From Caryophanales bacterium (GTDB lineage Bacteria; Bacillota; Bacilli; Paenibacillales; CANHCR01), in assembly GCA_947459205.1 (NCBI GenBank), contig CANHCR010000011.1, forward strand, positions 1-60,773: a stretch of 60,773 bases of DNA, in the 5' to 3' direction. Both the position numbers and the translations under genes were made by a program. Position 1 is the first letter of the stretch. Each line of letters begins with the position of its first letter. Shown here piece by piece: positions 1 through 60,773 of the stretch. The notes under the pieces are model-generated. The model was given only the letters and a program-made list of their open reading frames with translations, had not been told where the DNA came from and did no database searches.

Positions 1-534
1 AGCAATACAGGTGAACATGAGCAACACGAGTGAGACGGTAAGGATGAGTGTAATGAATTTACTCATCAAAATCCGCCAGCGTCGTACGGGGCGAGTGAGC
101 AACACTTTGATTGTGCCGCCGCTATATTCAGAAGAAACGATGTCCGCAGCGATGATCATCACCAATAGTGGCAGTAACAGTGTGGTTGCGTTTTCAATCA
201 ACTCTCGGACAAATGTTGGCGCACCTACGGTCGATGGGTTGATATCTTTATCGAGATAATACTGGTTTTGTGCGATGCGGATGCGCAGTTCATTTTGTTG
301 TTCGATTGATGTCCGCGGGCTATTGATGCGGTCTTCCCAACCTTGGATGCGAAGTTCCAATGCTTGACGCCAATCGACGTTGCCGAAGCGCTTTTCGAAC
401 TCTTTCGCTGTTTCGTATTGTGCGTACGTGAAGATGGACACGAGAGCCGATACGATGAGTGCGATGACCAAAAGGCGTTTGCGACCGCTTAGTTTCAACA
501 ATTCATTGAATACGAGTTTAATCAATGGACTCAC
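1..534 (-). CDS. ABC-2 type transporter permease, N-terminal part (cut by window edge)
   Basis: The first 178 codons read in frame to the window edge, so the C-terminus is missing. The protein starts MSPLIKLVFNELLKL from GTG at 534, followed by a membrane segment (about residues 20-38), a long extracytoplasmic charged stretch (about 40-118) and a second membrane segment near 120-135 ending in ADIVSSEYSGGTIKVLL. That topology and the 'EYSGGTIKVLLTRP' stretch fit the ABC-2 permease family. The start overlaps the 3' end of the upstream ATPase gene by 17 bases, so the two are translationally coupled and almost certainly form one exporter. The substrate is unknown; a drug, peptide or lipid exporter is possible by family. 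Confidence 0.85.
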   Translation of the reverse strand, partial: MSPLIKLVFNELLKLSGRKRLLVIALIVSALVSIFTYAQYETAKEFEKRFGNVDWRQALELRIQGWEDRINSPRTSIEQQNELRIRIAQNQYYLDKDINPSTVGAPTFVRELIENATTLLLPLLVMIIAADIVSSEYSGGTIKVLLTRPVRRWRILMSKFITLILTVSLVLLMFTCIA

Positions 535-1459
535 CGCCTGTCAGTTCAAGGAATAGTTCTTCGAGAGAAGAAAGTTTTCGTGACATCTCGATGACGCTGA
601 TGTTGTGTTGCAACAGCGTGCGTAAGCATGGGTCGATTTTGGCTTCATCGAAGGCAGTAACCAGATGATTTCCATCACTGATTACATTCTCAAAATAGGT
701 TTCAAGGATTGGTTTCGCTAGTTCTTGCGGCTGCAGATGCCAGTACATGCGCTCATTTTGTTCGAGCAGCGCACGCACTTCTGTCACGTGGATGACCGTG
801 CCTTTGGAGATGATGGCAACGCGGTCGCACAGCAATTGCACTTCACTGAGCAAGTGGCTTGAGACGAAGACGGTCAACCCTTCGTGGTCGGCGAGGTAGC
901 GGACAAACTCGCGCATCTCGCGAATGCCGGCGGGATCGAGCCCGTTGGTCGGTTCGTCGAGAATGAGCACCTTTGGGCGATTGAGCAACGCTTGCGCAAT
1001 ACCCAGTCGTTGGCGCATGCCGAGCGAGTACGTTTTGACGAGGTCGTTGATTCGCGCCTGCAAGCCGACAAGTTGCACGACTTCTTCGATTCGGGCCTCA
1101 TCGACGCCATCGATCATCCGCGCAAAGTATTGCAAGTTGTCACGGCCACTCAAAAAGCCGTATAACTCTGGATTTTCGACGATGCAGCCAAGATTGCGAA
1201 TGGCTTTCGTAAATTGTGTTTTGAGATTGTACCCACAGACTTCAATCGTGCCCGCTGTCGGTTCGATCAATCCGACCAGCATGCGGATGGTCGTCGTTTT
1301 GCCAGAGCCGTTCGGGCCGAGAAAGCCGAACACTTCGCCGCGGTGCAAGCTGAAATCAATGCCTTTGATGATTTCGCGTTTGCCGATCGTTTTGCGCAAC
1401 CCTCGAACGGACATTGTAATTTCACTCTTGGTAATTTCACTCATGGTCATCTCACTCAT
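518..1459 (-). CDS. ABC transporter ATP-binding protein
   Basis: This is the nucleotide-binding subunit that powers the adjacent permease. From the ATG at 1459 (313 residues) it shows Walker A GPNGSGKT (about 48-55), the signature YSLGMRQR (about 144-151), Walker B VLILDEP (about 164-170) and an SSHLLSE switch region, then a C-terminal accessory domain common in the CcmA/YhaQ-type exporter ATPases. A GTG three codons upstream is possible, but the GGAGGTG ribosome binding site sits over it and is correctly spaced for ATG 1459. The start overlaps the upstream hydrolase gene by 8 bases. The N-terminus is built from a 15-bp tandem repeat. The substrate cannot be read from sequence. Confidence 0.92.
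   Translation of the reverse strand: MSEMTMSEITKSEITMSVRGLRKTIGKREIIKGIDFSLHRGEVFGFLGPNGSGKTTTIRMLVGLIEPTAGTIEVCGYNLKTQFTKAIRNLGCIVENPELYGFLSGRDNLQYFARMIDGVDEARIEEVVQLVGLQARINDLVKTYSLGMRQRLGIAQALLNRPKVLILDEPTNGLDPAGIREMREFVRYLADHEGLTVFVSSHLLSEVQLLCDRVAIISKGTVIHVTEVRALLEQNERMYWHLQPQELAKPILETYFENVISDGNHLVTAFDEAKIDPCLRTLLQHNISVIEMSRKLSSLEELFLELTGGESID
1415..1459 (-). repeat. Three tandem 15-bp units at the start of the ATPase gene
   Basis: Reading the minus strand from 1459, three 15-base units follow each other and encode MSEMT, MSEIT and KSEIT before the conserved ABC domain begins at MSVRGL. Two units begin with ATG and a further ATG follows the array, so internal starts are possible. The repeat is directly visible; its function is unknown. 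Confidence 0.85.
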
Positions 1460-2264
1460 TGTTCTCACCTCCGCGCAGCGTTGCAGGCAACGTTTGCATC
1501 ACGCGAGCGGCAATCATCTCATATCCGCTACCGTTCGGATGAAAGCGGTCGTCAGCCAAATACAAATCAAGATTCGCATCATATAAATCGTACGTCGGAA
1601 CGAGCACAGCATTGGTGTCATTAGCCAACATTTTGCTGACCCTCTCATTCCAGCGCCGCACCACTTCGTTCGTTTGCTCGCTACGATCCAACTGATTGAA
1701 TGGATTGTAAAGACCAATCATCGCGATCGGCGCGTCGGGGTTTTCTTTGCGAATTTTTGCGAGAATTTGTGTAAATGTGGTCTGAAAATTTTGCTCGATC
1801 GAGCGAATGAGCGACTCATCGAGTGAGGCCAACGTTTCTCCGCCACGGAACAAATCGTTTCCACCGATGCTCAGTAAAATGAGGTCGGTTTTGCGAAGCA
1901 ATTCGGTCGTCTTCGTCTCAGCTAATTGTGCCAGCAACTGTTGGGCGACATAGCCGTTTACCGCACGGTTGTTGAGCGTCACTTGGCGCGTACTCGCCTG
2001 CTGCAAACCATCCGTAACATGTCCGACGTAGCCTGTTTCCGAATCATCGCCAGCCCCAGTCGTTAGGGAATCTCCAAGCGCAAGCACGGACAGCACACCA
2101 TCCTCCGAGTTAGCGTTAACCGCTTGTTCGGCGTTGTTCATCATTGGCGTTTCGACCTCCTTTCCAGCACTTCCGCTCAGCGTCATCGCCAAACCAATCA
2201 AGCATAGAAGCAGCGCGATAGTACCCGTCGTCATCACAAAATAAACCGTTGTCTTACGCATCAT
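1452..2264 (-). CDS. SGNH/GDSL-family lipase or esterase, membrane-anchored
   Basis: The product is an N-terminally anchored hydrolase of about 270 residues. A hydrophobic segment (about residues 9-32) acts as a signal or anchor, placing the catalytic domain outside the membrane. Block I is ALGDSLTTG (nucleophile Ser near 66), block III is IGGNDLF, and block V is DRFHPNGSGY with the catalytic Asp/His. This set defines SGNH hydrolases such as Bacillus YpmR. The gene begins with a run of ATG codons; ATG 2264 is best spaced from the AAGGA site, and ATG 2267, ATG 2261 or GTG 2270 are alternatives. It is the first gene of a tight group with the ABC ATPase and permease. The substrate is unknown. 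Confidence 0.88.
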   Translation of the reverse strand: MMRKTTVYFVMTTGTIALLLCLIGLAMTLSGSAGKEVETPMMNNAEQAVNANSEDGVLSVLALGDSLTTGAGDDSETGYVGHVTDGLQQASTRQVTLNNRAVNGYVAQQLLAQLAETKTTELLRKTDLILLSIGGNDLFRGGETLASLDESLIRSIEQNFQTTFTQILAKIRKENPDAPIAMIGLYNPFNQLDRSEQTNEVVRRWNERVSKMLANDTNAVLVPTYDLYDANLDLYLADDRFHPNGSGYEMIAARVMQTLPATLRGGENNE

Positions 2265-2282
2265 CATCACATCCTTTTTCTA

Positions 2283-2906
2283 AATAGAAGCCACCGTAGG
2301 CTATTGCCACGCCCCACAAAAACAATTTTGCCTGTCGCCACGTTTTGCTCCACCAGCCCACCAATCGCCAAGCACGGTGCTCCAACTGAGTACCGGCAAG
2401 CCTAGCCCATCATCCGGTCCTCCGACCGTATGCCCTGATAATTCTGCCATGAAGCCACCAACCAAACTACCAATTAAGGTGAACCAAAGACCCAACTGCA
2501 CAGCGAGACGAAGGTGTTAACGCAGCCGGCGGTTTGCGTAGCAATTCGACGATTAAATAAATAAGCGACAATGTGGCAGTAACGGCGAACACACTCATCA
2601 TCGAGTAGATCATATCACCAAATCCATCATCGTCATTGAAGTGCGATATTTCACCGCGTGCAACTTGTATGCCGACTAACAGCAATACCATAGAAACAGA
2701 AAATAAAGTACCGTAGCTAATGATGCGGCGTGAAAGTGTATGCTGCACAAAAGGTACGAGATACGCGAATGTCAATGCATACAATCCGAATGAGATGGTA
2801 ACGCCAGCAAGCAAAATCCGACGAAAAGCAGATGAATGAGCGCCATGTAGTAGAGTGGGCGGTCGAGTGACATCGTGAATGTAAAGATTCGAGATAACAA
2901 TGTCAT
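2283..2906 (-). pseudogene. Decayed paralogue of the membrane protein gene at 4476-5249
   Basis: Fragments in several frames match the intact membrane protein about 2 kb away: SLDRPLYY and ALIHLLF near 2820-2870, LRKPPA near 2530, GHTVGGPD and LPVLSWST near 2370-2430, then WSKTW in another frame near 2340. Two in-frame blocks of the intact protein are missing: the stretch after ALIHLLFxGxCLLAL, and the RVAHFIGLHALQ block after GDW. Each deletion is followed by a frame change. The start region with ATG 2906 and the promoter upstream are still present. This is a tandem gene copy that has been inactivated. Confidence 0.85.
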
Positions 2907-2962
2907 CAACTCATTTTTTTATTCTATCTAGTACTCTTCTTTATTTAGTACCTTGTAAAACA

Positions 2963-2991
2963 ATGATACAATATAGTACTATACATTGCAA
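2963..2991 (-). promoter_or_regulatory. Promoter with a palindromic operator in its spacer, for the decayed copy
   Basis: On the minus strand TTGCAA (2986-2991) and TATCAT (2963-2968) are separated by 17 bases. The spacer contains the perfect 12-bp palindrome TATAGTACTATA (2972-2983), with outer arms ACCTTG/CAAGGT further out. TAGTACTA-type palindromes are typical of PadR-family operators, but no PadR gene is in the window. It lies about 60 bases ahead of the pseudogene. Confidence 0.5.
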
Positions 2992-3050
2992 GGTAGTAGA
3001 GGTTTTTTTCGAATCACCAAAAACTACTGCGAGCCAACGACCTTCCCAAC

Positions 3051-3470
3051 TCATTGCCGCTTTCGCTTGAACACCGTATAAAGCAGATAGCCTAGCGGAC
3101 CTGCCATCAAAGTCATGTACAGAAAGATCGACTGAACAATCAAGTGTACTTTTCTGTGCTCCATATTTTCCATATAAATCATGCGGCCCACAAGTTGGTC
3201 GAACGCCAAAATGTGCAACCATGCAATGATGGCTACTTCAGGCACGGTCAACAGTTGAATCACACCGTCGTAAGAGCCGAAGTCGCTGACAAACGAGATG
3301 CCGTGATTCGTAACATAATAAGCCAATCCAACGACATAAAGAATCGACAACGATAGTGGAAATATAGCCCATTTGACAATCGTATAAGTCACTTTCCATT
3401 TTGGCAGAAAAATCATCAGTAGCCAGGAAATCATCGCAAATCCAGTAAAACTAAACAATAATTCATACAT
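3051..3470 (-). CDS. ABA4-like (DUF4281) integral membrane protein
   Basis: A 139-residue protein with four predicted membrane segments (about 5-22, 32-50, 75-92 and 112-132). The segment AWLHILAFDQLVGRMIY near the middle resembles the conserved region of the ABA4/DUF4281 family, named after a plant carotenoid-pathway protein; the bacterial role is not established. It follows the epimerase-like gene by two bases and is probably the last gene of the minus-strand run that begins with the MFS gene. Family assignment is moderate and based on pattern only. Confidence 0.65.
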   Translation of the reverse strand: MYELLFSFTGFAMISWLLMIFLPKWKVTYTIVKWAIFPLSLSILYVVGLAYYVTNHGISFVSDFGSYDGVIQLLTVPEVAIIAWLHILAFDQLVGRMIYMENMEHRKVHLIVQSIFLYMTLMAGPLGYLLYTVFKRKRQ

Positions 3471-3472
3471 CG

Positions 3473-4435
3473 CTATTTTTCCCCTTTAAAAAATTGAACC
3501 ATCTCTGTAATACCATCCTCGAAGCGCGTCACTTGAAATTCAGGGAAATGCTTGCGAAACTTCACATCGCTCATGATATATGGCGATTCAAATTGATACA
3601 GCATTTCCTTGATTTCCTTAAGTGGCGGGATGAACAACCCCAGCAAAGACAACATCAGCGGCGGAATGCGCGACAACTTGAAAGTCGTGCCGAGTTCGCG
3701 ATTGAAAAGTTCATTCACTTCCACTGACGTAACCGGTCGACTCACCGGCAAATGCCAAACTTGCCCGTACGTTGCTTCATCCAACGCCAACTCAACAAGT
3801 GCCCGGCCATTATCCGACGTATGTGCGAACGTGTGCAGAACGTCCAATTTGACAATGGTCTGCGGCGACTTACCTTTTAGTATGTTTTGCAAAAACGAGA
3901 TATACAATATGCTGTTCACGCTCGGACCGTAAAAATCAGCCGATCGACCAATCACCGCCTGCACTCGCTCAGCTTGATGTGCTTGGAGTAACATGTCGGT
4001 AATTTGTTTGCGGACAGCCCCTTTTTTCGAAGTCGGTTCCTGCAAATGCTCTTCTGTAAATGGATTCGCCAAGGGAGCCGGGCCGTACATGTAAATATTG
4101 TCGAGGAAAATCAGCTTCGCCCCGACTTGCGCGCACGCCGAAATGACATTCCCCATGACTACAGGCCACTCGCGCTGCCATTGCACGGTTCGATATGGCA
4201 ATCCTACTGACAAATAGACATGTGTGGCACCTTGTACGGCGTGAAGCGTTTGTTCAGCATCTAACACATCGGCCGGCATGATTTCAACCTGATCCGTTGC
4301 AAAGTTGCTGCGACCACTCCGTTGAATCGCACGAACTGGCAACCCCCGTTGCACGAGTTCTTGAACGACAGCAGTTCCAACTGGTCCTGAAGCACCAAAA
4401 ACAACATGGAATGTTTTGGCATGTAATGTTTGCAT
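3473..4435 (-). CDS. NAD(P)-dependent epimerase/dehydratase-like oxidoreductase
   Basis: A 320-residue extended short-chain dehydrogenase-type protein. The N-terminal Rossmann motif is FGASGPVGTA (about 13-22), followed by FLDNIYMYGPAP where extended SDRs carry the active-site strand, and GRSADFYGPSV further on. The usual YxxxK pair is not clear, so it may act as an atypical SDR that binds NAD(P)H without classic catalysis. It sits between a membrane protein gene and the ABA4-like gene in a run of same-strand genes. The substrate is unknown. Confidence 0.8.
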   Translation of the reverse strand: MQTLHAKTFHVVFGASGPVGTAVVQELVQRGLPVRAIQRSGRSNFATDQVEIMPADVLDAEQTLHAVQGATHVYLSVGLPYRTVQWQREWPVVMGNVISACAQVGAKLIFLDNIYMYGPAPLANPFTEEHLQEPTSKKGAVRKQITDMLLQAHQAERVQAVIGRSADFYGPSVNSILYISFLQNILKGKSPQTIVKLDVLHTFAHTSDNGRALVELALDEATYGQVWHLPVSRPVTSVEVNELFNRELGTTFKLSRIPPLMLSLLGLFIPPLKEIKEMLYQFESPYIMSDVKFRKHFPEFQVTRFEDGITEMVQFFKGEK

Positions 4436-4475
4436 CAGATTTCACTCCTCGTATACATCAAAATCAGCTTCTACA

Positions 4476-5249
4476 TCAAAACAACGATTTCGAATTCGAC
4501 GTCAACCAAATGACAAAAGCCAACAAACTGGCGTATGCTACTCCCAAGCACAACAAAAAAAAGTTCGCGCGGCGCCACGTTTTGCTCCACCAACCCGCCA
4601 ACAAAAACACCTGCAGTGCATGCAAGCCGATAAAATGAGCAACTCGCCAATCACCGAACAGTGTGCTCCAACTGAGCACCGGCAAGCCCGGTCCACCATC
4701 CGGTCCTCCAACCGTGTGCCCAGATAATCCGCCCATGTAGCCACCAACAGCACAACCGACGACCGTCAACCAAATGCCCAACTGCACGGCCAAGCGAAAC
4801 GACGGCGACCATGTAGCCGGAGGCTTGCGCAACAGCTCAATTGCCAAATAGATGAGCAACAGTGTGGCGGTAGCAATGAACACACCCATCACGATATAGA
4901 TGATGATGCCGGACGCACTCTCGATGTTGAAATGTGATTTCACACCGCGTGCCGCCTGCATGCCGATGAGTATCATTTCGACAAACATGCAGACAACTGT
5001 GCCATAGCTTATTAAACGCTGCGCAAATGGGCTTTTCAAATACGGCACGAGATACGCTAGCGTTAGGGCATACACGGCAATCGAGATGGCAAACTTAAAC
5101 GGCTTGACCCACACTGGTAAGCCGAGCAATGTGCGGTCATCGAACATCAACGCCAACAAGCACAAACCGGCGAAAAGCAAATGAATGAGCGCCGAGTAAT
5201 ACAGCGGGCGGTCAAGTGACTTCGTGAACGTCGAGATGCGGGATGACAT
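4476..5249 (-). CDS. Conserved polytopic membrane protein of unknown function
   Basis: The product has about 257 residues and roughly seven hydrophobic segments. Recognisable stretches are SLDRPLYYSALIHLLF, WVKPFKFAIS, LRKPPATWSPSFRLAV and LSGHTVGGPDGGPGLP. I do not recognise a characterised family. ATG 5249 is chosen because it is correctly placed behind GAGGAG; codons 2-4 further upstream are less well spaced. It overlaps the short-chain dehydrogenase stop region, suggesting translational coupling. A decayed second copy lies at 2283-2906, so this family was once duplicated here. Confidence 0.8.
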   Translation of the reverse strand: MSSRISTFTKSLDRPLYYSALIHLLFAGLCLLALMFDDRTLLGLPVWVKPFKFAISIAVYALTLAYLVPYLKSPFAQRLISYGTVVCMFVEMILIGMQAARGVKSHFNIESASGIIIYIVMGVFIATATLLLIYLAIELLRKPPATWSPSFRLAVQLGIWLTVVGCAVGGYMGGLSGHTVGGPDGGPGLPVLSWSTLFGDWRVAHFIGLHALQVFLLAGWWSKTWRRANFFLLCLGVAYASLLAFVIWLTSNSKSLF

Positions 5250-5254
5250 CCTCA

Positions 5255-6052
5255 TCAACTCCTCATGTTTTCCGTAAACTTACGACTGACCGCTAACACA
5301 AAACCTCGCGGCGATAGTTTCGATGTAATCGCCAACAATTTATTAAGCAAACCCGGAATGATGACACGTTTGCCCTTTTTAAAACCGCGATATCCAATCG
5401 TTGCCACAGCAGAAGCATCCATCATCATCCGCTCGACTCGTTGCAAATTCACGTTCTGTTTTTGATCGCTGAAGGCAGGCGCAATAAAAAATTCCGTTTT
5501 GGTCATTCCCGGGCATAATACAGACACGACGACTCCTGTTCCCTGCATTTCATTCGCCAGCGCCTCCGTGTAGGAAAGCACGTACGCTTTGGTCGCAAAA
5601 TAGACGCTCATCAGCGGTCCCGGTTGGAACGCCCCGGTAGAGGCTACGTTCAAAATGCCACCCGTTCCACGTCGCACCATGCCTGGGACAAATCTTTTTG
5701 TCAAATCGGTCAGCGTTCGCATATTCAAATCAATCATGCGCAATTCGGTTTCACCGTTCGTCTCTAAATACGAGCCGTACACACCAAATCCGGCGTTATT
5801 AACCAACACATCAATCTGAATGCCAAGAGTCTGCACCTCTTCAAACAAACGTTGCGGTGCATCCATTTCACTCAGATCCATTTCGATGATGTGTACGGGC
5901 ACCTTAAACTTGCCTGTAATTTCAGATGCAATCCGCTGCAAGCGCTGACTGTTTCGAGCGACCACTACCAACTGATATCCGTCTGCAGCCAACTGCAACG
6001 CCAACTCGTAGCCAATTCCACCAGAAGCACCTGTAATCAGTGCCGTTTTCAT
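5255..6052 (-). CDS. Short-chain dehydrogenase/reductase (SDR)
   Basis: A 265-residue classical SDR. It has the cofactor motif TGASGGIG (7-14), NNAG (85-88) and the catalytic set Ser138, Tyr151 and Lys155 in the YFATK context, so it should be active with NAD(P)H. The LVVVARN segment with Arg after strand 2 suggests NADPH preference. The C-terminus (GFVLAVSRKF) is typical of the DltE/YqjQ-like SDRs that handle hydrophobic substrates. It lies 23 bases downstream of the MFS transporter gene. The substrate is unknown. Confidence 0.9.
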   Translation of the reverse strand: MKTALITGASGGIGYELALQLAADGYQLVVVARNSQRLQRIASEITGKFKVPVHIIEMDLSEMDAPQRLFEEVQTLGIQIDVLVNNAGFGVYGSYLETNGETELRMIDLNMRTLTDLTKRFVPGMVRRGTGGILNVASTGAFQPGPLMSVYFATKAYVLSYTEALANEMQGTGVVVSVLCPGMTKTEFFIAPAFSDQKQNVNLQRVERMMMDASAVATIGYRGFKKGKRVIIPGLLNKLLAITSKLSPRGFVLAVSRKFTENMRS

Positions 6053-6075
6053 CTTTTACACGCTCCCCTTTTTTA

Positions 6076-7563
6076 TTACATTTCTGCCAATTCGGCAGGT
6101 TTGTCTGAATGATTGTTTGATTGCCCCATTCTCACCTTACTCAAAGTGAAGCCAATCACGATACCAGCTATAGCAATCCACATCAATATCAAGTAAGTGT
6201 CATGAAACGCCGCAGGCGCTGGATGGACAAGCACTTGCTTCGTCGACTGATTTATATCTATGATTGGCTCAGCCACATTAAACAATATCGTTGTAATCAA
6301 AGCGACAGAAAGCGAGGTGACGACCTGTTGCATCGAATTCGTCAATGACGTCACGCGACTGACCAACTGTGCCGGAGCTGACTGTAATAAAAACGTGTTC
6401 ATTGAAAGAAATGCCATCCCCATACCCGCTCCGAACAAAATGCGTGGCACCAGAAACGCACTCGCTGGATCTGTACTTGTCACGTCCGAGAGCATAAATG
6501 AACCAATTGCAACCAATGTGAGGCCGACAACAACTAAGGGGCGGACGCCAATTTTGTCATACAGTTTACCGCCGAGTGGCATGAAAAGTGCTGCCGTAAA
6601 TGCTTGTGGGAGCGTCCACAGACCAGCCTCAAAAGCCGATTTGCCCATTTCGGTCTGCATATAAAAAGGAATCAAGAAAATCACGCCAAACATCACGAAC
6701 TGCATCAACCATTGAACGAGTATTCCTCTGCTGAAGGAAAACGATTTGAAGACGCGCAGTTCGAGCAACGGTTGCTTACGTCGCAATAGTTCGACAATGA
6801 TAAAACTAATGAGAGCCACCCCACCGCCGATAAGTCCAAAGAGCGTCTCCGTCGACGTCCAGTTCGAGCTGCCCTCGCTAATTCCATAACATATGAGAGC
6901 AAACGCGAGTGGTCCAAGGATGACTCCCAGGATGTCAAAATCCGTCGACTCATACGGTTGGAATTTCGGAATGAAGCGCAACGCCAAAAAGACTGCAAGT
7001 ATTCCGACAGGCAAATTGATCAGAAAGATCCAATGCCAACTAACAAAATCAACAAGGTAGCCGGATATAATCGGACCGGTTGCGGGAGCAAGCAAAATCG
7101 GCATACCCATAATCCCCATAATCGAGCCGACTTTTTCACGTGGACTGAGACGGAAAATCATCGTCATCGCAAGCGGCATCACCATACCCCCAGCAAGCCC
7201 TTGCAACACACGGAATAAAATCAGTTGCGTCGCCGAGGTTGCGAATGCACACAGTAACGACCCTAAAGTGAAAAGAATGATGCAAATGATAAAAATCCGC
7301 CGCGCACCGAAGCGATCAGACATCCAACCAGCGAGCGGAATCACTGCTGCTTGGGCGAGCGTATAGCCCGTCAATGTCCACTGCACAACAGACAAACTAG
7401 CGTTAAAATCTTCCGCTAATTTCGGAACAGCCACATTGACAGCAGTCGTATCGAGAATGACCATGAAAATGCCAACAATAATTGCAATCAGTGTGGGCGC
7501 GAGATCACGGATGGTGCGCGCGGATGGATCGATTTGTTCGAAACGATGTAGTTTTTTTTGCAT
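6076..7563 (-). CDS. MFS transporter, DHA2 (EmrB/QacA-like) drug efflux family
   Basis: A 495-residue polytopic protein of the 14-helix DHA2 class. Helix 1 carries LDTTAVNVAVPKLAEDF, motif A is GWMSDRFGARR (about 79-89), and the motif C region with MGMPILLAPATGPIISGYL marks a drug-proton antiporter. The likely role is export of toxic compounds across the cytoplasmic membrane. It heads a minus-strand run with an SDR and further membrane proteins. Its ribosome binding site is GAGGTGG before ATG 7563, and a 13-bp dyad upstream suggests repressor control. Confidence 0.92.
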   Translation of the reverse strand: MQKKLHRFEQIDPSARTIRDLAPTLIAIIVGIFMVILDTTAVNVAVPKLAEDFNASLSVVQWTLTGYTLAQAAVIPLAGWMSDRFGARRIFIICIILFTLGSLLCAFATSATQLILFRVLQGLAGGMVMPLAMTMIFRLSPREKVGSIMGIMGMPILLAPATGPIISGYLVDFVSWHWIFLINLPVGILAVFLALRFIPKFQPYESTDFDILGVILGPLAFALICYGISEGSSNWTSTETLFGLIGGGVALISFIIVELLRRKQPLLELRVFKSFSFSRGILVQWLMQFVMFGVIFLIPFYMQTEMGKSAFEAGLWTLPQAFTAALFMPLGGKLYDKIGVRPLVVVGLTLVAIGSFMLSDVTSTDPASAFLVPRILFGAGMGMAFLSMNTFLLQSAPAQLVSRVTSLTNSMQQVVTSLSVALITTILFNVAEPIIDINQSTKQVLVHPAPAAFHDTYLILMWIAIAGIVIGFTLSKVRMGQSNNHSDKPAELAEM

Positions 7564-7583
7564 GTGATGGCCACCTCAAAGTG

Positions 7584-7596
7584 TATATCTGATATA
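7584..7596. promoter_or_regulatory. Perfect dyad upstream of the MFS gene
   Basis: TATATC-T-GATATA is a perfect 13-bp palindrome 20 bases upstream of the MFS start. An 8-bp inverted repeat (GTGATGGC at 7564-7571 and GCCATCAC at 7612-7619) encloses it. Both could be operator elements for the nearby TetR or MerR regulators; no clear -35/-10 pair was identified. Confidence 0.4.
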
Positions 7597-7630
7597 TTTT
7601 CTCCACTTCTCAGCCATCACCGGTTACTCC

Positions 7631-8398
7631 TTACCCCAAAGTCGGTACGACATTTACGAGATAAATAACCAAGCCGACGATCCACAGCCACAACGGAACA
7701 CGCATACTTTGGAATGTGTCATCCTTTCGAAACAACATCAACGACATGATGAACACCCAAAGTACATGTAAACCGAAGACTGGCACAGTAATCGAACTGA
7801 GAAATGCACTGCGAATCACAACATCAAAACATTGAATCATTAACGCCAAGCCGGAAATCACACCAAACATCGCTAGTTTTTTGTCATACCCTCTATGTTT
7901 CAGCAGCACGAAGCCGAGCAAGAGGAGCCACAAACCAACAAATAGTGAACCCAAATGTTCACCAACCGTCATGCCAAAGTATGTATTTGAATATTTTTCG
8001 AGAAAGAAAATCAATTCTCTTGAAACTTCGCCGTTACGATATTCGTCGCTGAGCATCGGAATGAGAACCACCCAACGAAAAAAACCGAGAATCTGAAACA
8101 CACCGCCTACGACACCCGCGGTCACGGCTGCCAAATCTAACAATTTGCCACTCCGTGTATGATGAAACATCATCACAGCCATGAACACTTGTAAGAACGC
8201 ACTGAAGCCAAACAGATAATACGTCGGAATAATAATCGCTTGATTCTCATGAAACAATTGAAACCGTTCGACAGCACTTTCCCGCAGGATGTCAGGAAAG
8301 TTAAAGTAAATACCTAATATTGTGTTGCAACCAGCTAGCAACAAGAAAAACGTGAAAAAGACGGCGGATGTTGCTCTGTACTCTTTCTTTGTACTCAT
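7631..8398 (-). CDS. DUF4386-like integral membrane protein
   Basis: About 255 residues with six to seven hydrophobic segments and short loops. The pattern of an N-terminal segment followed by FPDILRE, a mid-protein GEHLGSLFVGLWLLLLG and a short charged end resembles the DUF4386 family, whose function is unknown. ATG 8398 is preferred over an in-frame upstream codon because GGAG lies eight bases before it. It follows the MerR gene after 42 bases and is probably co-transcribed with it. Confidence 0.7.
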   Translation of the reverse strand: MSTKKEYRATSAVFFTFFLLLAGCNTILGIYFNFPDILRESAVERFQLFHENQAIIIPTYYLFGFSAFLQVFMAVMMFHHTRSGKLLDLAAVTAGVVGGVFQILGFFRWVVLIPMLSDEYRNGEVSRELIFFLEKYSNTYFGMTVGEHLGSLFVGLWLLLLGFVLLKHRGYDKKLAMFGVISGLALMIQCFDVVIRSAFLSSITVPVFGLHVLWVFIMSLMLFRKDDTFQSMRVPLWLWIVGLVIYLVNVVPTLG

Positions 8399-8440
8399 TT
8401 GATTCATCTCCTTTATTAAAGTTAGATGAATCATAATCCC

Positions 8441-9295
8441 TCACACGATGTGAGAGTCAATGGGCAATTGCAACTCGATGACAGCACGTTCCACTAACAC
8501 CCCATTTTGGTGAACAGGACCAGAGACGTGCAGTTCGCGCATTTCACCGGCAACTGTCCAATCGTTGCGCCCCAACCACTTCAACAGTTCGAAAATCGCC
8601 ACTTCGATCCCTTCAACCGATCCACTATAAACGACCGATGCTACTTCCGGTTCGTAGGCCAAGTGCCGGCATGTCAACAGCGAGCCAGCAAGTGCCTCGA
8701 TTTGTGCAGACGTTCCTGCGATTGCCGTGCTGACTTCCATGTCGATATCAGTCTCGCTGTAACTGTCTTGATGATAGAACGTCACTTCTGGACCGAGCGG
8801 CTCGATCTGCAATCGCCGCAGTTCCGCATACAGTGTCGTGTGCATTTGCAAACAATATTCACCCATCACGCTGACATGCGGCACAACTTCGCGAAACGAG
8901 GCGACTACCATCGCGTCCGCACTCTTAATGTTGACCTCGTACAGTGGCGCCGCACGCTCCAGATGAATTGAGCGCAATCGCTCCTTCACCTCATTTAAAT
9001 GAATATGAGACAAAGTAATCTCATGTTCTAATTCCTGCTGCCGTTTCAGCAGCTTCGCTTCCATCTCTTCTAGCGAAATTTGCTCGTCCACCAACTCCGC
9101 AATCACTTGCAGTGGGAATCCAAGATTTTTCAAATACATGATCTTGTTGATTCTCGGCAGTTGGTCGATGGAATAAAAGCGGTATCCTGAATCAGCATCG
9201 ATCGATGCTGGTTTGAGCAGACCGATTTGATCGTAGTGGCGCAACATGCGGATCGAAACTTTGGCTAACCTTGAAAAATCACCGATTCGTAATAT
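8441..9295 (-). CDS. MerR-family regulator with effector-binding domain; apparent ATA start
   Basis: The N-terminal winged helix reads LRIGDFSRLAKVSIRMLRH then YDQIGLLKPA, followed by a coiled-coil dimerisation helix (about 85-118) and a C-terminal GyrI-like effector-binding domain (about 130-284). The HTH must begin upstream of the internal ATG at 9247, otherwise half of the first helix is lost. In this frame only ATA (9293-9295) sits at the family's usual start position. It lies seven bases after a G-rich site, and no ATG, GTG or TTG exists between it and an upstream in-frame TGA. The gene begins one base after the TetR stop codon. Confidence 0.75.
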   Translation of the reverse strand: MLRIGDFSRLAKVSIRMLRHYDQIGLLKPASIDADSGYRFYSIDQLPRINKIMYLKNLGFPLQVIAELVDEQISLEEMEAKLLKRQQELEHEITLSHIHLNEVKERLRSIHLERAAPLYEVNIKSADAMVVASFREVVPHVSVMGEYCLQMHTTLYAELRRLQIEPLGPEVTFYHQDSYSETDIDMEVSTAIAGTSAQIEALAGSLLTCRHLAYEPEVASVVYSGSVEGIEVAIFELLKWLGRNDWTVAGEMRELHVSGPVHQNGVLVERAVIELQLPIDSHIV

Positions 9296-9296
9296 G

Positions 9297-9857
9297 CTAC
9301 TCCCCCCCGACTTGTTTCACATTTGCTTGCATCGGCGACAAAGCCGGCAAACCTAACGTTTCCGAAAGTGCCATCGACAGCCCTCGACCGATAAACGTAG
9401 CGGCCGCCAAACAAACATTCTCTACACCAGCCTCTTCAAACTTGCGTACGACGATTTGATGAATCCACTCAAAATGTAGTTTGCAAAACGCGCGGATCGC
9501 CTCTTCATTGATCGTGTATGCCTGCATCGTCAGTAAAATGACCTTGCGATTTTCTTCAAGCAATTGTGCAAACGCCTGCCCCATCATGCGATACAGTGTA
9601 TCGGACGGTGCCGTGACTTGTTGAAACGCCTTTCCAATTTCTGTGAACCCATGTTCTAACACAGCCAAATAAAGTTCTTCTTTCGTTTTGAAAAAGTGGA
9701 AAATGTACGGTTGCGTGACCCCGGCTGCGCGCGCAATCATCGCAGTCGTCGTCTTATAAAAACCGTGTTCGGCGAATAACTCGACAGCCGCACTCAAAAT
9801 CTGCTGTTTTTTCGCCTCCTGTTTGGACTCTTTCATCTGTTTAGTTCTGGATGTCAT
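9297..9857 (-). CDS. TetR-family transcriptional regulator
   Basis: A 186-residue repressor-like protein. The N-terminal HTH is ILSAAVELFAEHGFYKTTTA plus MIARAAGVTQPYIFHFF, the classic TetR signature, followed by a helical ligand-binding domain. ATG 9857 is favoured by GGAG ten bases upstream; GTG 9863 is an alternative. It overlaps the alpha/beta hydrolase gene and is followed directly by the MerR gene. The perfect AT-rich inverted repeat at 10653-10678, placed on the hydrolase promoter, is the likely autoregulatory operator. Confidence 0.92.
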   Translation of the reverse strand: MTSRTKQMKESKQEAKKQQILSAAVELFAEHGFYKTTTAMIARAAGVTQPYIFHFFKTKEELYLAVLEHGFTEIGKAFQQVTAPSDTLYRMMGQAFAQLLEENRKVILLTMQAYTINEEAIRAFCKLHFEWIHQIVVRKFEEAGVENVCLAAATFIGRGLSMALSETLGLPALSPMQANVKQVGGE

Positions 9858-10632
9858 GTTCACTCAACTCCATCAATTCGCTAATCATTTCATTGACGCG
9901 ATCCGGCGCTTCCAACGGACTGATATGCCCGCCTTCGACAATGCGAACATTCGCAATCGGCGGTATGCCGACATAGTCTTCCTCACCAGCAATGGCGATC
10001 ACCGGAACTTGCAGACGTTGCAAGTCCTCGGAAGCATCTCGCGACTGAATACGCACCGTCCGATCAGCGTGTTTGATTTCGCGATTTTTCAACTTCGCCA
10101 TCGGTTCGCGTAACTGCTGCAGTAGTTCAGGACGGGTCGCCAAGCTGTTTTTGCCATACAACGACTTGCCCGCCTGCGTGATGTAAAAAGTGCGGAACGA
10201 GAGTAACGTGTGCTGAATGGTTGTGAGTAGTTTTAACGAGCGTGGCGATTTTCGAAACGGAATATTGCACAAACCGATTGCGGCAAACACCTCCGGCTTC
10301 ATCAGAGCAGCTTGAGCAATCGCCCTCCCGCCCCAAGAATGTCCGACAGCGATCACGCGGTCGATGTTCAGTTCAGCCAAAATGTCCAACAACATGGTCG
10401 CACAGTCAACAAGTCTCCAATCCAGTTTGCTGATTGATGTGCTTGCGCCGTGATGTGGCATATCAAGTAAAATTACCGTTCGGTCATCAATCGCTTCGAC
10501 TTGCTCATGCCACAAGTGATGTTCAAAATATAGCCCATGCAAAAAAACAATCGGCGCGAATGCATCATTTCCCCGCTGAATATGAACAGCGATGGAGCCG
10601 ATTTTCGTGCCGATGTATCTGGTTTCTTTCAT
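9841..10632 (-). CDS. Alpha/beta hydrolase
   Basis: A 263-residue alpha/beta-fold hydrolase. The oxyanion segment is FLHGLYFEHHLW (about 29-40), the nucleophile elbow is GHSWGG (Ser near 117), an acid follows in AIAGEEDYVG, and the catalytic His is in EGGHISPLEAP. The family includes esterases, haloalkane dehalogenases and lactonases; the substrate cannot be assigned. It is the first gene of a hydrolase-TetR-MerR group and its promoter carries the likely TetR operator, so its substrate or a related compound may be the inducer. Confidence 0.88.
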   Translation of the reverse strand: MKETRYIGTKIGSIAVHIQRGNDAFAPIVFLHGLYFEHHLWHEQVEAIDDRTVILLDMPHHGASTSISKLDWRLVDCATMLLDILAELNIDRVIAVGHSWGGRAIAQAALMKPEVFAAIGLCNIPFRKSPRSLKLLTTIQHTLLSFRTFYITQAGKSLYGKNSLATRPELLQQLREPMAKLKNREIKHADRTVRIQSRDASEDLQRLQVPVIAIAGEEDYVGIPPIANVRIVEGGHISPLEAPDRVNEMISELMELSEHDIQN

Positions 10633-10652
10633 AGCGCACCGCCGATTATTCC

Positions 10653-10705
10653 GTTTATTTATTGATTGATAAATAAACTATATTTTATAATTCACTACTT
10701 GTCAA
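10653..10705 (-). promoter_or_regulatory. Hydrolase-TetR promoter with inverted-repeat operator
   Basis: On the minus strand TTGACA (10700-10705) and TATAGT (10677-10682) are separated by 17 bases, a near-consensus sigma-A promoter. Immediately downstream, overlapping the -10 by two bases, lies a perfect 10-bp inverted repeat GTTTATTTAT/ATAAATAAAC with a 6-base spacer (10653-10678). This is a typical TetR-family operator position, blocking transcription start. Confidence 0.75.
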
Positions 10706-10734
10706 TACATCTCATTACATAAAGTCTTCACATG

Positions 10735-11559
10735 CTATTTTTTGTGATTGAAATAAAGAATGATTGCTTGCGTGAACTGTTGAAAGTCTCCTAGATGGTG
10801 CTTCACAATCCCTTCAAGCACTTCAAGTTTGAACGTCTGATAATCATGCACCGCAATATTTCGAAAACCAACCATCGCCTGCATCTTCTTCATCACATGT
10901 TCGTCAATCACTCGATTAGCATATAATATTTCGAAAGCCTCTCTACTTTTTTGCGGAATCCCCCATTGACGAATCGAAATGAGGTGCATCGCCAAATCAA
11001 TCGTCGCTTCACATGCCCGTTGGATATTCAGCACAATCGAATCTTGTTTCGTGTAATCTTGCAGATTGCTCAAATCGTTTGCATACACTTCTTGAATTCG
11101 TTGAATGCATCTTTCGATGATCGCCACTTTATTTAAAATCACATCATGAATAGTCCCACTTTCTTTTATTTGATCCAAGATGCATTGTAGTTCTTCATTT
11201 AATCGAGCGTACTCTTTCATCCATTTGACTTTCAACAACGCGGTATCGTTTGGAAATGCGTCGTACAAAAATTCACCATTTTCGATGACCTGAATTTGCA
11301 TCACTGTCGAGGCTCGTTGCAAATCAATGAGGTCTACTTCTTTTTGCAAAAGAATGGCAAGTTCTTGAGCAACCAGAAAGAGTTGAAATCCATGATGTTG
11401 TTGTTGGCTTATAAACGCGATGTCGACGTCACTTTCCGGATGTGTGTTGCCATGAATCATCGAACCGAACAAAAATATGGTGACGGCATTTAATTTATTC
11501 ATCAAAAATTCCTGTATGACTTGCCGATCGTTCTGATTCAAGTTGCCACGGTCACTCAA
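10735..11559 (-). CDS. Single-chain MNT nucleotidyltransferase-HEPN (DUF86/HepT-like) protein
   Basis: The N-terminal half (about 1-130) is a minimal nucleotidyltransferase: the motif LFGSMIHGNTHPESDVDIAF (about 30-49) gives Gly-Ser and Asp-x-Asp. The C-terminal half (about 135-274) is a DUF86/HEPN domain ending with RNIAVHDY (about 233-240), which matches the RX4HXY motif of HepT toxins. In known systems the MntA antitoxin and HepT ribonuclease are separate proteins and MntA adds AMP to the HepT tyrosine. Here both lie in one chain. TTG 11559 is chosen for its spacing from GAGGTG; GTG 11568 is possible. A toxin-antitoxin or defence role is inferred. Confidence 0.85.
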   Translation of the reverse strand: MSDRGNLNQNDRQVIQEFLMNKLNAVTIFLFGSMIHGNTHPESDVDIAFISQQQHHGFQLFLVAQELAILLQKEVDLIDLQRASTVMQIQVIENGEFLYDAFPNDTALLKVKWMKEYARLNEELQCILDQIKESGTIHDVILNKVAIIERCIQRIQEVYANDLSNLQDYTKQDSIVLNIQRACEATIDLAMHLISIRQWGIPQKSREAFEILYANRVIDEHVMKKMQAMVGFRNIAVHDYQTFKLEVLEGIVKHHLGDFQQFTQAIILYFNHKK

Positions 11560-11587
11560 TTGTCTCACCTCGCATTATGTATAAGAA

Positions 11588-12064
11588 TTATATCGTATTT
11601 TCAACGTATTCCTTCAACTTCGTCTGCCGGTAACGTAAAAATGCACGCATGTAGTGGCGCAAAATAAGCCAGTCGAACAGCGAGCCGAGCCAACCAAATG
11701 GTGCGCGGTATTCAAGGATGTCGGTCATGGTCGTGCCCACTTCCGACTTTTCAAACAAATGAGTATGACAGAGCGAGCGAAAAGCGCCTTTTTCCATCAC
11801 ATCGACAAACCGAGATGGATATTCAAATTCAGTAATCACAGCGATCAAGCGCTGGCGAACACCCAAATGCACCGCTTCGAAGATTACTTTTTCGCCGAGT
11901 CCGATGAGCCCTTGCGAGACGTAACCTTGTTCGGACACAGCCCGCTCCCTTGTGAACGGCCATACCGTTTGCGAATGAATGCCAATATCTCGAGCGGCGT
12001 CGAAGCATTGTTCTGGTGTAGCAAGCACTTCAAGTGTTAAACGGATATTGGCCACATCAACCAC
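11588..12064 (-). CDS. SRPBCC-family protein
   Basis: A 158-residue protein with the layout of the SRPBCC (START/CoxG-like) fold: an opening beta strand and helix (LEVLATPEQCFDAARDI), a central beta sheet (about 50-125) and a long C-terminal helix (about 130-156). The family binds hydrophobic ligands in a cavity; a cyclase or lipid-binding role is possible. It overlaps the preceding DUF3052-like gene by eight bases and starts at GTG. It ends a group with a glycosyltransferase and a DUF3052-like protein. Confidence 0.78.
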   Translation of the reverse strand: MVDVANIRLTLEVLATPEQCFDAARDIGIHSQTVWPFTRERAVSEQGYVSQGLIGLGEKVIFEAVHLGVRQRLIAVITEFEYPSRFVDVMEKGAFRSLCHTHLFEKSEVGTTMTDILEYRAPFGWLGSLFDWLILRHYMRAFLRYRQTKLKEYVENTI

Positions 12065-12449
12065 GCTTCACTTTCGACTGATGCCGAAAACGCAGAGCCG
12101 ACCACTGGTCATCGACCGCCACGTTCGGCACAGCAGTATGTTCAGAAATTTCATGTGCTACTCGCCACAAAACGTCGCGATTCACATCGGTCGGGATCCC
12201 GTTCGTTTTTTTCGGATAGCATACCCAGAACATCGCATCGTCGACCAAACTTGGGCAAACGGTACCAAACTGTTCACGGAATTGCGCCTCGTTTTTCACG
12301 AATAAAATGGCAAACGGAACGCTTTGCTGCGCATGGTTTGCGAGATCGGTCGACCACCCTGCCGGCACCATTCCCTCTGGTGCGTTCACAATTAACGCCG
12401 TTTCTCCGGTAAACTTCATTTTTTTGAGCACATCTTGATTCATCGCCAC
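12057..12449 (-). CDS. DUF3052-like protein
   Basis: A 130-residue soluble protein. LIVNAPEGM near residue 20, FWVCYPKK near 79-86, TDVNRDVLW near 92-100 and AVDDQWSALRFRH near 115 match the pattern of the DUF3052 family of unknown function. The gene begins directly after the glycosyltransferase stop codon and overlaps the SRPBCC gene. GTG 12449 and ATG 12443 are both possible starts behind AGGAG. Its constant position in this three-gene group suggests a shared pathway, but the function is unknown. Confidence 0.7.
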   Translation of the reverse strand: MAMNQDVLKKMKFTGETALIVNAPEGMVPAGWSTDLANHAQQSVPFAILFVKNEAQFREQFGTVCPSLVDDAMFWVCYPKKTNGIPTDVNRDVLWRVAHEISEHTAVPNVAVDDQWSALRFRHQSKVKRG

Positions 12450-13679
12450 TCACTCTCCTATGACATTTAAAATGAAATCCGAAACATTCTGCGGTCCATC
12501 GTATCGCTCCAAAATCTGCTTCAGTTCAACCGCTTTCGCCTGCATTTCCGCACTAGTCAGCACCTTTTCGATGGCCCGTATGAGACTTGAGACGGATAAG
12601 TCACGACGCTTCATGCGAAGGGCGTTGCCAAAGCGGACGCAGTAGTCAATGTTCGCCTCTTGCTCGGGTTGCAAACCAATACCGACAAACGGTTTGCCAG
12701 ACATGCATGCCGTCTGCACGGTCCCCTCGCCTCCATGAATGATGGCAAGATCGACGAGCGGATTCACTTTGTGAGCTGGCAGCCAATCAAACAAGTAGAC
12801 ATTTTCAGGAATCTCTAGCCGCGAATGTTGCAAATGAAATTTCATCGGACAGATCACGCGATACGGCAGTCCGGCAAAGCTTCGCATCACCTTCTCAAGG
12901 ATTTCGAGATTCGCAGAACTGCCCATCGCTAAGTAGATGAGTGGCTGATCACGCGGAATCCGTTCAATCTCATCTTGCACATCACCACGCAATTTGGCAA
13001 AAATCGGACCGACATATTGCCACTTCGGTGGCAACTCGTAAACAGTAGTCAATTCTGGCGCCGAAGCCACCAAATTGTAGTCACCTTGATAAATATCAAT
13101 CGTTTTTTCAAACCCGTTCAGCCCATAAGATTTGGCCACGGCGCGAAACGGCTTCATCCACATTTTTGTATGTAATCCCCAGTAACTGATGATGGTTTTT
13201 CGTACCTTCTCAGGAATCAATCTTGTCAGTGGATTATCGAACAACTCAGGGACGTCGGCTAATTTGGCCGCGAAAAACGGCTCTGTATAAGAAAATGGCA
13301 TAACGTAAATGAGTGGAACGCCGGCCACTCTAGCAGAAATCGTGACACTCAACGTAAACCCAATAACGACGGCTGCTGGCTTCCGTTCGTTGAATAACTG
13401 AACCTCGCCCTGCACACGCATCGCCAACTGTTCGCGCGAAAACGGGTCCCCCCATTTTTCCATGCGGTCTACTTGCCACAAATGTTCAATGTCCGCCTCG
13501 CTGAGCCAAGGCTCCATTCGTATGAATTCAAAACCTTCTTGTTCAATCAAATAAGCAAATGTATCTGCATAGCCGAAAAAAATGCAGCGAAACTTGTGTC
13601 TGCATCTCTTGGCGATTTCAATCATTCTCGTCGTTTCTGCGATATTGATGGTTTCAGGGGCAAACACGAGCGATTTCAT
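12450..13679 (-). CDS. MGT/UGT-type glycosyltransferase (GT1-like)
   Basis: A 409-residue GT-B fold enzyme. The C-terminal donor-binding half contains IHGGEGTVQTACMSGKPFV (near residues 310-330) and QPEQEANIDYC, the signature of UDP-sugar-dependent macrolide or sterol glycosyltransferases. A second landmark is YLAMGSSAN near 265. The N-terminal half should bind the acceptor. ATG 13679 is chosen because GGAGG precedes it; a longer upstream reading has no family similarity. The gene lies 16 bases after a TetR gene, which probably controls it. The acceptor is unknown. Confidence 0.88.
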   Translation of the reverse strand: MKSLVFAPETINIAETTRMIEIAKRCRHKFRCIFFGYADTFAYLIEQEGFEFIRMEPWLSEADIEHLWQVDRMEKWGDPFSREQLAMRVQGEVQLFNERKPAAVVIGFTLSVTISARVAGVPLIYVMPFSYTEPFFAAKLADVPELFDNPLTRLIPEKVRKTIISYWGLHTKMWMKPFRAVAKSYGLNGFEKTIDIYQGDYNLVASAPELTTVYELPPKWQYVGPIFAKLRGDVQDEIERIPRDQPLIYLAMGSSANLEILEKVMRSFAGLPYRVICPMKFHLQHSRLEIPENVYLFDWLPAHKVNPLVDLAIIHGGEGTVQTACMSGKPFVGIGLQPEQEANIDYCVRFGNALRMKRRDLSVSSLIRAIEKVLTSAEMQAKAVELKQILERYDGPQNVSDFILNVIGE

Positions 13680-13695
13680 ATCTAATTCCTCCAAA

Positions 13696-14352
13696 TCAAT
13701 ATAACACGCCACGCAACAACTGGTCGACAAATCGCTCTGCATGCTGGCGTCTCCACTCCCGCTCCACCGATCGATGCAAAGGAAAGAACATATTTGTGTA
13801 GCCATTGACTGCCGTCCACAAAAAGATCGCCGCCTCCGTCACGTCCGTCAGCGACTCACCATCACCACCGTCACCGTCACGCTCACGCTCCGCCACCAGC
13901 GCTTTCACCGTTTGCATTAACAAAAACATACCTTCATACGATTCTTTGTCCATCGACTCGGGCGCAGTCTGCATACACGCCAGCACGCGGTCAATAAATT
14001 TGTGAAAAATCAGCTGGTGATGTTGCGGCTCATCCATGCTGAATTCAATGTAAGCAAGCAACATTGCCGACAACCGCTGTTCACCGGTTTGCTCGAGCGA
14101 TTCATAAAAAACGGCGCGTATCGTACGATTAAACTTGGCAAAGCCGATGTGAAACAACTCCTGCAGCAATTCTTCCTTATTTTGAAAATGGTGATAGATG
14201 GTCGTCGGCGTATACTGAATGACGTCAGCAATTTTACGCATCGAAACGTGTTCGTATCCGTTACTCAAAAACAACTTCAACGCGGCGTCGATGATTGAAG
14301 CGCGAATCTGCTCTTTCGTCTGTAGATTGCGTGTACTCGTACCCGTGCCCAT
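13696..14352 (-). CDS. TetR-family transcriptional regulator
   Basis: A 218-residue regulator. The HTH is IIDAALKLFLSNGYEHVS with MRKIADVIQYTPTTIYHHF, followed by a C-terminal ligand domain resembling the TetR_C_33/WHG group. A low-complexity loop (RERDGDGGDGE) lies near residue 170. ATG 14352 is placed seven bases from GGAGG; the adjacent ATG 14355 is also possible. It is transcribed divergently from an SDR gene, and two matching palindromic sites lie just downstream of the two facing promoters, so it probably represses both itself (with the glycosyltransferase group) and the SDR. Confidence 0.92.
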   Translation of the reverse strand: MGTGTSTRNLQTKEQIRASIIDAALKLFLSNGYEHVSMRKIADVIQYTPTTIYHHFQNKEELLQELFHIGFAKFNRTIRAVFYESLEQTGEQRLSAMLLAYIEFSMDEPQHHQLIFHKFIDRVLACMQTAPESMDKESYEGMFLLMQTVKALVAERERDGDGGDGESLTDVTEAAIFLWTAVNGYTNMFFPLHRSVEREWRRQHAERFVDQLLRGVLY

Positions 14353-14370
14353 CATAATCCCTCCATTGTG

Positions 14371-14463
14371 TTTACACTGTTACTATACAAATAAAACCAC
14401 GTTATTTCAATCATCAATTGACAACACGTTGATTGGAAGTTACAGTTTTCTTAACAGTGTTAA
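14371..14463. promoter_or_regulatory. Divergent TetR/SDR promoters with paired operators
   Basis: Plus strand: TTGACA (14418-14423), 17 bases, TACAGT (14441-14446), then the perfect 13-bp palindrome TTAACAGTGTTAA (14451-14463). Minus strand: TTGAAA (complement of 14405-14410), 17 bases, TATAGT (complement of 14382-14387), then the related site TTTACACTGTTAC (14371-14383). The two sites share the TAACAGTG core in opposite orientation, each downstream of one promoter. This is the expected layout for one TetR repressor acting on both directions. Confidence 0.75.
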
Positions 14464-14493
14464 CTAATTATAAAACCTATGGAGGTGCTTCAT

Positions 14494-15297
14494 TTGCAAA
14501 AAGTCGCAATCATTACAGGTGCTTCAAAAGGCATCGGTCTCGAAATCGCCACACAACTCCAGCTGGACGGCTATCTTGTCTACGGTACGAGTCGAAATGT
14601 CAGCGACCATTCGCAATTATCATTGAAACTTTTGGCATTGGAAGTGGGATCAGACGAGTCAGTGGCAGAACTGGTACGACAAGTGCTGGACGAGGTCGGG
14701 AGAATCGACGTGCTTATCAACAACGCCGGTTATGATGTGTACGGATCAGCCGAGGGAACATCGATGGAAGAATTACATGCGCAAATGGACGTCAATTTTT
14801 ACGGGGCGGTGCGGATGGCACGGGCGGTGTTGCCCACGATGAAGCGCCAAAAATCAGGCAACATCATAAACATCAGTTCCATTGGCGGTTTGCTCTCTTT
14901 GCCGTTCAACTCCGCTTATGCTGCCAGCAAATTTGCGATGGAGGGCTACTTCGAGGCGATGCGCTATGAAGTGCGACCGTTCGGCGTTTATGTGTCGCTC
15001 GTCGAACCGCAGGGCGTAAAAACGGATACGCTCGACAGCTCGATTCAAAGCATTGCACATGAGGTTGCCGATCACGCAGATCAACTATCGCGGATGATTA
15101 CTCGCATGCGCGCGGACGGGAAATCAAGTGGCCTCTCACCCAAAGTGGTAACACAAACCGTGCGGCGTATTTTGTCTGTCAGACAACCGCGACTACGCTA
15201 CCCCGTCGGTGGATTGGCGACGTTCATGCCAACGATGAAAAGTCTGATGCCGCAAAAGTTATTCGAACGTTTCATTTCTTCCATGTTTATGAAATGA
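14494..15297 (+). CDS. Short-chain dehydrogenase/reductase (SDR)
   Basis: A 267-residue classical SDR. Motifs are TGASKGIG (8-15), NNAG (76-79), ISS near 127-129, and Tyr142/Lys146 in YAASK, with GTSRN after strand 2 suggesting NADP(H). TTG 14494 is chosen because GGAGGTG lies six bases before it; the ATG at 14479 overlaps that ribosome binding site. The gene is divergent from the TetR gene and its promoter carries a perfect palindromic site. The family is close to ketoreductase-type SDRs that act on hydrophobic carbonyls; the substrate is unknown. Confidence 0.9.
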   Translation: MQKVAIITGASKGIGLEIATQLQLDGYLVYGTSRNVSDHSQLSLKLLALEVGSDESVAELVRQVLDEVGRIDVLINNAGYDVYGSAEGTSMEELHAQMDVNFYGAVRMARAVLPTMKRQKSGNIINISSIGGLLSLPFNSAYAASKFAMEGYFEAMRYEVRPFGVYVSLVEPQGVKTDTLDSSIQSIAHEVADHADQLSRMITRMRADGKSSGLSPKVVTQTVRRILSVRQPRLRYPVGGLATFMPTMKSLMPQKLFERFISSMFMK

Positions 15298-15315
15298 GAA
15301 AATGATGGTTCTCAT
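15294..15315. terminator. Stem-loop between convergent genes
   Basis: ATGAGAA and TTCTCAT form a perfect 7-bp stem around an 8-base loop between the SDR stop and the convergent RmlD-like gene. It lacks a T-run, so termination is only suggested by position. Confidence 0.35.
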
Positions 15316-15329
15316 CAAATACATACTGC

Positions 15330-16070
15330 CTATTCAATACCCATCTTATCTTCTAAACTAATGATCTTCACTCGCTCGTCAAACATTCGATCATCACGAC
15401 TTGGACTGTTTCCCGCGATAACCTTCCATCGATTCTTTCCTTTATCAATCGCCTTTACGATTTCGTAAAAGGTGCTCTTTTTATTACTGTTTAATAGGTA
15501 TGTGCCGCTTGCAAAATGAGTGACTATATCGTAGAGGGTTTCGGCAGTATCTTCCAAAAAGGAACAAGAAGGGTACCATTGATCACTTGCTTTTATGAAT
15601 CCGTTCTCCGCCATGTTGCGTTCAAGGAAATCAAACATATGATTCGATCCTACCGAGTGTCCAATTTGCCATCCTAATCTAGCGATATACGCTTCTGGAT
15701 TTACAACTTTGATGCGACTTTCGCATTCTCTTTTATACCTGCCGTAATCATCCTCCGCATTCGGTATGCTTTCGACCGTGTATGGACCGCTACCGTTTTC
15801 TGAAAACACACTAACGGTACTGGTGAACAAAAACTGAATATTCAGTGCGCCACAAATTTTTGCAACCGTTTCCGCCCATTCCACAGGACCTGTTGCAATA
15901 TGTAAGAACCAATCAGGTTTCTCATTCTTTAAAAAATCTTCAATCATTATATCGTCATGAATGTTTATTCGGGAGCGATCCCAGGTAACCATATCCACTC
16001 CCATCGTCGAAAAATAGTTCGCCACCGCTGGGGCTACCGTTCCATTCATTCCTGTTATGATTGCTTTCAT
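15330..16070 (-). CDS. RmlD-like NAD(P)-dependent sugar-nucleotide reductase/epimerase
   Basis: A 246-residue extended SDR. It begins MKAIITGMNGTVAPAVANYF, with TGxxGxVxxxV as the cofactor motif, followed by a short INIHDD segment and FTSTVSVFSENGSGPY where RmlD proteins carry strand 5 and the active-site region. DDYGRYKRECE supplies the YxxxK pair. The shape and length resemble dTDP-4-dehydrorhamnose reductase, but the neighbours are not sugar-pathway genes. ATG 16070 is preceded by GGAG. The substrate is uncertain. Confidence 0.75.
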   Translation of the reverse strand: MKAIITGMNGTVAPAVANYFSTMGVDMVTWDRSRINIHDDIMIEDFLKNEKPDWFLHIATGPVEWAETVAKICGALNIQFLFTSTVSVFSENGSGPYTVESIPNAEDDYGRYKRECESRIKVVNPEAYIARLGWQIGHSVGSNHMFDFLERNMAENGFIKASDQWYPSCSFLEDTAETLYDIVTHFASGTYLLNSNKKSTFYEIVKAIDKGKNRWKVIAGNSPSRDDRMFDERVKIISLEDKMGIE

Positions 16071-16105
16071 GTGTTCAACTCCTAACGTTACCATTTGATT
16101 ATAAC

Positions 16106-16136
16106 AAAAGAGGGTTGCCAGCAGACAACCCCTTTT
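16106..16136 (-). terminator. Rho-independent terminator after nrdF
   Basis: On the minus strand GGGTTG and CAACCC form the core stem around TCTGCTGG, with A-rich 5' and TCTTTTG 3' flanks. It lies 20 bases beyond the nrdF stop codon and ends the nrdHIEF operon. Confidence 0.65.
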
Positions 16137-16157
16137 CATGAACATCCATATATTCTC

Positions 16158-17135
16158 TTAAAAATCGAAAGAAAACGTCTCGTCGGTGATCGGCGCAACT
16201 TTCGCAACCGCATAGGTGGAGCCTTTTTGCGAGAAAAAGTCATACGTAGAGCCTTCGTTGCGAATGCCGTTCATGACAATTGGGTTAACCTCTTCGTCGG
16301 GGAACATCACGTCAAACCCAAGGTTCATTAGTGCTTTGTTGGCGTTGAAGCGGACGTAGCTTTTTACGTCCGGACTCAGCCCGGTCTCCGCGTACAAGTC
16401 ATTCGTATAAGCGACTTCGTTGTGATACAAGTCCAGCAAAAATTCGTAGCCCCACACGGTCAGTTTTTCTTTTTGCTCTGGCGTAAATGACTGAAACCTT
16501 TGTTGCGCAAAAAATCCGGTCGCCACCCCATGAATCGATTCATCACGCAAGATCAGCGAAATGACCTCCGCGCTGTTTCGCAATGTGCCTTGACCACCCA
16601 AGTAGAGCGGGAAAAAGAATCCCGAGTAAAACAGAAACGATTCGAGCATGACGGAGGCGAACATCGCTTTCCACAACGATTCTGCATCGTGCTCATTGAT
16701 CGAACGATATACATCGCTGATTTTGTTCGCTTTGTACTGCAAATACTCGTTGCGCTTGATCCACTCAAACACAGCATCGATCTCGCTATTCGTGCACAGT
16801 GTCGTGAAAATGTACGAATACGATTTTGCGTGAATCGCTTCAAACGATGCAAATACGGTGAACAGTGCCTTTTCTTGCAGGTCGGGCGTGAAGCGGGCAA
16901 TTTCGTTCATGCCGATATTCGTTTGAATCGTATCTAACAGTGTCAAGCCACCGAGCACTTTTTTATACGTATCCTGATGCGCGAACTCCGTCCACTGCTT
17001 TATATCTTTACTCACCGCAATCTCTTCTGGGAACCAGATTTGTTTCCACTGTTGGTCCCAAAATACCTTCGTCAATTCTTGCTGGTTACGATTCCAATTG
17101 ACCGCCTCAAATGATTTTGCCTTTAGATCGAGCAT
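16158..17135 (-). CDS. nrdF: Class Ib ribonucleotide reductase, beta (radical-generating) subunit NrdF
   Basis: NrdF carries the dimetal-tyrosyl radical used by NrdE to reduce ribonucleoside diphosphates. The protein has about 325 residues. Metal-ligand helices are seen as SFEAIHAKSYSYIF and, later, ILRDESIHG; the C-terminus ends in DETFSFDF, the tail that docks into the alpha subunit. ATG 17135 is selected because GAGGAG lies eight bases upstream. It overlaps the end of nrdE by 13 bases and is the last gene of nrdHIEF. Class Ib enzymes use manganese or iron with NrdI help. Confidence 0.97.
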   Translation of the reverse strand: MLDLKAKSFEAVNWNRNQQELTKVFWDQQWKQIWFPEEIAVSKDIKQWTEFAHQDTYKKVLGGLTLLDTIQTNIGMNEIARFTPDLQEKALFTVFASFEAIHAKSYSYIFTTLCTNSEIDAVFEWIKRNEYLQYKANKISDVYRSINEHDAESLWKAMFASVMLESFLFYSGFFFPLYLGGQGTLRNSAEVISLILRDESIHGVATGFFAQQRFQSFTPEQKEKLTVWGYEFLLDLYHNEVAYTNDLYAETGLSPDVKSYVRFNANKALMNLGFDVMFPDEEVNPIVMNGIRNEGSTYDFFSQKGSTYAVAKVAPITDETFSFDF

Positions 17136-19216
17136 GATACGCACTCCTCAATTGTCTGAAGTCGTTGCCGCACATAATAGACGGTCTTGATGCCCTTGAG
17201 CCATGCATAAATGTATAAGCGTGCGAGTTGTTCAGTCGTCCATTGATCGGTCACATAGAGCGTCATCGAAATGCCTTGATCGATATGTTTTTGCGCCGCT
17301 GCATACAGGTCAACCATGCGGAACTGGTCGAGCTCGTACGCTTCTTTGTAAAGATGAATGTTGTCATTGTTAAGAAACGGCATCGGATAAATGGTGCGAC
17401 TATCGGCATAATCGCGAATCTCGACGCGCTCCGTGCAAGGTGCGATGGACGCGGTGCTGTTGCGGATGTAGGAAATGCTGCCTGTTGGCGCAATCGCAAG
17501 TCGATATGCATTGAAGACGCCATGTTCCATCACCTGCTCTTTAAGCGATTGCCACATTTCACTCGTGATGAGCGGCACATTGCCGAGCGCACGCAACACA
17601 GAATCAGGCAATGACTGTTGTTCTTTCGCAACGTACTGTTCGAAATATGAACCGTCCGCGTAATCGCTCTGTTCAAATCCATAAAATCGTTGTTGGCGCT
17701 CCTTAGCCATTTGCATCGAGGAGAGCAATGAATAAAAATTGATGGCTTCCATGAAGGCATCGATAAACGCGACCGACTCCGGCGAGCCGTACGCGAGGTC
17801 CTGCGAGACGAGATGTCCGTGCAAGTTCATGACGCCGAGCCCGACCGCATGCATGAAGCGATTGCCTTTGCTAACGGACGGCACGTTCTGAATGTTCGTC
17901 ATCGACGAAACGTTGCTTAGCAGGCGCATCGACGTGTCAATCAGTTGCGCGAAATGTTCATGTTTGGTGGCGTTGTGGATGTCGATCGAGCCTAAATTGC
18001 ACGAGACGTCGATGCCATATTCATTGTCGACACCGTGATCGTTGATAATGCTGGTCTCTTGGAACTGCAAAATCTCGGTGCACAAATTGGACATTTTCAC
18101 TCTGCCAAGTTGTTGCAGCGCATGCCTCGCATTCACATTATCATCGAACACTTCGAACGGATACCCCGACTCGAACTGCGCTTTCTTAACCTCTGTGTAC
18201 AGTTTGCGGGCGTTGATGCGCTTCAACTTGCGAATGTTCGGATTGTCGAGCAATTCGTAGTACATCTCACTCATGCTGATCTCCGACATGCGTTTTCCAT
18301 ATTCCTTCTGGATATCGTACGGGCTGAACAGCACGATATCTTTGTCGCGCTTCATCAACTCAAAAAAGATATTCGGTACGATGATGCCAGTCGAAAGGGT
18401 TGCGAGTCTGATTTTTTCGTCCGCGTTCGGCTTTTTTGAGGAGATAAACGTTTCGATATCTGCGTGAAAAATATTTAAATAAGCGACGCCGGAGCCGTTG
18501 CGTTGCCCCAACTGATTGGAGTAAGAAAAGGAATTTTCGAGCAGTTTGGCGACCGGCATCACGCCGCTGGCACGGTTCTGGATGCCTTTGATCGGATCGC
18601 CGAGCGGACGCAAATCGGTCATGTTGATCCCCACGCCGCCACCGAGTCGCGACAACTCCAAGCAATAGCCGATGTTTTCGGCAATGCTATTCATCGAATC
18701 GTCCATCGTCAATTTGAAGCAGCTGACGAGTTCGCCACGCGCCTTTTTGCCGCTGTTCATCGCCGTCGGCGTCGCCGGTTGATAGGCCGTCATCATGGCG
18801 TCGACCGCCTGTTCTGCCAACTGCTCGTCCCCTTTTGCAAGAAACAGCGCAATGATGACGATGCGATCCTCATACTTTTCAAGAATTTCCTGACCGTCTC
18901 TACTTTTCATCGCGTAACTTTCATAAAATTTGCTTGCGCTCATGAACGACGGGAAGCGGAAATGGTATGCGTAAGCCTTTTCATACATGTGCTCAATAAA
19001 TTGCTTGTCATACAGACTCAAAAAGTCTGACTCATAATAATTTTCGTTCACCAAATAGCGAATCTTCTCTTCAGTATCGATAAAGTAGCGCAACTTAACG
19101 TTCACGTGTTCAAAAAAATAGCGCCGCGTCGCTTCGACATCTTTCTCCAAATCGAGTTTGCCCGTACGGTTATAATGATTCAACACTTCATTATTAAGTT
19201 TCAAATACGATCTCAT
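17123..19216 (-). CDS. nrdE: Class Ib ribonucleotide reductase, alpha (catalytic) subunit NrdE
   Basis: NrdE reduces ribonucleoside diphosphates to deoxyribonucleotides. The 697-residue length fits class Ib, without the N-terminal ATP-cone of NrdA. Visible landmarks are the substrate-site cysteine region in ARGELVSCFKLTMDDSM, SRLGGGVGINMTDLR, the NLCTEI segment, and the C-terminal CVSC pair that is re-reduced by NrdH. It overlaps nrdI by four bases (ATGA) and is followed by nrdF. Two NrdR-type boxes upstream of nrdH indicate repression when dATP is plentiful. Confidence 0.97.
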   Translation of the reverse strand: MRSYLKLNNEVLNHYNRTGKLDLEKDVEATRRYFFEHVNVKLRYFIDTEEKIRYLVNENYYESDFLSLYDKQFIEHMYEKAYAYHFRFPSFMSASKFYESYAMKSRDGQEILEKYEDRIVIIALFLAKGDEQLAEQAVDAMMTAYQPATPTAMNSGKKARGELVSCFKLTMDDSMNSIAENIGYCLELSRLGGGVGINMTDLRPLGDPIKGIQNRASGVMPVAKLLENSFSYSNQLGQRNGSGVAYLNIFHADIETFISSKKPNADEKIRLATLSTGIIVPNIFFELMKRDKDIVLFSPYDIQKEYGKRMSEISMSEMYYELLDNPNIRKLKRINARKLYTEVKKAQFESGYPFEVFDDNVNARHALQQLGRVKMSNLCTEILQFQETSIINDHGVDNEYGIDVSCNLGSIDIHNATKHEHFAQLIDTSMRLLSNVSSMTNIQNVPSVSKGNRFMHAVGLGVMNLHGHLVSQDLAYGSPESVAFIDAFMEAINFYSLLSSMQMAKERQQRFYGFEQSDYADGSYFEQYVAKEQQSLPDSVLRALGNVPLITSEMWQSLKEQVMEHGVFNAYRLAIAPTGSISYIRNSTASIAPCTERVEIRDYADSRTIYPMPFLNNDNIHLYKEAYELDQFRMVDLYAAAQKHIDQGISMTLYVTDQWTTEQLARLYIYAWLKGIKTVYYVRQRLQTIEECVSCSI

Positions 19217-19584
19217 GCTGTTTGTTCCCTCCGTACATATTGCTCGTAATAATGCTGTATCGCTGCGTAATCTTCAGGAAATCCGCGCACTTCCAATTTT
19301 CGCACAAGCGGAATGCTCCATTCAGTGGAGATTATCTCGCCAGCTCTTCCGAAATTTTGGCTGCCGAAGTTACTGTTGCCGCTAACCACGACGCCATAAC
19401 AGTTGGCGCCGTTTTTGTCCATGAACTGTCGCACGTGGGGCGGTACAGCACCTAACCCGTCGGTGTAAGTAAACAGTAGAAAAGGCTCAGAAATTTCACT
19501 TTGATCGTTAATTTCGACTGCCGGCAAACTTAACTTGGACACGATATAGCGCACATTTCCTGTACGGCTGGCGAACGCAATCAT
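19213..19584 (-). CDS. nrdI: NrdI flavodoxin-like activator of class Ib ribonucleotide reductase
   Basis: NrdI is a small flavodoxin that supplies oxidant for assembling the dimanganese-tyrosyl radical in NrdF. The 123-residue product has SRTGNVRYIV at the N-terminus (FMN phosphate loop), FLLFTYTDGLGAVP, and VVSGNSNFG near the middle, typical NrdI landmarks. It overlaps both nrdH and nrdE by four bases, so the operon is translationally coupled. Confidence 0.95.
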   Translation of the reverse strand: MIAFASRTGNVRYIVSKLSLPAVEINDQSEISEPFLLFTYTDGLGAVPPHVRQFMDKNGANCYGVVVSGNSNFGSQNFGRAGEIISTEWSIPLVRKLEVRGFPEDYAAIQHYYEQYVRREQTA

Positions 19585-19805
19585 ACGTTCAATGCCTCCA
19601 ATTGCTTCATCATTTGCTCTGAATCGACAATCAGTTGACCATTCACTTCAAGCACGGGCACACTCATGATTCCCGCATCCATCAAACGTTGACGCGCCTG
19701 CTCGTCATGGTCCACATTGACAATCTCCGCCGGCATTGACGAACGTTGTAATTCGGACTTGATCCACATACATTTCGGACAAACCGTTCTAGTATAGAGC
19801 TTCAT
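19581..19805 (-). CDS. nrdH: NrdH glutaredoxin-like protein
   Basis: NrdH is the small dithiol protein that delivers electrons to NrdE. The 74-residue product begins MKLYTRTVCPKCMWIKSEL, with the redox pair Cys9 and Cys12, and has SVPVLEVNGQLIVDS, the cis-proline region. The CPKC active site is slightly unusual compared with the common CxQC. It is the first gene of nrdHIEF and starts at ATG 19805 after AAGGAGAA. The promoter region carries NrdR-type boxes. Confidence 0.93.
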   Translation of the reverse strand: MKLYTRTVCPKCMWIKSELQRSSMPAEIVNVDHDEQARQRLMDAGIMSVPVLEVNGQLIVDSEQMMKQLEALNV

Positions 19806-19866
19806 TGTTCATTCTCCTTCTTGATATGAGTACCTTGAAATCATCTTACCATAACAATAACCGTGT

Positions 19867-19924
19867 ACACAATATATAGTGCGAAAAAAAATTTTTTTCA
19901 TAGAATGCTTCTATATATTGATTT
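19867..19924. promoter_or_regulatory. Two NrdR-type boxes upstream of nrdH
   Basis: Box 1 ACACAATATATAGTGC (19867-19882) and box 2 TTCTATATATTGATTT (19909-19924) both contain the NrdR core CWATATATWG. Their centres are 41 bases apart, close to four helical turns, as expected for cooperative NrdR binding. Box 1 lies next to a plausible -35 for nrdH. Between them is an A8T7 tract, a bend-prone inverted repeat. NrdR itself is not in the window. Confidence 0.75.
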
Positions 19925-19948
19925 GTCAAGCCCCTTTGCCAAGTCCGT

Positions 19949-20008
19949 TTGACAATCTCTGTCAAGCGAGTTATGATGATCTTAATCGTAAACTTTACGA
20001 TTAAGATC
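19949..20008 (+). promoter_or_regulatory. Promoter and Zur-like palindromic operator of the CobW-type GTPase gene
   Basis: TTGACA (19949-19954), 17 bases, TATGAT (19972-19977) form a near-consensus promoter. A perfect 31-bp palindrome directly follows (19978-20008, 15-base arms around one base). Its inner part AATCGTAA/TTACGATT matches the Bacillus Zur box pattern. Occupancy would block transcription start, so the GTPase should be made when zinc is scarce. Confidence 0.75.
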
Positions 20009-20059
20009 ACGTTGTGATGGCGCCTCATATCAGCAATCTCACAAAGGAGTTTTACACAA

Positions 20060-21259
20060 ATGGAAACCAACTTATCCCAAACGAGAATCCCTGTAACCGT
20101 GCTTAGCGGCTATTTAGGAGCAGGAAAAACAACGATTCTCAATCACGTACTCAACAATCGCAGCGGCTTTCGCGTCGCGGTCATCGTCAATGATTTGAGC
20201 GAAGTCAACATTGATGCCGATTTGATTCGCGATGGCGGCGGTCTATCGCGGACAGAAGAAAAATTAGTAGAAATGTCGAACGGTTGCATCTGCTGCACGT
20301 TGCGCGAAGATTTGCTACGTGAAGTCGAGCGGTTAGCACTTGAAGGTCGCTTCGACTACATTTTGATCGAGTCGACCGGCGTCGGCGAACCGATTCCGGT
20401 GGCGCAGACGTTCACCTACGTTGATGAAGAGCAGCAAATCGATTTGTCTCGCTTGACTAGGCTCGACACTATGGTAACCGTCGTCGATGCGTTGAACTTT
20501 TGGAACGACTACATGTCGCGCGAAAAGCTCTCCGACCGCAATCAGCAAGCTGCAGAAGACGACAACCGCAGCATCGTCAATCTATTAATCAACCAGATTG
20601 AATTTTGCGATGTGCTGATTATCAACAAATGTGACTTGGTGTCAGAAGAACAATTGACCACACTGGAAACGACACTGAAAACACTCCAACCGAGAGCGAA
20701 CGTCATTCGTTCTAACAATGGAAACGTATCCCCCGAGCACATCCTCGACACGAAGCGCTTTGATTTCGAAGCGGCGAGCCTGTCCGCGGGATGGATACAA
20801 GAGTTGGAGAAGGAGCATCATACCCCGGAAACCGACGAGTACGGCATTTCTTCATTCGTGTATAAGCGTAAAATCCCATTTCACCCCGAGCGATTTACAA
20901 CATGGATCAAACAATGGCCGGCAAACATCGTCCGTGCCAAAGGCGTGTTATGGTTAGCGTCGCGCAATCATATGGCCTTGACCATCAGCCAGGCGGGCCT
21001 ATCCAAGCAAATCGGACACGGCGGAACATGGATCGGGGCGCTGAATGAAGACGAACGAACCTTTTATTTTCCTGACGGCCTGACCCGGACACCTGACTGG
21101 GATGACATCCATGAAGATCGCGTCACCAAAATCGTGCTAATTGGCACGAATCTTGACCGAAAGACGATCGAGTCTTCCCTCGATCAAGTATTGTTAACTG
21201 ATGAGGAAATGAAGAGCGACTGGAGACAGTTTCATGATCCGTTGCCACCACTAGAGTAG
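20060..21259 (+). CDS. CobW/COG0523-family GTPase, probable zinc metallochaperone
   Basis: A 399-residue G3E GTPase. Walker A is GYLGAGKTT (about 17-25), the metal-binding motif is NGCICC (about 74-79, CxCC), switch and base-specificity motifs are ESTGVGEP (about 104-111) and INKCD (near 190), and a C-terminal CobW_C domain covers about 270-390. Members regulated by Zur, such as YciC in Bacillus, deliver zinc to target proteins during zinc starvation. The perfect Zur-like palindrome on its promoter supports the same role. It is followed after eight bases by a ferredoxin-like gene. Confidence 0.92.
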   Translation: METNLSQTRIPVTVLSGYLGAGKTTILNHVLNNRSGFRVAVIVNDLSEVNIDADLIRDGGGLSRTEEKLVEMSNGCICCTLREDLLREVERLALEGRFDYILIESTGVGEPIPVAQTFTYVDEEQQIDLSRLTRLDTMVTVVDALNFWNDYMSREKLSDRNQQAAEDDNRSIVNLLINQIEFCDVLIINKCDLVSEEQLTTLETTLKTLQPRANVIRSNNGNVSPEHILDTKRFDFEAASLSAGWIQELEKEHHTPETDEYGISSFVYKRKIPFHPERFTTWIKQWPANIVRAKGVLWLASRNHMALTISQAGLSKQIGHGGTWIGALNEDERTFYFPDGLTRTPDWDDIHEDRVTKIVLIGTNLDRKTIESSLDQVLLTDEEMKSDWRQFHDPLPPLE

Positions 21260-21267
21260 GAGTTGTC

Positions 21268-21579
21268 ATGGGGAACCGAAATTTACAACATGTCCAGCAT
21301 CATATTCTGATCTGTAACGGCGAAAGTTGTTTGCGTAACCGCGGTGATGAAGTCACCCTCACTATCCGCGAACAGATTGCTGATTTGAAGGCCGACGAGT
21401 ACATCCACACAACGCGAACGAGATGTAACGGACGTTGCAATGAAGCATGCGTTGTCATTGTGTACCCAGAAGGCGATTGGTACCGAAACATGACACCGAG
21501 CGAAGGCAAACAATTAGTGAGTGATTTATTGAACGAAACGAGATTAGTAAAAGATAAAGCGTTCCATTCATTTAAGTAG
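21268..21579 (+). CDS. Thioredoxin-fold (2Fe-2S) ferredoxin-like protein
   Basis: A 103-residue protein beginning with HHILICNGESCLRNRG and containing TRCNGRCNEACVVIVYPEG. Cysteines at about 16, 21, 53, 57 and 61 follow the spacing of the thioredoxin-like (2Fe-2S) ferredoxins, which bind one cluster or, in cobalamin enzymes, assist metal insertion. It lies eight bases after the CobW-type gene and is followed by a terminator, so the two genes form one unit that probably responds to metal supply. Direct action on zinc is not shown. Confidence 0.8.
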   Translation: MGNRNLQHVQHHILICNGESCLRNRGDEVTLTIREQIADLKADEYIHTTRTRCNGRCNEACVVIVYPEGDWYRNMTPSEGKQLVSDLLNETRLVKDKAFHSFK

Positions 21580-21584
21580 AAGAA

Positions 21585-21613
21585 AAAGGGGCTTCCATGG
21601 CGGAAACCCCTTG
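21585..21613 (+). terminator. Terminator-like hairpin after the ferredoxin gene
   Basis: AAGGGG and TTCC pair with GGAA and CCCCTT (one C-A mismatch) around a short loop, six bases past the stop codon. The following bases are only moderately T-rich. Confidence 0.6.
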
Positions 21614-21641
21614 TTTGCTCAGGAAGACCTTTCGGCAAATT

Positions 21642-21782
21642 TCAAATTGAACTGGTGTCACCGTGTTTTCGGTCCAAATCAATAATTACTCCCAGTTGAT
21701 CAGTCAAATGTCGGGTAATCCTGCTCTTTTCAGCACCATTTGTGCCAGCAAATACCGTCATTCGAGGTTTTTTCTCAGTCAA
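21642..21782 (-). pseudogene. Truncated zeta-toxin-like ATPase fragment
   Basis: A 46-residue remnant reads MTEKKPRMTVFAGTNGAEKS, then RITRHLTDQLGVIIDLDR, before a stop. The pattern xPxMTVFAGTNGxGKSTxTR with downstream IIDPD is that of zeta-toxin-family kinases, so the Walker A lysine and serine remain but the second loop glycine is Glu, and the rest of the kinase is missing. It starts at TTG overlapping the preceding small gene by eight bases, so the cassette's original gene order is preserved. It cannot be functional as a kinase. Confidence 0.65.
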
Positions 21783-21873
21783 GTAATTCTACCTCGATCC
21801 ATTCGCCTTCCTGCTGCAACACCTCTACAAGACGACCGTCTGGATATTGACGAATCAACTTGTCATTTTTCAT
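21775..21873 (-). CDS. Small gene in the zeta-toxin-like cassette
   Basis: A 32-residue reading frame, MKNDKLIRQYPDGRLVEVLQ followed by a short acidic end. It overlaps both neighbours (TTGACTGA downstream, ATGA-like upstream), the coupling expected in a compact toxin-antitoxin or accessory operon. The sequence is charged and could fold as a small beta strand pair. No family was recognised, and it may be a leftover of the decayed cassette. Confidence 0.45.
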   Translation of the reverse strand: MKNDKLIRQYPDGRLVEVLQQEGEWIEVELLD

Positions 21874-21985
21874 GAAACTGATTCTGTTTTGCTTCGATCA
21901 GCACCTCTGAATAAGTTGCATCTAGTCGTTCCTGCAGTTGTTGTGATGACATCAGCAAACCCTCGACATATAGCGCTTTGTGCAT
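21863..21985 (-). CDS. Small gene heading the zeta-toxin-like cassette
   Basis: A 40-residue reading frame starting MHKALYVEGLLMSSQQLQER and continuing with a mostly helical, charged segment. GGAG lies six bases before ATG 21985, a good ribosome binding site. It overlaps the next small frame by 11 bases. By position it could be an antitoxin-type partner of the truncated kinase, but no family was recognised. Confidence 0.45.
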   Translation of the reverse strand: MHKALYVEGLLMSSQQLQERLDATYSEVLIEAKQNQFHEK

Positions 21986-21993
21986 GATCTCTC

Positions 21994-22671
21994 CTAACAA
22001 TTTCGCGCCAACCACTCATGAATCAACCGAATCAATGTAGGATGTGTATGCTTATTTGGATTGGAACGATATTCTTTTATTAGATTCAACATCGAATGTT
22101 TGGCAAAGTACGGCTGTAATACATGATTCATATTCTCGACGATATGCCACTCTGCGTTTCCATTCGCGGTTTGTGTCAATCGGACGACATCCTGAGGATT
22201 CACCTGTACATCACGATCTCCCGTAATCGCTAGTACTGGACAATCGATTGTTTTCATCACATCCTGTACGTCATAGGTTAAATGTTCACGTATCCACTTC
22301 GCATTTATGGGGACAACTCCCTGCAGGCGTACAACATCGCGGTCAGACTGATTCACTTTTGCGAACAACTTAGACAACTGTTTTTCCTGACTTATCCATT
22401 TCATAATCATTCTTAAAATCCAACCTTTGAAACCGGACATGGTACGAATCTCATTCAATGCTTGTCGGGTTTGTCTGTACATCGTATTTTCCAACGTTTC
22501 CCCTGATCCTGCAATCAAAATCAAACCTCTCACCGGTCGTTTCAGATGGACTGCCGGAGCAATCATCGCACCTTCACTATGTCCGAGCAAAAATATGCGA
22601 TTTGGGTCCACTTCTGACCGAGTGCGCAAATATGCGATAACCGCCTGAGCAAAGGCCGAGAAATGCCGATA
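21994..22671 (-). pseudogene. Alpha/beta hydrolase lacking its N-terminal part
   Basis: The readable part contains the nucleophile elbow FLLGHSEGAMIA, VPINAKWIREH, an acid region AITGDRDVQVNP and the His region VENMNHVLQP, so the C-terminal two thirds of an alpha/beta hydrolase are intact over about 220 residues. The reading frame opens only after a TAG at 22672-22674 and the N-terminal strands with the oxyanion HG motif are missing. The preceding AIAYLRTRSEVDPNR-type linker is present, so this is a truncation rather than a short family. An in-frame TTG at 22629 could start a partial protein. Confidence 0.7.
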
Positions 22672-22749
22672 CTAACATAATTTTCAATATGGAATCGGTG
22701 AGAGAAGAGAACAACAACACGAGATCCCAGATGTCTAATGAAGAAGAAT

Positions 22750-22878
22750 TCAACGATTTTTTTCACTCCATTCTTTGAGTAATTCCGGTTCATGGTACCA
22801 AATAAAAGAATTTCCAATAACACCTAACTTAGCAATGAACTCGAGCAAGAAAGCTAAAAAATTAATTGTAATTTGCAT
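22750..22878 (-). CDS. AgrD-like cyclic autoinducer peptide precursor
   Basis: A 42-residue peptide: an amphipathic hydrophobic leader (MQITINFLAFLLEFIAKLGV), then IGNSFIWY, then a charged tail HEPELLKEWSEKNR. AgrD precursors have exactly this three-part form, with a Cys or Ser five residues from the mature C-terminus and a Pro-Glu-Leu-type tail. Here Ser-Phe-Ile-Trp-Tyr would form the five-residue lactone ring, comparable to Listeria (CFMFV-YEPK). A scrap of agrB precedes it, which supports the call. No agrC or agrA is present in the window, so any signal would have no local receptor. Confidence 0.6.
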   Translation of the reverse strand: MQITINFLAFLLEFIAKLGVIGNSFIWYHEPELLKEWSEKNR

Positions 22879-22892
22879 ACATTGACACCACG

Positions 22893-22997
22893 TTAATTAG
22901 ATTCTATCTGATGAATCCACCGTCTAATGATAGATAGTGAAAAAAATAGCGACACAACGACCCCGCAAATTAACGCCTTTATCAAGCACTCACTCAA
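22893..22997 (-). pseudogene. C-terminal scrap of an AgrB-like membrane endopeptidase
   Basis: A 34-residue frame beginning at a TTG that overlaps the ABC-F stop codon reads ALICGVVVSLFFSLSII then RRWIHQIESN. The hydrophobic helix followed by a short basic end ending IHxIDS-like residues fits the end of AgrB proteins, which cleave AgrD. The N-terminal catalytic part (His and Cys) is absent. It stands directly before the AgrD-like gene, the normal agrBD order. Confidence 0.45.
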
Positions 22998-24901
22998 TGT
23001 CCAGCGAGTTCAGATAGTTCGGTCCAGCGCATAATTAGTACATCCACTTTCTGTTGAAGTTCTGTTTGTTGTTGTAAAAGTCGGTTAAGTTCGATTGCAT
23101 CTGAACTGTTCCTATCCATCAATTCAGATACTTGTCGCAATTCGCTTTCCGCTACTTCAATCCATCCTTCAATTTGTTCATATTCTTTTTGTTCTTTGTA
23201 AGTCATTCGAACCGGTCGCATGCTATTCGAGATGCCCACTGGCACTGGCTTTGCACCCACACCATGCGACCTATTGTCCGGGTTTGCCGAGTTATGGATG
23301 GCTTGTCTGCGAAGTGTCTCTTCGTATTCACTATAATTGCCGACGACATTCTGAACCTCGCCTTCCCCATTAAGTGACAAGATTCGATCGACAGTTCGGT
23401 CCAAGAAATACCGGTCATGTGACACAACAAACACGACGCCCGGAAAATCATCCAAGTAGTCTTCAAGCACACTCAGAGTGGCTATATCCAAGTCGTTGGT
23501 GGGTTCATCCAGCATTAGCACGTTGGGTGACTGCACTAATACGCGCAAAAGTTGCAGACGTCGCTTTTCTCCACCAGATAATTTGCCAATAAACGTCCAT
23601 TGCATGGTTGAGGAGAAAAGAAATCGTTCTAACATTTGTCCTACAGAGATCACTGCTCCGTCCGCCGTGCGAACTTGATCGGCAACTTCACGAATGTATT
23701 CAATGACTCTCATCGTTGGGTCCAACTCTTCGAACTCTTGGCCGAACCAGCCAAATTGTACGGTCGAGCCAATATGTATGCGTCCTTCGTCCGCCTCTAA
23801 TTTTCCGGCAATTAACTTGAGCAAGGTAGATTTGCCGCTACCGTTACGCCCAATAATCCCAACTCGCTCACCTGGAACGGCAATAAATTGGAATCCTTGA
23901 ATGAGTTTGCGACCAGCAAATGATTTGCCGAGGTTTTCGATTTCAACGATTTTCCTACCGAGTCGAGATGACGCAACAGATATCTCAACCTTACCTATGG
24001 AATTTTTAGGTTGCTGCCCTTGGATTTGATCAAAACGATCGATGCGTGCCTTTTGTTTCGTCGTCCGCGCTTTGGCTCCACGGCGAATCCACGCCAATTC
24101 GTTCCGCAACAAATTCTGCCGCTTCGCTTCGGACGATGCATCCCTTTCCTCGCGCTCAATTTTTAATTCGATAAACCGACTATAGTTGGCCTCATAGAAA
24201 TAGGCCGCTCCACGGTCGAGTTCAATGACACGGTTACAGATGCGATCCAACACATAACGGTCATGCGTAACCATCAACAACGCACCTTTACGTTTCTGCA
24301 ACAGGGCCTCCATCCAGGTCACCGACTCGTGATCAATATGGTTCGTCGGTTCATCTAGTATAAGAATGTCTGACGGTTGCAACAATACCGCAGCAATCGC
24401 CACCCGCTTGCGCTGTCCACCTGACATTTGGGACACTTTCTGGTCATAATCATGGATACCTAACTTCGATAGCGCCGACTTGGCTTCACTTTCGAGCGAC
24501 CATACATAAAGTTCATCCATCTTGCTCTGAACAGACAGGAATTGATTATGAATATGTGCATCATCTGCTCGATTCTCCAGTTCGACCAACACCTGTTGAT
24601 ACTCACGAAGCACTCGCAACGGCTCTGAATCTCCACCCAACACGTGCTCCAAGGCCGTTTCTTCCGGATGAAAGATCGGTTCTTGCGACAACATTCGAAT
24701 GACAATCGAGCGCCCAACGGTCACTACACCTGAATCCGGCTGATCGACACCAGCGATTACTTTTAGTAGACTCGACTTTCCCGTTCCATTCACACCTATA
24801 AATCCAATTCGATCACCTTCTGCTACACCAAACGAAACGTCAACAAATAATATTTTTTCACCATAACTTTTAGACAAATGCTCAGCTGATAACAAATGCA
24901 T
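22994..24901 (-). CDS. ABC-F family ATPase (YfmR/Uup-like), ribosome-associated
   Basis: A 635-residue protein with two ABC domains and no membrane segments. The first Walker A is GVNGTGKSS (about 36-44) with signature MSGGQRKR; the second is GRNGSGKSTLLK with signature LSGGEKRR; both domains have LDEPTN boxes followed by D(I/L)xS-type regions. The long basic linker around residues 240-330 is the P-site tRNA interaction motif of ABC-F proteins, and the C-terminal coiled coil occupies about 565-630. Such proteins act on stalled or antibiotic-blocked ribosomes. ATG 24901 follows GGAGAG. Its stop region overlaps agrB debris. Confidence 0.95.
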   Translation of the reverse strand: MHLLSAEHLSKSYGEKILFVDVSFGVAEGDRIGFIGVNGTGKSSLLKVIAGVDQPDSGVVTVGRSIVIRMLSQEPIFHPEETALEHVLGGDSEPLRVLREYQQVLVELENRADDAHIHNQFLSVQSKMDELYVWSLESEAKSALSKLGIHDYDQKVSQMSGGQRKRVAIAAVLLQPSDILILDEPTNHIDHESVTWMEALLQKRKGALLMVTHDRYVLDRICNRVIELDRGAAYFYEANYSRFIELKIEREERDASSEAKRQNLLRNELAWIRRGAKARTTKQKARIDRFDQIQGQQPKNSIGKVEISVASSRLGRKIVEIENLGKSFAGRKLIQGFQFIAVPGERVGIIGRNGSGKSTLLKLIAGKLEADEGRIHIGSTVQFGWFGQEFEELDPTMRVIEYIREVADQVRTADGAVISVGQMLERFLFSSTMQWTFIGKLSGGEKRRLQLLRVLVQSPNVLMLDEPTNDLDIATLSVLEDYLDDFPGVVFVVSHDRYFLDRTVDRILSLNGEGEVQNVVGNYSEYEETLRRQAIHNSANPDNRSHGVGAKPVPVGISNSMRPVRMTYKEQKEYEQIEGWIEVAESELRQVSELMDRNSSDAIELNRLLQQQTELQQKVDVLIMRWTELSELAGH

Positions 24902-24993
24902 CGATAATCTCTCCACAACTAGATTCTTAATGATAGAAATTGACTAAGATAAAGGCTATGCATACCGATTCAATTCAACCTTATGATTCAAAA

Positions 24994-25023
24994 GAAGCTT
25001 CCTTTCGCGTGGGAGAAGTTTCT
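24994..25023 (-). promoter_or_regulatory. Leader stem-loop upstream of the ABC-F gene
   Basis: On the minus strand AGAAACTTC pairs with GAAGCTTCT (one mismatch) around a C-rich loop and is followed by TTTT. It lies about 95 bases upstream of the ABC-F start. Leader attenuators are known for antibiotic-inducible ABC-F genes; this one is only a candidate. Confidence 0.3.
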
Positions 25024-25083
25024 CTTATTCTACTATAAAATCATCCACCACGCCCAAAAGTAGTTCGAATGATTCTAACTGAT

Positions 25084-25125
25084 AAAAAATAGTGCTCTCC
25101 CATTACAGGGTGAGCACTATTTTTT
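25084..25125. terminator. Bidirectional terminator
   Basis: AAAAAATAGTGCTC (25084-25097) and GAGCACTATTTTTT (25112-25125) form a perfect 14-bp stem around a 14-base loop, with A- and T-runs for both directions. It lies just beyond the MFS fragment stop. Confidence 0.85.
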
Positions 25126-25141
25126 GCTGACTAATCGACAA

Positions 25142-25536
25142 TCAAGCAGATCGATTTTGAAAAAATTGAAATAACACTACCGCCAACATAATGCCAGCAA
25201 TGACAAAGAAGATATATCCATATGTCGTTATTGCGATGCCGTCTAGCGCTTTGCCGACAAGTGTCGTCGCTGTCGCCCCCGAAATGAAATTCAGCATAGA
25301 AAACATGCCCATTCCGAGCCCTACGGAATCTTTCGACAATGTCGCCGAAACGCGGTTCGACAATGAAATCTGCAAACCGACTTGACCAATCCCATTCATC
25401 ATCAAGACGAAAACAAGCAGCGCAATGATACCGTCATACATGAATGCCAACAGACAAAACGCACAAATCATCAGCAGTGCGGAGCCAAGAAACACTTTTT
25501 GACTACCAAATCATCCGTCCATCGGCCAATTTGCTA
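25142..25536 (-). pseudogene. MFS transporter, C-terminal fragment with frameshift
   Basis: Only the last part of a major facilitator remains: FGSQKVFLGSALLMICAF and following, with four membrane segments over about 117 residues ending FQFFQNRSA. Immediately upstream GRWTD is readable in another frame (the loop GxxxDRxG of MFS), showing a one-base shift near 25505, and the remaining N-terminal half is replaced by the azoreductase gene, whose stop codon abuts the fragment. The sequence GIGQVGLQISLSNRVSATL resembles TetA(L)-type multidrug proteins. Confidence 0.75.
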
Positions 25537-26193
25537 TTAATGCGCAACTGCCTCTTGCAAGAAGGCGCCGACCAATTCAAGTGCGTGTGCGATGGCCGCT
25601 TCCTTAATTTCTTCTGCCTGGGCTGGCCCGACCATTGCCGTTCCTTCCACCCAAACCGTCTGCACATCCTTCACTCCGATAAAACCTAGTACGCCACGCA
25701 CATGCTTGTCAGAAAAAGCCACTGCACTCGCCGGACCGTGGCTGTAAATACCGCCACTCGCGATGATATGAATAAGTTTCTTGCCCTCTACAAGCCCGAC
25801 TGGACCATTTTCTGTGTACTTGAACGTGCGACCCGCGGCGATAATCGCATCAATGAATGCCTTGAAACGCGGCGGGAAGCCAAAGTTCCACATCGGTGTA
25901 GCAAAAATGATGCGGTCTGCCACCAAAAACTGCTCTAGTACCGCATTCATCCCGCCCACTTTCGCCTGTTGGCTTGCCGTTAATTCGGCAAATGACTTAC
26001 CTTCTTGCAAAGCGCCCCAAGCTGCGAGCACGTCGCCGTCAATTTCCGGTACTGGTTGTTCAAACAAATTCAGTTCCACGACTTCAATTTCTGGTTGAGC
26101 CTGCTTCACAGCCTCGACCAGCGCGCGCCCGACTTGCAGACTGTAAGAGTTTGCTTCCGGTTTCGGATTTGCTGTTACATATAAAACGTTCAT
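25537..26193 (-). CDS. FMN-dependent NADH-azoreductase (AzoR/AzoJ-like)
   Basis: A 218-residue flavodoxin-fold quinone/azo reductase. The N-terminal phosphate loop is TANPKPEANSYSLQVG, ATPMWNFGFPP gives the substrate/FMN-binding stretch, and IASGGIYSHGPA is the usual third FMN-contact region. It reduces quinones and azo dyes by two electrons and protects against electrophile stress. It is preceded by the CDGSH-type mini-gene and a MarR gene, the layout of quinone-sensing operons such as those of YodB, CatR and MhqR. GGAGAG lies before ATG 26193. Confidence 0.92.
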   Translation of the reverse strand: MNVLYVTANPKPEANSYSLQVGRALVEAVKQAQPEIEVVELNLFEQPVPEIDGDVLAAWGALQEGKSFAELTASQQAKVGGMNAVLEQFLVADRIIFATPMWNFGFPPRFKAFIDAIIAAGRTFKYTENGPVGLVEGKKLIHIIASGGIYSHGPASAVAFSDKHVRGVLGFIGVKDVQTVWVEGTAMVGPAQAEEIKEAAIAHALELVGAFLQEAVAH

Positions 26194-26236
26194 TTCTCTC
26201 TCTCCTCACGAAAACTGACTATCAGACTCTTAACAA

Positions 26237-26317
26237 TTACTTCTTTTCCAAGTTGTTGTGCGAACCATCGCAATTTCCTTCAGCATTTTTCGTTTGACCA
26301 CATTGACATTTAGCCAT
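26237..26317 (-). CDS. CDGSH-type mini iron-sulfur protein, 26 residues
   Basis: A 26-residue gene of about the minimum length for a metal motif: MAKCQCGQTKNAEGNCDGSH and a short basic tail. The spacing CxCx2T...CDGSH matches the CDGSH iron-sulfur motif, in which three Cys and one His bind a (2Fe-2S) cluster. One residue extra lies before the last Cys and the usual Pro is absent. GGAGGTG stands six bases before ATG 26317, and the gene overlaps the marR end by eight bases, so it is a real translated gene. It lies between marR and the azoreductase gene. Confidence 0.75.
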   Translation of the reverse strand: MAKCQCGQTKNAEGNCDGSHNNLEKK

Positions 26318-26795
26318 TCTGTTCACCTCCATTCTCAACATGAGTAGACTTAAGTTGCTCGGCACCCAACCCGATTTTTTTTAAAAAATCAATGAGCAAC
26401 CGTTTTTCGTCATCATTGATAAAGGAGAAGGTTTGTGAAATCACGTCTGCATGTTTTGGGAAGATGTCATCAAACATCGTTCGCCCACGTTCCGTTAACA
26501 CTACATTAGATACTCTTCGATCGGTTGGACAGGCTTGCCGAAACACGAGTTCCTTCTTCTCCAGTTTATCCACAACATAGGTGATACTACCACTCGGTAT
26601 AGAAAATTTTTCACTTATTTTTTGTACGGATTGTGGCCCCATGTTGTATAGCAATTCTAAAATAATAAACGTTTCCATACTGAGTCCATAGCTCAGAATG
26701 TTTTTTTTGATATTTCCCATAACAGCCATCATGGCCCTACGCCACACTCGAGACAACTTTAAATCAATATTATTTTCAATTTCTTCCTTCTTCAT
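26310..26795 (-). CDS. MarR-family transcriptional regulator
   Basis: A winged-helix regulator of about 161 residues. The HTH is QKISEKFSIPSGSITYVVDKL, followed by the wing VFRQACPTDRRVSNVVLTERG, the standard MarR DNA-binding signature, with helical dimer regions at both ends. ATG 26795 is chosen; GTG 26801 is possible. It lies in a group with DoxX, pirin, the CDGSH peptide and azoreductase, the typical setting for quinone- or thiol-sensing MarR proteins. The promoter upstream of doxX carries a dyad at its -10 that may be its operator. One Cys (in QACPTD) is present for possible redox sensing. Confidence 0.92.
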   Translation of the reverse strand: MKKEEIENNIDLKLSRVWRRAMMAVMGNIKKNILSYGLSMETFIILELLYNMGPQSVQKISEKFSIPSGSITYVVDKLEKKELVFRQACPTDRRVSNVVLTERGRTMFDDIFPKHADVISQTFSFINDDEKRLLIDFLKKIGLGAEQLKSTHVENGGEQNG

Positions 26796-27193
26796 TGACA
26801 CTAACCACCCTCAATGTTTGCGAATCACCGGCATTGATCGTCATTTCCTCCGCTTCGTCCGTTTGGACAAACACCAAGTCCTTATGTGTGAACGTCACTT
26901 CTTCTTTGCCCTGAAATTTACCTTCCCCACGAAAAGCCAGTGCCGCCAGCATTCGAGTATGCAACATATTTCGGATCACGTTTCACTGCCTCGCGCAAAT
27001 TCGGTTCCAGCCAAATTTGAAACATTTCCATCGATCCCTTGGTGCCTTCAGCATGATACTTACCCGAACCGGTCTGCATCAATTGCGCACCACCTTCACT
27101 GACAGCAATCTCATTGCCCAACGAATCTTGGTGATAGGCCTCGCCTGCCAAAATATAACTGAGGTCATCAGGTTTGAAAAGGCGAACGCTCAT
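26776..27193 (-). pseudogene. Pirin-like cupin gene, frameshifted
   Basis: The first frame (from ATG 27193 behind GAGGTGG) gives LSYILAGEAYHQDSLGNEIA and QTGSGKYHAEGTKGSMEMFQ, the core of pirin cupins. It stops at 26918-26920 after GFSWGR, while the second frame carries the rest, GKFQGKEEVTFTHKDLVFV to the end at 26776, overlapping marR. A single base shift near the TTTTCGTGGGG stretch (about 26920-26950) separates them. The N-terminal HPHRGFE metal motif of complete pirins is also absent, so it is broken or a sequencing error. Pirins with this context are quercetinase-like or redox proteins. Confidence 0.75.
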
Positions 27194-27233
27194 GTTGCCA
27201 CCTCATCTCAAACTGTTCATGATGAAATTAAAT

Positions 27234-27590
27234 TTAAACGAGATGACTCCCATTGATTAACAGAACCACTACAGCCAAAGCAAGCAAAAGAAGTGGCATG
27301 AATAAACTTTTGAACGAATCCTTCAGTTTTATATGAGTCAAAAGTGCACCAATCATAATAACAATCATCAGCAGACTGCCGCGGACAGCCCATTCTTCAT
27401 GCCAAATGCCGTAAAAGATACTTACCGAAGCTAATACTTCAAGCAATCCGGTGATCACTCTAAACCATTGCGGATAACCATAACGTGTAAATTCATCGAC
27501 CATCTGCTTGGCACCAAACTTCATTAACCCAAACATGAAAAAACCTAATGCTAAAATGACTTGCAGGACAATGGCTATAACAGACATCAT
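27234..27590 (-). CDS. DoxX-family membrane protein
   Basis: A 118-residue protein with four membrane segments. The N-terminal ALGFFMFGLMKFGAKQMVDEF and the following GYPQWFRVITGLLEVLAS are typical DoxX/DoxD features. Homologues such as MhqO-neighbour proteins act in thiol and quinone stress at the membrane. It is the first gene of the group DoxX-pirin-MarR-CDGSH-azoreductase, with GGAG before the start and a sigma-A promoter 60 bases upstream. A role in quinone detoxification is inferred from context. Confidence 0.88.
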   Translation of the reverse strand: MMSVIAIVLQVILALGFFMFGLMKFGAKQMVDEFTRYGYPQWFRVITGLLEVLASVSIFYGIWHEEWAVRGSLLMIVIMIGALLTHIKLKDSFKSLFMPLLLLALAVVVLLINGSHLV

Positions 27591-27640
27591 GCTTCACTCC
27601 TCATAAAATGGTATCGTACACAGCACAAGATGCGCTATGA

Positions 27641-27676
27641 TTAGATATCCTAACATTAGTGTATTTAAAATGTCAA
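27641..27676 (-). promoter_or_regulatory. Promoter and likely MarR operator of the DoxX-azoreductase group
   Basis: TTGACA (complement of 27671-27676), 18 bases, TAGGAT (27647-27652). The -10 is embedded in the palindrome TTAGATATCCTAA (27641-27653; four-base arms around GATAT/ATATC). The position would let the MarR regulator block the promoter. Confidence 0.6.
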
Positions 27677-27759
27677 GAATAAGAAGAGCTTAAGTTTGTT
27701 TGTTTTATTCTTATGTGTTATATTACATCATACAATTCAGGCTAATTAGGAGATCTAAC

Positions 27760-28101
27760 ATGCTGATTATTTCGCTTTTTGCAAATATCTTTATACTTAT
27801 ACCCGTTTGTTTTTTCCTTCTTCGAGATGATAATTCTATGTTAAATGTTTTTGGTCCGAAAACAGTAGCCCGTCAGATCTTATTGAGTGTATACATTTCG
27901 ATTCTGTTTTTATCAATCCTATTATTGTTTTTTCAGGATGAGAAAATGGTACTCACCTTATTGATCATGCAGGTTGTATATAAACTACTAACCCCTTTTT
28001 ATGTAAAATCAATTAAAAATCCAGTTGTAATTACTAATCTAGTGGTTACTTTAGTCCATTTGATTACAATCATAACGATTGCTACTCGAATTTTACAATG
28101 A
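27760..28101 (+). CDS. Small hypothetical membrane protein
   Basis: A 113-residue protein with four membrane segments (about 1-20, 38-58, 62-82, 92-110) and short charged loops. It starts at ATG 27760, seven bases after AGGAG; no known family was recognised. It is AT-richer than its neighbours and stands alone between the divergent DoxX group and the primase-helicase gene, transcribed toward the latter's end. It may have arrived by transfer. Confidence 0.65.
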   Translation: MLIISLFANIFILIPVCFFLLRDDNSMLNVFGPKTVARQILLSVYISILFLSILLLFFQDEKMVLTLLIMQVVYKLLTPFYVKSIKNPVVITNLVVTLVHLITIITIATRILQ

Positions 28102-28399
28102 TAATTTATCCAATTGTTGAAAAATAATCTTGCTGGATAATGTAGTTTTGATCGGACAACTGGTGATCGTTCGAATACACTTTTCGTTCGGTTTGATAAC
28201 TTCCTTACCTCACCGCAAAGTAATTAGAACCTTGTCCACGTACCATTCGAAAAACAAATTTTATTAGAGAGAAATACCTCCCTATTTTTCTAACCTTAAG
28301 CCTCTTTTCTCGCTCCCACGAGTCCCATGAGCGCACCTTTCTTCTGCAAAAAATTTTAACGTGTGATACGGTTGCTGTTTTGCGGATGGTTCCCGTTAC
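28102..28399. other. Non-coding stretch at the left edge of the defence-like island
   Basis: No gene was seen here. It separates the convergent membrane protein and primase-helicase genes and contains one copy of the diverged 36-bp repeat at 28294-28329. Confidence 0.5.
28294..28329. repeat. Diverged intergenic repeat, copy 1
   Basis: This 36-base segment matches 32730-32765 without gaps at 28 of 36 positions, with identical ends (CCT... and ...CCCATG). The copies lie at the two sides of the primase-helicase/AlbA_2 block. Confidence 0.55.
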
Positions 28400-30820
28400 T
28401 CAAACTCCCTCATACCCCATCGACCGATACGCTTTTTCACGTTTCTCATACATTCGTGCCAATACCGGCACTTGAGAATCGACATAATCATACACCTGCA
28501 CTTCTTTTTTGTTCAGGTGCGTGCGATGCAACCGCCCGACATATTGCTGGACAGTCCCTTTCCACGCAACTGGATGGACTAAAAACAGCGTGTCCAAGCG
28601 TGGATCGTCGAACCCTTCACCGATCAGTTTCCCGGTAGCAATAATCACGCGTTCCTCAGAGTCCGGGATCCTTTCCAACTGCTGACGCACACGTTCACGC
28701 TGTTTCTTTCCCATGCCGCCAAGCAGAACGATGATGTTCTTTGCAAATTTCGCTAATCGTTTCTGAAAATATTCCACATGAGCCGTTCGCTCAGCTAGAA
28801 TGACCGGTGACCTACCCTGCTGCAACACGGTAAGGATATCATCAAAAATCATATCGTTGCGTTGATTATCCTGTATCAACATGCTATAGATTTCTTGAAT
28901 GCCTACGTTTGTCGGATGGCTCACCTCTTGCGGAATTTGCCGCAATTGAAAATTCGTATAGCGTCGCAACACACGTAGTCCCAACATCCGCTCCGCTTGC
29001 ATATCTTTTGCATCGACCCGATATCGAACGGGACCGCACTGCATCAACACAATCGGATGATGGCCATCCCGCCGTTGCAACGTCGCTGTCAAGCCAAGTA
29101 CGAATCGTGCTTTGCACGTTTTCAACACTTGCTCGTATCGATAGGCAGAAGCATGATGACATTCATCCACAATGACCTGACCGTACTCTTTCACCCAATC
29201 CTTGACGCTACCGTCATGATTCAGACTCTGCACAACCGCAATATCAACAAGACCAGTTCGCTTTTCTTTGCCGCCGCCAATCGTGCCGGGTTCACATTCC
29301 AAAAAGACATTCAACCGCTCACGCCATTGGTCCATCAACTCCCGGCGATGAACGAGAATCAACGTATTGACTGCTCGTTTTGCGATTAAGGCAGCCGCAA
29401 CAACCGTCTTGCCAAAGCCGGTCGTCGCCGCCAAAATGCCGGTGTCATGCGCTAAAAGTGAAGTGAGAGCCGTCTCTTGTGTGATGCTCAACTGACCGTT
29501 AAACTCCATCTCGATCGGTTGTCCTAGCATTCTATAATCCGTGATTTCGTGGGGAATCGAATAATCGCGGCACAGATCAAGCAGCTTTTCCTGACACCCA
29601 CGCGGAATCCCTACATGAAGTTTAAAGTCCTCTGCACACGTAATCACTCTCGGTTTCCCATATGTAGACATGCGCATCGCTTCCGCCTTGTAAAACTCCG
29701 GATTTTGAAATGAGGCCAACCGAATCAAACGATGCAACCATTTTGAGGAGAGCTCTGACTTCTCGATATATAGCATTTTTTCCGTGACAATATTAATCAA
29801 ATCCGGTTTGTCAGCCATTAGCAGCTCTCTTTGTCGAAGTTCTCCGTCAAATCGTGATGATTTCTTCCAAGGCCGCACATGTTCTTCGCCCGTATCATCG
29901 TCGGCATCGTTAAAACCAACCTGTAATTGAGGAACTTCGTGGCGAAGCGTTTCAACCAGTTGCTGTACCTCTGATAAGGACAGCCTACGAATACTCTCCA
30001 AGTACTTCCACTGATCGGGATAAGGTTCAAATTGTTCATCCACAAATACGCTATTACCAGTTTGACTAGGCAAACCTTGTAAAGGAAGGGCAATTAAATT
30101 GCCAAAACCACCTTTCGGCATCGTATCTTGGTTCGGAAACAATCGATCATACGAATCGAAGCCAATCTGGTGACGGTGTTCCATGGCAGCAGTTAGCAAC
30201 ATACTGCCTAACTGACGTGCGAGTGAGGCAGGAATCGGTTCAGAAAAAAACACCCAAATATGACCGCCGTTCCCTGAACGGGAACGTTCCAACGAAGCAG
30301 GGACCTGATAATGTTTACACACTTCAAGAATTGTTAACACATCCGACTGCCAGTTTTGTTTGTCAAAATCAGCCACCAAAAACCAACAGGTTTCATCATG
30401 TAACATCGGATAAACGCCAATGGTACGATTCATTTTCGGATCCAAGTGCCTACGGATGACATCATCCGTTACCGGCTCGAATCGCTGATGTTGGCAATTC
30501 GAACATTTGATAGTCGGTTTATGACATACAGAAGTCCGATCATTCGAGCAAACCGGCGAATACCCTGATTTGCCTTGTTTACTTACCCAACGAACAGGAT
30601 ACACATCCGTACGTCCTTGAAAAATCTGACGAAACAACCTGATCCGACTGTCTGTCACTCCAACTTGTTGAACTGGATTGGGTGGAGATATGGCGACATG
30701 CCCGACCTCAGGTTGAAAGCGGGCAAGTGTCTGACGTAGACTTTGATTTTCTTGTTTCAAACGTTCAACCTCGTTCAGAGCAATCTGAAGTCGACGTTCC
30801 AAATCGAAACGATTGTCCAT
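28400..30820 (-). CDS. TOTE-type archaeo-eukaryotic primase fused to a superfamily 2 helicase
   Basis: An 806-residue multidomain protein. An N-terminal coiled coil (about 5-35) is followed by a zinc knuckle with Cys 91, 99, 106 and 109. The primase-like domain (about 60-250) has VADFDKQNW with Asp151 and Asp153, SGNGGHIWVFF near 182-192, and LFPNQD near 227-232, as in the TOTE-associated AEP primases. The C-terminal helicase (about 430-806) has Walker A ATTGFGKT (465-472), DECH (552-555), TAT (578-580) and a GRLHR motif VI. TOTE proteins occur in conflict systems against invading DNA. It lies with an AlbA_2 ATPase and an AbiEii pair, supporting a defence role. Confidence 0.85.
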   Translation of the reverse strand: MDNRFDLERRLQIALNEVERLKQENQSLRQTLARFQPEVGHVAISPPNPVQQVGVTDSRIRLFRQIFQGRTDVYPVRWVSKQGKSGYSPVCSNDRTSVCHKPTIKCSNCQHQRFEPVTDDVIRRHLDPKMNRTIGVYPMLHDETCWFLVADFDKQNWQSDVLTILEVCKHYQVPASLERSRSGNGGHIWVFFSEPIPASLARQLGSMLLTAAMEHRHQIGFDSYDRLFPNQDTMPKGGFGNLIALPLQGLPSQTGNSVFVDEQFEPYPDQWKYLESIRRLSLSEVQQLVETLRHEVPQLQVGFNDADDDTGEEHVRPWKKSSRFDGELRQRELLMADKPDLINIVTEKMLYIEKSELSSKWLHRLIRLASFQNPEFYKAEAMRMSTYGKPRVITCAEDFKLHVGIPRGCQEKLLDLCRDYSIPHEITDYRMLGQPIEMEFNGQLSITQETALTSLLAHDTGILAATTGFGKTVVAAALIAKRAVNTLILVHRRELMDQWRERLNVFLECEPGTIGGGKEKRTGLVDIAVVQSLNHDGSVKDWVKEYGQVIVDECHHASAYRYEQVLKTCKARFVLGLTATLQRRDGHHPIVLMQCGPVRYRVDAKDMQAERMLGLRVLRRYTNFQLRQIPQEVSHPTNVGIQEIYSMLIQDNQRNDMIFDDILTVLQQGRSPVILAERTAHVEYFQKRLAKFAKNIIVLLGGMGKKQRERVRQQLERIPDSEERVIIATGKLIGEGFDDPRLDTLFLVHPVAWKGTVQQYVGRLHRTHLNKKEVQVYDYVDSQVPVLARMYEKREKAYRSMGYEGV

Positions 30821-30845
30821 GTTGATTCCTTAAACTTAACCTGGA

Positions 30846-30995
30846 TTTTAAAACTTGTTTAAAACTTATCAACATCATTGAAGTTTTAAAAAAACCTAGT
30901 ATTTATTGGGGTTTAAGATGTTCATGACGGCTAAAAAAATACTTTTTAAAACTATAATGAAACCAACGTTGACTATTTAAGTTTTAAACAAGTTT
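30846..30995. repeat. AT-rich inverted and repeated motifs between the primase-helicase and ATPase genes
   Basis: A perfect 17-bp inverted repeat (AAACTTGTTTAAAACTT at 30851-30867 and its complement at 30979-30995) is separated by 111 bases. The 9-mer TTTAAAACT or its complement AGTTTTAAA occurs five times between 30846 and 30989, three in one direction and two in the other. The right arm overlaps the 3' end of the broken ATPase gene. Operators, iterons or a terminator system are possible. Confidence 0.65.
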
Positions 30996-32572
30996 CCATA
31001 TCGGTTGTTTCTTTGTTCCGTCATTTCTAATCTTACCGTCTGTAACCGACAACTCGGTCAAAAGATTTCCAACTTTTTTACGTTTTTGCTCTTCACTAAG
31101 AGAGGCTGATAATTTATCCAAAAGTAATTGGTCAATTTCTTTCCGAGACGCTGAATGATACGTTTCCAAAAACTGAATAATCATATTTTTGTAGTACTGG
31201 TTGTCAAATGCCCGGTTTTTAATATAGTCAGTCTTATCTCCTGTCATTTCCGCAACCGATGTGGTGACATAAAGATTCGGGTATCTTCCCTCAACTAGCC
31301 CTAGCTTTTTTAATCGCTTTGCTTCTGTGGATGAAATTAACATTTGTTTTTGGACACGATCCAATAACATAACAGTTGATTCTCAATCGAATGTCGTCAG
31401 TACGAGAAAAATCATAATCCGGCATAGGGAAAGAACGTTTTCTCTGGGTCAGAAACATTCGTTTGATACCCGAACCAATCGTATCAATCATATTGAAATG
31501 TACCATAGCATCGACGAGTAATTTGTTCCGATAAAATGCCGGCGGTGAATCATTTTCAATGACCGCTTGTACGGTTCCGGGAATAAAATCGTCCAAGATT
31601 AGAAAAAATCAATTCATCAGGCTTCTCTACGACAGAAATTCGACCGTTCAATTCATAATCTTGATGAGCGATACAATTATGGAGCGCCTCTCGAATCACA
31701 TATGCATCATACTGATCAACCTCGATAGGAAACAAACTTTGATTAGGGAGATAGCGATATTTAAGGTTTCTTATTTTGGCGAATAATCGCTCTGAATTCA
31801 GTAGAAAAGGTGGTCCAAAATGTTCGTAGTCTTTCTCAGTCCCATGCTCATCTTTTAGAATCCAAGTCATTTGAGCGACGGATGGCTGAATAAAATGCAC
31901 TGAATCTTCCTTACCCAACAAAACGATTGCGGCATTTGTGACTTTACCTTGAATCAAAATCTTAGATTTATTGAGAAATGTTACGTTGTCCCATAAATCA
32001 ACATCCTCTGCTAATTTCGGAAACTTATTTTTGTACTCCAGACGAGCTTTTAGAATAGCCCGTTCATCTAAATCATCGATGGTTGCAGTAGAACAGATGG
32101 TAGCAGACCAGTCGATATGTACGTTCGCAGACCTAATCTGTTCAATTTCTTTGATGTTTAACGCTACCAAAGAACTACCATTTCTTCCGTAATAGTGACC
32201 GTCCCACGCTACTGGAATACCGCGTGGTGCAGCTGGAATTTGAAATAGCAACACTCTTCCTTCCGGGAATGTCAACTCAAAAATCTGTACGAATGTGATT
32301 GAACCGGTTGTTTTTTCACTGATTTCATGCTTTAGTTTATCTAACAAAACAGCATTGTTTCGATATGATGTCCCTACAATCCGACGATCATCCGTTACAC
32401 CAAAAACAAGCCATGCATAGGCTTGCTGATTGAGGTTTGCTTCGTTACATAAAGCAGAAAAATATTTTCCCAATTTGGAAAAATCAAAGTTCTCTTTTGC
32501 TTCTTTCAATTCTAGGCATTCAGATTCATGAGAGTTTCTAAGCAACTTTTGGATTACGCTATAAGGATCCAA
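30984..32572 (-). pseudogene. AlbA_2/RecG-like ATP-binding protein broken by two frame changes
   Basis: The first frame (32572 to about 31600) gives ESECLELKEAKENFDF, the AlbA_2 (Schlafen-type) start, DDRRIVGTSYRNN, HYYGRNGSSLVALN and the REALHNCIAHQDYE ATPase region of the C-terminal HATPase_c_4 domain. The second frame (31596-31380) continues VQAVIENDSPPAFYRN and GSGIKRMF. The third (31370-30984) carries LLDRVQKQMLI and a winged-helix tail. A one-base shift near 31600 and a shift with a short loss near 31375 separate the parts. A single protein of about 520 residues was the original state. Such genes often sit in defence islands. Confidence 0.8.
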
Positions 32573-32664
32573 CGATTGGTCTCCTTCCTTAACAGAGTTG
32601 AGTCAACAAGTTCTACTCTGATAAATTATAACAAAGATTAGAACCCTAGATAATCGAAAATGTT

Positions 32665-32703
32665 CTATAGAATGAGTGTTCCCAATTATTCTCCATTCTA
32701 TAG
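32665..32703. repeat. 10-bp perfect inverted repeat in the intergenic hub
   Basis: CTATAGAATG (32665-32674) and CATTCTATAG (32694-32703) pair perfectly around a 19-base loop. It lies upstream of the broken AlbA_2 gene and downstream of the toxin gene, so it may be an operator or terminator. Confidence 0.55.
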
Positions 32704-32729
32704 TTTAAAAAATTGATTGAATTTATTGG

Positions 32730-32765
32730 CCTCAAGCCCATTTTCCCACACCCAAGAGCCCCATG
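32730..32765. repeat. Diverged intergenic repeat, copy 2
   Basis: This copy matches 28294-28329 at 28 of 36 positions without gaps. Its last bases overlap the first three bases of the 24-bp direct repeat at 32763-32786. Confidence 0.55.
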
Positions 32766-32786
32766 CCCCCGCATAATCCGAAACGC
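32763..32786. repeat. 24-bp direct repeat, left copy
   Basis: A 24-base segment beginning ATGCCCCCGCATAATCC recurs exactly at 33794-33817. The two copies enclose the AbiEii-type toxin and its partner gene and no other gene, about 1.03 kb apart. Confidence 0.9.
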
Positions 32787-32814
32787 CTCGTAATTTAAAT
32801 TACAAGGCGTTTCG
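32779..32814. repeat. 36-bp palindrome after the toxin gene
   Basis: Arms CGAAACGCCT...GTAATTT and AAATTAC...AGGCGTTTCG pair over 17 of 18 positions with one mismatch. The first eight bases belong to the left direct repeat. It lies 12 bases downstream of the toxin stop codon and could act as a terminator without T-run or as a recombination site. Confidence 0.7.
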
Positions 32815-32826
32815 AAATGCAAGTAT

Positions 32827-33465
32827 TTATTCCATTTCAAACAATAGCTCTGTAAATATTTGTTGCTCATCCAACAAATATTTTTTTACATCCTCCCAGT
32901 TCCACTCAACATACATCATTGGCGTCGGCTCCAATTCAGCATCATCAAAAAAAACTAAACTTCTTGCCAAATGGTATGGATTGGGCGGTCTATCCTGAAA
33001 TTTTAAATATAAAGAATTAAATAGATACTTCCATGTAAATTTTCCCGTCGACATCAGCGCAAACAAATCAATAAAATCCTTCTTTGCACCTCGCTGGGAA
33101 ATCGCAATTAATTTCATCAGCGCAATATCGGTTAATCCGGCTAGTTTATACCCATCAGCCTGTTCGAACGAATCCAACGTTTTAATCGGATAGTAGAGAT
33201 AAGTGAGTTGAACTTCATCTAAAAATCCATGAAGCGTATTTTTCTGTTTATATGACGCTACAAAATGTCCGATTTGAGCCAACGACTCAGCCAATTCATT
33301 TAAATCAAACGAATCTGGTGAAAACCAATCAAAATCAATGGAGTCTCGATGTCCAAGTCGAAGTGCCAACGCGGTTCCACCTGCAAGGTAAAACGTTTTT
33401 GGCTGTACTTGGGTGATCTTCTTTAAAACATCGATTCGTTGCTCATCCAAGATGTGGAGAAACAT
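32827..33465 (-). CDS. AbiEii-type nucleotidyltransferase toxin
   Basis: A 212-residue protein with the nucleotidyltransferase motif AGGTALALRLGHRDSIDFDW (about 28-47), giving Gly-Gly, the GHR stretch and Asp-x-Asp of the AbiEii/AbiGii toxin family. AbiEii proteins modify tRNA or other targets and cause abortive infection of phage. ATG 33465 lies behind AGGAGG; the gene overlaps the partner gene by 43 bases. In the classical AbiE system the antitoxin is a winged-helix protein, while here the upstream partner is of the DUF6922 type. The pair is enclosed by 24-bp direct repeats. Confidence 0.88.
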   Translation of the reverse strand: MFLHILDEQRIDVLKKITQVQPKTFYLAGGTALALRLGHRDSIDFDWFSPDSFDLNELAESLAQIGHFVASYKQKNTLHGFLDEVQLTYLYYPIKTLDSFEQADGYKLAGLTDIALMKLIAISQRGAKKDFIDLFALMSTGKFTWKYLFNSLYLKFQDRPPNPYHLARSLVFFDDAELEPTPMMYVEWNWEDVKKYLLDEQQIFTELLFEME

Positions 33466-33725
33466 CGCATTTCGTCCTCCTGCAATTTGAAGTACCCTTG
33501 CCAAAATCGTGCTGTCAATCGATTTAATCCACGCGCTTCACATACCGCTCGTCGAATATTGTCCAATCCATACTGGTGAATTAACCACTTAAGCGACTGC
33601 AAATCTCCTTCATTGAGCAGTCTTTCAATAATATAACGCTCATGCTGCAAGATAGAGATGGAATCATGGGACGTATCCCAAAAAAATCTTTCAAATTGCT
33701 TGGGAATACGATCATTTTTCTGCAA
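33423..33725 (-). CDS. DUF6922-type partner (antitoxin-like) of the AbiEii toxin
   Basis: A 100-residue soluble helical protein with IPKQFERFFWDTSHDSISIL near the start, ERLLNEGDLQSLKWLIHQYG in the middle and a C-terminal LNRLTARFWQGYF. DUF6922 proteins are regular upstream partners of AbiEii-type toxins and are probably antitoxins. TTG 33725 is chosen because GAGGTG lies six bases before it; a GTG at 33734 is inside that site. The overlap with the toxin gene means coupled translation. Confidence 0.75.
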   Translation of the reverse strand: MQKNDRIPKQFERFFWDTSHDSISILQHERYIIERLLNEGDLQSLKWLIHQYGLDNIRRAVCEARGLNRLTARFWQGYFKLQEDEMRCFSTSWMSNESMF

Positions 33726-33793
33726 GTAAATCACCTCAAATCGATTAACATCTTACTTTATTATACCATTTTTAGCACTTAAACATGTGACAG

Positions 33794-33817
33794 ATGCCCC
33801 CGCATAATCCGAAACGC
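33794..33817. repeat. 24-bp direct repeat, right copy
   Basis: Identical to 32763-32786. It lies 23 bases beyond the RlmCD-like gene stop codon, so the toxin pair stands between this gene and the rest of the island. Confidence 0.9.
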
Positions 33818-33840
33818 TGACAACTCAACTAACACCGTAC

Positions 33841-35247
33841 TCATCCACGCTCAAGCAACGCCACGCACTCCACATGCGTCGTCTGCGGGAACATGTCGAC
33901 CGGCTGCACTTCGACCAAGCGATACCCCCGCTCCACCAGCACACGCACGTCGCGCGCCAAAGTCGCTGGGTTGCATGACACGTACACAATTCGCTGTGGC
34001 TTCATCGCCGCCATTGTCAGCAACAAGCGCTCGTCGCAGCCTTTACGCGGCGGATCAACGACCACCACATCGGCGTTCACCCCGCGCTCACGCCAGGCCG
34101 GCATAACATGCTCCGCCTCGCCCACCTCAAACTCGACATTCTCGATGCCGTTCAAGGCGGCATTGCGACGCGCATCAACAATCGCTTCTTCCACCACTTC
34201 GACGCCATAAACCCGTTTGGCAAGTCTCGCCAAAAACAACGTAATCGTACCAATACCGCAGTACGCATCGATCACCGTCTCTTCACCGCTCAGCCCAGCA
34301 TACGCCAACGCTTTTTCATACAGTACGTGCGTCTGCACAGGGTTGACTTGGTAGAACGAGCGCGCCGAAATCGCAAATTGCACATCGCCAATTGCGTCAA
34401 CGATAACCTCTTCTCCCCACAGCAGATTCGTCACTTTACCGAGGATCACGTTCGACCGCTCATTATTTATGTTTTGTAAAATGCTTACCGTCTGCGGCAG
34501 TTGCTCACGAATCTCCGCCACCAACGCCTCCGCCTTCGGCAACTCGCGCCCGTTTGTCACGAGCACGACCATCAACTGCCCGCTACTGAAGCCAACGCGC
34601 ACCATCACCTGGCGCAAGCACCCGCTATGCGTCTGCTCATCATACGCCGCAATCCCCAAACGCTCGGCCACCTGCTTGACCACAGCCACCACTTGATCCG
34701 CCCATTCGTGCTGAATGTGACAAGTCTCCATATCAATCACATCATGGGTGCCACGCGCATAGAAACCGGCAATTACCCTAGCAGACCTACTCGCCACCGG
34801 CACCTGTACCTTGTTGCGATAACGCCACGGCTCGTCCATACCAATCGTCCCATGTATCGCATACGCCTCCGCCTGCACTTCGCTCAACTTGCCGATACGT
34901 GCCAAACTATCAACCACCGTCTGCCGTTTCCATTGCAACTGTGCCGCATAGTCCAGATGCTGCAACTGACAGCCACCGCACCGCTCAAAAATCGAGCAAG
35001 GTGGCAGCACCCGCTCGCTACTCGGTCGCACGACCTCCTGCAGCGCCGCAAAACCATAACTTTTCTTCGCTTTCGTCACCCGCAGTCGCACACGCTCGTT
35101 CGGCAACGCGCCCGCCACAAACAACGTATATCCTTCGAACTGCGCAACACCCGCGCCGTCATGCGTCAAGCCGACCACTTCGCACTCATACGAAGCGCCC
35201 TCGCGAACGGGCAGTTCCGTCCTGCGCACCTTGTTTTTTCTCGTCAT
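33841..35247 (-). CDS. 23S rRNA (uracil-C5)-methyltransferase, RlmCD/RlmD (YefA)-like
   Basis: A 468-residue rRNA methyltransferase. The N-terminal TRAM domain (about 15-70) binds RNA; the cysteines in CSIFERCGGC (about 84-93) plus one in METCHIQ bind a 4Fe-4S cluster. Methyltransferase motifs are DAYCGIGTITLFLA, VDPPRKGCDERLL and VYVSCNPATLARD, the last with the catalytic Cys. In Bacillus, RlmCD methylates two 23S uridines (U747 and U1939). ATG 35247 is preferred over TTG 35256. It lies divergent from the capA gene. Confidence 0.93.
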   Translation of the reverse strand: MTRKNKVRRTELPVREGASYECEVVGLTHDGAGVAQFEGYTLFVAGALPNERVRLRVTKAKKSYGFAALQEVVRPSSERVLPPCSIFERCGGCQLQHLDYAAQLQWKRQTVVDSLARIGKLSEVQAEAYAIHGTIGMDEPWRYRNKVQVPVASRSARVIAGFYARGTHDVIDMETCHIQHEWADQVVAVVKQVAERLGIAAYDEQTHSGCLRQVMVRVGFSSGQLMVVLVTNGRELPKAEALVAEIREQLPQTVSILQNINNERSNVILGKVTNLLWGEEVIVDAIGDVQFAISARSFYQVNPVQTHVLYEKALAYAGLSGEETVIDAYCGIGTITLFLARLAKRVYGVEVVEEAIVDARRNAALNGIENVEFEVGEAEHVMPAWRERGVNADVVVVDPPRKGCDERLLLTMAAMKPQRIVYVSCNPATLARDVRVLVERGYRLVEVQPVDMFPQTTHVECVALLERG

Positions 35248-35352
35248 CCGCAACAATCCCGCTCTCTTTTTGTTTGCGATTCATTCATGTATACTTATCA
35301 CTAGCAAGCTATCTATCTATTAAAACTCACTACCAAAAGGATGATCCCAGCG

Positions 35353-36561
35353 ATGCGCAATCTCAAGTGGCAACACCTGCTCTACGGCCTATTCATACTT
35401 TCGATCACGGCATACATACTTTTTCTTCATCCGCAACTGCAAGACACTCAGAAGCAGAGCGACTCCGCTTCTCAACAACATAATAACAAGGCGGCAAGCG
35501 ATTCGCGTCAGCAAAAGCAGCCCGCGACGCCACCCCCGCCGACAGAACTGCATCTCATGGCAGTCGGTGACATCATGATGCATGAACCGCAAATTACCGC
35601 TGGCAAAACAGCGACCGGCTACGACTTCGCGTCTTTTTTTGAGCACATCGCACCGACACTTAAACAAGCCGACTTCGCATTCGGCAACCTCGAAACGACG
35701 CTCGCGGGTGAAGCCGCACGCTACGCCGGTTATCCGATGTTCAACGCCCCTGATGAACTCGCCGACGCACTCAAAGCCGCACATTTCGACGTCATCACCA
35801 CCGCTAACAATCACTCGCTCGATCGTTGGGAAAAGGGGCTCTACCGCACGCTCGAACAACTCGACCGCGTCGGCCTGCTCCACACCGGCACGTTCGCGAG
35901 CAAAGAAGCGCGCGATCAACCGCTTATCATCAGCAAAGATGACATCAAACTCGGCGTGCTCGCCTACACCTATGGCACCAACGGCATGCCAATCCCTGAA
36001 GGGCGCCCGTATGTCATCAACATGCTCGATGAATCGCTCATGGCCAAAGACATCCAAACCGCCAAAGCGGCTGGCGTCGACATGGTCGTCGTTGCCGTCC
36101 ACTTCGGCCCAGAATATTGGCGCAAACCGAGCGCCGAACAAAAACGAACCGTCGACTTTCTGTTCAACGCCGGCGCCGACATCATCCTTGGCAGCCACCC
36201 GCACGTCATCCAGCCTTACGAGGTGCGCGATATTACGAATCTCGACGGCAGCACCCGCAAAGGGGTCGTCATCTATTCACTCGGCAATTTCATCTCCAAC
36301 CAACGTGATGAACCGCGCGACATCGGCGGCATCTTATCGGTAAAAATCAATAAACAAAACGGCACCGCCACCATCGGCGACGTCTCCTTCATCGCCACTT
36401 ACATCCATCGCTACCAAACGGCAAACGGGCGCGTTTACAACGTGCTACCCATAGCAGAAGTCATCGAAAAACGCAACTATCCGCCGTTCCGCCCAGCTGA
36501 CTACAGCAAACTAGAAGCGCGCTACCAAGAAATGATGGAGCACGTCATTTCGGAACCCTAA
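35353..36561 (+). CDS. CapA/PgsA-family poly-gamma-glutamate or capsule protein
   Basis: A 402-residue protein with an N-terminal membrane anchor (about 9-28), a Pro/Gln-rich linker and an extracytoplasmic metallophosphatase-like domain (about 65-370). Motifs VGDIMMH, TTANNHSLD, GSHPHVIQP and YSLGNFI are the CapA/PGA_cap metal ligands. Relatives anchor polyglutamate capsules or act in related surface polymers; no capB/capC lies nearby, so the role is not set. ATG 35353 lies nine bases after AAAGGA; an in-frame ATG at 35341 overlaps the site. The gene is divergent from the methyltransferase gene. Confidence 0.9.
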   Translation: MRNLKWQHLLYGLFILSITAYILFLHPQLQDTQKQSDSASQQHNNKAASDSRQQKQPATPPPPTELHLMAVGDIMMHEPQITAGKTATGYDFASFFEHIAPTLKQADFAFGNLETTLAGEAARYAGYPMFNAPDELADALKAAHFDVITTANNHSLDRWEKGLYRTLEQLDRVGLLHTGTFASKEARDQPLIISKDDIKLGVLAYTYGTNGMPIPEGRPYVINMLDESLMAKDIQTAKAAGVDMVVVAVHFGPEYWRKPSAEQKRTVDFLFNAGADIILGSHPHVIQPYEVRDITNLDGSTRKGVVIYSLGNFISNQRDEPRDIGGILSVKINKQNGTATIGDVSFIATYIHRYQTANGRVYNVLPIAEVIEKRNYPPFRPADYSKLEARYQEMMEHVISEP

Positions 36562-37486
36562 AACCGAACGCCGGCGGGCTATACGTCGCAAGTCCAGCCG
36601 GATCCACATAAATTTGCAAATGGCGCGGCAATACCTGACAATGAGCAGGCAAACTGCCGCCCAACTCGCCATCAAGATTAAGCATCACCGGATCACTCGA
36701 AGTAATTTCCAACTCGCTCGCACGGAAATGAAGCACGCCGGGGTCATTCATATGCTCGCCGCGAATCACCAATCCAGCCAAGCGAATAAACTCCGGCAAA
36801 CTCATTTTGCGAACAACAATCACGTCTAGCAAACCATCGTCAATCGTCGCTCCTGGCGCCAAACGCTCAAAACCCGCCACCGAATTGCTGTTGGCAATCA
36901 GAAACAACATCGCTTCTTCCTGCACATCGACGCCGTCCCCTTTCATACGTAGCCGCAACGGTTTGAGCCGCGGCAACCTCTCCAACCCTTTGATATAATA
37001 CGCCAATTGACCGAGCATCGTCTTCATCTTGCTCGGCACTTCATAGGTCAACTCGGTCAGCGAACCGCCACCCGCAATATTAATAAAATAACGATCATTG
37101 ATTTTGCCAATGTCAATCGCCCGCGTCTGCTGCCCGATAATGAGCGCTGCCGCCTGCTCCCACTGCCGTGGAATGCCGAGCGCGCGCGCCAAATCGTTGG
37201 TCGTCCCGAACGGCAACATCCCGAGTGGTGGTCGCACCGCATGATCAGCCATACCGTTAATCACTTCGCTGAGCGTACCGTCCCCGCCCGCCGCAATGAT
37301 CAAATCAAAGCCGCTCACCACCGCTTCACTCGCCGCCCGCGTCGCATCGCCCTCTTTTTCCGTAGCGGCACACGAAGTCTCGAAGCCCGCCTTCTCAAAC
37401 GTTTGCAAAATATAAGGAAGTTTCCGCAGCGCCTCTTCGCGCCCGGAACTCGGATTATAAATCAGTCTCGCCCGTTTGCCCACCAC
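36545..37486 (-). CDS. Diacylglycerol kinase DgkB-like lipid kinase
   Basis: A 313-residue lipid kinase of the DagK_cat family. The N-terminal LIYNPSSGREE is followed by AAGGDGTLSEVINGM (the ATP-binding DGD-like motif) and LPFGTTNDLARAL; the C-terminal half has NIAGGGSLTELTYE. DgkB recycles diacylglycerol from lipoteichoic acid synthesis to phosphatidic acid. GTG at 37486 lies behind AGAGGA; neighbouring GTG codons are possible. Its end overlaps the converging capA gene end by 17 bases. Confidence 0.92.
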   Translation of the reverse strand: MVGKRARLIYNPSSGREEALRKLPYILQTFEKAGFETSCAATEKEGDATRAASEAVVSGFDLIIAAGGDGTLSEVINGMADHAVRPPLGMLPFGTTNDLARALGIPRQWEQAAALIIGQQTRAIDIGKINDRYFINIAGGGSLTELTYEVPSKMKTMLGQLAYYIKGLERLPRLKPLRLRMKGDGVDVQEEAMLFLIANSNSVAGFERLAPGATIDDGLLDVIVVRKMSLPEFIRLAGLVIRGEHMNDPGVLHFRASELEITSSDPVMLNLDGELGGSLPAHCQVLPRHLQIYVDPAGLATYSPPAFGFRVPK

Positions 37487-37497
37487 TTCACTTCCTC

Positions 37498-38277
37498 TCA
37501 CAAAAACCGTGAAATTTGCTGTTCCATCCAGCGTGTAATGTTGTCATGCGGCAACAATGCCGCGCCATTGTAGCGCACACGCGTCGCCTCACTCAGTCGC
37601 TGCGGTATCACTTTTTTCGTAAAATAGCCCTCGCTCAAGAAAAACGGCGACACGACAATCGCATACTCTGGGTACGCCTGTTCCAACTGCGCCACCCGCT
37701 CGGCAATCTCATCGGGATGCAAAGTTGCCGTCGCCGCCAGCGCAAACCCGCCCATCTGCCGCACCTGCTCCGTCATCGCCCCCAGCATTTCTTGCCAACG
37801 ATCACCGAACCCGCTTTCATCACTGCCATGACCAATCATCAGCAAAATCTCGCGCTCCGGATGCACCGAGAGCGGCCGTATCTTTTCCAAACAAATCTCA
37901 GCAATCAACGGATCATCATTGATTGGCGCACAGAAATGCACACGCGCACGCAACCGCATCCGCCCGATATCCGTCTCAATCGCCGACTCCTCAATCAAGC
38001 CAAGCGCGTACTGAATCTCTTCCATGTGTGTGCTGCCCGAAGAAATAAACAAAGGCACCACAATCAAATCGGTGACCCCTTTTTGCTCAAGTGCGTCGAT
38101 GCCATCCTGAATTTCGCGCCCCTCGACCGCCTCCAAAAATGACGAATCAAGTGGCATCCCAGACGGAATGTTCAGTTTGCAAATCGACTCATCGACCGTC
38201 AGCACCCACTCCGGATTGCGCGAACCGTGACTGATGACGAGAACACCCCACGTTTTAACGCCTGCCATCGCCATCAT
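37498..38277 (-). CDS. Sirohydrochlorin chelatase-like CbiX protein
   Basis: A 259-residue protein with two CbiX-type chelatase halves. The first has VISHGSRNPEW (about 14-24) and VVPLFISSGSTH, the second IGHGSDESGF and VVSPFFLSEG; the histidines would hold the metal during insertion into a tetrapyrrole. Two-domain CbiX proteins insert cobalt or iron into sirohydrochlorin. No other corrinoid or sirohaem genes are in the window. The start overlaps yerC by four bases (ATGA). Confidence 0.88.
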   Translation of the reverse strand: MMAMAGVKTWGVLVISHGSRNPEWVLTVDESICKLNIPSGMPLDSSFLEAVEGREIQDGIDALEQKGVTDLIVVPLFISSGSTHMEEIQYALGLIEESAIETDIGRMRLRARVHFCAPINDDPLIAEICLEKIRPLSVHPEREILLMIGHGSDESGFGDRWQEMLGAMTEQVRQMGGFALAATATLHPDEIAERVAQLEQAYPEYAIVVSPFFLSEGYFTKKVIPQRLSEATRVRYNGAALLPHDNITRWMEQQISRFL

Positions 38278-38564
38278 CGGTCCAATCGGTCGAGCGCCAA
38301 TTTGTAGCCGTCATTTCCATAATTCAAACAACGTTTGACGCGCGAAATCGTTGCCGTACTAGCACTCGTTTCTTGCTCAATTTGTTTGTATGTTTGATCG
38401 AGCCGCAACATGCGCGCCACTTCCAAGCGCTGCGACATCGACTGAATTTCGTTGACCGTGCACAAATCATCAAAAAAAACATAACATTCGTCGACCGATT
38501 TCAGCGTCAAAATCGCCTCAAACAGTTGCTCCACAGTAAGATCATTCAACTTTTTCAATTGCAT
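38274..38564 (-). CDS. yerC: YerC/YecD-type TrpR-like protein
   Basis: A 96-residue helical DNA-binding protein of the TrpR/YerC family. The HTH is MSQRLEVARMLRLDQTYKQ with IEQETSASTATISRVKRC. Bacillus YerC is a small regulator of unknown targets and lies close to yerB, as here. ATG 38564 is selected because the reading starts at MQLKKLNDLT; an earlier in-frame start exists. The gene overlaps the cbiX gene by four bases. Confidence 0.88.
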   Translation of the reverse strand: MQLKKLNDLTVEQLFEAILTLKSVDECYVFFDDLCTVNEIQSMSQRLEVARMLRLDQTYKQIEQETSASTATISRVKRCLNYGNDGYKLALDRLDR

Positions 38565-38743
38565 ACTTCGTCCGCACCTTTCACTACGAATCATTTACAC
38601 GCTGTTATTCTTTACTTAATTATAACTTTACAATCGCACCGTAGTAAAGCGAGATTTTCGCACGCGCCCATGCCAAGCGCCCGTCTCGCACATAAGGTAA
38701 ACTATCGCGCTAATGCCCAACTTTCCCGATTGAGGTGTAATCC

Positions 38744-39127
38744 ATGAGTTATTATAAAAATGTGCGCATTCGCCAAATCGACGCGCCATACGAATCGTCA
38801 GCGCTCGAATCGACGCTTTGGCAATCACCCGCTTCTGCAGGCGACAACGGGCTGCTTGGCGGCCTGAAAAACATGAACTGGAAGCAACTAGTCGAGCAAC
38901 TCGGTGGTATCGACGGCATTATGAATCGCATGAACCAAGTGCAAAAATTCGTCTCCACCATGCAACAATTTGCACCGATGCTGAAAATGATGTCCGGCAC
39001 TTTAGGTCGCCGTGCACCGCTCGCAACCGCCGAAGAGGGCGAAGAAGAACCTTGGGCACGCACCACCCCGCGCCGCCGTCGCAAACGAAAAAACGGCGCC
39101 CCTGCAAATCGCAGAAGACGCCGTTAG
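38744..39127 (+). CDS. Hypothetical protein with amphipathic segment and Arg/Lys-rich tail
   Basis: A 127-residue protein. The middle (about 42-85) is a helical segment of the form LLGGLKNMNWKQLVEQLGGI and MNQVQKFVSTMQQFAPMLKM, resembling a YqfQ/VrrA-like region. An acidic stretch (EEGEEE) precedes a basic C-terminal tail of about 20 residues (PRRRRKRKNG...NRRRRR). The gene is read on the plus strand opposite to its neighbours. No function was recognised. A basic tail suggests nucleic-acid or surface binding. Confidence 0.7.
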   Translation: MSYYKNVRIRQIDAPYESSALESTLWQSPASAGDNGLLGGLKNMNWKQLVEQLGGIDGIMNRMNQVQKFVSTMQQFAPMLKMMSGTLGRRAPLATAEEGEEEPWARTTPRRRRKRKNGAPANRRRRR

Positions 39128-39137
39128 TCTAATGAAC

Positions 39138-39158
39138 GAGCAAGTATGCTCATTTTTT
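39138..39158 (+). terminator. Rho-independent terminator after the basic-tail protein gene
   Basis: GAGCA-AGTA-TGCTC with a following ATTTTTT forms a plus-strand terminator. It overlaps the stop region of the convergent yerB-like gene. Confidence 0.65.
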
Positions 39159-40200
39159 ATTGCCACTCAATCTTCGCACCCTCAGGCACGAATTGAATCC
39201 AAGTATTGCCCGGCACGAACGGAAGTTCTTCACCGGCCACCATGGCGCGAATCGCGCCATTTTTCTTTTCCCATGTAATGCCGATGTATTTTCCATTTTG
39301 CAACAAAAATCCACTACCAGGACCATTCACATCGACCGAACGGCGTCCAACTTTATCGAGCACCTCATGCTTAGCGAAACAAATGATCACATTATTCGCT
39401 GCGATCTGCTCCTCGCTCTCCCGATCAACATGGGCATTACCCGCCATCGAACGTAAAAACGTGCCCTTACCGCTATCCGTGCTGTATGTGACATAGTAAC
39501 CGTTGTAATAATGAATCTTTACTTTTTGAAATGGTGTCGCTGCAACAGTCGATTCCCCACTACTGCCGAACAATAGTTGCGGGTCCGTCCAAGTTTTGCG
39601 GTACTTTTTCTTTTCCGCACCTTGGCGAATGTTATCAATCCTAGTGTACAAATTATGCGGCGCCTTGCGCGACTTGTCACGCCAATTGTACTTGCCGTCG
39701 CCACCATTATACACTTCGTCGAAATTGTCGACTTGTTGCTTTTTCAATATACTAGTTACTTCTGGACTGCGACCAGCATGCACGATGAGTGCATCCAATC
39801 CCATGCCCAACTCAAGGAAATACGGACGCATACTCCGCACCGGACCAATGGCCTCTGCCGTTGCATCGCTTTGGTATACCGCCACAAACCGCGTGATGTC
39901 TCCCTCAGCGAGTACCTCGTACACCAAATCAGCCTTCGTCAGTCCCGATTGCGGACGTGCTTCCGGCGAATTTTCGACCATTACCGCAACCGGTCGCTCG
40001 TCCACAGGCATTTCAATCGCAACCCCAGTAAGTGGCGCCTTGAAATTTTTCGGTGCTTCATATTTGAAGCCGTCTTTATTACCGTTCGTGCCATTTTCAT
40101 CCTTAGCGTTTTTGTCGCCGCAAGATGTCAAAAACACAACGATCAATACCGCAGCAACGGCAATCCAAATGAACGTCCACTTCCCAATCGTGCGCCACAT
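39157..40200 (-). CDS. yerB: DUF3048 lipoprotein YerB
   Basis: A 347-residue secreted lipoprotein. The signal peptide ends in VVFLTSCGDKN, where the Cys near residue 27 would be lipidated. The two DUF3048 halves begin at VAVMVENSPEARPQSGLTKAD and at PFQKVKIHYYNGYYVTYSTD. The family is found across Bacillales and its function is unknown. The gene lies 21 bases after the Bax-inhibitor-like gene, and near yerC as in Bacillus. Confidence 0.93.
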   Translation of the reverse strand: MWRTIGKWTFIWIAVAAVLIVVFLTSCGDKNAKDENGTNGNKDGFKYEAPKNFKAPLTGVAIEMPVDERPVAVMVENSPEARPQSGLTKADLVYEVLAEGDITRFVAVYQSDATAEAIGPVRSMRPYFLELGMGLDALIVHAGRSPEVTSILKKQQVDNFDEVYNGGDGKYNWRDKSRKAPHNLYTRIDNIRQGAEKKKYRKTWTDPQLLFGSSGESTVAATPFQKVKIHYYNGYYVTYSTDSGKGTFLRSMAGNAHVDRESEEQIAANNVIICFAKHEVLDKVGRRSVDVNGPGSGFLLQNGKYIGITWEKKNGAIRAMVAGEELPFVPGNTWIQFVPEGAKIEWQ

Positions 40201-40221
40201 ATCAATGACTAGCCCCCAAAA

Positions 40222-40902
40222 TTAATCGTCGCTCGACAAGATTCCCAAGAACTGCAACACGTACAGGAACAAGTTAATAAAGTCGAGATACAAGCAAAGC
40301 ACAGCGAGCGGAATCATTTCGTTCGCCAACCCATGCTTGAATTTCGAAATATCGTACAACACGAATCCCGAGAAAATCATGATGCCAAGAAACGCAATTG
40401 AAAGCCCGAGCATGCCGACACCAAGGCTCGGCACGAAGATGCGGACAATTGCGAGGCCAATCAATGCGATCACGCCGACCAGCAAAAAGCCACCAAGAAA
40501 ACTAAAGTCACGCTTACTAAAGTACGCATACGCCGTCAACACTGCGAATATTACCGTCGTAATCCCGAATGCTGACATGACGAGCCCAGGACCACCAACA
40601 TTGATATAATGGTTAAGCGCCGGGAAAATCGTCACACCACTTAAGAAAGTGAAGAAATATACGAACAAGTAACCGACCGGACGGCTGTTTTTGCGAAAGA
40701 AAAACGCCGACACGAGCATGATCAGCTGAACGACTATCAGCGGCAAGAACATCCAACTGAGGCCCCACTCAGCAAAATTGGAACCGACTGCGGTACCGAT
40801 AAACGAAACCAGAATTGAAACCGAAAACATTTGCAACAGTTTGTGAAACGAAGTGTTTTCTACTGGTACTGAGTACGTCTCAGAACTTGTTTTGTACTCC
40901 AT
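40222..40902 (-). CDS. Bax inhibitor-1/YccA-family membrane protein
   Basis: A 226-residue membrane protein with seven segments (about 27-47, 52-70, 82-100, 107-125, 135-155, 163-180, 198-218). FSGFVLYDISKFKHG near residue 176 contains the conserved Asp of the family's calcium-dependent pH sensor. Bacterial members such as Bacillus YetJ conduct calcium in a pH-dependent way. ATG 40902 follows GAGGGG; the codon two before is TTG. The gene is downstream of the pur operon. Confidence 0.92.
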   Translation of the reverse strand: MEYKTSSETYSVPVENTSFHKLLQMFSVSILVSFIGTAVGSNFAEWGLSWMFLPLIVVQLIMLVSAFFFRKNSRPVGYLFVYFFTFLSGVTIFPALNHYINVGGPGLVMSAFGITTVIFAVLTAYAYFSKRDFSFLGGFLLVGVIALIGLAIVRIFVPSLGVGMLGLSIAFLGIMIFSGFVLYDISKFKHGLANEMIPLAVLCLYLDFINLFLYVLQFLGILSSDD

Positions 40903-40981
40903 CTGCAATCCCCTCTCACAATAAATTGTCTTTCACTGCTTATTCTAGCATACCGCAACAGAAAAAATCCAAACTTTTTTG

Positions 40982-42247
40982 TTACTTAACGAGCGCCTTA
41001 AGGGCGATGTCTGTACGCGAATGTTTACCATGAAAACGGATCTTTTCAATCTCCGCATACGCCTTCGTCCGCGCCTCTTCAATGTCTTTACCAAGCGCCG
41101 TCACACCGAGCACGCGCCCGCCGTTCGTCAGCAGCGACCCGTCTTCAGCGCGCTTCGTGCCTGCATGAAAGACGATCGCGTCCTCCACTTCATCCAAACC
41201 CTCGATGACAAATCCTCGCTCGAACGTTCCTGGGTAGCCGCCCGATGCCGCAATCACGCACACCGCCGCCTCATCGCGCCATTCAATTTCGAGATCCGCC
41301 AACTTTCCATTGACGACTGCGAGAAAAATATCGAGCAAATCAGTCTTCAGTCGCGGCAACACGACCTGCGTCTCCGGATCGCCAAAACGTGCATTGAACT
41401 CAATCGTTTTCGGACCTTGCGGCGTCATCATCAAACCGGCATAAAGCACCCCACGGAACGGCCGCCCTTCCGCCACCATCGCGCGCGCAGTCGGAATCAA
41501 AATGTTCGCAATCGCCTCATCAACGAGCGCCTGATCGATGTGCGGCACCGGCGAATACGTACCCATTCCGCCCGTGTTCGGCCCTTTGTCACCGTCAAAC
41601 ACTTGCTTATGATCTTGCGACGGCGTCATCGGCCGCACCACTTCACCGTCCACGAACGCCAAAATCGACATTTCCTGACCCGTCAAAAACTCCTCAATTA
41701 CCACTTGATTGCCGGCCTCGCCGAACACCTTATCGACCATAATCTCACGCAGCGCCTGCTCCGCTTCCTCGCGCGAGAACGCCACCGTTACGCCTTTGCC
41801 GGCCGCCAGTCCGTCCGCCTTAATGACGACAGGAATCGAATGCGCCTGCAAATACGCCGCCGCACTCTCAAAATCCTCAAACGACTCATACGTCGCCGTC
41901 GGGATGCTATACTTTTTCAACAATTGCTTGGTGAATACTTTAGAACCTTCGATGATCGCCGCATTTTGGCGTGGACCGAACACCGCAATCCCGAGCGCTT
42001 CGAAATGATCGACAATGCCCTCAAACAGCGGATCATCGGGACCAACCACGACCAAATCGATGCTTTGCGCCAGCGCAAATTCGCTCAGCAGCTCAAACTG
42101 ATTGACCTGAATTGGCACGCACTCCGCCAACGCCGCAATCCCGCCGTTGCCTGGCGCACAGTACAACTTGCTCACCTTCGAACTTTGGCTGAGCGCCCAC
42201 AAAATCGCATGCTCACGGCCACCGCCGCCCACAACCAACACTTTCAT
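40982..42247 (-). CDS. purD: Phosphoribosylamine-glycine ligase PurD
   Basis: PurD couples phosphoribosylamine with glycine using ATP, the second step of the pathway. The 421-residue protein starts MKVLVVGGGGREHAILWAL, the N-domain signature. The ATP-grasp part includes KADGLAAGKGVTVAFSREEA and FNARFGDPETQV for metal and substrate binding. It is the last gene of the pur operon, 15 bases after purH. Confidence 0.98.
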   Translation of the reverse strand: MKVLVVGGGGREHAILWALSQSSKVSKLYCAPGNGGIAALAECVPIQVNQFELLSEFALAQSIDLVVVGPDDPLFEGIVDHFEALGIAVFGPRQNAAIIEGSKVFTKQLLKKYSIPTATYESFEDFESAAAYLQAHSIPVVIKADGLAAGKGVTVAFSREEAEQALREIMVDKVFGEAGNQVVIEEFLTGQEMSILAFVDGEVVRPMTPSQDHKQVFDGDKGPNTGGMGTYSPVPHIDQALVDEAIANILIPTARAMVAEGRPFRGVLYAGLMMTPQGPKTIEFNARFGDPETQVVLPRLKTDLLDIFLAVVNGKLADLEIEWRDEAAVCVIAASGGYPGTFERGFVIEGLDEVEDAIVFHAGTKRAEDGSLLTNGGRVLGVTALGKDIEEARTKAYAEIEKIRFHGKHSRTDIALKALVK

Positions 42248-42262
42248 CGTCTGTTCCTCCTA

Positions 42263-43813
42263 TTAATGTTTAAAATGGCGCACGCCCGTGAAAATCATCG
42301 CGATGCCCTTCTCATCCGCCAAATCGATAGAGTCTTGGTCTTTGATCGAGCCACCCGGCTGAATAATCGCCGTCACACCGGCCGCCGCCGCCAATTGTAC
42401 CGTATCGTTCATCGGGAAAAACGCATCCGACGACATCACCGCACCCGTCGCCAATTCTCCCGCCTGCTCGATTGCAATTTTCGCCGCTCCGACGCGGTTC
42501 ATTTGCCCCGCGCCGATACCGACCGTCATGTCGTTGTTCGCCAGCACAATCGCGTTCGACTTGACATGTTTCACGACTTTCCAAGCGAACAGCAATTGCT
42601 TCAATTCAGCATCCGTCGGCTTGCGCTTGGTCACCACTTGCAGCTCATCGTCCGCCAACTGGCGCACATCATTCTCCTGTACCAACATACCACCATCAAC
42701 CGTCGTAATCGCAAACGTCGCGCCAAGTTTCGCCGGCGTCTCACCCAATTTCAACAGGCGAATATTTTTCTTCTGCGTCAAAATTTCGAGCGCTTCCGCC
42801 GTGAAATCAGGCGCAATAATAATCTCTAAGAAAATGCCGTGCAAACGCTGAGCCGTCGCCCCATCAATCACACGATTGGCGGCAACGATCCCACCAAATA
42901 TCGAAGTCGGATCCGCCTCATACGCTTTCACGTACGCTTCCTCAATCGTCTCGCCAATGCCGACGCCACACGGATTCATATGTTTCACGGCGACTACCGC
43001 CGGCTCGCTATACTCACGCACAATCGCCAGCGCCGCATTCGCATCATTGATGTTATTATACGAAAGTTCCTTGCCGTGCAATTGCTCCGCCGTCGTGATG
43101 TTGCCCGATGGCGCCAGCGGCTTGCGGTAAAACGCCGCCTTCTGATGCGGATTCTCGCCGTAACGCAAGTCCTGCACCTTCTCGTACGTGACCGTCAAGC
43201 GCTCTGGCAACGGTTCGCCCGTCTCACGCGACAAGTAGTCGGAAATGAGTGCATCGTACGCCGCCGTATGACGGAATACTTTCGCTGCCAAACGGCGTTT
43301 CGTCGCTAGTTGCACTTCGCCGTCCGCCTTCAACTGCGCAAGCACCTCGCCGTAATCCGCCGCATCGACGATGACCGTCACAAACTCATGGTTTTTCGCC
43401 GCCGAACGCAGCATCGTCGGACCGCCGATATCAATATTTTCAATCGCATCTTCCCAGCTCACATCTGGTTTGGCAATCGTCTGTTGAAAAGGATACAAGT
43501 TAACGACCACGAAATCGATGTAATCGAGACCGAGTTGCGCCATCTGCTGTTGGTGCTCAGCACTATTGCGAATCGCCAACAAACCGCTGTGAATCGCTGG
43601 GTGCAACGTCTTCACACGTCCGTCCAAAATCTCGGGAAAGCCCGTCACATCGGACACGCTTTTTACCGGGACGCCTTCTTTCTCCAACAAACTTTTCGTG
43701 CCGCCGGTCGATAAAATTTCCACGCCCGCCGCCGCCAACTCGCGTGCGAATTCGACAACACCCGTCTTGTCTGACACACTGATCAATGCTCGTTTTTTAC
43801 TATTGCTGCTCAT
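42263..43813 (-). CDS. purH: Bifunctional AICAR transformylase/IMP cyclohydrolase PurH
   Basis: PurH performs the last two steps to IMP. The 516-residue protein has an N-terminal MGS-like IMP cyclohydrolase domain (about 1-195; [18 protein letters not shown] and [16 protein letters not shown]) and a C-terminal AICAR transformylase domain (about 200-516) with [15 protein letters not shown] and [12 protein letters not shown]. It lies between purN (68-base gap) and purD. Confidence 0.98.
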
Positions 43814-43881
43814 CTGTTTCTACTCCTCCGTCCTTATGAATCGTTCTCTGAATTGATCCGTAACACTACTAATCCGTCTCG

Positions 43882-44496
43882 CTATTGCGCCCGAACGCTC
43901 ACCTTACGCCCCTCAAGTAGCACTCGCCGCTCGCTGAACGCCGCAAGTACACCGACCAGCAGTTCGTGTTCCGCCGCATGCATGCGCACCGCCAACGACT
44001 CCGCTGTATCATCATCACGCACGACCACCGCCGTTTGCGCAATGATCGGTCCGCTATCCATGCCGCCATCGACAAAATGCACCGTCACACCGGTCACCTT
44101 GACGCCGTACGCAAGCGCCTGACCGATGCCGTTCACGCCCGGGAAAGCCGGCAACAGCGCAGGGTGAATGTTAATCATTCGCCCATACCACGGCTCGACG
44201 AGCACGCTCGTAATAAGCCGCATGTAACCCGCCAGCACGATCAGTTCGACTCCGCTCGCTTCTAGTTGCCGGACAATCTCCACTTCATAATCTTCACGGC
44301 GCGCGTACTGTTTCGCCTCAAAAACAAAGACAGGCACGCCAGCTTGCCGCGCCCGTTCGACTACTTTTGCCTGCGGTTTGTCACATACTAATAGCGCCAC
44401 TTCAGCGTGCAAACGTCCGTCCTGCACGGCATCGACGATTGCTTGAAAATTCGAACCGTTGCCCGATGCGAATACCGCCAGTCGCAGTTTCTCCAT
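43882..44496 (-). CDS. purN: Phosphoribosylglycinamide formyltransferase PurN
   Basis: PurN transfers a formyl group from 10-formyltetrahydrofolate to GAR. The 204-residue protein starts LRLAVFASGNGSNFQAIVDA; the active-site stretch is MINIHPALLPAFPG (Asn, His), and GVTVHFVDGGMDSGPII supplies the catalytic Asp. It overlaps the purM stop by one base. No formate-dependent PurT was seen. Confidence 0.98.
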   Translation of the reverse strand: MEKLRLAVFASGNGSNFQAIVDAVQDGRLHAEVALLVCDKPQAKVVERARQAGVPVFVFEAKQYARREDYEVEIVRQLEASGVELIVLAGYMRLITSVLVEPWYGRMINIHPALLPAFPGVNGIGQALAYGVKVTGVTVHFVDGGMDSGPIIAQTAVVVRDDDTAESLAVRMHAAEHELLVGVLAAFSERRVLLEGRKVSVRAQ

Positions 44497-45536
44497 TACA
44501 CGTCCGCACCTTTGAATGTTACAATTTTAGATCCTTCCGTCACTTGCCCGATGCGATAGATCGGCTCGTTCAATTGAGCCGCAACCGCCTCGATGCGCGC
44601 CGCATCTTCCGCCGCCACAACTAGCACCATGCCGATGCCCATGTTGAACGTCGTGAACATGTCGCGATGCGTGATGTTACCGAGTTTCTGCATGAGCGAG
44701 AAAATCGGCAAAATCGGCCAGCTGCCGTACTCGATTTCCACATTCACTCCATCTGGCAACACGCGCGGAATATTTTCAATAAAGCCACCGCCCGTAATGT
44801 GCGCCATTCCTTTGATGTTCACTTGCTCAAGCATCGCCAGCAGCGGCTTAACGTAGATGCGCGTCGGCGCGAGCAATACGTCACCGAGCCGTGCGCCCAG
44901 CTCCGCCGGCTCATCGGTCAGCGCGAAGCCGTGCTGCTCCAACAACAACCTACGCACCAGTGAGAAACCATTGCTGTGCACGCCGCTTGAAGGCAACCCG
45001 AACACAACATCACCCGCTTGAATCGTTTTGCCATCAATAATCTTTGGCTTGTCGACGATGCCCACCGTAAAACCGGCAATGTCATACTCGCCCTCAGCAT
45101 ACATGCCCGGCATTTCCGCCGTCTCGCCGCCGATCAGTGCACAGCCCGCTTGCTTACAGCCGTCCGCCACTCCCTTCACAATCGCCTCGATTTTTTCTGG
45201 AATGACTTTGTCACACGCCAAATAATCAAGGAAAAAGAGTGGCTCCGCACCTTGCACGACGATGTCGTTGACGCACATCGCCACCACATCGATGCCGATC
45301 GTATCGTGCTTGTCCATCGCAAACGCCAATTTCAACTTCGTGCCGACACCGTCCGTACCGGACACGAGCACCGGCTCGCTATATTTGTCTTTATTGAGCC
45401 CGAACAACCCGCCGAAGCCACCGAGATCGGTCAACACTTCCGGACGAAACGTCTGCTTCACATGCTTCTTCATGCGTTCAACGGCCTCATTGCCGGCTGC
45501 AATGTCAACCCCCGCTTGTTTGTATGCCTCTGACAC
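44496..45536 (-). CDS. purM: Phosphoribosylformylglycinamidine cyclo-ligase (AIR synthetase) PurM
   Basis: PurM closes the imidazole ring to give AIR with ATP. The 346-residue protein has the PurM signature [13 protein letters not shown], the [11 protein letters not shown] stretch and [13 protein letters not shown]. It is the usual AIRS dimer type. The gap to purF is 39 bases; it overlaps purN by one base. Confidence 0.98.
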
Positions 45537-45575
45537 AACCCCACACTCCTCGTCTATCCATATGTAAACCGCCGA

Positions 45576-47045
45576 TTAGCAGCGGCTTTTTGCCTCTTCT
45601 GTCAATGCTGTCGGATAATCCTGATCAAAACACGCCAAACAGTGCCCGCGGTTGAACTCGCCTTCCGAGCGGCCAATCGCGCCGATCATCCCATCCTTCG
45701 TCAGAAAATGAAGCGAATCAGCGTTAATCAATTTGCGAATTTCCTCAATCGTCTTCGATGAGGCAATCAACTCTTTGCTGTCCGGCGTATCGATTCCATA
45801 AAAACACGGATTTTTGAACGGCGGCGAACTGATGCGCACATGCACTTCGGTCGCCCCAGCCTCGCGCAGCAAATTGACGATTCGCAGACTAGTCGTCCCA
45901 CGCACGATCGAATCATCAATCATCACCACGCGCTTCCCTTCGACGACGCGGCGCACGGCACTCAACTTCATTTTCACGCCTTGTTCACGCAACTCCTGGC
46001 TCGGTTGAATGAACGTCCGCCCTGTATAGCGGTTCTTGATGAGCCCGAGCTCATACGGAATGCCCGTCTGTTCAGCATATCCTATCGCCGCCGAGATGCT
46101 CGAATCCGGCACGCCAGTCACGACGTCGGCATCGACAAATGACTCGACCGCCAGCTGCTGCCCCATCCGTTTGCGCGCCGAATGGACGTTGATCATATCG
46201 ATGTCGCTGTCCGGTCGAGCGAAATAAATGTATTCCATCGCACAAATCGCACGCCGCTGCATGACGGCAAAACGCTCCGAGCGGAATTCCCCGTTTTCGA
46301 GGATGATCATCTCGCCCGGCTCCACATCGCGCACGTACTGCCCGCCGACTGCGTCAAACGCACACGTCTCAGACGCGAACAAGTACGCATCGCCGAGACG
46401 TCCGAGCGCGAACGGACGCAAACCGTGCGGGTCAAGCGCCGCAATCAGTTTGTTGTTCGTCATGATCAAAAAGGCGAACGCTCCCGTCACCTGTTGCAAC
46501 GCTTCTTTGACCGCGTCGACCAGTTCATCATGCTGTGAACGGGCGATCAGATGCGCCACCACTTCGGTGTCGCTCGTCGTCTGAAAAATCGAACCTTGAC
46601 GCTCCAACTTGCGCTTAATTTCGCCTGCGTTGACCAAATTGCCGTTCGTCGCAATCGCCAAATCGCCCTCGCGATATTTGAACACAAGTGGCTGCGCGTT
46701 CGCAATTTTACTCTCACCAGCCGTCGAATAGCGCACGTGGGCAATCGCATTGGTGCCGTCCAAGCGGCGCAAACGATCGTTGTCGAACACCTCTTTGACG
46801 AGACCCATCATGCGGAAATATTCAAATTTTTCACCGTCTGTCGTACAGATGCCGGCGCTCTCCTGACCGCGATGTTGCAGTGCATGCAAGCCGTAGTAGC
46901 AAAGCGTCGACGCCTCGTGGTGATTGTAAACGCCGAACACGCCGCACTCTTCTTTCAGTTTGTCGAAAAAAGAGTCGTTGCTGATGCCTTCGTTGTAAAA
47001 ATCACCTGTCCACAAAGGTTGTTTGGGACCTACTGCATCAGACAT
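45576..47045 (-). CDS. purF: Amidophosphoribosyltransferase PurF
   Basis: PurF makes phosphoribosylamine from PRPP and glutamine, the committed step. The start ATG 47045 follows GGAAGGA; a longer upstream reading is an overlap with purL. The N-terminal nucleophile Cys in [11 protein letters not shown] lies at about 34, so the propeptide is about 33 residues, longer than the 11 residues in Bacillus. The phosphoribosyltransferase motif is [14 protein letters not shown]. Cys in [18 protein letters not shown] and HCLACF match the ligands of a 4Fe-4S cluster, as in oxygen-labile Bacillus PurF. It overlaps purL by 16 bases. Confidence 0.97.
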
Positions 47046-49315
47046 GGAATCGCATCCTTCCACGTAGTTTCCACCTCTGCTAACGGTAGCGAGATCGCCT
47101 CCGCACCATTCACAGTGATCGTCACCTCGGCACCGCCAACGACGCGCGTGCCTTCTGCCGTACGTTCCGCTTTCGCGCCGACCGCACCGATTGTCTGGCA
47201 CGGCACGCCATGCTCTGCCATCAACGCCGCAAACGCCGCCTCATTCGCCGGGGCGACGCTGACTACCACGCGCGACTGGCTCTCGCTGAAGAGCGCTTGG
47301 TCCGCACGCAGCGAAGTTTGCAGATTGACGCTCACGCCGAACTTGCCACTAATTGCCGATTCGACGAGCGCAACGGCGACGCCGCCCTCCGCACAATCGT
47401 GCGCCGAAGCGACCAAGCCGCCCTGAATCGCAGCGAGCAACGCCTGCTGCAACTTGCCTTCGGCTGCCAAATCGATGCTTGGCGGACGACCTTCAGTCAC
47501 GCCGTACCAAACTTTTTGCAACTCCGAACCACCCAGTTCGACTTTCGTCTCACCGAGCAAGAATACGACGTCGCCGCTGTTTTTGAAGCCTTGCGTCGTG
47601 ATATGATCGATATCGTGGATCAAGCCGACCATGCCAATGACCGGCGTCGGATAGATTGCGCCTTTTGCATTTTCATTATAAAGACTGACGTTGCCGCCGA
47701 TGACCGGCGTGTCGAGCGCCAAGCACGCTTCCGTGATGCCGTCCGCCGATTGTTCCAACTGCCAGAAAATTTCTGGTTTCTCTGGGCTACCGAAATTCAA
47801 GTTGTCGGTAATCGCGAGTGGTTGTCCGCCCGAGCAGACGATGTTGCGCGCCGCTTCCGCCACTGCAATCGCACCGCCCACTTTTGGATCGAGATAGACG
47901 TAGCGACCGTTACAATCGGTCGTCATCGCCAGCGCCTTGCGCGTGCCGCGAATCGTTACGACTGCCGCATCCGAACCTGGACCGACCGCCGTGCTCGTGC
48001 GCACCATGTAATCGTATTGATTGTAGATCCACTCTTTGCTGGCAACCGTCGGCGACGCCAAAATCTTCTTCAGCGCACCGTTCAAATCGTCAACTTCTGC
48101 ATACGCACTCACATCGACGTTCGCGTTCTGCACGTAGTAAGCCGGCACTTGCGACGGTTTGTTATAGACCGGACACTCGTCGACGAGCGCCGTCACCGGA
48201 ATTTCCGCCACTTTTTCACCGTGATGAATGAGCGTCAACATCCCGTCTTCCGTGACGTTACCGACGTTTTCGCAAATCAAGCCCCAGCGAGTGAAGATTT
48301 CTTTCGCCTGTTCTTCTTTGTCTGGCTCGACGACGAACAACATCCGCTCCTGTGACTCAGACAGCATCATCTCATACGCCGTCATGCCCTCTTCACGTTG
48401 TGGCACACGGTCGAGATACAGCACCATGCCGTTGCCCGCCTTGCTCGCCATCTCCGAACTGGAGCATGTCAAGCCAGCCGCACCCATATCCTGAATGCCG
48501 ATGACGATACCCGAGTTGATCAACTCGATGCACGCCTCAAGCACTAATTTCTCCATAAACGGATCGCCGACTTGCACCGCCGGACGCTTCGCTTCCGACT
48601 CCTCCGTCAACTCCTCCGACGCAAATGTCGCCCCGTGAATCCCGTCGCGGCCCGTTGCCGGTCCGACGTAAAACACCGGGTTGCCGATGCCTTTTGCGAC
48701 ACCTTTTTGAATCTTGTCGTGGTCAATGATACCGACACACATCGCGTTGACGAGCGGATTGCCCTCGTAACTTTCGTCGAACATCACTTCGCCGCCGACC
48801 GTCGGGATGCCGATGCAGTTGCCGTAACCCGCGATGCCCGCCACGACATGCTCGAACAAGTACTTCACACGCTCATTCTCGAGGCGACCGAAACGAAGCG
48901 AATTGAGAACCGCAATCGGACGCGCGCCCATCGAAAAAATATCGCGGATGATGCCACCAACGCCTGTCGCCGCCCCTTGGAACGGTTCAATCGCTGACGG
49001 ATGGTTGTGACTCTCGATTTTGAACACGACCGCCTGGTTGTCGCCGATATCAACAACGCCCGCACCTTCGCCCGGTCCCATCAACACACGCGGCCCCGTC
49101 GTCGGGAACTTGCGCAGTACCGGCTTCGAATTTTTATACGAGCAGTGCTCCGACCACATCACACTGAATACGCCGATTTCCACGTAATTCGGCTGACGGC
49201 CGAGAAACCCGCAGACTTTTGCATACTCTTCATCGCTGACGCCAAACTGTTTGTAAATTTTTTGTTCCGCGATTTGCGCGGCTGTCGGTTCTTTAGCTGT
49301 TAACTGTTGCGCCAT
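47030..49315 (-). CDS. purL: Phosphoribosylformylglycinamidine synthase II PurL (small form)
   Basis: PurL binds FGAR and ATP and works with PurQ (glutaminase) and PurS. The length of 761 residues is the small form. Motifs include [46 protein letters not shown] and [13 protein letters not shown]. It overlaps purQ by 23 bases and purF by 16 bases, so the group is translationally coupled. Confidence 0.98.
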
Positions 49316-49985
49316 GACGTTCCCTCCATACTTTTAACACTGACGTAAACATCCGCTTGCCGTCTTCCGAGCCGAGCAACTGGTGAACCGCGCGCTCTGG
49401 ATGGGGCATCATGCCGACGACGTTGCCGTGCTCGTTGCAAATGCCGGCGATGTCATCAAGCGAGCCGTTCGGATTCTCATGCGCATAGCGGAACACGATT
49501 TGCTTGTTCGAATGCAAACGAGCGAGCGTTTCTTCGTCGCAATAGTAGTTGCCTTCACCGTGCGCAATTGGGATGTCGATGACTTCGCCGGCCTCATAGT
49601 CAACGGTAAACGGCGTCGTGTTGTTCTCAACACGGAGCAGCGACGAATGGCAGCGGAACTTGAGCGAGCGGTTGCGCAGCATTGCGCCCGGCAACAATCC
49701 CGACTCGAGCAAAATTTGAAATCCGTTGCAAATACCGAGCACGAACTTGCCCGCTTGAGCTGCCTTAATCACTTCGTTCATCACCGGGGCAAAGCGCGAA
49801 ATCGCGCCGCAACGCAAGTAGTCACCGTAGGAAAAGCCACCCGGCACGATGATTGCGTCATACTTCGACAAATCAGTCGCCGTGTGCCAAATGAAATCGA
49901 CCGGCTGACCGATTGTATCTTCCACCGCTTTGTAGCAGTCAATATCACAGTTCGATCCAGGAAACACCAATACCGCAAAATTCAT
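49293..49985 (-). CDS. purQ: FGAM synthase glutaminase subunit PurQ
   Basis: A 230-residue class I glutamine amidotransferase. The nucleophile Cys is in [15 protein letters not shown] (Cys near 86) and His and Glu are in MPHPERAV. It supplies ammonia to PurL through PurS. A 15-base gap separates it from purS and it overlaps purL by 23 bases. Confidence 0.98.
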
Positions 49986-50000
49986 CCGTAAACCCTCCTC

Positions 50001-50246
50001 TTAGCTGAGCTCGAAGCGATAGTCCTCGATGACCGTATTGGCCAACAACTTTTCGCACATCGTTTTGACGCGCGCTTCCGCCTCTGCCTTGTCGCTCGTA
50101 TCGAGTTTAAGTTCCAAATATTTGCCGATACGCACTTGGTTCACTTCGCCGAAACCGAGCGAGTGAAGTGCGCCTTGCACGGCGCTCCCTTGTACGTCGA
50201 GCACGTTCTGTTTCACTGTTACATAAACGGTTGCCTTAATCATCAA
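50001..50246 (-). CDS. purS: FGAM synthase PurS subunit
   Basis: PurS is the small adaptor that joins PurL and PurQ. The 81-residue product starts MMIKATVYVTVKQNVLDVQG and contains SLGFGEVNQVRIGKYLEL, the typical PurS pattern. It lies 30 bases after purC and 15 before purQ. Confidence 0.97.
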   Translation of the reverse strand: MMIKATVYVTVKQNVLDVQGSAVQGALHSLGFGEVNQVRIGKYLELKLDTSDKAEAEARVKTMCEKLLANTVIEDYRFELS

Positions 50247-50276
50247 TAACTGCCTCCCAGTCGTTTGCTTAAGTAT

Positions 50277-51167
50277 CTATTTCTCCGTCAATCTTGTGAA
50301 AATCTCACGATAGCGGCGCGTCGTCTCGGCGACCACGCTGTCCGGCAACGGTGCCGGCGGCGAGTTTTTGTCCCAATCGGAATTCGCCAAGTAGGTGCGC
50401 ACCGGTTCTTTGTCCATGCTGTCGATTTCGATGTCGAGTTCGTAGCGGTCGACTTCCCAATAGCGCGAGGAGTCGGGCGTGAAAATCTCATCAATCAAAA
50501 TCACCTTGCCGTCGATGATGCCAAATTCGAATTTGCAGTCGGCGAGGATGATGCCGCGCGCTGCACAGTAATCGTGCGCAAAACGGTACAACTCGATGCT
50601 CCGCTCACGCAGCGTCTGCGTCCGTTCGGCACCGACCAGTTCGGCCATCCGCGCCTCGCTAATGTCTTCGTCGTGCCCAACGTCGTTCTTCGCTGCCGGC
50701 GTGAAAATCGGCTCGGGGAAGCGCTCGTTTTTGCGCAGCCCCTCAGGCAATGGAATGCCGTTGACCTCGCCCGTCTTCTGATACTGACGCCAGCCGCCGC
50801 CCGTAATGTAACCGCGCACGACACACTCGATATCGATGCGCTCGGCTTTGCGCGTCACCATCACGCGGTGCTTGAGCAACTCCGGTTCCGTGATGACATC
50901 CGCCAACTGCGACACATCGCAATGTACGACGTGATTTTCGATCAACGACGCGCTAAGATCAAACCAAAACTTGCTGAGCAAGTTTAGCACGTTGCCCTTG
51001 TCCGGCACTGCCGGGCTGAGCACGTAATCAAACGCGGAAATGCGGTCGGTCACGACGATCAAAAAATGTTCGCCGAGATCGTACAACTCGCGCACTTTTC
51101 CTTTATAAATGAGCGGCGCCTTGACGTAGTCAACGGCCGTCGACAATCCTTCAGTAGCGTTCAGCAT
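50277..51167 (-). CDS. purC: SAICAR synthetase PurC, long form
   Basis: PurC joins aspartate to CAIR with ATP. The product has 296 residues; ATG 51167 lies after GGAGG, and the upstream reading is spurious. Motifs are YKGKVRELYDLGEHFLIVVT, DRISAFDYVLSPAVPDKG, ECVVRGYITGGGW and DCKFEFGIIDGKVILIDEI. This is the long SAICAR synthetase form known from eukaryotes, many Proteobacteria and others; the Bacillus enzyme is about 240 residues and reads differently (YEGKAKKIY). It sits in the normal position between purB and purS. Confidence 0.97.
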   Translation of the reverse strand: MLNATEGLSTAVDYVKAPLIYKGKVRELYDLGEHFLIVVTDRISAFDYVLSPAVPDKGNVLNLLSKFWFDLSASLIENHVVHCDVSQLADVITEPELLKHRVMVTRKAERIDIECVVRGYITGGGWRQYQKTGEVNGIPLPEGLRKNERFPEPIFTPAAKNDVGHDEDISEARMAELVGAERTQTLRERSIELYRFAHDYCAARGIILADCKFEFGIIDGKVILIDEIFTPDSSRYWEVDRYELDIEIDSMDKEPVRTYLANSDWDKNSPPAPLPDSVVAETTRRYREIFTRLTEK

Positions 51168-51205
51168 GCCCTTCCTCCATCTATGCGTCGTCTGCTGCTC
51201 ACAGC

Positions 51206-52498
51206 TTACAGGCCTAATTTTGCAAAAATCGTATCGACATGCTTGAGGTGCCAACTCGGGTCAAAGCAATCGGCGATTTCTTCGGCCGAAAGCACCGCGC
51301 GAATGTCGTCATGCGCCTCGATGATCTCGCGGAACGAACGTTGCTCTTCCCAAGCCTGCATCGCCCGCGGCTGGACCGTATCGTACGCCTGCTCGCGCGA
51401 CCAACCTTTGTCAATCAGTTTCGTCATCACGCGACCCGAGAACGGAACGCCGAACGTGCGCTCCATGTTGCGCTTCATGTTGTCCGGGAACACCGTCAAG
51501 TTTTTGATGATGTTTCCGAGGCGGTTGAGCATGTAGTTGAGCAAAATCGTCGCATCTGGCAAAATGATGCGCTCGACGGACGAGTGCGAGATGTCGCGCT
51601 CATGCCAAAGCGGCACGTTTTCGTAAGCGGAAATCATATGACCGCGAATCACGCGCGCCAACCCGGAAATGTTCTCACAGCCGATCGGATTGCGCTTGTG
51701 CGGCATCGCCGACGAACCTTTCTGACCTTTCGCGAACGGCTCCTCGACTTCGCGGAACTCACTCTTTTGCAAACCGCGAATTTCGGTCGCAAATTTGTCG
51801 AGCGAGGTAGCAATCAAAGCGAGCATCGCCATGTACTCGGCATGCCGGTCGCGTTGCAACGTTTGCGTCGAAATCGGTGCCGCCTTGGTGCCCAACTTCG
51901 CACAGACAAATTCCTCGACGAACGGATCGATGTTCGCATACGTACCGACAGCCCCCGAAATTTTGCCATACTGTACGCCATCAGCGGCATGTAAAAAGCG
52001 CTCCAGGTTGCGTTTCATTTCCTCATACCAGAGCGCCATCTTCAAGCCGAAGGTAGTCGGTTCGGCATGTACACCATGCGTCCGCCCCATCATCGGCGTA
52101 TGTTTATATTGTTGTGCTTTTTCCTTCAAAATATCGACAAAACGTTCAATGTCTGCCTGCAGGATGCGATTTGCCTGTAACAGCAAATAGCCGACCGCTG
52201 TATCGACAACGTCGGTAGAAGTCAGACCGTAGTGTACCCATTTGCGCTCTTCGCCCAAAGTTTCGGACACGGCGCGCGTGAAAGCAATCACGTCATGGCG
52301 CGTCTCCTGCTCGATTTCATAAATGCGGTCAATGTTGAAACTGGCATTGGCACGCAACGTCACCACATCTTCGCGCGGTATGACACCCAACTCGGCCCAC
52401 GCCTCACATGCACAAATCTCCACTTCTAGCCAAGCGCGGAACTTGTTTTCTTCCGTCCAAATGGCGCTCATTTCAGGTCTGCTATATCGTTCAAGCAT
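51206..52498 (-). CDS. purB: Adenylosuccinate lyase PurB
   Basis: PurB removes fumarate from SAICAR and from adenylosuccinate, so it serves both IMP and AMP synthesis. The 430-residue protein begins [20 protein letters not shown] and contains the family signature [17 protein letters not shown] with the catalytic serine loop, and [15 protein letters not shown]. It overlaps purK by eight bases. Confidence 0.98.
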
Positions 52499-53663
52499 CG
52501 TGCTGATCCTCCCAAATGTTAGATTGCTTTATCCACGACAATGCGTATTCTACATCTGCGCACAACAAATTGATGTGCCCCATCTTGCGCTGTGCTTTCG
52601 CTTCTTGCTTACCGTACAAATGCAACTTCGCCGTTAAACCGGCACCGTCGAGCGAGGCGTCGCGTGTCTGCGACCATGCGAGCGTCGGCGCCACGTGCTG
52701 ACCGAGCAAATTGACCATCACGACCGGCGTCAAAAGCGCCGGCGAACCGAGCGGCAAATCGCAAATCGCACGCACATGTTGCTCGAACTGCGAAGTGCGG
52801 CACGCATCCATCGTATAATGTCCCGAATTGTGTGGACGCGGTGCCAGTTCATTGACGAACAACTCGCCATCCGCCGTCAAAAACATTTCCACCGCCAGCA
52901 ATCCGATGACACCGAGTGCTGCCGCTATTTTTTGTGCCATTTGCTCCGCCCGCTCCGCAATTTCACAACTGATGCGCGCTGGCACGATTGACGCGTGCAA
53001 TATATTGTTCACATGAATATTTTCCGCGACCGGGAAAGTCACCACTTCGCCGCTCGGGTTGCGGGCCGCAATGACCGACAACTCGCGCTCAAACGCGATG
53101 AATTTCTCCAGTACCAAATCCGTCCTCGCACGGCTCAGCGTTGCGAACGCCTCGTCCACTTCCGCCAGCGTGCGAATCACCCACTGACCTTTGCCGTCAT
53201 AACCGCCCATCGCCGTTTTCAGCACGCACGGCGTTCCGAACCGCTCCACTTCCGTCCGCAGTTGCTCGGCGCTAACGATCTCAACGTACGGCGCCACCTG
53301 CACGCCGGCCGCTTCAATCGCCCGCTTCTCACGCAAGCGATGCTGCGTCGTATAAAGCAACTGACTGCCTTGCGGCACATAACTGTCGCGCATCAGCAAA
53401 GCCGTCACTTCGGCATCGACATTTTCAAACTCATACGTAATCACATCGCTCTGTGCAGCCAATTGTTTCGCCGCCTCCACATCATGGTACGGCGCTTTAA
53501 TTTGCAAATCCGCCACTTGCCCGCATGGACTGTCCGGCGTCGGATCGAGCGTCACAAACCGATACCCCATATTGCGTCCAGCGAGCGCCATCATCCGGCC
53601 CAACTGACCGCCACCCAACACGCCAATCGTCCGCCCCGGTTCAATCACTCGGCGCGTGCTCAT
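52491..53663 (-). CDS. purK: N5-carboxyaminoimidazole ribonucleotide synthase PurK
   Basis: PurK carboxylates AIR with ATP and bicarbonate. The 390-residue ATP-grasp protein begins with [20 protein letters not shown], has GYDGKGQWV in the nucleotide loop, and [14 protein letters not shown] in the metal/substrate region. It overlaps purE by four bases (ATGA) and purB by eight. Confidence 0.98.
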
Positions 53664-54145
53664 AACTGTTCACTGCTTTCGATGACAACCTGTTTCGTGC
53701 GCTCACGGCGCTCCTCTAACTTGGCGCGCAGCCCCTCATCAGTCGTCGCCAACACTTGCGCCGCCAACAAACCGGCGTTCGTCGCACCCGCTTTGCCAAT
53801 CGCTACCGTCGCCACCGGCACACCCGCCGGCATTTGCACGATCGAGAGCAGCGAGTCCAAGCCGTTCAAATTCGACGACTTGACCGGCACGCCAATCACT
53901 GGCAGCACCGTTTTCGCCGCCACCATACCTGGCAAATGCGCCGCGCCGCCCGCACCCGCGATGATTACGCGAATTCCGCGCTCGTAAGCCGTTTCCGCAT
54001 ACGTAAACATCAAATCAGGTGTGCGATGTGCGCTAACCACCTTTTTTTCATACGACACTTGCAACTCGTCCAAAATATCACAGGCGTGTTTCATTGTCTC
54101 CCAATCCGATTGACTTCCCATGATCACGCCGACTTTGATTGACAT
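53660..54145 (-). CDS. purE: N5-CAIR mutase PurE (class I)
   Basis: PurE moves the carboxyl group of N5-CAIR to give CAIR, together with PurK. The 161-residue protein has [17 protein letters not shown] at the start, SAHRTPDLM and [13 protein letters not shown], the class I active-site residues. ATG 54145 is used; a longer reading has no clear ribosome binding site. It is the first gene of the twelve-gene pur operon. Confidence 0.97.
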
Positions 54146-54180
54146 AATTCGACCTCGTTCCAATCCGATTTAGCATATCA

Positions 54181-54259
54181 ATTTTAACAGTAGCGAACAA
54201 GCAGTGTCAACTTTATACCCGAACGATAAAGCGTATTCATAGCGAAAAAGTTCGTTTTT
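54181..54259 (-). promoter_or_regulatory. pur operon promoter with two PurR-box-like sites
   Basis: On the minus strand TTGACA (54205-54210), 18 bases, TAAAAT (54181-54186) form the promoter of purE. Upstream lie two inverted PurBox-like sites: ATACCCGAACGAT (54215-54227) and, on the other strand, AAAACGAACTTTT (54247-54259). The CGAAC cores face each other with 25 bases between them, wider than in Bacillus by a few bases. No guanine riboswitch is visible in the 5' leader. Confidence 0.6.
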
Positions 54260-54290
54260 TTTCGCATCTATTTGATAATCGAATGAATAC

Positions 54291-54320
54291 AAAAAACCTC
54301 CGCCGAAATCGGCGAAGGTT
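54291..54320 (-). terminator. Rho-independent terminator of the LiaI-like gene
   Basis: On the minus strand AACCTTCGCCG and CGGCGGAGGTT pair around ATTT, followed by a T-run. It lies 15 bases beyond the stop codon. Confidence 0.85.
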
Positions 54321-54334
54321 GCAAGATTTTTCGT

Positions 54335-54802
54335 TTATTTCGAGCGTCGAATGAGCACGATGCCGACAACCACCAAGACGATGGCAACGAATATAAAACT
54401 GAGTTTGATGAACAGCGACACACTGAGCGCCACTGCCGAGACAATGCCAAGCGCAATCGCCAACACAGCAAGCGTCCGGTCATTCGAGCGTCCATAGCGG
54501 TAATACTCATAAATGCCGATCGCAGCGCCGAACAGGAACAACGGCCAAAGGTAGTTCAGCGATTCCCAACCGAACCAGTTACCATATAAAAGCGGTAAGG
54601 AGGAAATGACGAGCAATCCTCCAGGAGCGAGCGTAATCGCTGGCAAGTGTCCGCGAAAGTACAACTTGTGTAGCAACCAACCACCCGCAAGCAATAGCAA
54701 TGGCCAAAACAAGCCGAAAATCGTCATTCCTAATTTGAACGCTATAAATACTGCACCCAGCAAGAGCAGGATAACACCAATTGGCATAATGCTTCTGTTC
54801 AT
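54335..54802 (-). CDS. LiaI/LiaF-like small membrane protein
   Basis: A 155-residue protein with five to six membrane segments and glycine-rich helices: MPIGVILLLLGAVFIAFKLG, FWPLLLLAGGWLLHKLYFRG, LNYLWPLFLFGAAIGIYEYY and a C-terminal hairpin ending IVLIRRSK. The two-fold LiaF transmembrane (DUF5668-like) pattern is recognisable. ATG 54802 lies eight bases after AAGGAG. Such proteins are linked to envelope stress responses; no LiaRS regulators are nearby. Confidence 0.7.
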   Translation of the reverse strand: MNRSIMPIGVILLLLGAVFIAFKLGMTIFGLFWPLLLLAGGWLLHKLYFRGHLPAITLAPGGLLVISSLPLLYGNWFGWESLNYLWPLFLFGAAIGIYEYYRYGRSNDRTLAVLAIALGIVSAVALSVSLFIKLSFIFVAIVLVVVGIVLIRRSK

Positions 54803-54876
54803 CGAAATTTCTCCTTTTTTCGACATCTGTGTCTATTGTACATGAAAAAAGTCGAAGTGAATAGTAAAAATTTTGG

Positions 54877-56451
54877 CTAGTTATCGTCCTTAACCGTTTC
54901 TACAACCGGCTCTTTCGCAGCTATCTTCCAACGATTGTTGATGAACGTAATCGCAAATGAGATCAAACCAAGCACCATCAACGCGATCACTTTATAGAAT
55001 GTTTCCGAACCGGTCAAGTCGAAGAAAATCGTTTTAATCGCCACAAACACGAGGACAACCGATCCGAACACTTTGTACAGCGTCGTTTGTGTATACGCAC
55101 CCCATACGAACAACAGCAAAGCATACACGCCCCAACTGATCGACAGCGACAACGACTCCCACGATGGATTCAAATCGTACGAAGTCCAAATGTTTTCGAT
55201 TTGCACGGTCAGTAAGCCCCCAACAATCAGGTGGCTGAGAATCGCAAACACATAGTTCCAACCCTCTTTGCTACGCAGCGAGTAGTAAAATCCGAGCGCC
55301 GCAAGCAACATCCAAGCGAGCGCACCGTTATTGAGAAACGGAATGTACACGCCGAACCAAATGCCATGATACTCGCCCCAAGTTGTGGCAAACCAATAAA
55401 TGAGAATGCACGCCCAAACCGCTTGCGAAGCCCAGAAGAGCGGCATGTAGTTGCGCCAGCGACTCACATACGCGAGCAACGTTGCCACGAACGTCCAGAG
55501 GAATACCTGCATCACACTGGCATACGTGAAATCCTGCAAGAACTGCGACGCCGCAATGATCGATAGCAACATCCCGCCGATGGAATAAATGATGACTGGC
55601 AACTTCAATTCGCGATTGACAAAATACATCGATGCCGCGACGACGATATAGACAACGCCGACAAGCAGTAACAATAGACTGGACGCGCTGACCGACGCCT
55701 CCGACAACTTACCAATAATCGCAATCGCCCACACAGAGAACAATAGACCGTTGATCAACCCTAGGTACAAGTTTAAACCATCAAACGCCTTGCGAGTCGT
55801 CCATGCCGCCCAAGCAAGCGCCACGATATAGAACAAGAACGCCGCCACTGCGTAACGCATCGGTAACGACCAGACGGACTCGACTGTTGGATCAAAATGC
55901 AACCAGTATACCGAATAGAGCAACCAAGTACCGCCAAACATAACCGCGTACAACTCATCCCAACGTTTGTGAATGGCAACGAAGAAATAAGCGACATTCA
56001 ACACCAACAAATACAAGAACAGCGTGAACACCGTGTCTGTTTCCGGACGCATCAATAACGGTGCAATCAAGCCACCGACAAGCGCTGTATTCATCAAAAT
56101 CCGCAAATCATATCGGTACGAAAAAATCGTACTAATCAGCGTAACGGCAATCATCAACACGAATACCGTCATCGGAGCCCATAATTCATATAAAATGCCT
56201 GCAAAAGCGACCGTCGTCGAGAACACGGCGACACCGGCACCAGCGATGAACTGACCGAGTTGTTTCGATTGCTTCAAAATAAACTGCGTACCAGCAGTCA
56301 ACAGCGCGCCGGAAAACACGAGTCCAATCGTAATTTTCACCGTATCAGTCAGCCAGTCGCTGCTCCAAGAAATTTTCAATAAATATCCGAATGCAGCTAA
56401 GAAAAATACTACCCCTAACAATGTCGTCCAATGTTTTTTGAGAAAATCCAT
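54877..56451 (-). CDS. DUF2339-family polytopic membrane protein
   Basis: A 524-residue protein with about 15 membrane segments and a short cytoplasmic acidic end. The N-terminal FFLAAFGYLLKISWSSDWL and LVFSGALLTAGTQFILKQ, together with LVGGLIAPLLMRPETD, fit the DUF2339 family of unknown function. The upstream gene is spo0M after about 85 bases. It lies in the same direction as its neighbours, but no operon is certain. Confidence 0.75.
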   Translation of the reverse strand: MDFLKKHWTTLLGVVFFLAAFGYLLKISWSSDWLTDTVKITIGLVFSGALLTAGTQFILKQSKQLGQFIAGAGVAVFSTTVAFAGILYELWAPMTVFVLMIAVTLISTIFSYRYDLRILMNTALVGGLIAPLLMRPETDTVFTLFLYLLVLNVAYFFVAIHKRWDELYAVMFGGTWLLYSVYWLHFDPTVESVWSLPMRYAVAAFLFYIVALAWAAWTTRKAFDGLNLYLGLINGLLFSVWAIAIIGKLSEASVSASSLLLLLVGVVYIVVAASMYFVNRELKLPVIIYSIGGMLLSIIAASQFLQDFTYASVMQVFLWTFVATLLAYVSRWRNYMPLFWASQAVWACILIYWFATTWGEYHGIWFGVYIPFLNNGALAWMLLAALGFYYSLRSKEGWNYVFAILSHLIVGGLLTVQIENIWTSYDLNPSWESLSLSISWGVYALLLFVWGAYTQTTLYKVFGSVVLVFVAIKTIFFDLTGSETFYKVIALMVLGLISFAITFINNRWKIAAKEPVVETVKDDN

Positions 56452-56535
56452 AATGTTTGCAGCTCCCGTCGTTATGTAAGGTTAGAATATGAAAAAGCAG
56501 CGACCTGCCGATCGCCACCTTGTCATTCTCGTTGT

Positions 56536-57309
56536 CTATTTCTTGTAGCGGTGAATCACGTCGCGAATTTCACGAGCAGCATACTCTGCGCCGCCACGAA
56601 TCAATTGATCATTATCAAAAGTGATACGAATTCGTTTGTCATCGGTGCCTGCCGCCTCACGCAACATGCCCATCAAGCCACGCGCTTTGCGGTCGATCGT
56701 CATTTTCACGACCAACTCATTCGCCGACAATTGGAACGCTATTTCCAATTCGTCCAAATAACTTCTGAACTCTGGCGACGGATAGTATTCGAATTCCTGC
56801 TCGTAATGATAAGGGGCATAAGCGCTATATTCGTTATCAGAATTGCGCAATTGGAAGCCCAATTTGGCAATTGCATCGAGCACCACTTGTTGCGCTGGAT
56901 GCGGCAATATTTTGATCATATCCTGATCGTGCGCGTCGACCGCACTAATGATTTCCGCCTCTGTCTGAATCCACAATTTCACTTTGCCGAACGAAATCGG
57001 TGAATGATACGGGATTTGCAGTTCAAAAGGCACCACTTTTTTCTCGCCCGGCTGGATTTCAAACGCCTGCGGAATGTGATGCGCATGAACTTTCATCGTT
57101 ACATAATACGTGTTGTCATCGGCCTCTTTCTCCGCTTTCGTGTTCAAAACGATGAAAAATTCCTTGATTTGCTGAGCGACCGTACCGCCGAAAATTTGCA
57201 CCTCGCCTTTCAGCGAACCGCCGATTTGTACAGCGTTGTCGTGCAAAATCGTATCAATTTTCGTACCGCCGATGCCAATGCTCGCTAATACGTTTTTAAA
57301 AAATCCCAT
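56536..57309 (-). CDS. spo0M: Sporulation-control protein Spo0M
   Basis: A 257-residue soluble arrestin-like protein. The start MGFFKNVLASIGIGGTKIDT and the phrase GGSLKGEVQIFGGTVAQQIK are family-typical. Spo0M affects the timing of sporulation and is under sigma-H in Bacillus. ATG 57309 lies behind GGAG. Its presence argues for an endospore-forming host. The C-terminal domain begins near 130. Confidence 0.93.
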   Translation of the reverse strand: MGFFKNVLASIGIGGTKIDTILHDNAVQIGGSLKGEVQIFGGTVAQQIKEFFIVLNTKAEKEADDNTYYVTMKVHAHHIPQAFEIQPGEKKVVPFELQIPYHSPISFGKVKLWIQTEAEIISAVDAHDQDMIKILPHPAQQVVLDAIAKLGFQLRNSDNEYSAYAPYHYEQEFEYYPSPEFRSYLDELEIAFQLSANELVVKMTIDRKARGLMGMLREAAGTDDKRIRITFDNDQLIRGGAEYAAREIRDVIHRYKK

Positions 57310-57347
57310 TTTAACCATCTCCTTGCACTGATTTTAGCACAACAGTC

Positions 57348-58262
57348 TTAATTTAACCATCTTTTTTCGAGCAACAATCGCATTAACGAACGTGAACTCC
57401 AAGCGTATAGACAATAGATAAAATAGACAAAAAAGATGATGTTGAGCAGCGATGTGAGCTGAGGTGACGAATCTTTCATAAAGAAGTAGAGTGGAATCAT
57501 AATCAGCAAACTGATGAGCAACAAAATGTTCCATTTCACATTAGCACCATACAGTAAACCAGAATTCCAAAGAAATCCGTACAGACTGTTTTTGTCATTC
57601 ATCGCTTTGTTGAAATAGAGACGTAACGACATCGAATCCGGGTTAATCATCAGTGCCGGACGAATCCAATCGACAGCCGAAAATGCATTTTTACGATGGA
57701 ACAACTCCATTTTTGCTAGTCCGATGTATGCTTTCTCGATGAGCGGATCGAGATTTATCGCTTGTTTGAACGAATTTTCTGCATCTTGCAGTTCGTTGCT
57801 CGCCATCAGTACTCTACCCATCAATTCGTGACTGTTCGCATTATCTGGATCCAAAATAATTCGGCGACGTGCCCAGCGCTCTGCCTTCGTCAAATCGGAA
57901 CGCGTGTCCACCAAATAGGTGGCATAGTCGTAGAGCACATCCATATTCTCAGGTTCAAGAGACAACGCAAATTCGAACGCCTCAATTGCTTCCTTGTGGT
58001 TGCCTTGTTTGGCTTCAATCTGCCCGTACATGCAGTGACCCCAAGCGAACGAATTATTAATTTGTAACGCCCTGGCGACCGACTGTTTGGCCGTCACATA
58101 TTGGCCTTTCAACAGTTGCAATCGTGCCTGCGCAGTCCAAACAAACGGATCATTCGGAGCGGTTTGCATCAACTCCTTGACCAGTTTCGCTGCCAATGTG
58201 TAATTTTCTGCTTGAAATGCTTTTTGAATTTGCAGATGAGCGATTTGTGGTTGCGGCATCAT
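57348..58262 (-). CDS. TPR-repeat membrane protein
   Basis: A 304-residue protein with about five TPR repeats from residue 12 to about 200 (AENYTLAAKLVKELMQTAPN, KGQYVTAKQSVARALQINN, GNHKEAIEAFEFALSLEPEN, SNELQDAENSFKQAINLDPL) and two C-terminal membrane segments (about 235-255 and 265-290). The TPR domain would lie in the cytoplasm as a protein-binding platform. It lies between spo0M and guaA; partners are unknown. Confidence 0.85.
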   Translation of the reverse strand: MMPQPQIAHLQIQKAFQAENYTLAAKLVKELMQTAPNDPFVWTAQARLQLLKGQYVTAKQSVARALQINNSFAWGHCMYGQIEAKQGNHKEAIEAFEFALSLEPENMDVLYDYATYLVDTRSDLTKAERWARRRIILDPDNANSHELMGRVLMASNELQDAENSFKQAINLDPLIEKAYIGLAKMELFHRKNAFSAVDWIRPALMINPDSMSLRLYFNKAMNDKNSLYGFLWNSGLLYGANVKWNILLLISLLIMIPLYFFMKDSSPQLTSLLNIIFFVYFIYCLYAWSSRSLMRLLLEKRWLN

Positions 58263-58285
58263 CTTGCCTCCTCAAGAAACATAAT

Positions 58286-59824
58286 TTACTCCCATTCAAT
58301 CGTAGCTGGCGGTTTTGATGTAATATCGTAGACCACGCGATTCACATTGTTCACTTCGTTGACGATGCGAGTGGAAATCTTTTCGAGCACATCCCAAGGT
58401 ATGCGCGCCCAATCGGCCGTCATGCCATCAATCGAAGTGACTGCACGAATCCCGACCGTGTACGAATACGTACGGCCATCGCCCATCACGCCGACGCTCT
58501 TCATATTCGGCAATGCCGTGAAATATTGCCAGATTTCGCGATCCAAACCAGCCTTCGCTATTTCCTCGCGCAAAATCGCATCCGACTCGCGCACGATTTC
58601 CAGCTTGTCTTCGGTAATTTCACCGAGCACGCGAATGCCAAGCCCTGGGCCTGGGAACGGTTGACGCCAAACAATCACATCCGGCAAACCGCACTTCTCG
58701 CCCACTTTACGAACCTCATCCTTGAACAGTTCCTTGAGCGGTTCGACCAACTTGAATTTCATGTCCTCCGGCAACCCGCCGACATTGTGGTGCGACTTAA
58801 TCGTTTGTGCCGTCGCCGTGCCACTTTCGATAATATCTGTATACAACGTGCCTTGTGCCAAGAAATCAAACTCGCCAAGCGACGCTGACTCCTCTTCAAA
58901 CACGCGGATGAATTCAGTGCCAATAATCTTGCGCTTCTGCTCAGGATCAGTGACGCCACTCAACTTGTCCATAAACCGTGTGCGCGCGTCCACTTTCACC
59001 ACATGCATATTGAACTTGCCGACGAACGTTTCCATCACGCTCTCCGCCTCACCTTTGCGTAGCAGACCGTGATCGACAAACATGCACGTCAATTGATCGC
59101 CGATTGCCTTGTGAATGAGCACCGCCACCACAGACGAATCAACGCCGCCACTCAGCGCACAAAGCACCTTGCGGTCACCAACTTGAGCGCGAATATCACG
59201 CACCGTATCTTCGATAAACGTCTCCATACTCCAGTCGCCCGTGCAACCGCAGATGTCGAACAGAAAATTCGCAATCATTTCATTACCATGCAACGAGTGA
59301 CGTACTTCTGGATGAAACTGCACCGCATACAATCGGCGCTCGCGATTGCTCATCGCTGCCACCGGCGCATTATCCGTCGATGCGTCAACAGCAAAACCGT
59401 CTGGCAACTGCACGACATGATCACCGTGACTCATCCACACTTGCTGCTGCGACTCCAACTTTGCCACAAGTGGACAGTTCGACTGAAACTCGATGACCGC
59501 TTTACCATACTCACGAGCATGCGACGGCTCCACATTGCCTTTCAACTGATGTGCCATCAACTGCATACCGTAGCAAATACCGAGAATCGGCACACCCAAA
59601 TCATACACCCCGAGGTCAGACTGCGGCGCTTTCTCTTGATACACGCTCGCTGGACCTCCTGAAAACACAATCCCCTTCGGATTCAAAGCCTTAATCTTCT
59701 CAATCGAAGTATTATACGGCAACAACTCGCTGTACACACCCAAATCGCGAATTCTGCGGGCAATCAACTGATTGTATTGACCACCAAAATCAAGAACAAT
59801 AATCATCTCATTCTGCTTTTCCAT
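58286..59824 (-). CDS. guaA: GMP synthase (glutamine-hydrolysing) GuaA
   Basis: GuaA converts XMP to GMP with glutamine and ATP. The 512-residue protein has a class I glutaminase domain (about 1-195; [15 protein letters not shown] with Cys near 84, and FHPEVRHS) and an ATP pyrophosphatase domain (about 200-390) with [16 protein letters not shown], then the dimerisation domain with [19 protein letters not shown] lies before ATG 59824. It lies alone about 4 kb beyond the pur operon and has its own promoter. Confidence 0.98.
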
Positions 59825-59877
59825 TATGACTTCCTCATCCCCTATGTCTACTCACTGTGTTTGTTCCAATCTTGCTA

Positions 59878-59907
59878 ATTTTAACAAACCGATTTTGTGA
59901 GCGTCAA
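59878..59907 (-). promoter_or_regulatory. guaA promoter
   Basis: On the minus strand TTGACG (59902-59907), 18 bases, TAAAAT (59878-59883) lie about 55 bases before the start. No riboswitch or PurR-box pair was recognised in the leader. Confidence 0.6.
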
Positions 59908-59996
59908 GGATAAGCAGATTGTCGGCACTATTATAAATTCGCAAAAAGTTGTACCAATCCTCTTTTTTATGAAAGTTTGGCCTCTGATAATCCTAT

Positions 59997-60039
59997 AAAA
60001 AAGTCCCGCTACGACTTGTATGTCGACAAACGGGAACTC
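59997..60039 (-). terminator. Terminator after the Rpn-type fragment
   Basis: On the minus strand CCCG...CGGG encloses a second stem CGAC/GTCG around ATACAA and is followed by ACTTTTTT. It lies about 20 bases past the stop of the Rpn-type fragment. Confidence 0.65.
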
Positions 60040-60057
60040 GAGTTGCTAAATTATACG

Positions 60058-60498
60058 CTAATTGCAGTCTGTTTGTTGCATACAGACCAACTCTTCAGCA
60101 GAATAGCCGGTAAGTTTTACAATCAACTGAACTGCCAATCCTTCGCGAAGCATGCCCGTTGCGATATTGCGTCTCGCTTCTTCGACGCCTTCAATCTTGC
60201 CTTCAATCTTACCTTCAATCTTGCCTTCAGTATGAGCCGAATCGAGCAGCGACGCCTCGTCATGCATCGCTTTTTTGCGTGCCTCAGCAAGCGCCCAAAG
60301 TTGTAAATCATTGCTCATCGTTTCCAAGGTAATCATCACCTTTCGTAATTCACTATCCGCTGCGGCGAGATGCTCCCATTCAGACTGCGGCGCCCCATTC
60401 AAAAACGCTAACCAGTTTAGCAACGGTCGATTGCCATTCGATTCGCATTTCTCTAATTTCGGCAACTCAATCACATGAATCTCTAGTTGATCGGTCAC
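60058..60498 (-). pseudogene. 3' fragment of an Rpn-type PD-(D/E)XK nuclease gene, tandem duplicate
   Basis: The readable part starts in the middle of the Rpn family: LVYSIYQV (in the same frame, upstream of GTG 60498), then TDQLEIHVIELPKLEK, the usual conserved stretch, then a helical part, a GKIE repeat and TGYSAEELVCMQ at the end. The N-terminal nuclease part is missing, so it is a copy of the 3' half. It follows directly after the end of the next copy at 60516-60773. Rpn proteins stimulate recombination or transposition. Confidence 0.8.
60188..60232 (-). repeat. 12-bp minisatellite (GKIE coding), three-unit copy
   Basis: The unit GGCAAGATTGAA and near variants repeats three times and encodes GKIE in a charged linker of the Rpn fragment. 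The other gene copy near 60646-60702 has four units. Confidence 0.8.
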
Positions 60499-60515
60499 TT
60501 GATAGATACTGTAAA

Positions 60516-60773
60516 CTAATTTGTATCTGATTGTTGTATGCGGACCAACTCTTCAGCAGAATAGCCGGTAAGTTTTACAATCAACTCAACTGCCAATCCT
60601 TCGCGAAGCATGCCTATCGCGATATTGCGTCTCGCTTCTTCGGTGCCTTCAATCTTACCTTCAATCTTACCTTCAATCTTGCCTTCAATCTTGCCTTCAG
60701 TATGAGCCGAATCGAGCAGCGACGCCTCGTCGTGCATCGCTTTTTTACGTGCCTCAGCAAGCGCCCAAAGTTG
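60516..60773 (-). CDS. Rpn-type recombination-promoting nuclease, C-terminal end (cut by window edge)
   Basis: The last 85 residues are visible; the gene continues past the window edge. The text QLWALAEARKKAMHDEASLL, four copies of a GKIE unit and ARRNIAIGMLREGLAVELIV with the end TGYSAEELVRIQQ match the fragment at 60058-60498 almost exactly, except for one more repeat unit. This is probably the intact parent gene of the tandem duplicate. Confidence 0.8.
   Translation of the reverse strand, partial: QLWALAEARKKAMHDEASLLDSAHTEGKIEGKIEGKIEGKIEGTEEARRNIAIGMLREGLAVELIVKLTGYSAEELVRIQQSDTN
60646..60702 (-). repeat. 12-bp minisatellite (GKIE coding), four-unit copy
   Basis: The same 12-base unit repeats four times in the upstream Rpn copy. 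The unit number differs by one between the two otherwise near-identical copies, showing active expansion or contraction. Confidence 0.8.

Follow-up and report, generated by a model that had tools for sequence, protein, structure and literature searches.

In the staphylococcal agrBDCA system, AgrD precursors consist of a leader, a ring segment and a charged tail. They are encoded in a complete operon together with AgrC and the LytTR-type regulator AgrA, and the product in S. aureus is a thiolactone. Cleavage of S. aureus AgrD by AgrB is reported to take place between M32 and D33, with D33 and E34 described as essential for this step (PMC10196373). AgrD genes are also known outside any agr operon. 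One of them, from Clostridium thermocellum, yields a Ser-lactone pentapeptide that was identified by LC-MS/MS (PMC5322536). The locus presented here lies in a window of 60,773 nt, which is the whole analysed stretch of contig CANHCR010000011.1 from a Caryophanales bacterium. It encodes a precursor with the staphylococcal layout, but neither an AgrC-type sensor kinase nor a LytTR regulator is present at the site. With a probability of about 0.73, we regard this agrB end and agrD as what is left of a second, decaying agr locus for cyclic-lactone quorum sensing.

The orphan agrD frame is located on the minus strand at 22750–22878, exactly where the original prediction had placed an AgrD precursor of 42 residues. 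Its translation, MQITINFLAFLLEFIAKLGVIGNSFIWYHEPELLKEWSEKNR, is organized into an amphipathic leader, the residues Ser24-Phe-Ile-Trp-Tyr28 at the ring position and the tail HEPELLKEWSEKNR, and the frame is open, with neither a stop codon nor a frameshift. It matches the TIGR04223 profile (quorum_AgrD) with 24.8 bits (E 1.7e-5; curated cut-off 19). When the frame is aligned with 93 other AgrDs of the order, Ser24 occupies the ring column, five residues ahead of His29, which opens the tail. This column holds Ser in 47, Cys in 44 and Thr in two of the 93 sequences; Ser-type precursors are about as common as Cys-type ones in this order, and the Ser is not remarkable per se. Scanning the window in all six frames revealed no further AgrD-like frames, no Rfam matches were found in the window, and a tblastn search of a plasmid collection gave no match. 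A frame on the 3' side of agrD (TTG at 22753, NSSSLDIWDLVLLF...) was considered as the N-terminus of the membrane protein of an intact operon and was rejected (shuffle p 0.58, no alignment by BLASTP).

Just upstream of agrD lies a frame of 34 aa (22893–22997, minus strand), in which residues 6–29 (22911–22982) represent the remnant of an AgrB C-terminus. These 24 residues align without gaps to positions 171–194 of the 197-aa AgrB encoded elsewhere in the host genome, subsequently referred to as the resident AgrB. A BLASTP comparison of the two gave an E value of 0.008, which applies to a shorter block within the 24-residue match, and about 2 of 5000 composition shuffles scored equally high (p 0.0004). 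The resemblance to AgrB that had been proposed for this frame was thus borne out at the level of the alignment, although the Pfam and NCBIfam profile libraries contain no match to it; among the profile searches, it was the AgrD frame that scored above its cut-off. Such a short match alone would be thin, but order and spacing agree with it as well: the agrB end precedes agrD by 14 nt at the orphan site and by 13 nt in the intact locus. No full-length AgrB accompanies the orphan agrD, only this C-terminal scrap. The frame is not fused to the end of the preceding ABC-F gene, as had been stated; instead, the two overlap in the sequence TTGA, which combines the TTG start of the frame with the ABC-F stop codon.

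The host belongs to the same order as Paenibacillus and has a reduced genome, with 2.52 Mb in 73 contigs as against 5–8 Mb for many members of this order. Its genome contains one AgrB above the Pfam cut-off, on contig C5, and two AgrDs above the TIGR04223 cut-off, namely the orphan and the resident AgrD behind the C5 AgrB. This resident operon (7572–10050 of locus L005) comprises agrB, agrD and the genes for a 168-aa membrane protein and a 426-aa kinase, and no regulator gene adjoins it. The 168-aa protein displays six TM-like stretches and is perhaps a separate sensor domain, while the catalytic parts of the kinase are of the HisKA_3/NarL type rather than the AgrC type. When 32 other AgrD loci were inspected over 3 kb each, none had neighbors similar to those of the resident operon. 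A domain search of the host genome detected eight GerE (LuxR-type) domains above the cut-off and no LytTR domain at E<=0.01, and hence no AgrA-type LytTR regulator. Of the agrB, agrC and agrA genes that the original prediction had proposed to look for elsewhere in the genome, a complete agrB is therefore present, but an AgrA-type regulator is not and the kinase is of another type.

The orphan and the resident locus share the Ser ring residue, the HEPxLxKEWS tail, an AgrB C-terminus just upstream and the 13–14 nt gap. Only the resident operon has a full AgrB, a strong AGGAGG site, the tail Pro and the downstream genes for the membrane protein and the HisKA_3-type kinase. Its precursor carries the Ser-type ring SWFFF and is 54% identical to the orphan over 37 aa. 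At E<=0.01, a search of 399 genomes of the order (the host's own included) gave the resident AgrD as the sole relative of the orphan, so the two most likely arose as paralogues within one lineage. An AgrD similar to either of them was not found in the other 398 genomes, and the genomes searched included no kin from the host's own genus or family. Another genome of the order (G012) contains a 40-bp DNA match, which is located in and beside a respiratory-complex-I-like gene and which we regard as due to chance. The two agrD genes differ at 11, 10 and 22 first, second and third codon positions over 37 codons (pN 0.31, pS 0.73). This bias toward the third position indicates that they diverged mostly under constraint, a point against the relic, and much of this divergence may predate the breakage of the orphan locus.

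The same comparison bears on whether a random hydrophobic frame could simply resemble AgrD. Such short frames are frequent, and taken by itself the 34-aa frame would not convince. However, the HMM score exceeds a curated cut-off, none of 5000 shuffles matches the resident AgrD as well as the orphan does, the differences are biased toward third positions, and an AgrB end is found at the right place. Chance is accordingly an explanation of negligible probability, and judging from the sequences it can be considered refuted as far as membership in the AgrD family is concerned.

The agr remnant starts where an intact ABC-F ATPase gene ends (EttA/Uup-like, 22994–24916, minus strand; its CTD is matched over the full length). 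The nearest relative found for this gene, in the MAG Paenibacillaceae RE-23may17-333 (locus L044), is 75% identical and ends at the matching residue. On the other side, the gene for an alpha/beta hydrolase (21994–22659, minus strand) lacks the N-terminal ~60–85 residues: the match to PF12146 begins at profile position 65 of 239, residues 4–57 align to 90–145 of 7wwh_A, and the frame is closed upstream. This break at ~22660 adjoins the agr remnant. Both edges of the remnant are therefore break points or border on one, and the site has the appearance of a deletion scar, with the start of agrB and the start of the hydrolase gene gone. Between the hydrolase gene and 21570, short minus-strand frames (21572–22015) resemble gene scraps; one of them encodes a P-loop that weakly resembles zeta toxins (E 0.021, below the cut-off).

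In RE-23may17-333, the one relative examined, unrelated genes follow the ABC-F gene and agr is absent from the site, so a complete agr locus at this position, for which relatives had been suggested as a source, was not found. The genome of this relative, which appears to be identical to G011 and is assigned to a different family of the order, contains two complete agr loci elsewhere. One locus (L127, 4367–8137, G399:C1) has agrD between two kinase genes and agrB after the second of them, all on a single strand. An AgrD of the relative (L053) had at first resembled a second orphan; the wider stretch shows kinase-agrD-kinase-agrB and the locus is complete. At another locus of the relative (L054, 868–2961, G399:C18), agrB is followed by an agrD whose ring residue is Thr (NTFVW) and by the genes for a membrane protein of 155 aa and a kinase of 287 aa. 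This kinase is of the AgrC type (SPOB_a/HATPase_c_5), and the split arrangement is otherwise like that of the resident operon.

An agrB-agrD unit paralogous to the C5 copy would once have been located between the ABC-F and hydrolase genes, or would have been pasted there as a fragment. A deletion on one side would have removed agrB except for its last ~25–30 codons, and a deletion on the other side whatever followed agrD together with the start of the hydrolase gene; the order of these events is one that we infer. Since agrD would have been located between the break points, its frame could have stayed open. It is also conceivable that no full operon was ever present and that illegitimate recombination placed a short fragment, comprising the agrB end and agrD, beside the ABC-F gene. 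This would fit a remnant of only ~0.3 kb that begins right at the ABC-F stop codon, as well as the absence of agr from the site in the relative. However, the truncated hydrolase at the other edge requires a deletion anyway, and no repeats or parts of mobile elements were noticed in the stretch. We consider such an insertion unlikely, in an estimate that overlaps with that for the relic, because it concerns the origin of the remnant and not its function.

Two differences between the orphan agrD and the genes compared argue against a functional gene. Codon 34 (22777–22779, minus strand) is CTC and encodes Leu, in a column ten residues after the ring Ser/Cys that is occupied by Pro in all 93 other AgrDs of the order (orphan HEPELLKEW, resident HEPKLPKEW). 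The same proline has independently been called highly conserved (PMC5322536). Given this loss, the orphan frame is a derivative of AgrD that probably does not work as one, and the Pro-to-Leu change argues against a living signal. The second difference concerns the stretch upstream of agrD (22879–22898, minus strand), which offers only a weak Shine-Dalgarno sequence (GGTG). Its predicted pairing with the 16S end amounts to −5.4 kcal/mol, compared with −12.0 kcal/mol for the resident gene, and is the weakest of 33 agrD genes compared. The other 32 (weakest −5.6, median −11.8 kcal/mol) were scored at the best-pairing start, a choice that somewhat favors them.

These features have to be weighed against the possibility of a working orphan signal, which is the main functional rival to the relic. 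In that case, agrD would be co-transcribed with the ABC-F gene, and the resident AgrB would act in trans to convert the precursor into the Ser-lactone pentapeptide cyclo(SFIWY), which would be sensed by the resident receptor or antagonize it. The frame is open and of the Ser type like the SWFFF precursor, the unusual KEWS tail is common to both, and the host has an intact resident AgrB. A search for terminators between the ABC-F gene and agrD found none, so that low-level transcription and expression of the open frame are possible, and the C. thermocellum case demonstrates that an orphan AgrD can give a Ser-lactone pentapeptide (PMC5322536). On the other hand, the invariant tail Pro is lost, the ribosome binding site is the weakest of those compared, the flanking genes are truncated, and the site is not conserved in the one near relative. 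A working signal therefore seems improbable to us. Much more doubtful still is a self-antagonist from the broken locus, in which a resident AgrB adapted to Pro-less tails would process the orphan to cyclo(SFIWY) and this would compete with the resident cyclo(SWFFF) at a single receptor.

The relic reading is directly supported by the AgrD family match, the AgrB-end match, the intact paralogue, the differences in tail Pro and ribosome binding site, the truncated hydrolase and the lack of agr in the relative. Loss of function and of expression we infer: with a weak translation start and an AgrB-recognized tail that lacks the family's invariant Pro, the orphan agrD would probably no longer give a useful signal. 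Any precursor made by read-through from the ABC-F gene might be processed poorly by the resident AgrB. The original prediction of a broken agr locus with a surviving peptide gene thus holds for the breakage, as indicated by the HMM match, the AgrB end and the truncated neighbor, while functional survival is doubtful. Its suggestion of maturation by another AgrB or of a decoy role would be possible with a complete AgrB elsewhere in the genome; maturation of the orphan to a cyclic (thio)lactone by this enzyme is possible but not favored. If the locus is a relic, a small genome with two paralogous quorum-sensing systems has lost one of them, and an AgrD frame can be open and exceed the HMM cut-off without being functional, which is of relevance to automated annotation of cyclic lactone autoinducers. 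A living locus would offer a natural setting in which to test how signals are processed and interfere in trans.

A full AgrB is present within 1.5 kb on either side at 30 of 32 other AgrD loci, which are mostly best-scoring matches, and one of the two exceptions has an AgrB within 2.5 kb. At the other (L128, 6522–7291, G393:C2), the ORFs of 100 aa or longer within ~6.4 kb (13 kb in total) include no AgrB; this AgrD adjoins a 206-aa membrane protein and keeps the tail Pro. Orphan AgrDs have precedent, and the case in the window is another example. Like Clo1313_2818, the C. thermocellum precursor that gives a Ser-lactone pentapeptide (PMC5322536), it is of the AgrD type and located outside an agr operon. 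The C. thermocellum peptide was detected by LC-MS/MS. Clo1313_2818 keeps the conserved Pro (position 35, ten after the ring Ser), where the orphan has Leu. It is this lost Pro, together with the visible scrap of its former AgrB, that distinguishes the orphan in the window from the known orphan AgrDs.
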